39,117 bases of DNA from Myxococcales bacterium (GTDB taxonomy: Bacteria; Myxococcota_A; Polyangia; Polyangiales; Polyangiaceae): positions 1 to 39,117 of the forward strand of contig CANJCO010000014.1 in assembly GCA_947473045.1 (NCBI GenBank). The letters run 5' to 3'. The notes under the pieces are model-generated. The model was given only the letters and a program-made list of their open reading frames with translations, was not told the origin of the DNA and did no database searches. The position numbers and the translations under genes were made by a program. This document shows, piece by piece, positions 1-39,117 of this stretch; within the stretch, counting starts at the first letter, position 1; each line of letters opens with the position of its first letter.

Positions 1-128
1 GACATCGACGCCGTCGAAGTCTCGTCGAGCGCGTAGCAGTGCTCGAACCGCGCGTCGGCCTCGTAGATGAGCTGAAACCCAGGCCCGCATCCTGCGGCAA
101 GCAGCAGGCCGACCGCGAAGCGACGCAT
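1..128 (-). CDS. Lipoprotein of unknown function (N-terminal part, cut by the window edge)
   Basis: Reading the minus strand from the ATG at 128-126 gives an open frame of 42 codons that runs off the left edge. It begins MRRFAVGLLLAAGCGPGF: a basic n-region, a short hydrophobic core and a cysteine at residue 14, as in a lipoprotein signal. The visible mature part includes the stretch YEADARFEHCYALDE. I do not recognise a domain in so little sequence. The gene diverges from the riboflavin operon, leaving 76 nt between the two starts. It is absent from simple complete-ORF scans because its stop lies outside the window. Confidence 0.6.
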   Translation of the reverse strand, partial: MRRFAVGLLLAAGCGPGFQLIYEADARFEHCYALDETSTASM

Positions 129-204
129 GAGCCGAGCCTGCAGCGCGCCCGCGCGAGACGCAAGGCCCCTTTACCCCTCCACGCCCGTGCACTACCAAAA
201 GGGA

Positions 205-843
205 ATGTTTACGGGCTTGATCGAGTCCACCGGGAGGCTCGCGTCGCGCAGCCGCCGCGGCCCCGGCGCGCGACTCGCCGTCTCGACCACGATCGCGCCG
301 CTTGTCCTCGGCGAATCGATCGCCGTCGACGGCTGCTGCCTGACGGTCGACGCCATCACCGCCAGCGGCTTCGAAGCCGACGCTTCCGCCGAAACGCTCA
401 GCAAGACAACGCTCGGCAGCCTCGCCTTCGGCGCCCGCGTCAATCTCGAGCGCGCGATGCCGCTGGGCGGACGCATGGGCGGACACATGGTGAGCGGCCA
501 CGTCGACGGCGTGGGTGCCCTCACTTCGCGGGAGGCCACCGGCGACGCGATCGCGCTGCGCTTTTCAATGCCGCGCGCCCTCTCGCGTTACGTAGCGCAA
601 AAGGGGTCGATCACCGTGGCCGGCATTTCGCTCACGGTCAACAGCGTGAGCGACGCGAACTTCGACGTCGTCATCATCCCGCGCACCCAGCGCGACACCT
701 CACTCGAAGACCTCACCCTCGGGGGGATGGTCAACCTCGAGGTCGATCTCATCGCGCGCTACCTCGAGCGACTCGTCACGCACGCCGACACCTCCACCGA
801 CCATGCCTGGCTCTCGCGCCTCGAGCGCGGGGGATATATGTAA
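205..843 (+). CDS. ribE: Riboflavin synthase, alpha subunit
   Basis: This enzyme dismutates two molecules of 6,7-dimethyl-8-ribityllumazine to riboflavin and the pyrimidinedione precursor, in the cytoplasm. The 212-aa product begins with the family N-terminus MFTGLIESTG, which fixes the start at 205; a purine-rich AAAAGGGA lies just upstream. A longer frame back to 127 would add a tail unlike the family. Two lumazine-binding halves are visible. The first has VDGCCLTV and, after it, GGHMVSGHVDGVG. The second has VAGISLTVNSV and ends in LIARYLERL. The length is normal for the family. It is the first gene of the operon and its stop is 7 nt before ribBX. I see no clear FMN riboswitch in the short leader. 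Confidence 0.93.
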   Translation: MFTGLIESTGRLASRSRRGPGARLAVSTTIAPLVLGESIAVDGCCLTVDAITASGFEADASAETLSKTTLGSLAFGARVNLERAMPLGGRMGGHMVSGHVDGVGALTSREATGDAIALRFSMPRALSRYVAQKGSITVAGISLTVNSVSDANFDVVIIPRTQRDTSLEDLTLGGMVNLEVDLIARYLERLVTHADTSTDHAWLSRLERGGYM

Positions 844-850
844 AATACAC

Positions 851-1978
851 ATGCCTACGCTCATCGATTTGGACCCCGGCGTCTTCGAACGCATCAGCGC
901 CGCCATCGCCGACATTCGCGCCGGAAAGATGGTCGTTCTCGTCGACGACGAGGACCGCGAGAACGAGGGCGATCTCTGCATGGCCGCCGACTTCGTCAGC
1001 GCCGAGGCCATCAATTTCATGGCGACGCACGGTCGCGGCCTCATTTGCGTGACGCTCACCGAGGAGCAGGTCGATCGCCTCGGGCTGCCCATGATGCACA
1101 GCCCCGGTCGCAGCGGGCCGCCGCTCGGAACGGCGTTCACGGTCAGCGTCGAGGCCCGCACGGGAGTCACCACCGGCATCAGCGCTCCCGACCGCGCCTT
1201 CACCACGCGCCTGGTCGCCAGCCCCGTCTGCCGCGCCGAAGATCTCGTCACGCCCGGCCACGTGTTTCCGCTGCGCGCCAAGAACGGCGGCGTGCTCGTG
1301 CGTACCGGCCAGACCGAAGGCTCCGTCGACCTCGCTCGCCTCGCGGGGCTCACGCCCGCGGGCGTCATTTGCGAGATCATGAACGACGACGGCCTGATGG
1401 CGCGCATGCCCGACCTCGAGACGTTCGCGAAGAAGCACGGACTTCGCATCGTCACGATCGCCGACTTGATTCAGTACCGCCTGCAAACCGAGCGACTCGT
1501 CACGCGCGTGGCCGAGGGCACGCTCGTCCTCGACGCCACCGGTACCGAGTGGCGGTCGTACGTTTATGAGGTCGCCAGTGACAAGCGCGAGATGATGGCG
1601 CTCGTGAAGGGCACCATCACGCCAGGCGCGCCGGTTCTGTGCAGAATGCACACAAGCTCGACGATCGCCGACGTGTTTTCGTCGACGCGGCGTGACGGCG
1701 GCAAAAATCTGCGCGAGGCGATTCGGCGAATCGAAGCCGCCGGAAGCGGCGTCGTCGTTTATCTCCCCGGCCACGAGAGCTGGCGCGCGGAGCTCGAAGA
1801 GCACACCGGCGACAAAGCGGCCGCGGGCACGCTGCGCGAGTTCGGCCTCGGCGCGCAGGTGCTGGCCGACCTCGGCGCGCGGCAACTTCGCCTGCTCACC
1901 AACAATCCACGAAAAATTGCCGGCATCCACGGCTACGGCCTCGACATCGTCGAGAGCGTTCCTCTCGCACTACCCTGA
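851..1978 (+). CDS. ribBX: 3,4-dihydroxy-2-butanone-4-phosphate synthase fused to a degenerate GTP cyclohydrolase II-like domain (RibBX)
   Basis: The N-terminal half (about residues 13-212) makes 3,4-dihydroxy-2-butanone 4-phosphate from ribulose 5-phosphate, supplying the four-carbon unit for RibH. It carries the acidic loop [10 protein letters not shown] (32-41), [25 protein letters not shown] and [12 protein letters not shown]. The C-terminal part (about 215-375) is homologous to GTP cyclohydrolase II but appears dead. The three zinc cysteines of RibA align with Ser270, Arg281 and Gly283, and the catalytic Arg/Tyr helix region is not recognisable. This matches the RibBX variant described in proteobacteria. 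The start at ATG 851 gives the family N-terminus. An upstream frame from 803 would overlap ribE and is less likely. A genuine RibA must be encoded elsewhere. Confidence 0.88.
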
Positions 1979-1988
1979 AGAGCATTCC

Positions 1989-2477
1989 ATGACCCAACAT
2001 CGCACCGTCGAAGGCCAGCTCGTCGTCCCAGCAGGCGCGCGCTTCGCGATCGTCGCCAGCCGTTTCAACCACTTCATCGTCGACCGGCTCGTCGAAGGCG
2101 CGCTCGACGCGATCGCGCGACACGGCGGCGATCCGGCCGCGGTCACGCTCGTGCGCGTGCCCGGCGCATGGGAGGTCCCGCTCATCGTCGGGCGCCTGAC
2201 GGCGAGCAAAAAAGTCGACGCCGTAATCGCCCTGGCCGCGGTGATCCGCGGTTCGACGCCACACTTCGACTACGTCGCCGCCGAGGTGAGCAAGGGGTCG
2301 GCACAGGCGTCGCTCGACTCGGGTGTGCCCGTGACCTTCGGCGTGCTCACAACCGACAGCATCGAGCAGGCCATCGAGCGCGCAGGCACCAAGGCCGGCA
2401 ACAAAGGCTGGGACGCTGCGACCAGCGCCATCGAGATGGTCTCCCTTGGCCGCGCCCTCGACACGGCGGGCTTTTAG
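1989..2477 (+). CDS. ribH: 6,7-dimethyl-8-ribityllumazine synthase
   Basis: It condenses the RibB product with the ribitylaminopyrimidine to give lumazine, the substrate of RibE. The product is 162 aa, typical for the family, which forms pentamers or 60-mer capsids. Diagnostic motifs are [15 protein letters not shown] near the N-terminus, [27 protein letters not shown] (the phosphate-binding and catalytic region), [17 protein letters not shown] and the NKGWDAA segment. The ATG at 1989 follows a GAAGAG purine run with suitable spacing, 10 nt after ribBX. Its place after ribE and ribBX and before nusB is the classic bacterial order, here without ribD. Confidence 0.95.
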
Positions 2478-2480
2478 GCG

Positions 2481-2933
2481 ATGGGCGCACGCAGAAGCGG
2501 TCGCGAGGCCGCGCTTCAAATGCTCTTTCAGGTCGAGGCGTCCACGGCCACCGCCGAGCTCGCGATCTCCCTGTTTTGGCGGCATTTCGAGGCCGATCCC
2601 GAGGGACGCCAGTATGCCGACGAGCTCGTGCTCGGCATCAGCGACAAGCGCGCCGAGGTCGACGCGCGCATCGTCGCTGCCTCCGCCAACTGGCGGCTCG
2701 AGCGCATGACCCGGGTCGACCGCAACGTCATGCGCCTCGGCGCCTACGAGCTGATGTATCGACCCGACGTGCCCCGCGCCGTGATCCTCGACGAAGCCGT
2801 CGAGCTCGCCAAGACGTACGGCTCCGAGGAGTCGAGCTCGTTCGTCAACGGCGTGCTCGCGCGGATCGCCGACGACATCGCCCGCAAAGACGAGGCCCGC
2901 AAAGACGAGGCCCCCAGGGCCGAACGCAGCTGA
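2481..2933 (+). CDS. nusB: Transcription antitermination factor NusB
   Basis: NusB binds boxA RNA together with NusE (S10) and takes part in antitermination on rRNA operons. The 150-aa product is normal in length. It shows the opening GRREA-like helix (RRSGREAALQMLFQVEA), the conserved WRLERMTRVDRNVMRLGAYEL segment in its middle, and the C-terminal helices with ILDEAVELAKTYG and SSSFVNGVLARI. The last residues are a charged tail containing a short duplication (ARKDEARKDEAP). It starts 3 nt after the ribH stop and ends 1 nt before the next start, so it is translationally linked to both neighbours. The ribH-nusB pairing is widespread in bacteria. Confidence 0.94.
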   Translation: MGARRSGREAALQMLFQVEASTATAELAISLFWRHFEADPEGRQYADELVLGISDKRAEVDARIVAASANWRLERMTRVDRNVMRLGAYELMYRPDVPRAVILDEAVELAKTYGSEESSSFVNGVLARIADDIARKDEARKDEAPRAERS

Positions 2934-2934
2934 G

Positions 2935-3480
2935 ATGCAGCTCGAGTTCGTCGCACGCGACCTTCGCCGCATCGACGAGCTCTCCGCGGAGCTCATCGCG
3001 TGCTGCGTGTGGCAGGACGAGCGTCCGTTCCGCGGCCTCGCCGGACTGCTGGACTGGCGCCTCGGAGGCAAGCTCAGCATCCTCGCCCGTTCGGGTTTCA
3101 TCTCAGGGCGCGCCGATGAAGTGCTGCTCGTTCCGGGCCGACCACGCGTGCGATTCGAGAAAGTGCTCATTATGGGGCTCGGAGCGCGCGCCGAGTTCGG
3201 GGAAGGCTCCTTCGCGTTGGCCGTCGATCGCCTGCTTCGCGCGCTCGCGGGACTCAACGTGCGCAGGGCCGTCGTCGAGCTGCCCGGCCGCGGGCACGAC
3301 GCGATCGATCCCGCGCGAGCAACCGAGTTACTCTTCGAGCAGGCCAAACCCGAGGAGCACTTCGATGCATGGTGGCTGGTCGAGTCACCCGAGGCCGAAA
3401 AGGTGATGCGTGCGCGGTCGCGCGACGAGCTTCAGCGCGCACGACGAGCTGCCATGCAACGTGAGGAGACCGGCCTGTGA
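2935..3480 (+). CDS. Stand-alone M17 leucyl-aminopeptidase N-terminal domain protein
   Basis: The 181-aa protein resembles only the N-terminal macro-like domain of M17 leucyl aminopeptidases. It has an opening beta strand, a GLAGLLDWRLGGKLS segment, a LLVPGRPRVRFEKVLIMGLG strand-loop and a following helix with VDRLLRALAGLNV. The catalytic C-terminal domain, with its metal ligands and the NTDAEGRL signature, is missing entirely, so peptidase activity is not expected. The gene follows nusB by 1 nt and overlaps the Nudix gene by 4 nt, so co-translation is likely. A regulatory, ligand-binding or DNA-binding role (as known for the N-domain of PepA) is only a guess. The C-terminus is a basic helical tail. 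Confidence 0.75.
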   Translation: MQLEFVARDLRRIDELSAELIACCVWQDERPFRGLAGLLDWRLGGKLSILARSGFISGRADEVLLVPGRPRVRFEKVLIMGLGARAEFGEGSFALAVDRLLRALAGLNVRRAVVELPGRGHDAIDPARATELLFEQAKPEEHFDAWWLVESPEAEKVMRARSRDELQRARRAAMQREETGL

Positions 3481-4364
3481 CTTCCAGACTGCTCGAGTTC
3501 GACCCCGGCGCTCCGCCGGTGATCGCGCGTGATGCGGCCACCATCATCGTGGCGCGCGACGCTCCCGAGGGGCCCGAAATTTTCTGCGTCGAGCGCAACA
3601 AAAAGAGTCGGTTTTTGGGCGGCGCCATCGTGTTTCCCGGCGGCAAACTCGACGAGGCCGACCGGGACCGCGCCTGGGATGCCCTGTCGTCAGCGCCCGG
3701 GTTCGCGCGTGAATCGTTCGCGCCCGATCCGGCCACGCTGCGCGCGCTCGCGATCGCCGCGCTCCGCGAGACACTCGAAGAAGCCGCCCTGCTGATCGCG
3801 TGCGGCGGAGACGTAACCGGCGGGGACGTGCTCGCGCTGCGCGCGCGCGCGCTGACCGACAGCGCCGCGCTCCCTTCGTTTCTGCGCGATCGCGGCCTGT
3901 TGCTCGACGCCGCGCGCCTCCACCCGCTGGCGCGCTGGGTAACGCCGAGCGCCGAGACGCGGCGCTACGACACGCGGTTTTTCGTCGCGGTGGCGCCGCC
4001 CGGACAAGCCGGCGCACATGACATGCAGGAGACCATGGCGAGTTTCTGGGCGCGGCCGACCGATCTGCTCGCTCGCTTCGACGCCAGCGATGTTCAGCTC
4101 GCGCCGCCGACCCATCGCACGCTCGAGGTGCTCGCAGGCGCTACCAGCGTCGCCGCCATCCTCGCGATCGCCGCCCGCGCGCGGCTCGCTCCCATCTGCC
4201 CGAAGCTGGTGCACGCGCCGAGCGACGAAGGGTCGACCCTCGCGCTGACCCTCCCCGGCGATCCCGAGCATGACGAACCCGAAGCGCTCGTCGAAGGCCG
4301 CTCGCGCTACGTCTTGCGCAGCGCCCACTGGCGCCCGGAGCACGGTCCCGGCGCGTCGCGATAG
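3477..4364 (+). CDS. NUDIX hydrolase with an interrupted Nudix box (NUDT19-like)
   Basis: Nudix enzymes hydrolyse a nucleoside diphosphate linked to another group. This 295-aa protein begins at a GTG that overlaps the previous stop (GTGA, 3477-3480). The strand VFPGGKLDEADRD (about residues 52-64) supplies the first glycines of the Nudix box, and RETLEEAALLI (97-107) supplies the RExxEE metal-binding helix. About 25-30 residues more than the canonical spacing separate them. Insertions in the box are known in the NUDT19 (RP2) group, which acts on CoA derivatives. Substrate specificity here is inference. The rest of the chain is a helical C-terminal extension. It is the last gene of the riboflavin operon and ends 6 nt from the convergent amidase gene. 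Confidence 0.85.
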   Translation: MTSRLLEFDPGAPPVIARDAATIIVARDAPEGPEIFCVERNKKSRFLGGAIVFPGGKLDEADRDRAWDALSSAPGFARESFAPDPATLRALAIAALRETLEEAALLIACGGDVTGGDVLALRARALTDSAALPSFLRDRGLLLDAARLHPLARWVTPSAETRRYDTRFFVAVAPPGQAGAHDMQETMASFWARPTDLLARFDASDVQLAPPTHRTLEVLAGATSVAAILAIAARARLAPICPKLVHAPSDEGSTLALTLPGDPEHDEPEALVEGRSRYVLRSAHWRPEHGPGASR

Positions 4365-4370
4365 CCCCGC

Positions 4371-6104
4371 TCAGCGCCCTTCGCGATACGCCTTGATCGC
4401 GTTGGCGATCGCGTCGGCCAGGCGCTGCTGATAGTCGTCGCTCGCCAGCCGCTCCTCCTCGGTAGGGTTCGAGACGTAGCTGGTCTCGAAGAGCACCGCC
4501 GGCATCCGTGCGCCGACGAGCACGTAAAAGCCCGCGTAGTGAAGGCCGCCATCGCTGACCGCGTCGTATTTGCTGCGAAGCGAAGACATCGCCGACTTCT
4601 GGAGCAGCTCGGCGAGCTTGTTCGAATGCGTGGCCTGATCGGCGAGGCGCATGTTCGCCAGAATCGAGCCGAGCTCCACATTGGCGCCCACGCTGGTCGC
4701 ATTCTCGCGCGCTGCAACGCGCGCAGCGATGTCGTCTTTGGTCGTGTCGAGCACGTAGGTCTCGACACCGTGGCGCGCGTGACTTTCGGCCGCGTTGCAG
4801 TGAATAGACACGAACAGATCGGCCCCCTGCTGGTTGGCGCGGGCCGTGCGCTCCTCTAGCGTCACATAGCGATCGTCGTCGCGCGTGAGCGACACCTCGA
4901 GGCCGTCGCGCACGAGCAGCGCCCGCGCGCGGCGCGCAATGGCCAGCGTCACGTCCTTCTCCTTGATGCCGGCAGGCCCCCTCGCGCCCGCATCATTTCC
5001 GCCCTGGCCCGGATCGAGCGCCACGCTCGCGACCTTTCGCCGCGTGCCGACGCCGGGAGCGCGCCGAGCGACGTCAATGACCACGCGGTAAGGCTCCATC
5101 AGGAAGAACACCTTGCGGTAGGCCTCCTGTCCTTCGAGCGCGAGCAGCACGCGCGCGCCGGTGGTTGTGTGCTCAACCGACACCGATCGCACGATTCCGG
5201 TCGACGGCGTAGCGCGCGCGACGTCGCCCAGCTCGACACCGTCGAGGTCGACGAACGTGCGCAGCGCCCGACGACCGTGCTGCGCATCAACGTCGAGCGC
5301 GTCATCTCCAGCACGAAATGAGGCCTTGTCTGACAAAGTGATCACCACGCGCGCGGCCTCGCGCCCCGACCAGCTCTCCAGCGCGGAAATCTTCGCCGGC
5401 CCCATGCGAGGCACCGACGCGTCGGGCGGTGGCCCGGATCCAAAGGCGCCCTGAGCCTCAGTGGCGGCGTCGACGGCGCGCAGCACCCGCTCCGACGGCC
5501 TGAACGCGGCGAGCAGCTGCAGTTGCGACCTCGCGCGCTCGGCGCACGACGACTCTGACGCGGCCGGCGGCGCGCCCGCATCGACACCAATCTGAATGCG
5601 CTTCATCGCGCGGTAGATTTCGACGTACGTCACCTCCGCGTCCCGCGCGAGATCGCCCGCCAGCTGCGCCGACGCGAGCGCCGAATCACACGCGCCCACA
5701 TACGACGAATCGCGCGCGGCGGACTCGTACGCGCGGCGCGCCTCTTTCGCGTCTTCGTCAACGCCGTAGCGACGCCACGTTCGCTCAAACAAGCGACCGG
5801 CGATCTGGTGGATCTCCGCCGCGCGCTGCGGTGACGGCTCCTTCAAGGCTCGGGCCTCGAGGGTTTGCCCAAGCGCCAGCGCCTCGGGGCGCGGCGGGAG
5901 CGACGCTTCCAAGCTGAGGAGCGCGCGTCCGCGGGCCGCGTCATCGCTCTCAGGCGCCGCCGCGTCCGTCGCCACCCTCGCGCCGTTTCCGCAAGCCATC
6001 ATGCAGGCGGTTGCGGCCGCGATCAGGCCCCGCCGCGCCTCCGACGCCGCAGGAAGAATCGGCCCGCTAGTTGGGCGCTGCGCCTGTGCCGATGTATCCT
6101 GCAA
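4371..6104 (-). CDS. N-acetylmuramoyl-L-alanine amidase, AmiC-like, with helical-repeat, AMIN and Amidase_3 regions
   Basis: Amidase_3 enzymes cut the bond between MurNAc and L-Ala in peptidoglycan, in the periplasm. The 577-aa product has a hydrophobic N-terminal segment with an Arg pair (SEARRGLIAA) and a possible lipobox ending at Cys38. A TPR-like helical region follows (about 50-200), then an AMIN-like beta domain (about 230-345) and an Amidase_3 domain (about 358-577). In the catalytic domain Glu382, His435 (SIHCNA) and Glu539 (VLFETSYVSN) are present. The usual first zinc ligand, His in DPGHGG, is Gln367 here (DPGQGG). The only upstream ATG is at 6104, which leaves 39 nt to the divergent gene. 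Export by Tat, as for E. coli AmiC, is possible. Confidence 0.85.
   Translation of the reverse strand: MQDTSAQAQRPTSGPILPAASEARRGLIAAATACMMACGNGARVATDAAAPESDDAARGRALLSLEASLPPRPEALALGQTLEARALKEPSPQRAAEIHQIAGRLFERTWRRYGVDEDAKEARRAYESAARDSSYVGACDSALASAQLAGDLARDAEVTYVEIYRAMKRIQIGVDAGAPPAASESSCAERARSQLQLLAAFRPSERVLRAVDAATEAQGAFGSGPPPDASVPRMGPAKISALESWSGREAARVVITLSDKASFRAGDDALDVDAQHGRRALRTFVDLDGVELGDVARATPSTGIVRSVSVEHTTTGARVLLALEGQEAYRKVFFLMEPYRVVIDVARRAPGVGTRRKVASVALDPGQGGNDAGARGPAGIKEKDVTLAIARRARALLVRDGLEVSLTRDDDRYVTLEERTARANQQGADLFVSIHCNAAESHARHGVETYVLDTTKDDIAARVAARENATSVGANVELGSILANMRLADQATHSNKLAELLQKSAMSSLRSKYDAVSDGGLHYAGFYVLVGARMPAVLFETSYVSNPTEEERLASDDYQQRLADAIANAIKAYREGR
6071..6100 (+). promoter_or_regulatory. 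Possible sigma70-type promoter for the YbjN-like gene
   Basis: TTGGGC (6071-6076) and TATCCT (6095-6100) are separated by 18 nt, with a predicted start near 6107 and a leader of about 37 nt. It lies inside the first codons of the divergent amidase gene. Assignment is by pattern only. Confidence 0.35.
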
Positions 6105-6143
6105 AGGCCTTGCCTCTTAACCGACCCGCTCTGGAGAACCGCC

Positions 6144-6590
6144 GTGCCCAACGCCATCTACGCTGACCGAGCGTCCGGTCAAGTCTACGCTGACGCGCGC
6201 GCAATGGTCGACGCCTACATTTCGCGGCTCGCCGAGCGCAGCGGCGGCGCCATCGAGCCCCTCGACGCATCGGGCTACACGCAGCTGCGCAGCGGTTCGG
6301 CGTCGGTCGCCATCAATGTGCTCGAAGATCACGGCGTTTTGCTCATTCTCGCGCCGGTCATGAAGGTTCCGGTAGTCGGCCGCGAAGCGCTCTATCAACG
6401 TCTGCTCGAGCTGTCCTTCATCGCCACGAGCGACGCGGCGTTCAGCATCGACAGGAGCAAAGGCGAAGTCTACGTACGAACGCTGCGCCGGCTTTCCGGT
6501 CTCGACTACGAAGAATTCGAAGACCTCGTGACCACCGTTGGCAAGGTCGCCGACGAGTGGGACGACGCCCTCGCTGCCGAATTTCCGTAG
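6144..6590 (+). CDS. YbjN / type III secretion chaperone-fold small protein
   Basis: The 148-aa acidic, soluble product fits the YbjN (CesT/T3S chaperone-like) fold: an N-terminal helix (ADARAMVDAYISRLAE), strands with alternating hydrophobics (VAINVLEDHGVLLILAPVM), a central helix (REALYQRLLELSFIA), a strand pair (AAFSIDRSKGEVYVRTLRR) and a C-terminal amphipathic helix. The GTG at 6144 follows a GGAG at 6133-6136. Family members bind partner proteins or act in stress or motility regulation, but none of these roles is shown here. There is no export signal. It is the first plus-strand gene after the amidase and is followed by a 141-nt gap before the proline-rich gene. Confidence 0.65.
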   Translation: MPNAIYADRASGQVYADARAMVDAYISRLAERSGGAIEPLDASGYTQLRSGSASVAINVLEDHGVLLILAPVMKVPVVGREALYQRLLELSFIATSDAAFSIDRSKGEVYVRTLRRLSGLDYEEFEDLVTTVGKVADEWDDALAAEFP

Positions 6591-6731
6591 CCCGCCCGCC
6601 CGCCGCCCCGCGGTCACGGCGGAATTTCGCAGCGCTCGCATAATTTTATCAGGGGCCGCGCGAAACCTGATTTTTCGGGCGCCGTGGCACATAATCTCAC
6701 TCCCGCGGCTCTTCTCCGAGGTCACGAACCG

Positions 6732-7637
6732 ATGGCAAATACAAGCGTACCCCTGGTTGCCGGCAAGCTTACGGCAGACGAAGCCGAGCGGCTCGCCGCA
6801 TCCTATCGCCCCGCGTGGGAGCTCGACGACGCGCCGTTCGCGCAGGGAGCGAGCCTCTCGGCTTCCGAGGTTGACGCGCTCGGCGCCGGGGGCATCGACC
6901 TCGACGTCGAGTTGGCGGCACCCGACCTGAAGGCGAAGAGCCCGGCGCTCGCGAACGACGGATTCATCGAGCCCGATCTCACGCCCCCGCCGCGGCCCAC
7001 AGCGCCCGCAGCTCCCGCCACGAAGGCGAAAGCGAGCAAGCCGCCCGCGCCAAAGCCGGCCCCGGTGTCCGTCGCAAAAGCGGCGGCCAGGCCCGCCCCG
7101 GTGCGCGCGGTTCCGACGCCGGCCGACGCGTCAGACGCATATTCTCCGGTGAAGAAATCGAGCCCGGGAATGTTCGTCGGAATCGGTCTGGTCGCCGTAG
7201 CAGCAATCGCCGGCGGCCTGTGGTTCGTGCGATCGCCCGCTCCAAAGGCGCCCGCGCCGCAGCCCACGGTCCTCGCCGCCACGGCCGCGCCCGCGCCTCC
7301 CCCGCCTGTCGTCGCTACGCCCGCACCCGACAAGCCCCAACCCGCGGCCACCGCCACCGCATTGGCCACGGAAGCGCCCGCGGCGCCAGTCGCCACGCAG
7401 GCTCCCGTGGTGCCCACCGCTGCGGCGCCCGAACCGCCGCCGCCCGTCGTCGCAAAGCCAGCCCCTCCGACGCCGCCCGTCGTCGCGAAGCCTGCGCCGC
7501 CGCCGCCCCCGCCCGTCGTCGCCAAGCCTGCCCCGCCCCCGCCGCCCGTCGCAAAGCCGGCTCAAAAGCCTGCGACGGTTGCGAAACCCGCGCAAAAACC
7601 CAAGGGAACGGGTATCGTCAACGACGTTCAATTCTGA
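6732..7637 (+). CDS. Proline/alanine-rich single-pass membrane protein of unknown function
   Basis: The 301-aa product has an N-terminal region of about 130 residues with no signal peptide (MANTSVPLVAGKLTADEAER), the second half of it rich in Pro, Ala and Lys. One transmembrane helix follows (SPGMFVGIGLVAVAAIAGGL), then a long extracytoplasmic tail of Pro/Ala/Val/Lys with repeated PPPPVVAKPAP units, ending in GTGIVNDVQF. The tail resembles the spanning linker of TonB-like proteins, but no TonB C-terminal domain is present. I chose ATG 6732 over 6684 because the frame upstream looks non-coding and a GAGG lies at 6719-6722. A CATAAT hexamer at 6690-6695 could be its -10 element. It is 30 nt upstream of the PEGA gene and probably co-transcribed with it. 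Confidence 0.65.
   Translation: MANTSVPLVAGKLTADEAERLAASYRPAWELDDAPFAQGASLSASEVDALGAGGIDLDVELAAPDLKAKSPALANDGFIEPDLTPPPRPTAPAAPATKAKASKPPAPKPAPVSVAKAAARPAPVRAVPTPADASDAYSPVKKSSPGMFVGIGLVAVAAIAGGLWFVRSPAPKAPAPQPTVLAATAAPAPPPPVVATPAPDKPQPAATATALATEAPAAPVATQAPVVPTAAAPEPPPPVVAKPAPPTPPVVAKPAPPPPPPVVAKPAPPPPPVAKPAQKPATVAKPAQKPKGTGIVNDVQF
7434..7563 (+). repeat. Imperfect tandem repeat encoding PPPPVVAKPAP units
   Basis: About four or five copies of a unit reading PPP-P-VVAKPAP are encoded in tandem, with 30-40-nt periodicity and slight codon variation. Such arrays can change copy number by slippage and would set the length of the extracytoplasmic linker. Confidence 0.7.
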
Positions 7638-7667
7638 GGCTCTCCGAGCCGATCGAGGATGATTTTG

Positions 7668-8885
7668 ATGAGGACGACCCGTTCGCTGACCGCCGCCGCT
7701 CTGCTCTCCCTTTCCGCAGTGTGCGCGGGCGTGGCTGTTGCCCCGCAGGCCCACGCGCAAGCTGCCGACGATGCGTCGACCAAAGCCGCGCGCGTGCGCT
7801 TCCTCGAGGGCGTCGATCTGTACGGAAAAGGTCAGTTCGAACAGGCACGCAGCTCGTTCAAGCAGGCCTATGCGCTGAAGGCGCACTACTCGATTGCGCT
7901 CAATCTTGCGCTGAGCTGCCTCAAGAGCAATCACCCGCTCGAAGCCGCCAAGTACTTCCAGATTGTACTCAAAGACTCGAGCACGCCCCCCGACAAACGC
8001 GCAGAAGCCGAGAGCGGTCAGACTGAAGCGCGCGGCAAGATCGGTCGCATCGAAGTTCAAGTCGCCAGCGGCAGTGAGGTCTATCTCGACGGCGAAAAAA
8101 TCGGGTTTGCTCCGATCGACACGCTCGACGTGGAGCCCGGTTCGCACGTCGTCGTGACGAAGGGGGCCCATGGCACGAGCGAACAAAAGTTTCTCGTCGT
8201 CGCCGGGCAGCTCGTCCCCGTGAGGTTTGGCTCGGTTGCGGCCGCGGCGACGCCCGCTCCCGCGCCGACTCCCGCGACGCCGACACCGACTCCGGCACCG
8301 ACGCCCGCGGCGACGACCGCACCCGCCGCTCCTGTGGCCGACGCCGCGACGACGGCGCCTGCGACGGACGGGACGCCGACACCCGACGCATCGGCGGCCG
8401 CCGACACGTCGAGCGCCTCGAGCAAGAACTGGCTCGCGCCGCCCACGCCCCTGTGGCCGGCGATCGCGCTGGGCGGCATTGGCGTCGCAGGGCTCGCCAC
8501 CGGCATCGGCTTCGCGGTCGCCGCCAGCAGCGCGCAGTCGAGCGCCGACAACACGAGCGCACAAATCCGCGCTGCGGCTGGCGCCTACAAGGTCCCGACC
8601 ACGGGCGCCTGCAACAACGTCGGCGCATTCCCGGCAACGGTGCAGGGCCAGGTCACCGACGCATGCGCGAAGCTCACGAGCAGCTTGAACAACGTCAGCA
8701 CCGACAACACGCTCGCTGCGATCGGCTTTGTCGTCGCGCCCGTCGGCATCGTCGGCAGCGCGCTTTACTACTTCCTGGGTCCGGGCAAGCGCCCCGGCGA
8801 GGGTGCCACGGCCTCGGCTTACAAGCCGCTGATCATGCCGTGGCTCGGAGCGGGAACCGGCGTCAACGTCAGCGGCTCATTTTAG
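7668..8885 (+). CDS. Secreted TPR and PEGA domain envelope protein
   Basis: The 405-aa product has a signal peptide (MRTTRSLTAAALLSLSAV, cleavage probably after AHA) and two or three TPR-like helical hairpins (RFLEGVDLYGKGQFEQARSS onward). A PEGA-type beta domain follows (IGRIEVQVASGSEVYLDGEK). Next come a Pro/Thr/Ala-rich linker and a C-terminal part with two hydrophobic segments (near PLWPAIALGGIGVAG and TLAAIGFVVAPVGIVG) on either side of a loop with two cysteines. TPR-PEGA-linker-membrane arrangements are common in myxobacteria and are presumed to be structural or peptidoglycan-associated; no enzymatic motif is seen. The start at 7668 is favoured over 7659 because CGAGGA (7654-7659) sits at good distance. 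It ends 3 nt before a convergent gene. Confidence 0.75.
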   Translation: MRTTRSLTAAALLSLSAVCAGVAVAPQAHAQAADDASTKAARVRFLEGVDLYGKGQFEQARSSFKQAYALKAHYSIALNLALSCLKSNHPLEAAKYFQIVLKDSSTPPDKRAEAESGQTEARGKIGRIEVQVASGSEVYLDGEKIGFAPIDTLDVEPGSHVVVTKGAHGTSEQKFLVVAGQLVPVRFGSVAAAATPAPAPTPATPTPTPAPTPAATTAPAAPVADAATTAPATDGTPTPDASAAADTSSASSKNWLAPPTPLWPAIALGGIGVAGLATGIGFAVAASSAQSSADNTSAQIRAAAGAYKVPTTGACNNVGAFPATVQGQVTDACAKLTSSLNNVSTDNTLAAIGFVVAPVGIVGSALYYFLGPGKRPGEGATASAYKPLIMPWLGAGTGVNVSGSF

Positions 8886-8888
8886 CCG

Positions 8889-10214
8889 CTACGGAAACGC
8901 GATGATCCTGGCCGCGCCGGGCGCCATCGCATCGGCTTCGGTGCGCACCAACGCCACCGCGTAGCATCGGATCGCGTCGCATCCGGCGAGGGTGACAGCG
9001 TCGGCAGCCTGCTCGATCCGGCTTGTCCCGGCGGCGCCCATTTGTCGATACGCAAGGCTCGCAATGGGCGGGGCCGCTCCTTCGCGGGAGCCAAGCTCCG
9101 TCCACGCGACAACAAACGCCTTGCCGACCGAGCCCGTAAACACCGATCCCATGTCGACGCCGCACGGCAGCGATCCCGCCAGCTCGTCGGAGTCGGTGGC
9201 GCCCTTCGGCGCGCTGGAGCGGCGAACGCGCACCACGCGAATGTCGGTGCTGCCGAGACCCGCGTCGCAGCGTTCAGCCGCGTCGCGCGACACGACGACG
9301 TAGGCGAACGAAGCATCGCCGTCGACTGCGAGCCAGTCGTCGCCCTCCGGTAGCGGCGGCAGGTCGGCGCGCCGCCACGGAGTGAGCGCGGGCAACGCGT
9401 CGCGCACGCGAACCGATCCGCGCGCGGTCACGCGAACAAAACCGAGCCCGTCGCCGTGCGTGAACGCGCCATGCTCGCGCTCCTCGTCCTCGCCACTCCC
9501 CGCGACAAACACGGGGGCGGAGCGAAGGCCGGCGTCCGCACCGAGCACCGAGAGGCCAACGTCCTGATCGCCGTGTTCGAGCAGATAAACGCGGCGATCG
9601 CCGCACGCGAGCGTTGGAGAGAGGTCGTGGGTCGCTGCGCCCAGGGTGACCTCGGTAGCGTCGACGAAGCCTCGCCTGACCACGGGCGCTACGCCGCCGT
9701 CGCCCTCGAGCGTCGATACAACGCCATCCTCCGTCGCGCAGGCGCCCGACCCAACGCGCGCAGGCGCCCCAACGGCAGCGCCGTCCTTGTCGAACATCGC
9801 AGCGACTCGCACGGTGTCGCGCCCTAGCGCCCCGCTCCAGCTCACCGCGATGCCTCGCGTGCTCGCAAGCACGTGCACGCTGGCGTCGAGCGACCACGAC
9901 ACCCCCGCGATCGCGTCACGAACCCAAACGATATCGCCCGCTGCGGTCATGCGAGCCACGCCGATGACTCCTCGCGCGGCCACGAGGCCAGCCACGTACA
10001 CGTCGCCGCCGGGCCCGAGCGCTGCTGAAAACGGACGCGACAGCGGCAGCGTGAGTTTGGGCGCGAGCGCGCGCGAAGACGGGACAGGCGGCGCGACGGC
10101 GGCCGCATCGACGACGGGCGCGCTCGACTCCGAACACGCCTTGCAGCCACCCGCTGCAAGCAGGCAGGCGAAGAGCGACGCGCGAGCAATCAACCTGGCC
10201 GGTGCGCGATTCAT
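8889..10214 (-). CDS. Lipoprotein, probably beta-propeller fold
   Basis: The 441-aa product begins MNRAPARLIARASLFACLLA and reaches a lipobox (LAAGGC) with the cysteine at residue 24. The rest is rich in beta-forming blocks spaced like propeller blades: strand-turn-strand stretches such as ALGPGGDVYVAGLVAARGV and AAGDIVWVRDAIAG, and further Gly/Asp turns throughout. No catalytic motif is visible. A GTG at 10235 would add seven residues and overlap the stop of the upstream regulator gene (GTGA), so translational coupling is possible. I prefer the ATG because it gives a normal-length lipoprotein signal. The likely location is the outer membrane or periplasmic face. Function is unknown. Confidence 0.65.
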   Translation of the reverse strand: MNRAPARLIARASLFACLLAAGGCKACSESSAPVVDAAAVAPPVPSSRALAPKLTLPLSRPFSAALGPGGDVYVAGLVAARGVIGVARMTAAGDIVWVRDAIAGVSWSLDASVHVLASTRGIAVSWSGALGRDTVRVAAMFDKDGAAVGAPARVGSGACATEDGVVSTLEGDGGVAPVVRRGFVDATEVTLGAATHDLSPTLACGDRRVYLLEHGDQDVGLSVLGADAGLRSAPVFVAGSGEDEEREHGAFTHGDGLGFVRVTARGSVRVRDALPALTPWRRADLPPLPEGDDWLAVDGDASFAYVVVSRDAAERCDAGLGSTDIRVVRVRRSSAPKGATDSDELAGSLPCGVDMGSVFTGSVGKAFVVAWTELGSREGAAPPIASLAYRQMGAAGTSRIEQAADAVTLAGCDAIRCYAVALVRTEADAMAPGAARIIAFP

Positions 10215-10231
10215 CAATCGCCCATATGAAG

Positions 10232-11503
10232 TCACTTCGTGCGGGCGAGCAACTTCCGAAAAGTCGTGCGCGGGCAGCGCGCTGCACGAGCCGCCGCGCT
10301 CAGGTTGCCGCCGTGCTGCTTCACCAACTCCTCCGCCGCGTTCGGCGACAACGACAGGCGCTCGCAGGTTTCGTCCACTCCGCCGAGGCCCCGCTCGATA
10401 TCAAGCACGTCGAGAACGCCCTCATCCCCCGCGAGGTCCGCCGCGCGCACGAGAGCGTTGCGCAGCTCACGCACGTTGCCGCTGCGCCACGGGTGCGCCG
10501 CGAGCCGCGCGATCGCAGCGCTGGTAAGCGTTCGCCGGCCATGGTCGCCCTGCATGCGCGACAGCAACTCGATCGCGATCGCAGCGATGTCGCCGGGCCG
10601 CTCGCGCAGCGGCGGCACCCGAATCACGAATACCTCCAGCCGGTGGTAAAGGTCGCGCCTGAATTCTCCTTCAGCAATCAGACTTTCGAGAGCGGCATTG
10701 GTGGCTGCGACAACCCTCACCTGGGTGCTCGAGACGCCGCTCGCCCCGACGCGGCGCAAGTCGTAGCCATCGAGCGCGCGGAGCAACTTCGGCTGAAGTT
10801 CGAAGGGGAGTTCGCCAATCTCGTCGAGGAACAGCGTGCCACCGCGCGCCTCGGCGAAAGCCCCCGCGCGACGTTGGTGCGCGCCCGTAAAGGCGCCGCG
10901 CTCATGCCCAAACAACTCGCTTTCCATCAGCTCGCGCGGGACCGCTGCGACATTGATGGGCAGAAACGGATATTCGCGACGGGGCCCCTCAAAGTGAAGC
11001 GCGCGCGCAATAAGCTCTTTCCCCGATCCACTCTCCCCTGTCACCAGCACGGGCGCTGCGTAGCGGGAGAGGCGCCGCACCTGCGCCGCGATGCGCCGCA
11101 TTTCGCTCGACGCTCCTGCGACTCCCTCGAGCGCACTTTGGGTCATGTCCGCGTCGTCGAGTGCGCGCGCGCGACAGATGAGCGAGCTTCGTCCGATCGT
11201 GATCATCGTGCCCGGAGCGGCCCACGCCTCGCTAACCCGGGCGGAGCCAACGTAGGTGCCGTTGCGCGACCGGAGATCGCGAACGGCCACGCCGGATCCG
11301 AGCGCCGACAGCTCGACGTGGCGCCCGCTCGCTGTCGGATCGTCAAGCGGCACATCCGCCGAAGCAGCGCCTCCTACGATGATCGGCGACGCACCGATCG
11401 GAACCGCGCGTCCGCCGGCGTCGTCCTGAACTTCGAGTATCCACTGGGCGCTGCGCCCGGGGTGTCGCTGAATCGTCTGCGTCTCTGCCCTTGGCTCCGA
11501 CAT
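10232..11503 (-). CDS. FHA-domain sigma54-dependent transcriptional activator (NtrC/Fis family)
   Basis: Bacterial enhancer-binding proteins use ATP to open sigma54-RNA polymerase complexes. The 423-aa product has an N-terminal FHA phosphothreonine-recognition domain (about residues 38-108: GRHVELSALG, DLRSRNGTYVG) in place of a receiver. The AAA+ domain has Walker A GESGSGKE (156-163), the sigma54-contacting loop GAFTGA (203-208), and Walker B GGTLFLDEIGELP (221-233). A Fis-type helix-turn-helix lies at the C-terminus (NLSAAARAARCPRTTFRKLL). All key motifs are intact, so it should be active. The start has a strong GGAGG with 7-nt spacing. It lies 64 nt downstream of the giant TPR gene on the same strand. 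Control through phosphorylated Ser/Thr-kinase targets is implied by the FHA domain; the target genes are unknown. Confidence 0.92.
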   Translation of the reverse strand: MSEPRAETQTIQRHPGRSAQWILEVQDDAGGRAVPIGASPIIVGGAASADVPLDDPTASGRHVELSALGSGVAVRDLRSRNGTYVGSARVSEAWAAPGTMITIGRSSLICRARALDDADMTQSALEGVAGASSEMRRIAAQVRRLSRYAAPVLVTGESGSGKELIARALHFEGPRREYPFLPINVAAVPRELMESELFGHERGAFTGAHQRRAGAFAEARGGTLFLDEIGELPFELQPKLLRALDGYDLRRVGASGVSSTQVRVVAATNAALESLIAEGEFRRDLYHRLEVFVIRVPPLRERPGDIAAIAIELLSRMQGDHGRRTLTSAAIARLAAHPWRSGNVRELRNALVRAADLAGDEGVLDVLDIERGLGGVDETCERLSLSPNAAEELVKQHGGNLSAAARAARCPRTTFRKLLARTK

Positions 11504-11567
11504 ACGCTGCCCTCCGGAGCGCCCATCGCACGGGCGCCCAGGAGGTTGCGTAACTTCGCCTCTGGCT

Positions 11568-14500
11568 TCAGCCGCCGACTGCGATGCCGAGCGCAGTGCG
11601 GAGCGCGAAGTACTGCTCGCTGACGCTGAACACCAGGAGCTCCTTCATCTTTTCGGCCGAGCTGAGATCGCCGGGGAGCTGCGGCTCGGCTCCGATGATC
11701 TTCCGGGCAATCTCAAGATCGGCGCACAGCAACAAGCCCGCGCGAGCGCCAGTGATTTCAACCGTCTGCATCCAGCGTTTGAGATCCGCGCGCGCGCCGT
11801 CTTCCATGAACTTCTGCACGACGAGCCGCAGACTGTCGCGCGCGATCGGCTGCATGTGTTTGACGAGTTCAACCGCAGTGAGGTTGACCGCCTGTTCCAT
11901 GTCCGCCGGAACGGCGAAGTCGCTGACGATGAGCTTGATTGCCGCAAAAAGCAGCACTTTCAGCTCGTTCATCGTCGGGAACAGACTTCGGATGTAGTGC
12001 TCACCCCGGTAGGTCGACAGGTGCTTGCTCACGATGAACGTAAGCTCCTGCGGCGAAAATCCGGTGAGCACCGACTGCCCCGCAACGCTCGCCGGAGGCA
12101 CCGCCGCTACGGCCGCGAGCGCGCCCGCGATGTCGTTGCGAATGTACAGCTCCGGAGCTTGAACGCTCAGCACCTGCGCCGCCCAACCGAACGTCTTCGC
12201 GAACGTCACGGTGCTCGTCGCGGGGTCCTGCTTGAAGCGCTTGTCGAGCACGGGCAGCTGGCGCGCCTGACGCAGTTGGTTCGTCTTCGAGATGATCGCG
12301 GCCGGCGTGATCATCTCGAAAATCTTGCCGATGTAGATGTTCTCGTCCTTGTGGAAGAGGTTTTTCACCCACTGTTCGTTGTCGAGGCGGCTCTTGACGG
12401 GCAGCATCCCACGCGGACGGTAGTCCTCGAAGAAGCGCTGCTCATCCGGATCAGCCTTGCGCAGGAACGCGAGCGCGGCCGCCATGCACCAGGCACGGTC
12501 GTGCTGCTGCGTGCGTGTGTAGAGCTTGTAGAGGCTGCGGTACGGATCGATACGCAACGGATCGCGCTGCAACACGATCGTGTGCTCGCCGATGGCGGCC
12601 TCGATCTGATCGGCGGCCTCGTACAGCTCGGCGAGGATCTGCCGCTCAACAGCCTCTTCGGGCTTGTAGCGCGTGGCCATCTTGAAGGCCTCGATCGCGC
12701 TCTTCGAATCGTGGAGGCGATCGCGATAGATGATGCCGAGCGTGTGCCAGAGGTTGAACTCGAGATCGGCGTTCTGGCCAGTCGTCGGCGCGAGCCGCTT
12801 GAGCATTCTGCGAAACGCGCGCTCAAGCTCCTTCCAGTCCTTCCGGGCCGTGAGAATCTTGTTGATGCGCTCGAACGCCTCAAGAAACGTCGGATTCAGA
12901 TCGAGCGCCTGATTGAACAGCTCGAGGGCGCGATCCTGATCGCTCTCCTTGTCGCGGTAGAGCTGCGCCATCGTGTAGATGAACTTGCTCTTGCGCACGG
13001 GATCCCGCTCGAGATCGCTGATGGCCTGAATGGTGTCGATCATGCGCGCCCAGCTTTCGGTCTGCTGGTAGAGCGCGAGCATCGCGTGCAGGAGCGGAAT
13101 GTTGTTCGGCTGAAGATCGCGCGCTTCTTCGTAGGTCTCGAGCGCCTTCGCCGGGTTCTTGTCCTGATCGCGCCAGAGCTCGGCAATCTCGCCGAGCATC
13201 TTGAAGCGCGCGTCGGCTTCGACGACGCTGTCGAGCAGCTGCCGCTTGTAGGCGACCACTTGCTTCCAGTCGCGCAGCTCTGAGTAGAGCGCCACGAGCG
13301 CCTCGAGCGTCTGCGCGTGCGCGCTGTCGGCGCCGAGCGCCTTCTCGAAGTTGTTGATCGCCTGTTTGGCCTGGCCCTGCTCGCGCTTTACGCAGCCGAG
13401 GCGGTAGTAGACTTCGGCGCGCGCCTCGGTCTCGTCTTCGCTCAGCGAGGTCAGAACCTTTTGGTAGTTCGACAGCGCTGCGGCCCAGTCCTTCAGTCGG
13501 AAGCTCACGTCCGCGAGGCCGCGAATCGTCTCCGCCGAGGTCTGGTCAAGCTGCAGCGCCGCGGTGAACGCCTTCAACGCCCTGTCGTCTTTGCCCAGCT
13601 TGATGCTGACCGTGCCGAGCTTGCTTTGCAACTCGTGCTGCTCGTGGCGGTCGCGTTTGCCGCTCTTGCGAACGAGCATCTCGAGCAGCGGCTCGGCAGC
13701 CTCCCAACGCTCGGCCGCGACGTACTCGCTCGCGAGCGGCATCGCCGCGTCTTCGTTCTCGGGGTCAGCTTGAAAAGCGGCTTCCCAAGCAACGATGGCT
13801 GCGTCCTTTTCGTCGAGCTTCTCGCTCCTGAGCTTGCCGATCTCGACCAGCAGCCGCGCGCGTTGACGCGCAGACTGCGTGTGGCTCTGCTCGAGATCCA
13901 TGTACTCTACAGCTTTGTAGTAGTCGGTGTCGTCGAGCGCGATTTGGCGGAGCGAAGCGAGCGTCGGCAAGTGTGCGGGATCGAGCTCGAGAACCTTGTC
14001 GAAGCTGTCGCGCGCCGAGATGCGATCGCCGAGCTTTTCGTCCTGAATCTTGCCAATCCGGTAGTAGGCCTCGACCCGCGTCTTGCTGTCGCTGGTGAGG
14101 TCGGCGACGCGCATCGTGAACTCGATCGACTGCGCGGTGTCGCCCTGCTTTTCGTACAGTTTCGCGATCGCTTCGAGCGCCGGCACGTGGCTGTCGTCGA
14201 GATCGAGCAGGTTGCGATAAGCCTCAATCGCGCGATCGACGTCGACGATCTCTTCAGCAAAGATCTGAGCAACGAAGCCGTAGTTCTCGACCTTGGTCTT
14301 ACGATCGGCCGCGATCGACACGTGGCGCTCGTACGTCGCGACCAGCTCATGCCACTGCCGCAATTTTCGGTAGTTACGCTCGAGCGCGAAGTACGCGTCT
14401 TCGTGGTTCGGATCGATCTCGAGCACCTGCTCAAGACGCGCCGCCGCGAGCTCCGACTTGAGGAACTGCTCCTCGTGAAGGTTGGCAAGCTGCATCAGAA

Positions 14501-17500
14501 TGTCGACGCGCTCGCGCTCCGAGTTCACTACGTCGAGCTGAGCCTCGAGGACCTTGACGAGCTCGGGCCATTCCTGAAGGCCCTCACACGCACGGACGAG
14601 GCCACGCATCGCGTTGACGTTCGACGCATCGATTTCGAGGACCTCGCGATAGACCTGCGCCGCGCGCGCGGTGTCCGCGAGCGTCGTCTCGAAGAGCGAG
14701 CCGACGCGGAGCTTGCTCTGGACTGCGGCGGCGGGGTCGGACTGCGACGCGGCCATGCGAACGAGCACTTCGACGAGCTCGCGGGTCTGACCGCGCGCTG
14801 TGTAAATGCGCTCCAGGTTCTCGAGAGCAGGCACGAAGTTCGGGTCGACCTCGAGCGCGCGCTCGAAATAGGTCATGCCCTGCTCGGTCTGCCCCATGTG
14901 CTGGTCGAGCAGCTCCCCGAGCTCGTTGAGGAGCTCCTTGCGTTCCTCGTCACCCACGGCCACTTCGAGGGCACGGGTGAGCGTCGCGCCGAGCTGCTGC
15001 CAGTTCGCGCTCTTGCGGTGCAACTGAGCCATTTGCCGCAGCGCGCCGACGTTGTTCGGATCGAGCTGAACGATCTGCGCGTAGTACGGCTGGGCATACT
15101 CGGGGCGCCCGAGGTCTTCGCCGTACCACTTGGCGAGGTGCAGGCAGAGGCGGATTTTCTGCTTCGGATCGGTCTGCTCCTGGAGCCACTCGCTCGCGGT
15201 CTTGATGACCTCGTTCCAGCGGCCCGTCGCCTGCGCGATTCGCTCCAAATAGCGCGCCGTCTCGCGATCGTGGAAGTCCTCCGAGAGCGCGTTGATAAGC
15301 GCGTCGAGGGCCTGGCCCTTATCGTCGAGGTGCTCCTCGAACACGCGCGCGATCTTGCGCAGCAGCTCGGCACGCTGAGAGGCGAGCTCGCGACTCTCGA
15401 GTCGACCGAGGAGCAGCTCGACGAGCGGCTCCCAACGGCCGGCGGCCGCATGGAGCTTCTCAAGGGCGTCGAACGCCTCGTCGCTCGAAGCGTCGATCTC
15501 GAGCATTTTTTGATACGCCGCGGTGGCGCCGTCGGGCTCGTGAACCGTGTCAGCCCACAGCGCGGCGATCTCGCGGTATTCGGCGAGCTGCTCGGGCGCG
15601 CCTTCGAATGAAGCTGCGCGCCGCATCTTCACTTCGATCACCTCATGCCAGCGTTCCTCGGCGCGGTAGAGCGCCTCGAGAGCGTCCATCGCCTCCGCGT
15701 CAGCGCCCACTTCGAGCAACTTCCGCCACGCGTCCGCGGCGTCGAAAGGCTGCTGAAGCTGCTCGCCGTACGTCTTCGCGAGCTCGCGGAAAATACCCTT
15801 GAGCTCCGCTTCATCGAGATAGGCGGCCGCCCGATCGACGATCTGGTGGAGCGCTCCGACGAGCTCGTAAGCGTCACCCGCGCGACGCCGGATCGCCGCG
15901 ATCGCACGCAGCGACGCCAGATTCGCCACGTCGATATCGAGAACGCGCATGTACTCTTCAAGCGCCATTTCATCGCGCTGAAGATGCTGACTGAAGACGA
16001 GCGCGCGACGCGTGAGAATGCTCACGCGAGCGTCGTCGTCGATGGTCGCGGCGCCCTCGCGTTCGAGGATTTCGACGAGCTCACGAAAGGCCCCCTGCCG
16101 CTCGTACAGGCGAGAGAGCGCAGAGAGCGCTTCGGTGTCCTCGCCGCGCAGGTCGAGAACGATCTTCCACGTGTCGACCGCGCGCAGATCGTCGCCGAGC
16201 CGATCGGCGCAGAGGTGCGCGATCTTCGAGCGAATGTCAGCCTCGGCAGCGTCGCCCGACGCGTTCGCGAGCTCGCGCTCGTAGACCGCCATCAGCTCGC
16301 CATAAGCCTGCTTCTGTTCGTAGATGCGACCCAGCGCCGCGATGGCGGCGTCATTGGCCGGGTCGAGGCCGTCGAACAGCCTGCGATATACACGCATCGC
16401 GCTGTCAACGTCACCGATGCGCTGCTCGTAGAGCTCACCCAGGCGGACGTGGATCTCGGTCAGCTCGTGCGGCTCACCGCCCGCGCGAAGCCTCTGCTCA
16501 AGCACACCAGCGAGCTCGGGCCACGACTCGATCGACTCATAGATTCGGTCGAGATCCGACAGCGCCTCGGAATCGAGCGGAGCGACCGTGAGCACATATT
16601 TGTATGTCTCTTCGGCCTTGGTGATGTCTCCGAGGTCGTCCTCGAAGAGCTTCGCAAGTCGCTTGCCGATCACAGCCTGAACGTGCGGATCGGAGTGCGC
16701 ACCGAGCACGTCGGCGTACGCGTTGGCGACCGCTTCGAAGCCCTCGTCGACCGACGCCGCCAGACGCGGAAGCTCCTCGGCGCATTTCTCGTCGAGCGGG
16801 AACTCCTTCACGGCGCGCGCGTAGACTTCGAGCGCCGCTGCGCCGTCGATGAGCTTCTCCTCGACCAACTCGGCAATCCGATAATAGGCAGCGAGTCGAT
16901 CTTCCGAGCTCCCCTCGTCGCCATCGGCTCCGCTCGCAGGCGCGTGCGCGAGCTGCGCCTCAAACACGCTTCGAAGCTTCTCCCACTCGCCCGAGGCGCG
17001 GTAAATCGGCTCGAGAATCTCGCCGATCTCGACTTGCTTGGTGCCCGCCGCGAAGAGCGCCTCAAGCGCTTCGACGGTTTCGGTCTGCTCGGGCGCGGCT
17101 GCGAGAACCTCGCGATACGCAGCGATCGCGCCGTCGAGGTTACCGAGGCGCGTTTGGTTGAGCTGTCCAAGCCTGTGCTTGAACGCGAGGATTTCGTCCG
17201 GCGTCTGCCCAACGTCGGCCTCGCGCGAAAGAATAACCGCGAGCTCGGACCATCGCTGCGTCTGGGAATAGAGGCGATCGAGCGCGCTAAGCGACGCCTG
17301 ATTCTCACCGTCCACCTCGAGGGCGCGCTTGTAGCGAATGATCGCCTCCGCGCTGCTCTCGAGCTGGGTCTCGTAGATCTGCGCGATTCGAAGCGCGAGC
17401 TCAACGAAGCGATCGGGATCGCCGGCGAGTCCGGCGAGCGCCGTATCGTAGAGACGGGCGACGTCGCCCCAGCGCTCCGTCGCTGCGGCGAGCCGCTCCA

Positions 17501-20500
17501 GGTGCGCGAGCGTTTCGTGGTTGGAATCGTCGAGCGGCAGCGCGCGAGCGTACGTGTCGAACGCCGCGCCGAGCGCGTCGAGGGCGTCTTCATGCAAGCG
17601 CGCGATGCGGTGGAGCAGCTCGACTTTTTGGAACGGGTCGTCCGCGTGCGCGACTTGAACTTCATACACGCCAACGAGATTCCGCCAGTCGCTCGCAGCC
17701 TCGTAAACAGACTCGAGCACGCCGGCCGCGCCGAGCGTGTTGGAGCCGCCCGCCTTCATGCTCTCGAGCGCGCGGAGCGTCGGCTCGTGCCCAGGCTCCT
17801 GCGCGAGAATGTCGCGATAGAGCTCGATGGCGCGCGGGGCGTCCTCGAGACGCTTTTCGTAGAGCTCCGCAACCCGGTACTGGTAGCTGATCGCCTCGGC
17901 CGCATCGGCGGTCATCTCACCTTGACGGTTGAGAACGCTGAGCAACTCGGCCCAGTTTTGCGCCTGCTCGTAGAGAACGTCCAAGCGCGAAAGCGCCTGA
18001 AGGTCGTCGGGATCGAGCTCGAGGATCTTTTGGTAAGTATCGATCGCCCGCGCAACGTCGCTAAGCTCACGCTCGTATACGGCGCCGACCTGATAGTAGA
18101 TGCGCTTCTTCTCGTCGGCGTCCGAAATCAGGTCGACTTTGCGTGCGTAAACGCTGAGCAGGTCGTTCCATCGTGAGAGCCCGAGGTAGCGCTTGATGAG
18201 CGCGTCGAGCGCGCGCAGGTCGTCTCCGTCAACTTCGAGTACGCGATTGTAGACCGCGATGGCGGCGTCAGGCCTTTGAAGAATGTCTTCTTCGATGGCG
18301 GCCGCCTGAAACAGCGCGTCCTTCTTTTCGTGAAGCGCGTCGACGATCTCGGCCTTGCGCTGAAGAATCGCGGAAAGCTCGGCATAGCGTTCGGAACTTC
18401 GATAGAGGCGCTCGAGGGACTCCGCTGCGACAAGGTTCGCCGGATCGATCTCGAGCACTTTTCGGTAGCGCGCGATCGCAGCGTCGACGTCCGCGAGGTC
18501 TTCCTCATGAATGCGCGCGCTCATCGCATAGAGGGCACTCGAAAGATCGGGGTCCGATGCCGCGGCTGCGCGCTGCTCGTAAACGCCGGCGAGATCCGCC
18601 AAGCGCCCCGCGCCACGCGCGACGCGGTCAAGTGACTGCTGCGTCTGCTCGCTGGCGGCGTCTTCGGCAAGCGCCCGCGCGAGCGTCGAAAACGCCTGAT
18701 TCGCGTCCCCGGCTGCGTCTTCAAAAAGTTGAGCTATCTGGTGGAGAAGTTCCACCTTGCGCGCCGAATCGTCGGCCCGGCTCACCTGCACTTCGTGCAC
18801 GCCAATGAGCTTCTGGAAATCGCCTGTCTGGCGATAAAGCGGCTCGAGCAAGTCGGCAATCGCGAGCGCGTGGGCAGGATCGCGCCCCAATCGTTCGAGC
18901 GCCGCGAGCGCCTCGGCGTTGGTCGGATCGCGATCGAGCACCTGGCGATAGCCCTCGAGCGCGACATCTACCTGTCCCATGTGAGCTTCGCGTAGCCCCG
19001 CAACGCGGAGCATCAGCGCGAGCTGCGCGTCTTCAGTCGCCGCGAGCGCGAGCTGCGCATCCAGATTCTCTGCGAGGTCGGCGTGCATGTTCTCGCGGCT
19101 AAAGAGCCCGTCGAGCGCCGTCAGCGCCCGAAGGCTCGCCGGATCAGTCTCAAGCACTTTTCGATACGAGGCGATTGCCTGTGCGGCACTGCCGAGCCTG
19201 CGGTCCTGCACGTCGGCCATTTGCGCGAGCAGTTCCTCGCGAACTTCGGCGTCTGAGCTCTGGTCAGCGCGGCGCTCCAGCACGCCGACGAGGTCGGCCC
19301 AGCGACCCGTGCGCGCGAAAAGGCGCTCGAGCGCAGCGAGCGCGTCGGAGTCAGCAGCGTCTGCCTCGAGCACGCGGGCGTACGCGGCTGCGGCCGCGTC
19401 GACGCGATCCAACCGCTCTTCGATCCCCGCAACCTTTAGCCAGTATTCGCGCGCGAGCGACGCGTCGGCAACCGCAGCAGCGACCGATTCGTACAGGGCG
19501 ACGAGCGCGGCGTGGCTGCCGGCCGACTCGACGACCTTCTCGATTTCTTCGCGCGTCTCAAGGAGCGACGGATCGTCCTTCAGCGCGCTGGACAGCAGCG
19601 TGAAGGCTCGGCCGAAATCGCCGAGTTGCTCACCTGCGATGCGCGCCGCCTTGCGCAGCAGCTGAACCCGCCGCCCGAGCGCCAACTCGGTCGAAGCGAG
19701 GATCTCGAGAACATCGGCGAGCTTGCTCCACTCGGCCGCTTCTTCGTAAATCGGTTCGAGGATCCCTGCGGCGTCCCCGCGCAATTCCGGATGGGCGAGC
19801 AGTGCCTCGAGAGCCCCCTTCGCCGGCGCGTGCTGCGCATCGAGGTAGAGAATCTCCCGGTAATTTTCGAGAGCGCCGGGTGCATCGCCGAGGTGCTTTT
19901 CGAGCGTCTGACCAAGCTTGTATTTCAGCTCGACGAGCTCGCTCTCGCCTGCGTCCGACTCGATCCGGCGGCGCAAAATAGCCGCGTAATCCTGCCAGCG
20001 ACTCAATTGAGCGTAGAGCGCCTCGACCGCTTCGAGCGCCGGCCCGTCCGTCGGCTCGTCCTCGAGCACGGCGAGGTAGGTCGCGATCGCGCGGTCGACG
20101 TCCTTGAGTTCGGTCTCGTAAAGCTTCGCCAGTTCGAATTGAATTCGCTTCTTGTCGGCAGCGTCGACAGCAAGGTCGCGGCGCCGCTCATAAATCGAGA
20201 GAAGCTCAGATACGCGGCCGACCTGTCGATACAGGCGTTCGAGCGCCTCCAAGGCTACTTCGTTGTCACTCTCGATTTCATATACGGCGCGGTAGACCTC
20301 AAGCGCGTCGTCGACGCGCCCGACCTCGTCCGTGAGCACGCGGCCAAGCGCCAGACGAAGCTCGATCGAAGCCGTTGCGTTGCCATCTTCGACGGCAGCT
20401 GCGATCGCGCGACCGTAGCTCACGATCAGCTTTTCCCACTCGCCGGCAGCCTTCGCCGCACGCTCGGCGTCTACAATCGTCATTTCGTCGTCGGAGGCCA

Positions 20501-22958
20501 GCTCGAAGGCCGCGAGGTAACGCTCGAAGGCCTTCGACGGATCTTTGACCTTGGTCTCGTAGATCGCTGCCAGTTCGCGCAGCAAAGCAAGCCGGGCCGC
20601 AGCGTCGCGCTCGTGCGACAGCTTCACCTCGAGGGCTCCGACGAGGAGCTTCGCGTTGCCGGCTGCCGTGTAGATCGGCACAAGCGCCTCGGCGGCGCGC
20701 AGGTTGTCGGCGTCAAGCTCGAGGACCTTCTCGTACGCCTTGGCTGCCCGGTCGGACTTCTGCTTTTTGTCCGCCCACAGCTCCGCAATCTTGAAGAGCA
20801 TGCCGAGCTTGGCGTCGCCAGCCGTCTCCTTTGCTTCCTGCTGCTCGAGAACGCGAATGAACTCGTCCCACTTGCCGCTCTCGGCGTAGAAAACCTCGAG
20901 GTCATCCCAGCGTCCGAGCGCGAGGTATTTCTTCTTGAGTGCCTCCTGCGCCCGACGGTCATTCGGATCAAGCGTCAGCAGCGTGCGCCACGCGGTGACT
21001 GCTCCGTCTTCGTTGCTCAGGCGCTCGCTGTAAATCGTTCCGAGCTTGTTCAGTATCTGGATGCGAGCCTGATCGTCGTACGTAACCTCAGACTGCTTCT
21101 CGAGCACCTCGGCGAGACGCTCGAAGTCTTTGCTCCGCTCGTAGAGTTGGCCAAGCGCGCCGAGGGCGTCGACGTTCGACGCATCATTGGCGAGCACTTC
21201 CTGCCAAAGCTCGATGCATACTTCGGGGTTGTTGCGAATGCGCTCGGTGGCGAGCTTTGCCGTTTCGAGCAATTTCGCGCCGCGAGCGGCGCCCGCCGGA
21301 AGCGCAGCGGCATCCCTGCGCTGCAGCACCAGCAGCTTCTCCCAATCACGCCGCTTCTCGTACATCGGCCGCAAAAAATCGACCGCGGCAGCGTTGTCGG
21401 AATCGAGCGCGAGCACGGCCTCATAGGCTTTTACGGCCTCGCCCGGATTGGCAAATTTCGACACGTAGAGTTCGGCAGCTTTAGTGTAGAGCGCAACCTT
21501 TTCAGCAACGTCCGGAACGAGCGCCGCGAGCTGCAATACGGTCTTCGCGTATTCGTTAAACCGCTTCGCAGCCTCCTGCTTTTCGGCCGCGGCACGGAGT
21601 TCGTCGATCTTTGCCTGGTCAACTGCGACCGGCTCGGGCGCGGGCAAAGGGGCGGGCTCCTTGGCGATTTCAACAGGCGGCGCATCGGCAGGCGCGACTT
21701 CTGCCGCCTCCTGAGGAACGACGAGCCCCGACTCGGCAGGAGCAGCCACATCACCAATCGACACGTCGTCGAGGCTCACCATTTCGACCAACCCTTCATC
21801 ATCAACATCTTCCGACGCGCCGACCGGCTCTTCGCTCGGCGGGACGAGACGAACCGATTCGCCGATTTGCAGCTCAAATGCCCGAACCTGCGGGTGCTCA
21901 GGACAGCTCGCTGCGAGCCTCTCAAAAGAGGCGCGCGCTCGCGCGAGATCAGCGGTCTCGCGCCAGGCGATCGTGGCTGACTGGGCTCCGTAAAAAGACG
22001 AGACCGCAGCGCCCGAATCAGACGCGAGCGCAGCCTCGGCGAGGCCGAGCACGCGGTCCCAGTCGCCTGCCTTGGTCCCGTAAACCTCGCGCAGAACATT
22101 GAAGGCTCCCTCTTGCGAGGCGTCGCACTTTACCGCCTGCTCAAGGAAACCGGCCCCAACGTCGGCGTTCTGATGGCGCGACGACCAGCGCGCTCCAAAC
22201 GCGCAAGCGAGCGCTCCGCGCTGCTTGAGATCGGGAAGCGACGAGAGCAATTCTGCCTGCGTCGGCTCGAGCTCATCGAGCGCGTTGCGCTCCGTTATGG
22301 CGGACTCGTAGTTGGCAGCTACGTCACGCGACATCGGCGCCGCTGAATAGGCCTTAAGCAGCAGCCCCTCGACCTCGTCGGGAGCGAAACGACGCGCCAC
22401 GCGCGCAGCGCGAAGGTACAGCGTCGCCGACTCGGCAGACTCGCCAGCAGCGCGCAAGAGCGACGCTACGTGGGCCTGCCACGAGTCACCGGCGACCTGA
22501 ACGTCCTCGAGCCGAGCGCTCGCCGCAACGCTGTCGCCGCCGCTCGCCGCGAGGGCCTTCGCGTAGGTCGCCGTCGCCTTGTCGTAGTCGCCCGAGTCGC
22601 AGAGCACGTCTCCGAGCTCCACAAGCAGCGCTGTCGATTGATCCGCCGAACGCGGGGATTTCAGCTCCAGCTCGAGCAGCTTCTGAACCATGTTCAGCTT
22701 GCCGAGGTCCCAGTAGATCCCCCGAGCCGCACCCAGGCTCTCGAGCAAAGCCGGATTGAGCTTGTAGGCGTCCTGATAGTGCCTGAGCGCCTTAACGCCA
22801 GCGAGAAACTTCTCCTCATACAAACGCCCGAGGCGCAGGTGCAATGAGGCCCTGAGCTCAGCTCCGTCAGCTGCAGCAATAGCCTTCTCGAGCTCGTCGA
22901 CCAGCGAACGCCAGTCACGGTTGATCTCGAGGTACGAAAGACGCTCCTGAAGGTCCAT
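11568..22958 (-). CDS. gltI: Giant TPR protein, GltI/AgmK-type gliding motility component
   Basis: The 3796-aa protein is built almost wholly of helical TPR-type hairpins. A recurring unit of about 72-75 residues carries a pattern like A..Y..VLELDP.N..AL.AL followed by GRW.EL..VLE; roughly 45 units can be estimated. The unit array is interrupted near residues 370-465 by an acidic, Pro/Ala-rich linker. The last 280-290 residues are not TPR and look like a separate globular domain. There is no signal peptide (it begins MDLQERLSYLEINRDW), so it is probably cytoplasmic. Myxococcus xanthus AgmK/GltI is likewise a giant TPR protein of about this size in the glt cluster, acting as part of the gliding complex. 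The ATG at 22958 follows GAGGA; the frame extends 20 codons further without a family-like start. Orthology is inferred from size, architecture and neighbours. Confidence 0.8.
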   Translation of the reverse strand: MDLQERLSYLEINRDWRSLVDELEKAIAAADGAELRASLHLRLGRLYEEKFLAGVKALRHYQDAYKLNPALLESLGAARGIYWDLGKLNMVQKLLELELKSPRSADQSTALLVELGDVLCDSGDYDKATATYAKALAASGGDSVAASARLEDVQVAGDSWQAHVASLLRAAGESAESATLYLRAARVARRFAPDEVEGLLLKAYSAAPMSRDVAANYESAITERNALDELEPTQAELLSSLPDLKQRGALACAFGARWSSRHQNADVGAGFLEQAVKCDASQEGAFNVLREVYGTKAGDWDRVLGLAEAALASDSGAAVSSFYGAQSATIAWRETADLARARASFERLAASCPEHPQVRAFELQIGESVRLVPPSEEPVGASEDVDDEGLVEMVSLDDVSIGDVAAPAESGLVVPQEAAEVAPADAPPVEIAKEPAPLPAPEPVAVDQAKIDELRAAAEKQEAAKRFNEYAKTVLQLAALVPDVAEKVALYTKAAELYVSKFANPGEAVKAYEAVLALDSDNAAAVDFLRPMYEKRRDWEKLLVLQRRDAAALPAGAARGAKLLETAKLATERIRNNPEVCIELWQEVLANDASNVDALGALGQLYERSKDFERLAEVLEKQSEVTYDDQARIQILNKLGTIYSERLSNEDGAVTAWRTLLTLDPNDRRAQEALKKKYLALGRWDDLEVFYAESGKWDEFIRVLEQQEAKETAGDAKLGMLFKIAELWADKKQKSDRAAKAYEKVLELDADNLRAAEALVPIYTAAGNAKLLVGALEVKLSHERDAAARLALLRELAAIYETKVKDPSKAFERYLAAFELASDDEMTIVDAERAAKAAGEWEKLIVSYGRAIAAAVEDGNATASIELRLALGRVLTDEVGRVDDALEVYRAVYEIESDNEVALEALERLYRQVGRVSELLSIYERRRDLAVDAADKKRIQFELAKLYETELKDVDRAIATYLAVLEDEPTDGPALEAVEALYAQLSRWQDYAAILRRRIESDAGESELVELKYKLGQTLEKHLGDAPGALENYREILYLDAQHAPAKGALEALLAHPELRGDAAGILEPIYEEAAEWSKLADVLEILASTELALGRRVQLLRKAARIAGEQLGDFGRAFTLLSSALKDDPSLLETREEIEKVVESAGSHAALVALYESVAAAVADASLAREYWLKVAGIEERLDRVDAAAAAYARVLEADAADSDALAALERLFARTGRWADLVGVLERRADQSSDAEVREELLAQMADVQDRRLGSAAQAIASYRKVLETDPASLRALTALDGLFSRENMHADLAENLDAQLALAATEDAQLALMLRVAGLREAHMGQVDVALEGYRQVLDRDPTNAEALAALERLGRDPAHALAIADLLEPLYRQTGDFQKLIGVHEVQVSRADDSARKVELLHQIAQLFEDAAGDANQAFSTLARALAEDAASEQTQQSLDRVARGAGRLADLAGVYEQRAAAASDPDLSSALYAMSARIHEEDLADVDAAIARYRKVLEIDPANLVAAESLERLYRSSERYAELSAILQRKAEIVDALHEKKDALFQAAAIEEDILQRPDAAIAVYNRVLEVDGDDLRALDALIKRYLGLSRWNDLLSVYARKVDLISDADEKKRIYYQVGAVYERELSDVARAIDTYQKILELDPDDLQALSRLDVLYEQAQNWAELLSVLNRQGEMTADAAEAISYQYRVAELYEKRLEDAPRAIELYRDILAQEPGHEPTLRALESMKAGGSNTLGAAGVLESVYEAASDWRNLVGVYEVQVAHADDPFQKVELLHRIARLHEDALDALGAAFDTYARALPLDDSNHETLAHLERLAAATERWGDVARLYDTALAGLAGDPDRFVELALRIAQIYETQLESSAEAIIRYKRALEVDGENQASLSALDRLYSQTQRWSELAVILSREADVGQTPDEILAFKHRLGQLNQTRLGNLDGAIAAYREVLAAAPEQTETVEALEALFAAGTKQVEIGEILEPIYRASGEWEKLRSVFEAQLAHAPASGADGDEGSSEDRLAAYYRIAELVEEKLIDGAAALEVYARAVKEFPLDEKCAEELPRLAASVDEGFEAVANAYADVLGAHSDPHVQAVIGKRLAKLFEDDLGDITKAEETYKYVLTVAPLDSEALSDLDRIYESIESWPELAGVLEQRLRAGGEPHELTEIHVRLGELYEQRIGDVDSAMRVYRRLFDGLDPANDAAIAALGRIYEQKQAYGELMAVYERELANASGDAAEADIRSKIAHLCADRLGDDLRAVDTWKIVLDLRGEDTEALSALSRLYERQGAFRELVEILEREGAATIDDDARVSILTRRALVFSQHLQRDEMALEEYMRVLDIDVANLASLRAIAAIRRRAGDAYELVGALHQIVDRAAAYLDEAELKGIFRELAKTYGEQLQQPFDAADAWRKLLEVGADAEAMDALEALYRAEERWHEVIEVKMRRAASFEGAPEQLAEYREIAALWADTVHEPDGATAAYQKMLEIDASSDEAFDALEKLHAAAGRWEPLVELLLGRLESRELASQRAELLRKIARVFEEHLDDKGQALDALINALSEDFHDRETARYLERIAQATGRWNEVIKTASEWLQEQTDPKQKIRLCLHLAKWYGEDLGRPEYAQPYYAQIVQLDPNNVGALRQMAQLHRKSANWQQLGATLTRALEVAVGDEERKELLNELGELLDQHMGQTEQGMTYFERALEVDPNFVPALENLERIYTARGQTRELVEVLVRMAASQSDPAAAVQSKLRVGSLFETTLADTARAAQVYREVLEIDASNVNAMRGLVRACEGLQEWPELVKVLEAQLDVVNSERERVDILMQLANLHEEQFLKSELAAARLEQVLEIDPNHEDAYFALERNYRKLRQWHELVATYERHVSIAADRKTKVENYGFVAQIFAEEIVDVDRAIEAYRNLLDLDDSHVPALEAIAKLYEKQGDTAQSIEFTMRVADLTSDSKTRVEAYYRIGKIQDEKLGDRISARDSFDKVLELDPAHLPTLASLRQIALDDTDYYKAVEYMDLEQSHTQSARQRARLLVEIGKLRSEKLDEKDAAIVAWEAAFQADPENEDAAMPLASEYVAAERWEAAEPLLEMLVRKSGKRDRHEQHELQSKLGTVSIKLGKDDRALKAFTAALQLDQTSAETIRGLADVSFRLKDWAAALSNYQKVLTSLSEDETEARAEVYYRLGCVKREQGQAKQAINNFEKALGADSAHAQTLEALVALYSELRDWKQVVAYKRQLLDSVVEADARFKMLGEIAELWRDQDKNPAKALETYEEARDLQPNNIPLLHAMLALYQQTESWARMIDTIQAISDLERDPVRKSKFIYTMAQLYRDKESDQDRALELFNQALDLNPTFLEAFERINKILTARKDWKELERAFRRMLKRLAPTTGQNADLEFNLWHTLGIIYRDRLHDSKSAIEAFKMATRYKPEEAVERQILAELYEAADQIEAAIGEHTIVLQRDPLRIDPYRSLYKLYTRTQQHDRAWCMAAALAFLRKADPDEQRFFEDYRPRGMLPVKSRLDNEQWVKNLFHKDENIYIGKIFEMITPAAIISKTNQLRQARQLPVLDKRFKQDPATSTVTFAKTFGWAAQVLSVQAPELYIRNDIAGALAAVAAVPPASVAGQSVLTGFSPQELTFIVSKHLSTYRGEHYIRSLFPTMNELKVLLFAAIKLIVSDFAVPADMEQAVNLTAVELVKHMQPIARDSLRLVVQKFMEDGARADLKRWMQTVEITGARAGLLLCADLEIARKIIGAEPQLPGDLSSAEKMKELLVFSVSEQYFALRTALGIAVGG
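12420..22900 (-). repeat. Diverged tandem array coding for about 45 double-TPR units
   Basis: The coding sequence of the giant protein consists of diverged repeats of about 216-225 bp. Phrases encoding LELDP-type turns and RW-x-EL helices recur at that period. The copies are far from identical in DNA, indicating an old array rather than recent expansion. The only clear interruption is around 21560-21840. Confidence 0.75.
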
Positions 22959-23148
22959 GGATCCTCGTGGCAGTGACGCCAAAACATCCCGCGCGAAGAG
23001 CGCGCAGGGGTCGGCCAAAGGGCCAATCGACGCAGAACGCTAACAGACCGCGCGAGCGAAGTGCGCGCAGATCTTCAGAGAAATTCACGCGCCACATGTG
23101 GGCGCTCCACACACGCGCCAAGCCCGCGCTGCACCCGAAAAACGGAAC

Positions 23149-23184
23149 AAAAAGAAAACGGCCTCCCGCAGAAACGGAAGGCCG
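23149..23184 (-). terminator. Rho-independent terminator after the TPR lipoprotein gene
   Basis: On the minus strand a hairpin (arms 23176-23184 and 23159-23166, eight pairs with one bulged A, loop of nine) is followed at once by a T-rich run, TTTTCTTTTT. It starts 26 nt past the stop at 23210. It separates the lipoprotein gene from gltI, which therefore probably has its own promoter in 22959-23148. Confidence 0.7.
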
Positions 23185-23209
23185 TGCTCGCCGACGAACC
23201 AGCGACCGT

Positions 23210-24133
23210 TCAGGGAGCGGCGCTGCCCTCGACCTGCTTCAGCAGCTCCTGGGCCTGCGTGCACTCGCCGGAGTAGCGCGCCGCCGCGCCACCGCGACAA
23301 ATGATCTTCTGAAAGTTCTTGAGGTTTCCGGCCGCACCGCTCTTGTTCGGCGGCGTCATGCGTGAGTAAGCCGCGCCGAGGTTGAAGAAGGCGATCTGCT
23401 GGCCCTTGTCGGCGCATGTCCCACAAGACTTCTTGGCCGCCTCGAACTCCTTGACCGCGCCGCTCCAGTCGCCCTTGCGCTCCTGAATCTCGCCGTAGAG
23501 CGTGTGCACGTTGAACACTCCGCCGGTCGTGTCACCTTTCTCGTGATTGATGGCCTCTTTGATAACCTGCTCGGCCTCGTTCAAATAGCCAAGTCGGATA
23601 TAAAGATCGGCGAGAGGAACATAATAGGCAAGTTCGGCCGGATTAAGCGATATCGCTTTTGTGTAATGCTCGAGCGCTTCCTTTTCCTGATCGAGATGCA
23701 GGTAAACGCCGCCGAGATCGAAATGCGGATCGGCCATGTTCGGATCAAGCTTCGCCGCAGCCTCGAGCGGCTCCTTCGCGTCACTCCAGCTCGCAGGCCC
23801 CTTCTCCGCGAGCTTCACGTTCGCGTAACCGCGGAGGTAGAAGTAGTCGGCATGCGTCGGGGCGAGCTTCTCGGCCTTGCTGCAGGTAAGCGCGACCTTC
23901 TCCCAAAGCTCTTTCTTCTGATAGGCCCCCGCGAGCTTCCAGAGAATACGGTAGTTCGACGGGTCGAGCTGCGTGGCCTGCTCGTATTTACTAATCGCGT
24001 CGTCGATATTGCCGCCGCGCGACTTGTCGCCTTCATTGGCCAGGTTCACAGCCTCGATATTGTTGCGGCTGCACGCGCCGAGCGGCAACGTTGCAGAAAG
24101 GACGCTCACGAAAACGAGGGCTCGCTTGAACAT
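23210..24133 (-). CDS. TPR-repeat lipoprotein within the glt cluster
   Basis: The 307-aa product begins MFKRALVFVSVLSATLPLGA, with the lipid-anchor cysteine at residue 21. Five to six TPR motifs follow, for example DDAISKYEQATQLDPSNYRI, HFDLGGVYLHLDQEKEALEH and YYVPLADLYIRLGYLNEAEQ. Four more cysteines lie toward the C-terminus (KKSCGTCAD, KIICRGG and GECTQ). It should sit in the periplasm, anchored to a membrane, as a protein scaffold. It occupies the position between gltG and gltI where M. xanthus, as I recall, has the outer-membrane gene gltH, but it is not a beta-barrel. A promoter-like site and GGAGA ribosome site precede it, and terminators bracket it, so it is probably a single-gene unit. 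A role in the gliding complex is inferred from position only. Confidence 0.75.
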   Translation of the reverse strand: MFKRALVFVSVLSATLPLGACSRNNIEAVNLANEGDKSRGGNIDDAISKYEQATQLDPSNYRILWKLAGAYQKKELWEKVALTCSKAEKLAPTHADYFYLRGYANVKLAEKGPASWSDAKEPLEAAAKLDPNMADPHFDLGGVYLHLDQEKEALEHYTKAISLNPAELAYYVPLADLYIRLGYLNEAEQVIKEAINHEKGDTTGGVFNVHTLYGEIQERKGDWSGAVKEFEAAKKSCGTCADKGQQIAFFNLGAAYSRMTPPNKSGAAGNLKNFQKIICRGGAAARYSGECTQAQELLKQVEGSAAP

Positions 24134-24175
24134 GATTTCTCCGTCTAGAGATCGGAAGGCGAAAGTAGCGCGCGG

Positions 24176-24205
24176 AGTCTAGAGGAACGCAGCCGATCAT
24201 GGCAA
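24176..24205 (-). promoter_or_regulatory. Putative sigma70-type promoter of the TPR lipoprotein gene
   Basis: On the minus strand TTGCCA (24205-24200) and TAGACT (24181-24176) are separated by 18 nt. The predicted start is near 24169, giving a leader of about 36 nt with GGAGA before the ATG at 24133. It lies just downstream of the gltG terminator. Confidence 0.45.
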
Positions 24206-24224
24206 CGCCCTTTGCGTAGACTAC

Positions 24225-24264
24225 AAAAAAGCAGCGAGGGCGAAGCTCGAAGCGTCGCCCTCGC
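24225..24264 (-). terminator. Rho-independent terminator after gltG
   Basis: A perfect 10-bp stem (GCGAGGGCGA pairing with TCGCCCTCGC; arms 24255-24264 and 24234-24243, loop of 11) is followed on the minus strand by TGCTTTTTTG. It begins 33 nt past the gltG stop at 24298. This is the strongest terminator in the window. Confidence 0.85.
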
Positions 24265-24297
24265 GCAGCCGTTTACGCTTTCAGTGCGCGACTCGCG

Positions 24298-26382
24298 TCA
24301 CTGATCGCCCGGGTTGAAAATAATGGGATAGACGACCGTGACGATACCGCCCTCAGGTTGCGGGAACGACAGGTTCTGGAACCCTCGCACGACGCAACCG
24401 ACGACGCCTTGGTCGGGCAGCTCCGACCCGCCGTCCTGTGCCGTCGACACCGAGCCGTCACGGCTGATGACGAACTTCACAGAAACGCGGCCTGAGAGGG
24501 CGGGATTCGAGCGAAGACCGTTCTCGTAGCAGAGGCGGAAGCGGCCAAAGTTTTGGCGAACGATACGCTGAATGACCTCCGGGGGGAGGCGGCCGTTGAC
24601 TGTCGTCTGGCCCTGACGAATCGAAGGAGCCTTCGTCTGGTGGGCGCCGCCGAGGCGTCCGTGGCCGTTGCCGAATCCCTGCCCGGTGCCCGTGCCGGCC
24701 CCGTGCCCGATGGTGCCAATGTTGCCGAGGCCGATGCCTTCGCCGCGACCTCCGCCACCCTCGCCAACGCCCGACAGCCCGAGGCCACCCGCGCCGAACG
24801 AGTCACCGATGGCGTCGCCCCACATGTTGCCGCGCGCGCTCATCGGGTCATTGCCCAGCGAGTCGTCGCGACCCCAGGGAGCCGTCGGCGCGTTCGGATC
24901 GGCGCTGGCGGCAGAATTCAGCAGACCGATCATCCCGAACTCAGCAGCCTCTTTGAGCGCCGCCTGGCGAGCCACGTGCGGATCCTGATTATCCTGGGGC
25001 CCCTGAACACCGAACTTCATCCCGGTCTTGTTGGTGTTGGGATTGCCCATCGAGCCTTCCTCGCCCTTTGCGCGAGTGCCCGTGCCGCCTTCTTTGTTAT
25101 CGGCGTTGGTGTCCGGAACCTGCTCGGTCTCCTTCTCCTCCTGCTCGCGCTCAGCTTCCGCGTTGAGCAGGTGCTGCATCTTCAGAATCATGTCGCGATC
25201 GAGGGCTTCGCTGTCATCAGCGCCCAGGTTCGGCATGAAGAAGAACAACGATGCGAGGATGCCGATGTGCATCAGGAACGACAGACCGGTGTACATGTAG
25301 CTGGTCGGGTCGAACGAAGAGAAAACGCCCGTCGGCGGCGATTTGCCGGCATTTCCAGCCGTAATCTGGAAGGTGAGACCGCCAGGAAGGGCCTGACGAA
25401 GCCGGCCACCGGCCGGAAGCGCGAAGTCGAAACCGCCGCTGACGTTGCTGCTCTGCCGGGCTCGTCCGCTCGCGACAAACTCCTCGAGGCTGATCTTTCC
25501 CTGCCCCGGGATTTCCACCGTGCCAACGGCCCTGGGGAGAATCACGACGGTGCCACCGGGCGCAACGACCGGCGCCGCTGCAGCGCCGAGAACCTCGGCC
25601 GGAACGAAGAAGTTGTAGGCCAGTTTGCCGGGCGCGCCGCCTTCGTCGCCGACGACGAACGACCCGGCCGCCGCAACGTGCTCCACGTGCAGGACGTTCG
25701 TATCCCACATCACCATGACTTCGCAGGTCGGCACATGCGAAACCTCGACTTCGTCGGGATTCACTTCCGGACCGCTCCGCACCATCTCGTAGGTGTAACT
25801 GCCGGGTGGTGCGTTCGGGTCGACGTCCGTCGCCATCGCCGCCGCAGAAGGCGGCGCCTGAACGAACGGGCTGGTGCTCGCAAACGGATTCATGGCGGCC
25901 GTCGCTGCGAACGGATTCGCCGAGGCGAACGGGTTCGACGCCGCAAACGGGTTGGCCCCTGATGCTGGAGCAGACGGCACCGGCCCGGGAACAACAGCGA
26001 GCGACGAAGCTGCCGGCGGCGGCGCATACGCCGGAATCGCGGGCTCTTCGTAGGCAGCGGCCTGCGCGTATTCCGCAGCTTCAAGCACAATCACCGTGGA
26101 GCCGATTTGAACCTGGTCGCCAGGGTGAATCTTGCACTTGTTCACACGCTGGCCATTCACCATCGTACCGGGCTCGTTTCCGAGATCGATAAGGGTGATG
26201 TCGTCGGGGGCTGCGACCTCGATGACGGCGTGCATCCGCGACGCCAGCTCATCTTCCACGCGAAGGTGGCTTCGGGGATCCTTGCCGACCTTGACGATGT
26301 CTTGCGCGATTGTCTCACGACGGAGGAGCTGACCTCCCTGCGAGAGCGCAAACGTGAGCGCGACCTTAGCCTTGCCTTCCAT
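24298..26382 (-). CDS. gltG: GltG-type gliding complex protein: FHA domain, membrane helix and AgmX/PglI (TonB-like) C-terminal domain
   Basis: The 694-aa protein spans the inner membrane and is expected to carry force or signals between cytoplasm and periplasm. Its order is: FHA domain (about 22-100, with SRMH at 48-51 and GTMVNGQRV); a Pro/Ala linker with four NPF motifs (144-173); a beta-rich domain (about 215-345); one transmembrane helix (about 362-383); an acidic coiled segment; a Gly-rich periplasmic spacer; and a C-terminal TonB-like domain (about 585-694). The last shows RLPPEVIQRIVRQNFGRFRL, two cysteines, and GRVSVKFVISRDGSV. This architecture matches M. xanthus GltG. The start at 26382 has GAAGG six bases upstream. 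It is co-directional with gltF and followed by a strong terminator. Confidence 0.88.
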   Translation of the reverse strand: MEGKAKVALTFALSQGGQLLRRETIAQDIVKVGKDPRSHLRVEDELASRMHAVIEVAAPDDITLIDLGNEPGTMVNGQRVNKCKIHPGDQVQIGSTVIVLEAAEYAQAAAYEEPAIPAYAPPPAASSLAVVPGPVPSAPASGANPFAASNPFASANPFAATAAMNPFASTSPFVQAPPSAAAMATDVDPNAPPGSYTYEMVRSGPEVNPDEVEVSHVPTCEVMVMWDTNVLHVEHVAAAGSFVVGDEGGAPGKLAYNFFVPAEVLGAAAAPVVAPGGTVVILPRAVGTVEIPGQGKISLEEFVASGRARQSSNVSGGFDFALPAGGRLRQALPGGLTFQITAGNAGKSPPTGVFSSFDPTSYMYTGLSFLMHIGILASLFFFMPNLGADDSEALDRDMILKMQHLLNAEAEREQEEKETEQVPDTNADNKEGGTGTRAKGEEGSMGNPNTNKTGMKFGVQGPQDNQDPHVARQAALKEAAEFGMIGLLNSAASADPNAPTAPWGRDDSLGNDPMSARGNMWGDAIGDSFGAGGLGLSGVGEGGGGRGEGIGLGNIGTIGHGAGTGTGQGFGNGHGRLGGAHQTKAPSIRQGQTTVNGRLPPEVIQRIVRQNFGRFRLCYENGLRSNPALSGRVSVKFVISRDGSVSTAQDGGSELPDQGVVGCVVRGFQNLSFPQPEGGIVTVVYPIIFNPGDQ
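25864..25953 (-). repeat. NPF-motif repeat in gltG
   Basis: Residues 144-173 of the GltG-like protein read as four NPF tripeptides plus one SPF, spaced 6-9 residues apart within Ala/Ser sequence (ANPFAASNPFASANPFAA, then a further pair). The DNA repeats the AACGG(A/G)TT core on the plus strand. It lies in the cytoplasmic linker between the FHA and beta domains. Confidence 0.75.
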
Positions 26383-26467
26383 CGTGTACCTTCCGCCGCT
26401 CGACTACGGCCGCTACTTCTACAAAAAACGAAAACGCATCGCGAGGCTGAGCGCCCCGGCTAACCCG

Positions 26468-26737
26468 TCAGAGGTTCTCGACCGACTTCAGCATCTCGGG
26501 GACGAACGAAGTGCGCGGCCGAATCAGCGTGGTTCGCACCGGTCCAGGACGAACTTTGATCGTCGCGTCGTTCGGCCCGAACCCGCCGGCGCTCAACGGA
26601 TCGTCGGAAAATTCGTACCCGTAACCCTCTTTGCCGTCGCTTGACTTCGGCTTGTCCTGTGCGAGCGACGCGCCCGCCAACGTGGACAAAGAGGCGAAAA
26701 CGAACGCTCCCATGACGAATTTGCTCGCTCGATTCAT
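26468..26737 (-). CDS. gltF: Small secreted gliding motility protein, GltF (CglF) type
   Basis: The 89-aa product has a classical cleavable signal peptide (MNRASKFVMGAFVFASLSTL, cleavage probably after SLAQ or nearby) and a short mature part of about 60 residues. This contains YGYEFSDDPLSAGGFGPND and the basic stretch VRTTLIRPRTSFVPEMLKS. Size, signal and place between gltE and gltG agree with GltF of M. xanthus, a periplasmic/envelope component also named CglF because a mutant can be rescued by cell contact. No enzymatic motif is present. It has its own promoter-like site about 105 nt upstream and lies 85 nt before gltG, likely in the same transcript. Confidence 0.75.
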   Translation of the reverse strand: MNRASKFVMGAFVFASLSTLAGASLAQDKPKSSDGKEGYGYEFSDDPLSAGGFGPNDATIKVRPGPVRTTLIRPRTSFVPEMLKSVENL

Positions 26738-26848
26738 GGCTGACTCCGTGACCTTTGCAACGCGCTCCTCGGAGCGCCATTCTCAAACGCCCGCTCGACC
26801 TCGAGCGCGCGCTTCTTCAAGACACCTTGACCCAGCGGTTACAGTGTC

Positions 26849-26878
26849 AGTGTACGCAGGCCCTCAGAGGGCCGTCAA
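26849..26878 (-). promoter_or_regulatory. Putative gltF-gltG promoter with a palindrome in its spacer
   Basis: On the minus strand TTGACG (26878-26873) and TACACT (26854-26849) are 18 nt apart. The spacer is almost filled by the perfect palindrome GGCCCTC-T-GAGGGCC (26873-26859), which also touches the -35 element. A regulator bound there would control both elements. Confidence 0.5.
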
Positions 26879-26971
26879 GATGAGAACTCGGTGACTCGAA
26901 AAAGACCGGTCGGGCAACCCCGCGGCGCGCGCCCGTTAGTAGAGACACGTGCGCGCGGGATTGGTTCCCGG

Positions 26972-28525
26972 CTATTTCGCTGCCCCGGCCGGCTGTACCG
27001 GAGCCTGGGGCGCGGCCGCCGGCGTAGGCGCTGCGGCGGCCGGCACGGGCGCTGCTCCGCCCTGATTCGCCGGCGTTGAAGGAGGGGCGGACGGCGGCGT
27101 CACCGTATTCTGGTCCGGAATCTCGAGGAACTGAATGATGTCGTCCATGTCACCGATGCGCCCGCGATCGCAGGTTTTGGGGTTCTTCTTGCAGAACTCC
27201 TCACCGTCGCCCTGCGCTCGACGAACCGCGCCGTCGTACTCCGTCTTACCGGCCGCCTTGACGATGAAATCACGATAGATCGCCTGCGCAGCCTTGTAGG
27301 TCTTTATCGTGCTTGCCTTGTCGCCGCCCGATTTCGCCTTGTATTCCTGCGTCAGAATACCCTCATTGTAGAACGCGTCCGGCCTCGCACCATCGAGCTT
27401 CTTGCAGGTGTCGAGCTCGGCCTGCACGCGGGCAAGTTGGGCGTCATAGTTGCTGTCGTTGATCTGACCTCGCAGCGCGAGCGCGTAACCAAGGTGCGCA
27501 TCATAGTCGTTCGGGCGCATCTGGATGGCCTTCTCGTAGGCCCCCTGCGCCTGATCGAACCCGCGGAACGACAGATTGACGGCAGCGTAGTTCATCTGGG
27601 CTTCGAAGAAGCGCGGATCAAGGCTCGCAGCGGCTTTGAACTCCTGAACCGCGCCGTTGACCTGACCGAGCTCATTTTGAATGAGGCCCGCCGTATTGTG
27701 AATAGGGGCGTAATCGCGATTCTTGCGAATCGCCTGCGAACACACCAGAGCCGCGAGTTCGAGCTGCTGAACGTCGGCGCGTTTCGCCAATGCGGCATTG
27801 GTCACGATGGCGCGACCGCCCTTCTTGGTAATCGCTCCCGCCTTCTTCTTGGCCTGCTGGAAGTAAAACAGCGCGAGCTGATTGAACGCCGGCATGTAGC
27901 TGTCGTCGATGGCGAGGGCGCGCTGAAGGTTCGTCTTCGCGCAATCCATGTCGTCCTTGCAGCCATTGCCCGGCGTCGCGCCGTCACGCTGCATTTGGAA
28001 CAGCGCCAAGTTGACGAGAGCGGGAACGTTTTGGAACTGAGCGTCCAATACGGCCTGCTGCATCGCGCCTATCGCACCGTCGAGGTTACCGTCTGCTTTG
28101 TAGCTGTAGAGCGCGAGCTGTACGCGCGCGAAGTGGAACTTCGAGTCGTCGGTGAGCGCCTTTTGAAAGCGTGCCTTCGCTTCCGCGTCGTTGCCGCAGC
28201 GCTGCGCTGCGAGCCCCGCGTTAAAGGTCGCCTCGGGGAACCGACCGCTCTTCTGCGCGCTCGCGGCCGACTCGAACTTCTTCGCGACGTCCGAGCACGC
28301 GGAGTCGTTCCAGTCGTTGGCCTTGTCGTGCGCAACCATGGCCTCAACGGCCTCAGAAAATCGAGCCTGGGCGCCGCTATCGACGACCTCCCCGGTTGAG
28401 GTCGTGGGGCCGGACGGCTTGCCCGGGCCAGCTGTTCCAGGCGTCTCACCGCCCTTGGGCGCCCCGCCACAAGCGGCGGAGAAGACACTGAGGAGACCCG
28501 CTGCGAGAATGTATTTCGCCTTCAT
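26972..28525 (-). CDS. gltE: TPR lipoprotein GltE (AglT) type
   Basis: The 517-aa product begins MKAKYILAAGLLSVFSAACG, a lipoprotein signal with the cysteine at residue 19. Six or more TPR hairpins follow (for example ATFNAGLAAQRCGNDAEAKA, GAVQEFKAAASLDPRFFEAQ and AQGAYEKAIQMRPNDYDAHL). The C-terminus is a Pro/Ala-rich tail of about 45 residues. M. xanthus AglT/GltE is a TPR lipoprotein that pairs with GltD and is required for gliding; size and context fit. The ATG at 28525 has AGGAGA six bases upstream, formed partly by the end of gltD. A GTG at 28540 overlapping the gltD stop is an alternative. Coupling to gltD is likely either way. Confidence 0.82.
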   Translation of the reverse strand: MKAKYILAAGLLSVFSAACGGAPKGGETPGTAGPGKPSGPTTSTGEVVDSGAQARFSEAVEAMVAHDKANDWNDSACSDVAKKFESAASAQKSGRFPEATFNAGLAAQRCGNDAEAKARFQKALTDDSKFHFARVQLALYSYKADGNLDGAIGAMQQAVLDAQFQNVPALVNLALFQMQRDGATPGNGCKDDMDCAKTNLQRALAIDDSYMPAFNQLALFYFQQAKKKAGAITKKGGRAIVTNAALAKRADVQQLELAALVCSQAIRKNRDYAPIHNTAGLIQNELGQVNGAVQEFKAAASLDPRFFEAQMNYAAVNLSFRGFDQAQGAYEKAIQMRPNDYDAHLGYALALRGQINDSNYDAQLARVQAELDTCKKLDGARPDAFYNEGILTQEYKAKSGGDKASTIKTYKAAQAIYRDFIVKAAGKTEYDGAVRRAQGDGEEFCKKNPKTCDRGRIGDMDDIIQFLEIPDQNTVTPPSAPPSTPANQGGAAPVPAAAAPTPAAAPQAPVQPAGAAK

Positions 28526-28536
28526 CGCCAATCTCC

Positions 28537-31500
28537 TCACTTCTTCCCGCCGGACTTGTCGCCGGACTGGGTGTCAGCCTTCGCTTCAGGAGCCTTGTCG
28601 GGCTCGCCCGAGGGCGCGGCATGCCAGAATCCTCCGCCTACGAGCAACGGCGGCTGCTTGTCCTCGAGACCGCTGTTCGAGAGCGTGGGGGCTCCGCGCA
28701 GCTCGTCGACGACGTGATATTCGCTCTTGTAGTTCTTCGCGAGCCACACCTCGCAGGCGCGGGAGTAGTCGTCGAAGTACTGGTACTTCACCGAATAATT
28801 GAGGCACGTCGTGAGCGCAGGCTTCGCGTTGCCCGTCTTGATGGGCTCGGACGCGCTGTCGAGGTTGTTGAAGTAGTTCAACTTGATGTCGTTCCACGAC
28901 AGCTCGTCTGCCGTTCCGCAGGCGACTGCGCAACCCTTCTTGTCCCACTCTTTGGGGTACGGAGCGCGGCGGAACTCGTCGACGAAGTCGCCCCACATGA
29001 GGCCTACACGCGAACCCGCGGCGATAACCCAACGCGGCGGCGGCTCGGGCTGAAGGTCGATGATCTTCTTGTATTCGACCTCCGCCTTGCCGATTACGTC
29101 CTTCTTCTTCACCATCCAGGTCCCGACCTTGTCCTTGACGTGCTTGAGGACATCGTCCTTTTTGCCATCGCCACGGTATTCGGGGAACTTGACGGACTCG
29201 ACGGTGAGGCGCCGGTTTTCCTCGGCACTGTAGAAATAAGCCTCTCCAACCGCGGTGAGCGCCTTGGCCAGCCGCTTCGTCTTCGCGCCCTGATCTTCAC
29301 CCGGATAGGCGTCGTTCAGCCGCTTCATGACAACCGCAGGATCTTTCCAAAGATCACGAACCTTCGCGTATTCGGCCGCGGCGCCCTGAGTCGCACGCGT
29401 CTTGCTGTAGGCGCGCGCCAAGGTCGCGTGAGCGAGCACCTGAACGTCGACGCCGGCGCGGTCGATGAGACTCATCGAACCCTTGAGGGCCGTCTGGGCC
29501 TTATCCCAATCTTCCTTGTCGGCGTAGTGAGCGCCGATCGCAAACGCGACGGCGGACGCCTGCGTCGGCTTTGACTGCCCGTAGTTGCGCTGGAAAAGCT
29601 GCGCATCTTCGATGGCCTTGGCCTCGTCGCCGAGCCCGAGACGAAGCAGCACGGCATCGCTCAGGGCCTGCTCAGCCTTGTCCGCCGTCTTGTCTTCCCG
29701 CGCGTACTTCTCATACCAGTCCGCGGCTTGGCTGTAGTCGGCAATGGCCTGAAAGTTTCCGCCAATCTCGTAGACAGCCTTCTTCGCGAGAGGGCTCTTG
29801 TCCATGTGATTGTTCGGATTGAGCAGGATGACGCGGGCAGCAATCGACTTGGCGACCAGGCGGGCCGCCTGGTAGGCGCGCGCGGCGTTGTAGACGAGCT
29901 CGTCGCACTTTTCCGCCTGCGGCTGCTGATTGTTGCGGACCGGGGTCTCACAGTATTTCTTGTAGACCTCGAGGTAGGAATTACCCGCCTGCTCGTAGGT
30001 CTGCAGCGCGCCCGTTCCGCCCACCTTGTCGGCGGTCTCGACCAGCTTTTGGGCCTTGAGTCGAAGGATGTCGACCTGAATCTTGTTCAGGCTCGTGCAC
30101 TGCTCGTCGTTCTTCTTGGCCTTCTCGCCGGTGCAGTAAAGCTCGATGAACTTGGGCACGTCGACCGACATGTCGTCGAAGCACGAGACGCGCGGCGGCT
30201 GCGTGTGCGCACCAAGAACGTTTACGCTCTCGAGATAAAGCTGGGCCGCATAGATTCCGACGTCCTTGTCGGAGTTGTTCATCGAGATATCGCGGAACGC
30301 CTGCGCGGCCTCCTCCCAGTGCTGGGCCTCGAAGTAGGTGCGTGCGCGCGCGTACTTGACCTCAACCAGCTGGTCCTGCCCGGTAGCGTCGTTGCCGCCC
30401 GGGTGGATGTAGCAAACGTAGCGGTTGAAGGCCGAGAGCATGCCCTTCTGAACTTCGGTGAAGTCCTTCGGCTTGAGCTGCGCCTCTTCGTCCTCAGCCT
30501 TCGCCTTCTTGCCGTCTTTCTTCTGACCCGGAAGCTGCCCGGCGCCCTTCTTGGCCGAGTCCTTCGGGTGGGCGGCCTCGTAGATGTTCTGGTAGCAGAG
30601 CACCGACGCATAGGCTGCCTCGGCCGCTTCGGGCGCGTTCGGGTTCTCGGCAACGACGGAGTCGAACGCGGGGCCGCACTCGGTCCAGCGCTGCTGGAAA
30701 TAGAGCAGGTCGGCCATTGCGTACTTAATTTTGTACGTAGTCGGCCAATCTTCTTTTACGACGCGCGGGAACTGGAATTTGCCAAACTCTTCGGGCGCCC
30801 AGTTGTCGACCGTCTTCTTGTACAGGTAGGCCGCGAGCGACATTGTCTTCTGGTCGCCGGTGCCGCGCTGCCCTTGCGAGCCCACCGCCTCAAGGTGCCA
30901 GGCCATCGCCGTCTCGGCTACGAGCTCGGCAGACTTGTTCGCGCACTCGAACTTTGCTTCGTCCTTGTGAGCGCCGTTCTTGAAATCAGCGAAAACGCGG
31001 AGCTGGTTGTCGAGCTCGGTGCGAATGGCTTCCTTGTTACCGGACTTCATCGCGAGGGTCGCCTCAGTGATGTGGCCCTGGTACAGGCAGCCCTTGTCGC
31101 CGGCCTTGTCCCGCGACATGAGATCTTTGAAGAGCGCGACCGCTTCAGGATAGTGGCCCGTATCGAGGTAGTTGTTACCCAGATCGTCCATCATCTTGAA
31201 GGTTTTGTCGTTCGTTCCTTGCGCATCTCCTGCGAGATTGTGGAAGAAATTGAACGCCGCGCCGGGATCGCCCTTGAGCGCATAGACCGGAATCACGTCG
31301 CGGCGAGCGCTGTCGGCGAGCTTCGCTGCCCCGGGCTGCTGCGAGAAATTCGTTCCGAAATCGATCGTCCTCTTGAACGCGTTAAGCGCCTTGTCGAGCT
31401 CGCCCATGTTCCAGAAAACGTAAGCGAGCTTGTACCAGGCGTAGCCGTAGACCTTGCTCTTCTCGGGCGGGAACTTGATAACTTCCGCGTACGCCTGCGC

Positions 31501-32298
31501 CGCCAGGCCCCACTTCGAAGGGTCTCCTTGCGCCTCGTTGAAGAACAGCTCGCCGAATGCCAAATAGGCGTTCGGTATATATTTCGAGTCGGGCTTCCGC
31601 TGCGTGAGCTCGTAGTAGACCTTACGCGCGTTCGCGGTGTCGTTGGCCTGCTCGTACTCGTAGGCGAGGTAGTAGAGAACCTCGTCGATTTGCCCGTACT
31701 GCGGGTAATCCTTCTTGATTAGCCCGTAGTAGCTGACGACCTTGTTTCGCGCGTTGAGCATGATGCTGTTCGCGAGGTTCGCCTGCGCCTGCTTCTTGCC
31801 GGCTTCTTGCGGGTTCGTCTTTTTGAGCCCGTCGCGATCGACCTCAGCCTGCGTCTTTTCGCGAAAGGCAGCGCTTTCAAGTTCGACGTAGTCTTCCGCG
31901 AGACGCCTCGCGAGCTGGACGCGGTCAGGGGCGTTTGCGGTTGTCTGCGAGAACAGGTTCTCGAGTCCGGCGATTTCGGTCGCCAACAGCGCGCGGGCGC
32001 GTGACTGCAAACGGCTCTTGCGCTCGTCGCGGGGCGCTGTCTCGCTAGGATTGGTCGGCGCCTTTTGCTGGTCACGCTTCTTCAGCTCGGCCGGGGGCGG
32101 AGCCGAGCGAAAATTCGCCTGGGGCGCTTTTCCGTGCTTCGAGACGTCGAAGCTGCTCGGGCCGGTGTTCGAGCACGAGTTCAGCGTTTGTTTGGCGGCG
32201 TCGGTGATGCAGAGGCCGCCCGGCTGATCGCCAGCGTGCGCGTTCGACACGGCGAACGCACCGGCCGTGAAAACGAGCGATGCAAGAATCCGTTTCAT
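28537..32298 (-). CDS. gltD: Large periplasmic TPR protein GltD (AgnA/AgmU) type
   Basis: The 1253-aa product has a cleavable signal peptide (MKRILASLVFTAGAFAVSNA, cut near AHA) and is otherwise a long TPR-type helical solenoid. It contains hairpins such as VLYYLAYEYEQANDTANARK, AWYKLAYVFWNMGELDKALN and ATLARAYSKTRATQGAAAEY. A charged linker lies in the middle (KKGAGQLPGQKKDGKKAKAE). The C-terminal 250 residues are less repetitive and contain three cysteine-bearing segments. M. xanthus GltD/AgmU is a periplasmic TPR protein of similar length, placed directly before gltE. The ATG at 32298 has GGAGG eight bases upstream. The upstream gltC stop is 5 nt away. Disulfides are possible given about a dozen cysteines. 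Confidence 0.82.
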   Translation of the reverse strand: MKRILASLVFTAGAFAVSNAHAGDQPGGLCITDAAKQTLNSCSNTGPSSFDVSKHGKAPQANFRSAPPPAELKKRDQQKAPTNPSETAPRDERKSRLQSRARALLATEIAGLENLFSQTTANAPDRVQLARRLAEDYVELESAAFREKTQAEVDRDGLKKTNPQEAGKKQAQANLANSIMLNARNKVVSYYGLIKKDYPQYGQIDEVLYYLAYEYEQANDTANARKVYYELTQRKPDSKYIPNAYLAFGELFFNEAQGDPSKWGLAAQAYAEVIKFPPEKSKVYGYAWYKLAYVFWNMGELDKALNAFKRTIDFGTNFSQQPGAAKLADSARRDVIPVYALKGDPGAAFNFFHNLAGDAQGTNDKTFKMMDDLGNNYLDTGHYPEAVALFKDLMSRDKAGDKGCLYQGHITEATLAMKSGNKEAIRTELDNQLRVFADFKNGAHKDEAKFECANKSAELVAETAMAWHLEAVGSQGQRGTGDQKTMSLAAYLYKKTVDNWAPEEFGKFQFPRVVKEDWPTTYKIKYAMADLLYFQQRWTECGPAFDSVVAENPNAPEAAEAAYASVLCYQNIYEAAHPKDSAKKGAGQLPGQKKDGKKAKAEDEEAQLKPKDFTEVQKGMLSAFNRYVCYIHPGGNDATGQDQLVEVKYARARTYFEAQHWEEAAQAFRDISMNNSDKDVGIYAAQLYLESVNVLGAHTQPPRVSCFDDMSVDVPKFIELYCTGEKAKKNDEQCTSLNKIQVDILRLKAQKLVETADKVGGTGALQTYEQAGNSYLEVYKKYCETPVRNNQQPQAEKCDELVYNAARAYQAARLVAKSIAARVILLNPNNHMDKSPLAKKAVYEIGGNFQAIADYSQAADWYEKYAREDKTADKAEQALSDAVLLRLGLGDEAKAIEDAQLFQRNYGQSKPTQASAVAFAIGAHYADKEDWDKAQTALKGSMSLIDRAGVDVQVLAHATLARAYSKTRATQGAAAEYAKVRDLWKDPAVVMKRLNDAYPGEDQGAKTKRLAKALTAVGEAYFYSAEENRRLTVESVKFPEYRGDGKKDDVLKHVKDKVGTWMVKKKDVIGKAEVEYKKIIDLQPEPPPRWVIAAGSRVGLMWGDFVDEFRRAPYPKEWDKKGCAVACGTADELSWNDIKLNYFNNLDSASEPIKTGNAKPALTTCLNYSVKYQYFDDYSRACEVWLAKNYKSEYHVVDELRGAPTLSNSGLEDKQPPLLVGGGFWHAAPSGEPDKAPEAKADTQSGDKSGGKK

Positions 32299-32303
32299 CG
32301 ACA

Positions 32304-34064
32304 CTACCTCCCGCACTTCGACGTGATGGACTGACGGTAAAAGCCGAGTTCGTCGCGCCAGTATTCGCCGTTGAACGGCCAGAGCACGTGCTCCTCGTCA
32401 GGCTTGACGAGGTTGGCCTTCGACTCTGACGCCGTCACCTGCGCGCCGGCCATCGCCGCATCGAGCTGATTGCGCTGCGCTGCGGTGATGTCGATGAGAA
32501 TCTTGGCGCCGTTGCGCAGGTTCTCGTTCAGTTCGTCGACGTTTCGCTGGTAGCGATCGCGGGCGAGCTGGCCGGCGTTGCGCACGGCGAGGTCGCGAGC
32601 AAGCTGCAAGGCGTCTTTGACGTCGGAGCCGAGCGTCGACTCCTGGAAGCTCGCCTTGGCCTTCTTGAATCGGCCGGCCTCGTCGTCGAGGACCTTTACG
32701 TATTCGAGATTTCGGAGCAGCTGGCGGTCAGAGAGGGCGAGCTCAACGATCGGCTTGATATCCGACTTCAGGTTGGCGGTCGTCGTCCCCTTGGCCTGAT
32801 CGTCGCGCACCTGCTTGAGAAACTTGAAGAAGGGTTCTTCTTGGTTATCGCCCTTGAAGCGGGCCAAAACCTTGCTCATATCGTCGTAAATCGGCTGATA
32901 TTTCTTCTGGAACTGCGCGACGATGGTGGTCGCATCGTCGTACTGGCAGTTGGCAAAGTAGATGACAGCGCGAAGAATCTCGGCCTCGGGGTAATACGAG
33001 TTCGGGAAGTAGGGGGCCTGAATCGTGTGGATGTTGCCGAGCGCGTGCGAGTAGTCGCCCGCCATGAAGTAGGCCCACGACTCCTCGAACAGCGCGTCAA
33101 GCCAGTACTCGCTCGCCGTGTCGACTTTGTTCCAGTACTTGACCGCGGCCGACAGCTTCTGCTCGTCGATCGTGGGCGCGTTGTTTTCGTCGAGGCGAAC
33201 CGACGCGGAATAGTAGGTTCGCGCCATCGACAGATAGGCGAGATCGCGCAATCGGGACTCGTCTTCAACGCCCTCGAGGCCGTCGTCAATCGCGGTAACG
33301 ATGTCCTGGAACGACTTCACGGCCGGCACCGACTTGCGGAGCTGCACGTTCGAAATGCCGCTGAAGAACTCGCCCTGAACGAAGTATTTGCTCTTCCGGT
33401 CGACCTTGCCGAACAAGGCGAGAGCGTCGTCGTACTGGCGGTTGCGATACTTGTATCGACCCAGCAGGTAGTTCAGCTGCCAAAACAGATCGCGCTGGTT
33501 CGGGTTGTTGAACTTGGCGATCTGGTCGTTGTTGTACTTACCCACGCGCTCGACAATGTCGGCGGGCTCGGGCAGGTCGGTCGCCAGTTTGCTGAGCCAA
33601 AGCAGCGTGTCGTTAAACTTGAGGTGATTCGGCTTGTCGGCGATCTCGCTGAAAATAGCATAGGCCGCCTGGTAGTACTTGAGCCGGTACAGCGCGATCG
33701 CGAGGTGAAACTGCGCGAGTTGCTTGTTGCCCTCGTCGTCTCCGGTCTCGCCCTTGCGAACGTGGTCGAGCGCGAGCGCCGCGTCTTCCCACTTTTCGCC
33801 GTCGAAAAGCCGCTTGGCCTGAGCGGCCTGCTCGGTCATTTGTCCGGCCATCGCAGCTTGTCCGTCGTCGGCCGCCGGCTTCTTGCCAGGCTTCGCCGCG
33901 CCCTTTTTGGGAGCCGGAGCGTCATCGAGTTCGACGGACTGCTGCTGCCCTCCTCGACCCTTGGGACCTGCCGCAGGCTTGCCCTTCTGCGCGAGCGCCG
34001 CGCCTGAAGTTGCAAACGTCAAGGCCGTAGCCAAGAGGAAAATGCGCGCCACCGGTTTACGCAT
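32304..34064 (-). CDS. gltC: Periplasmic TPR protein, GltC-like
   Basis: The 586-aa product has a signal peptide (MRKPVARIFLLATALTFATS, cut after ALA or AQ) and a Lys/Pro/Gly-rich segment of about 45 residues. TPR-like repeats follow through most of the chain (QAKRLFDGEKWEDAALALDH, FHLAIALYRLKYYQAAYAIF and EESWAYFMAGDYSHALGNIH), and a helical C-terminal region ends in SITSKCGR. The gene begins the C-D-E block, and its stop is 5 nt before the gltD start, so co-translation is likely. In M. xanthus the glt genes are split, with gltABC apart from gltD-J, whereas the paralogous nfs operon keeps them together. The GltC name rests on TPR content, size and this position and is less certain than gltD-G. 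Confidence 0.68.
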   Translation of the reverse strand: MRKPVARIFLLATALTFATSGAALAQKGKPAAGPKGRGGQQQSVELDDAPAPKKGAAKPGKKPAADDGQAAMAGQMTEQAAQAKRLFDGEKWEDAALALDHVRKGETGDDEGNKQLAQFHLAIALYRLKYYQAAYAIFSEIADKPNHLKFNDTLLWLSKLATDLPEPADIVERVGKYNNDQIAKFNNPNQRDLFWQLNYLLGRYKYRNRQYDDALALFGKVDRKSKYFVQGEFFSGISNVQLRKSVPAVKSFQDIVTAIDDGLEGVEDESRLRDLAYLSMARTYYSASVRLDENNAPTIDEQKLSAAVKYWNKVDTASEYWLDALFEESWAYFMAGDYSHALGNIHTIQAPYFPNSYYPEAEILRAVIYFANCQYDDATTIVAQFQKKYQPIYDDMSKVLARFKGDNQEEPFFKFLKQVRDDQAKGTTTANLKSDIKPIVELALSDRQLLRNLEYVKVLDDEAGRFKKAKASFQESTLGSDVKDALQLARDLAVRNAGQLARDRYQRNVDELNENLRNGAKILIDITAAQRNQLDAAMAGAQVTASESKANLVKPDEEHVLWPFNGEYWRDELGFYRQSITSKCGR

Positions 34065-34168
34065 CGTCGTGCTCCTCGATTCGATTACTGCCGCTCTGTT
34101 CAGATTCGAGCAGCCAAATTGCGGGTATGCCCGCGCCATGTGCTTCGTTACTACAGAGGCCGCTGCCC

Positions 34169-34198
34169 GCGATAGGGCGGGCAAGCAGTCTCGTTCAA
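34169..34198 (-). promoter_or_regulatory. Putative promoter of the gltC-D-E operon, overlapped by an inverted repeat
   Basis: On the minus strand TTGAAC (34198-34193) and TATCGC (34174-34169) are 18 nt apart, giving a start near 34162 and a leader of about 98 nt. The inverted repeat TGCCCGC-N6-GCGGGCA (34164-34183) covers the -10 element and could be an operator. The -10 match is weak. Confidence 0.35.
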
Positions 34199-34447
34199 GA
34201 ATGTTTCCGTGCGCGCCGAAGGCCAGACACAAACCCGCGGCGTTTTGGAAAACATGCTTGCTTCGAAGGGCGAGATGGTACGGAGCCTCTTTCGACTTTG
34301 TCAAGGCGAAACCAGCGGCTGGCCGCGCATTCCACGGGCGCGTGGCCGGTCGTCCGAGCGGCATGGTGGCCGGCGAGACGGAAGTCGCCGGCGCCGGCCA
34401 TCCTGGAGTTGTGAACGGCGATTTGGCGCGCTGGGCCTCTTGCGTGC

Positions 34448-34477
34448 TTGACGCCCTTTCGGTGGCTCATGTAGCCT
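34448..34477 (+). promoter_or_regulatory. Putative promoter of the cysteine-rich lipoprotein gene
   Basis: TTGACG (34448-34453) and TAGCCT (34472-34477) are 18 nt apart. The predicted start near 34484 leaves a leader of about 100 nt before the ATG at 34587. The -35 is good and the -10 modest. Confidence 0.4.
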
Positions 34478-34586
34478 AGGGGTTCTACTGATAGTTGCCG
34501 CGCGTTTCGTTGCAGCGACGTGGTGCTACGGCGCTCGTTTTGCGGCGCTGCGTGCCAACATTTAGAGGCAGACGGAGAGCTCTCAG

Positions 34587-35231
34587 ATGACTCGATCCAT
34601 TCTCGCGCTGGCTGCTGCTATCGGCCTCACCGGCATTCTTGCAGGCCAGGGATGCAAGCAGACCGGCGTCGGTGACCCCTGCGTTCCTGAGCAGGAATAC
34701 CGGCAGGACTTCAACGGCTTCGACCAGAACGAAGTCAACATTGAGTCCAAGAGCTTCCAGTGCCAGACGCGCCTTTGCCTCGTCAATCACTTCCAGGGCC
34801 GCGTTTCCTGCGTTTACGGGCAGACCTCGAGCGGCCAGGGGCCGGTCCCGGGTCGGGCCGACGGCGATCCGGGTGGCGCGTGCACCGTGCCCGGCGACCC
34901 GTCCAAGAAGATCACCGGCGACCCCTCGACGAGCAACAAGGCCGGCGCAACGGTTCAGCCGCAGTGCTTTGGTCGCGAAGCGGCGAAGGCCGTTTACTGC
35001 TCCTGCCGCTGCGCGAACCTCGACGGCAAGACCGACGACGGCGCCAACTACTGCACGTGCCCCGACGGGTTCGCTTGCAGCCAGTTGGTTACCTCTATCG
35101 GCGGCAACTTCAATGAAGGCCTGACCGGCGCCTACTGCGTTCAGAACAACACCGTTTTCGACCGCGCGAACCCGTGCTCTACCAATTGCGATCCGACGAT
35201 CGCCAAGGGCAAGAGCGGTTCCTGCCTCTGA
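34587..35231 (+). CDS. Cysteine-rich lipoprotein of unknown function
   Basis: The 214-aa product begins MTRSILALAAAIGLTGILAG, followed by QGC, so the lipidated cysteine is residue 23. The mature part contains about 15 further cysteines, clustered as CQTRLC, CSCRC, CTC and CSTNC, in a Gly/Asp/Asn-rich chain without long helices. This suggests a disulfide-stabilised, surface-exposed module, broadly like EGF-type knots, but I cannot match a named family. The ATG has GGAGA eight bases upstream. The end of the gene overlaps or abuts the YraN-family frame. It diverges from the glt cluster, from which it is separated by the 522-nt region. Confidence 0.75.
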   Translation: MTRSILALAAAIGLTGILAGQGCKQTGVGDPCVPEQEYRQDFNGFDQNEVNIESKSFQCQTRLCLVNHFQGRVSCVYGQTSSGQGPVPGRADGDPGGACTVPGDPSKKITGDPSTSNKAGATVQPQCFGREAAKAVYCSCRCANLDGKTDDGANYCTCPDGFACSQLVTSIGGNFNEGLTGAYCVQNNTVFDRANPCSTNCDPTIAKGKSGSCL

Positions 35232-35593
35232 GTCGCTCGCGCCTCGGGCGCGCAGCTGAAGCGGTCGCTGTCGACTATCTCGTGAGCAGGGGCTTCGAGG
35301 TAGTCGATTGCAATTTGAGGGTCGGAGCGCTCGAGATCGACATCTTGGCGCGTCAGGGTCCCCTCATCGTCGTGGTCGAAGTGCGAACGCGTGGCGCCAC
35401 ATCGTTTACGCGCGCCCTGTCCAGCGTTGACAGCGTCAAGCGCGGGCGGCTCGTTCGGGCCGCCGAGCAGGTCTGGCGCGAGCGGTTCGCCGGCGATAAA
35501 ACCGCCGAGCGCCTGCGGTTCGACGTTGTCGCCGTGTTGTTCGACGACAAGACAACGCGCGTCGAGCACGTGGTCGGCGCGTTTACCGCATAG
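35174..35593 (+). CDS. YraN (UPF0102) family nuclease-fold protein
   Basis: The 139-aa frame contains the family core: LGRAAEAVAVDYLVSRGFEV, then GALEIDILARQGPLIVVVEV and a C-terminal helical part with LRFDVVAVLF. The acidic pair of the restriction-endonuclease-like site is present (EID and VEV), but the usual EVK lysine is Arg (VEVRTR). The start is uncertain. GTG 35174 and TTG 35186 lie inside the preceding gene, overlapping it by 58 or 46 nt, and give a tail unlike the family. The conserved region begins right at its stop, where only CTG codons are available (35222 and 35228). No function is established for the family; a Holliday-junction-like nuclease role has been suggested. Confidence 0.78.
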   Translation: MLYQLRSDDRQGQERFLPLSRSRLGRAAEAVAVDYLVSRGFEVVDCNLRVGALEIDILARQGPLIVVVEVRTRGATSFTRALSSVDSVKRGRLVRAAEQVWRERFAGDKTAERLRFDVVAVLFDDKTTRVEHVVGAFTA

Positions 35594-35594
35594 T

Positions 35595-36305
35595 TCAGCC
35601 CTCGAGCGCCGCCTTCATCGCGTCTCTGAGGTCTTCGATTCCCGCGATCGAGCCCCGATCGGCCCGTTCGCGTGAAGCGCCGCACGACGCGCAGGCGACG
35701 TCAGCTGCGCGGGCTCCCGCGAGGGCGCGCTCGAGCGCCGCGACCTCCTGGGCCTGCCTGGCTTTAAGCTTTTCGACCATGTCCTGGAACTCTTCGAAGA
35801 AGTCCTGAAGCTCGTCGCCCTTGCGCAGTCCGCCAGTTTCAAAGTTCAGCTTCCCGCTGCCAACCTGGCGCAGGAGGAGCTTCATTTTGAAGACAGGTCC
35901 GGCGACCTTGTGGGTGACGTAAATTCCAAGCAGCCCCATCAGTACGACCAGCACGCCGAGACCGCCGACGACCCCGGTCATCATGGCGTGCTGCTGTCGC
36001 AGGACGCGTTGGTCCGACTCGAGCGCGGAGTCGTTGAAGGCCTTCGTGAGCTCGGGGTTGTCGCCGTAGACGGGATCGTCCTTGATCGACATTTTCACCA
36101 CGTCGGAGACTTTGTTGCTCTCGGCGACGAGTTGGCGGCTGGTGCTCCACAAAAATACGCCGAGGATGAGGCTGAGCGAGAGGGTCACGCCTACGAGAAA
36201 GGCCGTGTATTTTAGCTGAAATCGGCTGTCGACGAGGTAGTTTTTGAGGCTGCGCTGATGGCGGCCTCCAGCGTCGGAGCCGGTAGCGAGTGCGGGTGTG
36301 GTCAT
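35595..36305 (-). CDS. HAMP-type membrane protein without an output domain
   Basis: The 236-aa product has a polar N-terminus and a first transmembrane helix (about residues 37-57: FLVGVTLSLSLILGVFLW). A short periplasmic loop of about 55 residues and a second helix (GVLVVLMGLLGIYVTH) follow. Next comes a HAMP-like linker beginning KVAGPVFKMKLLLRQVGSG, then a coiled-coil-prone tail rich in Glu, Lys and Ala. No kinase, cyclase or methyl-accepting domain follows, so any signal must pass to a partner protein. The tail carries one CxxC (CASC). The ATG at 36305 has GGAGA five bases upstream. It converges with the YraN gene, with 1 nt between the stops. Confidence 0.75.
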   Translation of the reverse strand: MTTPALATGSDAGGRHQRSLKNYLVDSRFQLKYTAFLVGVTLSLSLILGVFLWSTSRQLVAESNKVSDVVKMSIKDDPVYGDNPELTKAFNDSALESDQRVLRQQHAMMTGVVGGLGVLVVLMGLLGIYVTHKVAGPVFKMKLLLRQVGSGKLNFETGGLRKGDELQDFFEEFQDMVEKLKARQAQEVAALERALAGARAADVACASCGASRERADRGSIAGIEDLRDAMKAALEG

Positions 36306-36413
36306 CGAATTCTCCGCGGCTGCGGCGCCGCACGAAGGGCTCCGCGCGAAACTGCCGCTATCGTGCACGGTTGTGCGCGAAGTGTCATCAGGCTGCGTGA
36401 GCGCATGGGGGCA

Positions 36414-37268
36414 TCATTTGAAATTCTGCACGAACAGCTCCGCGGCGCGAGCTGCGGATGCGCTCATCAGGTTGTCCTCAGAGCCTCGGTCGCCGGCCCG
36501 AACGCCCGATTGCGCCGCGCCTGCGGGCACCTCACCGCGCAGGTCCTTGCCCGGATAGGTGAACACGGCGACCTTGACCTTCACTTTCAACGTTCCTGCT
36601 TCGTAGTCGAACTTATCGACCGACACGGCAAGGTAATAGCCCTTCAACTTACGACGCGCGACGACCGCCCGGGCGGCCTCTGCGGTCTCGACGCGGGGCG
36701 CGATTTGCACGGTTCCGAGAGCCTCGAGCTTTGCCCGCATCGCGCCGACGATCACGCGATCGACGTCGGCCTGCGGGCGCGCGCTGCTGTTGGCGACCGG
36801 CGAGATTGACACGTAGATCTTGGCGTTTGGAGCGCTTAGCGGGGGTGCGTCAAGTGGAGAGACGCTCGCCCCCGCTGGTGGCGCCGCGGGGGCCGAGGCC
36901 TCGACGGCTGCGACCGCGCGCGTGAGCTGCAGCTTCACGGAGTCGTTCGTTTCGGCGGCAACGCGCGCCCTCATGCAGGCGAGGGACGACGCCTTCGCCA
37001 AGCGCTTGAGGCCCGCAGCGGCTGCTTGTCGGACCACTTCGCTGGTGTCCGACAACCCAGCGCACAGGGGAAGCACCGCGGCTTCGTCGTTGGTCGCGCC
37101 AAGAGCAAGCGCCGCGTTGGTGCGCACGCGAAAGTCCTCTGCCTTCATGCGATCGATCAAGAACGTTGTTCGATCGTCGGCGCGGGCCACCCCCGCCGAA
37201 ATGCAGACTAAAGCCGCAAGGGACGCCAGCAGGCGAAACACAAAACGATACGTGCGGGAGTTGAGCAA
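36414..37268 (-). CDS. Secreted HEAT-repeat protein
   Basis: The 284-aa product starts at a TTG preceded by GAGG eight bases away. Its signal peptide (MLNSRTYRFVFRLLASLAAL, cleavage near ARA) leads into two to three HEAT-like helical repeats (DFRVRTNAALALGATNDEAA and VVRQAAAAGLKRLAKAS). A Pro/Ala linker follows, then a C-terminal alpha/beta domain (KIYVSISPVANSSARPQADV, RRKLKGYYLAVSVDKFDYEA, KVKVAVFTYPGKDLRGEVP). The C-terminal part resembles the lipoprotein-associated domain often seen with HEAT repeats in myxobacteria, but no activity is known. A GTG at 37241 would shorten the signal and is a weaker alternative. It diverges from the last gene by 104 nt. Confidence 0.75.
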   Translation of the reverse strand: MLNSRTYRFVFRLLASLAALVCISAGVARADDRTTFLIDRMKAEDFRVRTNAALALGATNDEAAVLPLCAGLSDTSEVVRQAAAAGLKRLAKASSLACMRARVAAETNDSVKLQLTRAVAAVEASAPAAPPAGASVSPLDAPPLSAPNAKIYVSISPVANSSARPQADVDRVIVGAMRAKLEALGTVQIAPRVETAEAARAVVARRKLKGYYLAVSVDKFDYEAGTLKVKVKVAVFTYPGKDLRGEVPAGAAQSGVRAGDRGSEDNLMSASAARAAELFVQNFK

Positions 37269-37372
37269 CGCGCTGGCCTCAGGGATCTCAGACGTTCGAT
37301 CTACTCCGAAGCTTCACCAGTGAATGCGCCGACGTGCGATCGACGTGCCGTTTCGTCGTAGAGTGTGTGCCG

Positions 37373-39117
37373 ATGCGCGCACGCGTAATTTTCTGCGCCG
37401 TGACGTGTCTCGCGGCCGTTTGCAGCCCGCAGGGCGCCCGGGCGGCGCCTTTGCTCAAGATTCGCGGGCACCTCGTGCTCGATGCGCAGGCGCGCGGCAA
37501 CCACGAAGGGCTGGTCCTTAATGGACGACTCACCGACGACCTCGGCGCACCCGTTGCCGAAGGCGCGGTCGCGATCGCGTTGCGCAGCGCCGCGCCGGCC
37601 CCGGCCGCCGGGGCGCGCGTGTCGGAGACCGCGGCGGTAACGTGCGGGGCGCGCCCTGTGACCGCTCGCGAGGCCGTGCTGGATGCGACGAGCGACGAGG
37701 CAGGACGGTTTTGCGTCCGATTGCCTCTCGCTGCCGGCCGCTTTTCAGTCGCGATCCGCGCAGACGCTTCGAGCGACTATGAGGGAGCCGCCATCGAGCT
37801 TCCGTTCGAGATCGGAAGGCGAACCGTTTCGCTGCACTTCGACCCGGAAGTACGGACGGCATCCATCGATGCGACCGAGCTGAATCTCGAGGCGGTGGCC
37901 GCATTCGAAGATGACGCGGGCGGGCTCGCCGCCCCCGCGCTAACGGTCACGTTGGAGCGCGAAGACGGCGCCAGGCTCGCAAGCGGTGACACCGACGCGA
38001 GCGGTCGCGCGAGACTCCGCGTAGACGCCACGAAGCTGGGCGCTCCGGGGCCGGGAATGCTGCGGCTTCGCTATGCAGGCAACGCGAGCAACGCAGACTG
38101 CATGCATACTGCATCTTTTAATCGTTCAGCCCGCGTCACGCTTGCGCCTGCAGAGCTGGTCGTAGGTGGCGCGCCCGAAGACGGGATAGCGATCCCGATC
38201 ATCGCAAACACGAAGGCGGGTCCGGTGATGTCCGGCAGCATCGAGGCCACCATCGGCGACCGGTCGGTCGGGGCGGCGCCGGTTCGCTCGGGACGGGCGG
38301 ACCTCCTCGTGAGCTTCCCGGCGCATTCGGCCGGTGACGTGCCGCTACGCGTTCGCTACGCGCCCGATACTCCGTGGGTGCTGGGCGGCGATCCGCTTCT
38401 GATTAACGTGCCCGTTCATGCGCCGGTGCCGACGCGTCAGTGGCCGCTCCTTGGAGGCGCCGCGCTGCTCGCGGTCTGGCTTATCGCGGGTCGGTTGAGG
38501 TCGGCACGCCGGAGCGCAGCGGCACACACCGCAACGTTGCGCGGCTCCGCGCAAGCGAGTTCCGGGGTGGCAGAAATTGCCATCGTGCGAGCCCTGACGC
38601 AGTCGGATCAGCATCGCTCGCTGGCGGGTACAGTCATCGACGCGCACGACCGGTCGCCCGTGGCAGGCGCGCACGTCAGCGTCGAGCAGCGCGAGATGAC
38701 CGAGGTTCGCGTCGTCGTCGCCGGAGTAACCGGCGCGGACGGGCGCTTCGAGTTGCAGCTGGCCGCCCTCTCCGGGCCCGCCGATCTCGTCGCAGAAGGA
38801 GCGTTGCACGCGTCGCTGCGGCTGCCCCTGCCTCGCGCGCAAACCGTCGAAATCGCGCTGGTATTGAGAAAGCGACGCATGGTCGATGAGCTCGTGCGGT
38901 GGGCACGCCGGCGAGGTGCGCCTTTCGACGCGACTCCGGACGCCACACCGGGGCACGTTCGCGCCGCCGGCGGGGAGCGCGAGCCCGACGTCGCCGCGTG
39001 GGCCGAGGCCGTGGAAAACGCCGCCTTCAGCGACGCGGCGATCGACGCCGAAGCGGAAGCCCGCATCGCGTTGGCCACCCCGAATCGGGGCGCCACCTCC
39101 GGCGACCCGCGAAACGC
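37373..39117 (+). CDS. Secreted, membrane-anchored protein with carboxypeptidase-regulatory-like domains (3' end cut by the window edge)
   Basis: The frame from ATG 37373 stays open for 581 codons to the window end; no stop is reached. It begins MRARVIFCAVTCLAAVCSPQ with cleavage near ARA. Several Ig-like beta domains follow (GLVLNGRLTDDLGAPVAEGA, SIDATELNLEAVAAFEDDAG, ARVTLAPAELVVGGAPEDG). One transmembrane helix comes near residue 366 (QWPLLGGAALLAVWLIAG). A carboxypeptidase-regulatory-like fold comes after it (LAGTVIDAHDRSPVAGAHVS, VTGADGRFELQLA). The end is charged and may enter another helical domain. It would sit in the inner membrane with domains on both sides. In myxobacteria such genes often precede a MoxR-ATPase/DUF58 cluster; that is outside the window and only a guess. 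Confidence 0.72.
   Translation, partial: MRARVIFCAVTCLAAVCSPQGARAAPLLKIRGHLVLDAQARGNHEGLVLNGRLTDDLGAPVAEGAVAIALRSAAPAPAAGARVSETAAVTCGARPVTAREAVLDATSDEAGRFCVRLPLAAGRFSVAIRADASSDYEGAAIELPFEIGRRTVSLHFDPEVRTASIDATELNLEAVAAFEDDAGGLAAPALTVTLEREDGARLASGDTDASGRARLRVDATKLGAPGPGMLRLRYAGNASNADCMHTASFNRSARVTLAPAELVVGGAPEDGIAIPIIANTKAGPVMSGSIEATIGDRSVGAAPVRSGRADLLVSFPAHSAGDVPLRVRYAPDTPWVLGGDPLLINVPVHAPVPTRQWPLLGGAALLAVWLIAGRLRSARRSAAAHTATLRGSAQASSGVAEIAIVRALTQSDQHRSLAGTVIDAHDRSPVAGAHVSVEQREMTEVRVVVAGVTGADGRFELQLAALSGPADLVAEGALHASLRLPLPRAQTVEIALVLRKRRMVDELVRWARRRGAPFDATPDATPGHVRAAGGEREPDVAAWAEAVENAAFSDAAIDAEAEARIALATPNRGATSGDPRN

Follow-up and report, generated by a model that had tools for sequence, protein, structure and literature searches.

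The closest described systems are the E. coli amidases AmiA, AmiB and AmiC (structures 8c2o, 8c0j and 4bin), whose zinc is bound by a His-Glu-His set. In AmiA these ligands are His65, Glu80 and His133, with Glu167 as an autoinhibitory latch (numbering from the available part of PMC10268282), and Glu242 is the proposed general base (numbering from the available part of PMC13104611). In Chlamydia AmiA the substitution H67A abolished activity with peptidoglycan binding kept, H67 being identified as the equivalent ligand from the account of conserved ligands in the available part of PMC13104611 and not from an alignment made here. The same part of that source states that E. coli AmiA with Glu80 changed does not fully lose activity in vitro. 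CwlM, an Amidase_3-type homologue and regulator of MurA, has degenerate zinc ligands (His/Arg at ligand positions), no predicted secretion signal, and an essential, experimentally demonstrated regulatory role in mycobacteria that is independent of its presumed active site (available part of PMC4946905).

The window, the whole 39,117-nucleotide stretch of DNA that was analysed (contig CANJCO010000014.1 of the Myxococcales assembly GCA_947473045.1), carries an amidase gene whose product shares with AmiA, AmiB and AmiC the Amidase_3 fold, as modelled, and equivalents of Glu80, His133, Glu242 and the latch Glu. A weak AMIN-like region adds to the likeness, as does an FtsEX-EnvC-like operon at another place in the genome. 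The protein differs from the E. coli enzymes in having Gln367 in place of His65, Asn437 in place of Asp135 (Asn is likewise found in 101 of 115 relatives), and an N-terminal extension with a possible lipid anchor. Orthologous amidases of the order have the same domain layout, and those that were read have His at the place of residue 367; so does the same-genus orthologue (L002), whose domain is 83% identical. With CwlM the protein has in common that it is of the amidase type and lacks a zinc ligand, but ligand loss conserved across a lineage was not found here, as the congener and all other relatives read carry His. The features to which we refer are as follows.

4371 to 6104, minus strand: gene for an N-acetylmuramoyl-L-alanine amidase of 577 aa, starting with TTG
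4392 to 5024, minus strand: Amidase_3 domain (profile search of the genome, E 3.6e-52)
5004 to 5006, minus strand: codon CAG for Gln367, where the family has its first zinc-ligand His (E. coli AmiA His65)
4959 to 4961, minus strand: Glu382, zinc ligand (AmiA Glu80), retained by alignment with relatives and with the sequences of solved structures
4800 to 4802, minus strand: His435, zinc ligand (AmiA His133), retained by alignment with relatives and with the sequences of solved structures
4704 to 4706, minus strand: Glu467 in AAREN, putative latch residue, corresponding by alignment to the autoinhibitory Glu167 of AmiA
4485 to 4487, minus strand: Glu540 (AmiA Glu242, proposed general base), retained by alignment
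5991 to 6002, minus strand: possible lipobox MMAC, residues 35-38, found by regular expression

Domain architecture and active-site residues

The amidase consists of a loosely conserved N-terminal region, an AMIN-like region that falls below the curated Pfam cut-off (17.4 of 27 bits) and a C-terminal Amidase_3 domain. The match to Pfam Amidase_3 (PF01520) scores 175 bits (cut-off 27; E = 1.9e-51), spans residues 361-571 and covers positions 1-173 of the 174 in the profile. The 577-aa frame contains neither a stop nor a frameshift. The lipobox expression suggests that the protein is possibly a lipoprotein. As a separate observation, amidases of the group resemble lipoproteins, in that 18 of the 30 loci tested by regular expression (L001-L030, the studied gene included) satisfy a strict lipobox rule.

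At 5004-5006 the plus strand reads ctg, giving CAG and thus Gln367 on the minus strand, within 'VALDPGQGGNDAG', so that the motif DPGHGG becomes DPGQGG. This bears out the reading, made earlier from the sequence only, that the first zinc-ligand His is replaced; its claim that Glu382 and His435 are retained is likewise supported by alignment, leaving the His-Glu-His set of the AmiA, AmiB and AmiC amidases without its first His. That reading also placed a retained Glu at residue 539. The catalytic-type Glu is indeed kept, but it is residue 540, residue 539 being Phe, and Glu is also found at this position in all 115 other near-full-length Amidase_3 sequences. A phmmer comparison with the sequences of solved structures matched 12 of them, and in the five whose alignments were inspected (4bin AmiC, 3ne8, 5emi, 8c0j AmiB and 8c2o AmiA) Gln367 aligns with the His of D[PA]GHGG.

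A structure model of the domain built from four sequences was of moderate confidence (mean pLDDT 65.8, pTM 0.72; pLDDT under 50 at model domain residues 84-131 and 158-169), and the metal site was not judged from it. The top PDB matches were E. coli AmiA (8c2o, Z 19.5, rmsd 2.9, 191 residues aligned), Nostoc AmiC2 (5emi, Z 18.9, rmsd 3.2, 167 aligned) and E. coli AmiB with EnvC (8c0j, Z 18.8, rmsd 4.1, 184 aligned), three scores that lie within 1 of each other and are to be read as tied. The best 24 of the 50 PDB matches listed (Z 19.5 to 13.1) were amidases or phage lysin-type domains, with unrelated folds at Z 9.6 or below. The modelled domain is thus predicted to have the Amidase_3 fold.

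Distribution of glutamine at the first ligand position

The studied gene is the only Amidase_3 match in its genome (5.15 Mb in 138 contigs, 99.98% complete, 0.09% contaminated). A second Amidase_3 gene or a duplicate of the stretch was looked for in the genome and none was seen, the other match being about 40 bases long at 86%. A profile search that took in 116 genomes, the studied one among them, returned 144 Amidase_3 matches in 103 genomes; 130 matches were read and 14 weak or partial ones left out. L135 and L002 are the same gene, counted once, and 15 gap rows were second pieces of genes already counted. Alignment of orthologues, which the sequence-only reading had proposed as a check, gave a uniform answer: the Gln367 column is His in every one of the 133 further Amidase_3 sequences that were read (129 from relatives and four loci from other phyla), including that of the sister species (G001), the only other species of the genus compared. 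Glu382 and His435 are invariant across the same set.

Pattern searches, restricted to motifs spelt as D[PA]GQGG and blind to Gln in any other spelling, widened the comparison. When 317 genomes of the class were searched for D[PA]GQGGxDxG, three had a match, and of these only the studied gene is an Amidase_3; with His in place of Gln the pattern was present in 131 of the 317, its sites not each being confirmed as Amidase_3. At the level of the phylum (377 genomes), a looser Gln pattern gave 104 sites spread over 80 genomes, against six sites for a backward-read control. A clade of amidases with Gln did not emerge from the 30 of these 104 loci that were read, one being the studied gene and 29 having no amidase profile match. 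Viral amidases with Gln were considered as well, and of eight viral-contig stretches that match the pattern none matches the amidase profile. A second strain of the species was not found, a wider contig search giving only four remote relatives, and limited word searches of the literature returned no report of an amidase in which this His is naturally replaced by Gln.

The codon at position 367 is CAG here and CAT in the sister species, and over the fetched loci the motif His is encoded by CAC in 102 cases and by CAT in 30; the Gln367 codon lies one base from either. Another His in the ligand position, which the sequence-only reading had named as a finding that would count against it, was sought within the domain, and no obvious stand-in was seen. 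Of the five His residues there, H442 is present in five of 115 relatives, all of which retain the ligand His; the other four also occur in the sister species, where residue 367 is His.

Selection on the Amidase_3 domain

Over 116 near-full-length sequences, Gln367 is the sole departure of the studied protein at the 15 positions conserved to at least 98% and at the 24 conserved to at least 90%. At least one departure from the 98% set occurs in eight of the 116 sequences, and none of the 115 other sequences departs at any of the four catalytic positions. Synonymous divergence from the sister species is high (dS about 1), which makes the following pN/pS figures coarse. The domain gave a pN/pS of 0.22, alongside 0.19 for ribAB, 0.24 for ribH, 0.27 for nusB and 0.32 for ribE (part) in the neighbourhood. 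Looser values were obtained for the N-terminal (0.48) and AMIN-like (0.43) parts of the amidase and for the M17-type (0.42) and Nudix-type (0.44; named by eye) neighbours. The gene adjoining the amidase gave 1.0 from only 58 aligned residues and was set aside as poorly aligned.

With eight outgroups used in turn, 5-10 changes in the domain were unique to the studied species and 9-12 to its sister. Relaxed selection on the domain was therefore not seen by pN/pS or by outgroup counts, and the Amidase_3 domain is under ordinary purifying selection. On a rough estimate, a branch free of constraint for a tenth of its length should have gathered about 20 additional changes, and for this reason any loss of function would have to be recent.

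Partner proteins and hydrolases of the genome

An ftsE-ftsX-envC-like operon is found elsewhere in the genome (G000:C18, L184 1886-4524), with all three frames open. It encodes an FtsE-like ABC protein (ABC_tran), FtsX (FtsX_ECD, FtsX) and an M23 EnvC-like protein; by eye, the customary M23 metal motifs are missing from the LytM domain of the latter, which appears catalytically degenerate. In 28 genomes tried, the EnvC-like protein was matched in 15 of 15 with Amidase_3 and in 8 of 13 without (E 1e-114 to 6e-5). The presence of this partner supports use of the amidase but does not prove it, since those eight genomes have the match and no Amidase_3.

Two further M23 proteins lie above the cut-off with HxxxD and HxH-type motifs, and a fourth lies below it. 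The genome also encodes one Amidase_2 protein, in which the His and Asp-type motifs are apparently intact; the M23 and Amidase_2 motifs were judged by eye against what we take to be the consensus. A 522-aa frame with an Amidase_2 domain (L136, G000:C31) has a C-terminal tail that ends in RRRRRQS and looks like a sorting tail, presumably of the kind named MYXO-CTERM.

Origin and likely consequence of Gln367

Gln367 is most likely a private single-base change in an otherwise normal division amidase of the AmiB/AmiC type, arising either as an error in the called base or as a loss-of-function or strain variant of very recent date. The likeliest single reading, to which our judgement gives about an even chance, is a consensus base error with CAG written for CAC or CAT; a real and very recent loss-of-function or strain variant is, again by judgement, clearly less likely. 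As read from the sequence, Gln367 is most likely not an old, evolved feature of a pseudo-amidase, because the Gln is unique, one base accounts for it, the rest of the domain is intact, purifying selection is ordinary and the operon is retained. As counterpoints, a one-base change that leaves the frame open and otherwise intact fits a real allele as well, and departing once from the 98% set is not unusual in itself, as the eight sequences noted above demonstrate.

The AmiB/AmiC-type mechanism, drawn from family knowledge and from inference, would make the protein an exported and possibly lipid-anchored zinc hydrolase held inactive by a blocking helix. The LytM factor of FtsEX-EnvC would switch the amidase on, and the active enzyme would then cut the MurNAc-L-Ala bond and allow the septum to split. 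Upon this the one-base change from CAY to CAG, present in the studied assembly alone, would alter the first zinc ligand. By analogy with the Chlamydia enzyme, the protein as written, if real, would be expected to bind zinc poorly and to hydrolyse nothing while still binding peptidoglycan, the precedent being a change to Ala and not to Gln.

A real change might be the first decay step in a lineage that is losing its amidase, a tentative reading that is contained within the preferred explanation as its lesser part. Amidase_3 matches are absent from 13 of the 116 genomes, including both sampled species of the g13 group and both of g21, and a third species of each group is also without the His pattern. 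Amidase_3 is dispensable in the order on this evidence, division amidases seem to have been lost repeatedly, and a real loss is plausible because the gene can evidently be lost. Decay is opposed by the open EnvC-like activator operon, by the 577-aa frame free of stops and frameshifts, and by the normal gene of the sister species. Among the genomes with no Amidase_3 match, G013, G054, G021, G059, G005, G050, G071, G092 and G093 are 95-100% complete.

It is unlikely, on our assessment, that the sole Amidase_3 protein of this species stably has Gln at the first ligand, under selection and coupled to FtsEX-EnvC, as either a pseudo-amidase or a Gln-ligated enzyme with the septum split by another hydrolase. 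The first of these forms, a maintained pseudo-amidase that no longer catalyses and is retained, like CwlM, for peptidoglycan binding or regulation, we hold to be very unlikely. The substitution should abolish catalysis, Chlamydia AmiA H67A still binds peptidoglycan (available part of PMC13104611), CwlM is a natural precedent with degenerate ligands (available part of PMC4946905), the domain is under purifying selection and the Amidase_2 protein of the genome could supply amidase activity; yet the change affects one ligand by one base in one genome, the sister is intact, and the other catalytic residues, Glu540 among them, are kept where drift would be expected in an old pseudo-enzyme. The sequence-only reading had offered an enzyme that binds metal differently, is weakly active or is a pseudo-amidase recognising peptidoglycan. 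Its premise stands, in that a ligand His is replaced and precedent predicts lost activity with peptidoglycan binding kept, but an evolved alternative of any of these kinds is disfavoured by a single base in one assembly, a domain otherwise intact and selection that looks unaltered.

The side-chain oxygen of Gln can in principle donate to a metal. An active amidase using Gln as a zinc ligand, or another metal, is nevertheless the least probable reading of all, since the intact remaining ligands and the tolerance of some ligand loss suggested by the Glu80-altered E. coli AmiA in vitro (available part of PMC13104611) are set against the presence of His in each of the 133 further sequences read, the activity abolished by the matching His-to-Ala change in Chlamydia AmiA (same part of PMC13104611) and a compensating His that was not seen.

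Under the preferred explanation, a private single-base change, the locus as it stands encodes a normal division amidase whose point change may well not be real, and it is of little consequence. The case does show the value of comparing the nearest species first whenever a single assembly presents a striking substitution in an active site. Were the Gln fixed, the species would offer a rare natural experiment on whether an amidase of the FtsEX-EnvC type can do its work with peptidoglycan hydrolysis lost.

Gene neighbourhood

The contig of the sister species is collinear over positions 438-6571 of the window, a stretch that includes ribE (part), ribAB, ribH and nusB. After nusB, at 2935-3480 on the plus strand, lies a free-standing 181-aa protein of the Peptidase_M17 N-terminal type, in which the catalytic aminopeptidase domain was not matched; the sister species has a counterpart with 61% identity. 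Further along, at 11568-23018 on the minus strand, the window contains an open frame of 3816 aa, the translation of which resembles, by eye, repeats of the tetratricopeptide type.
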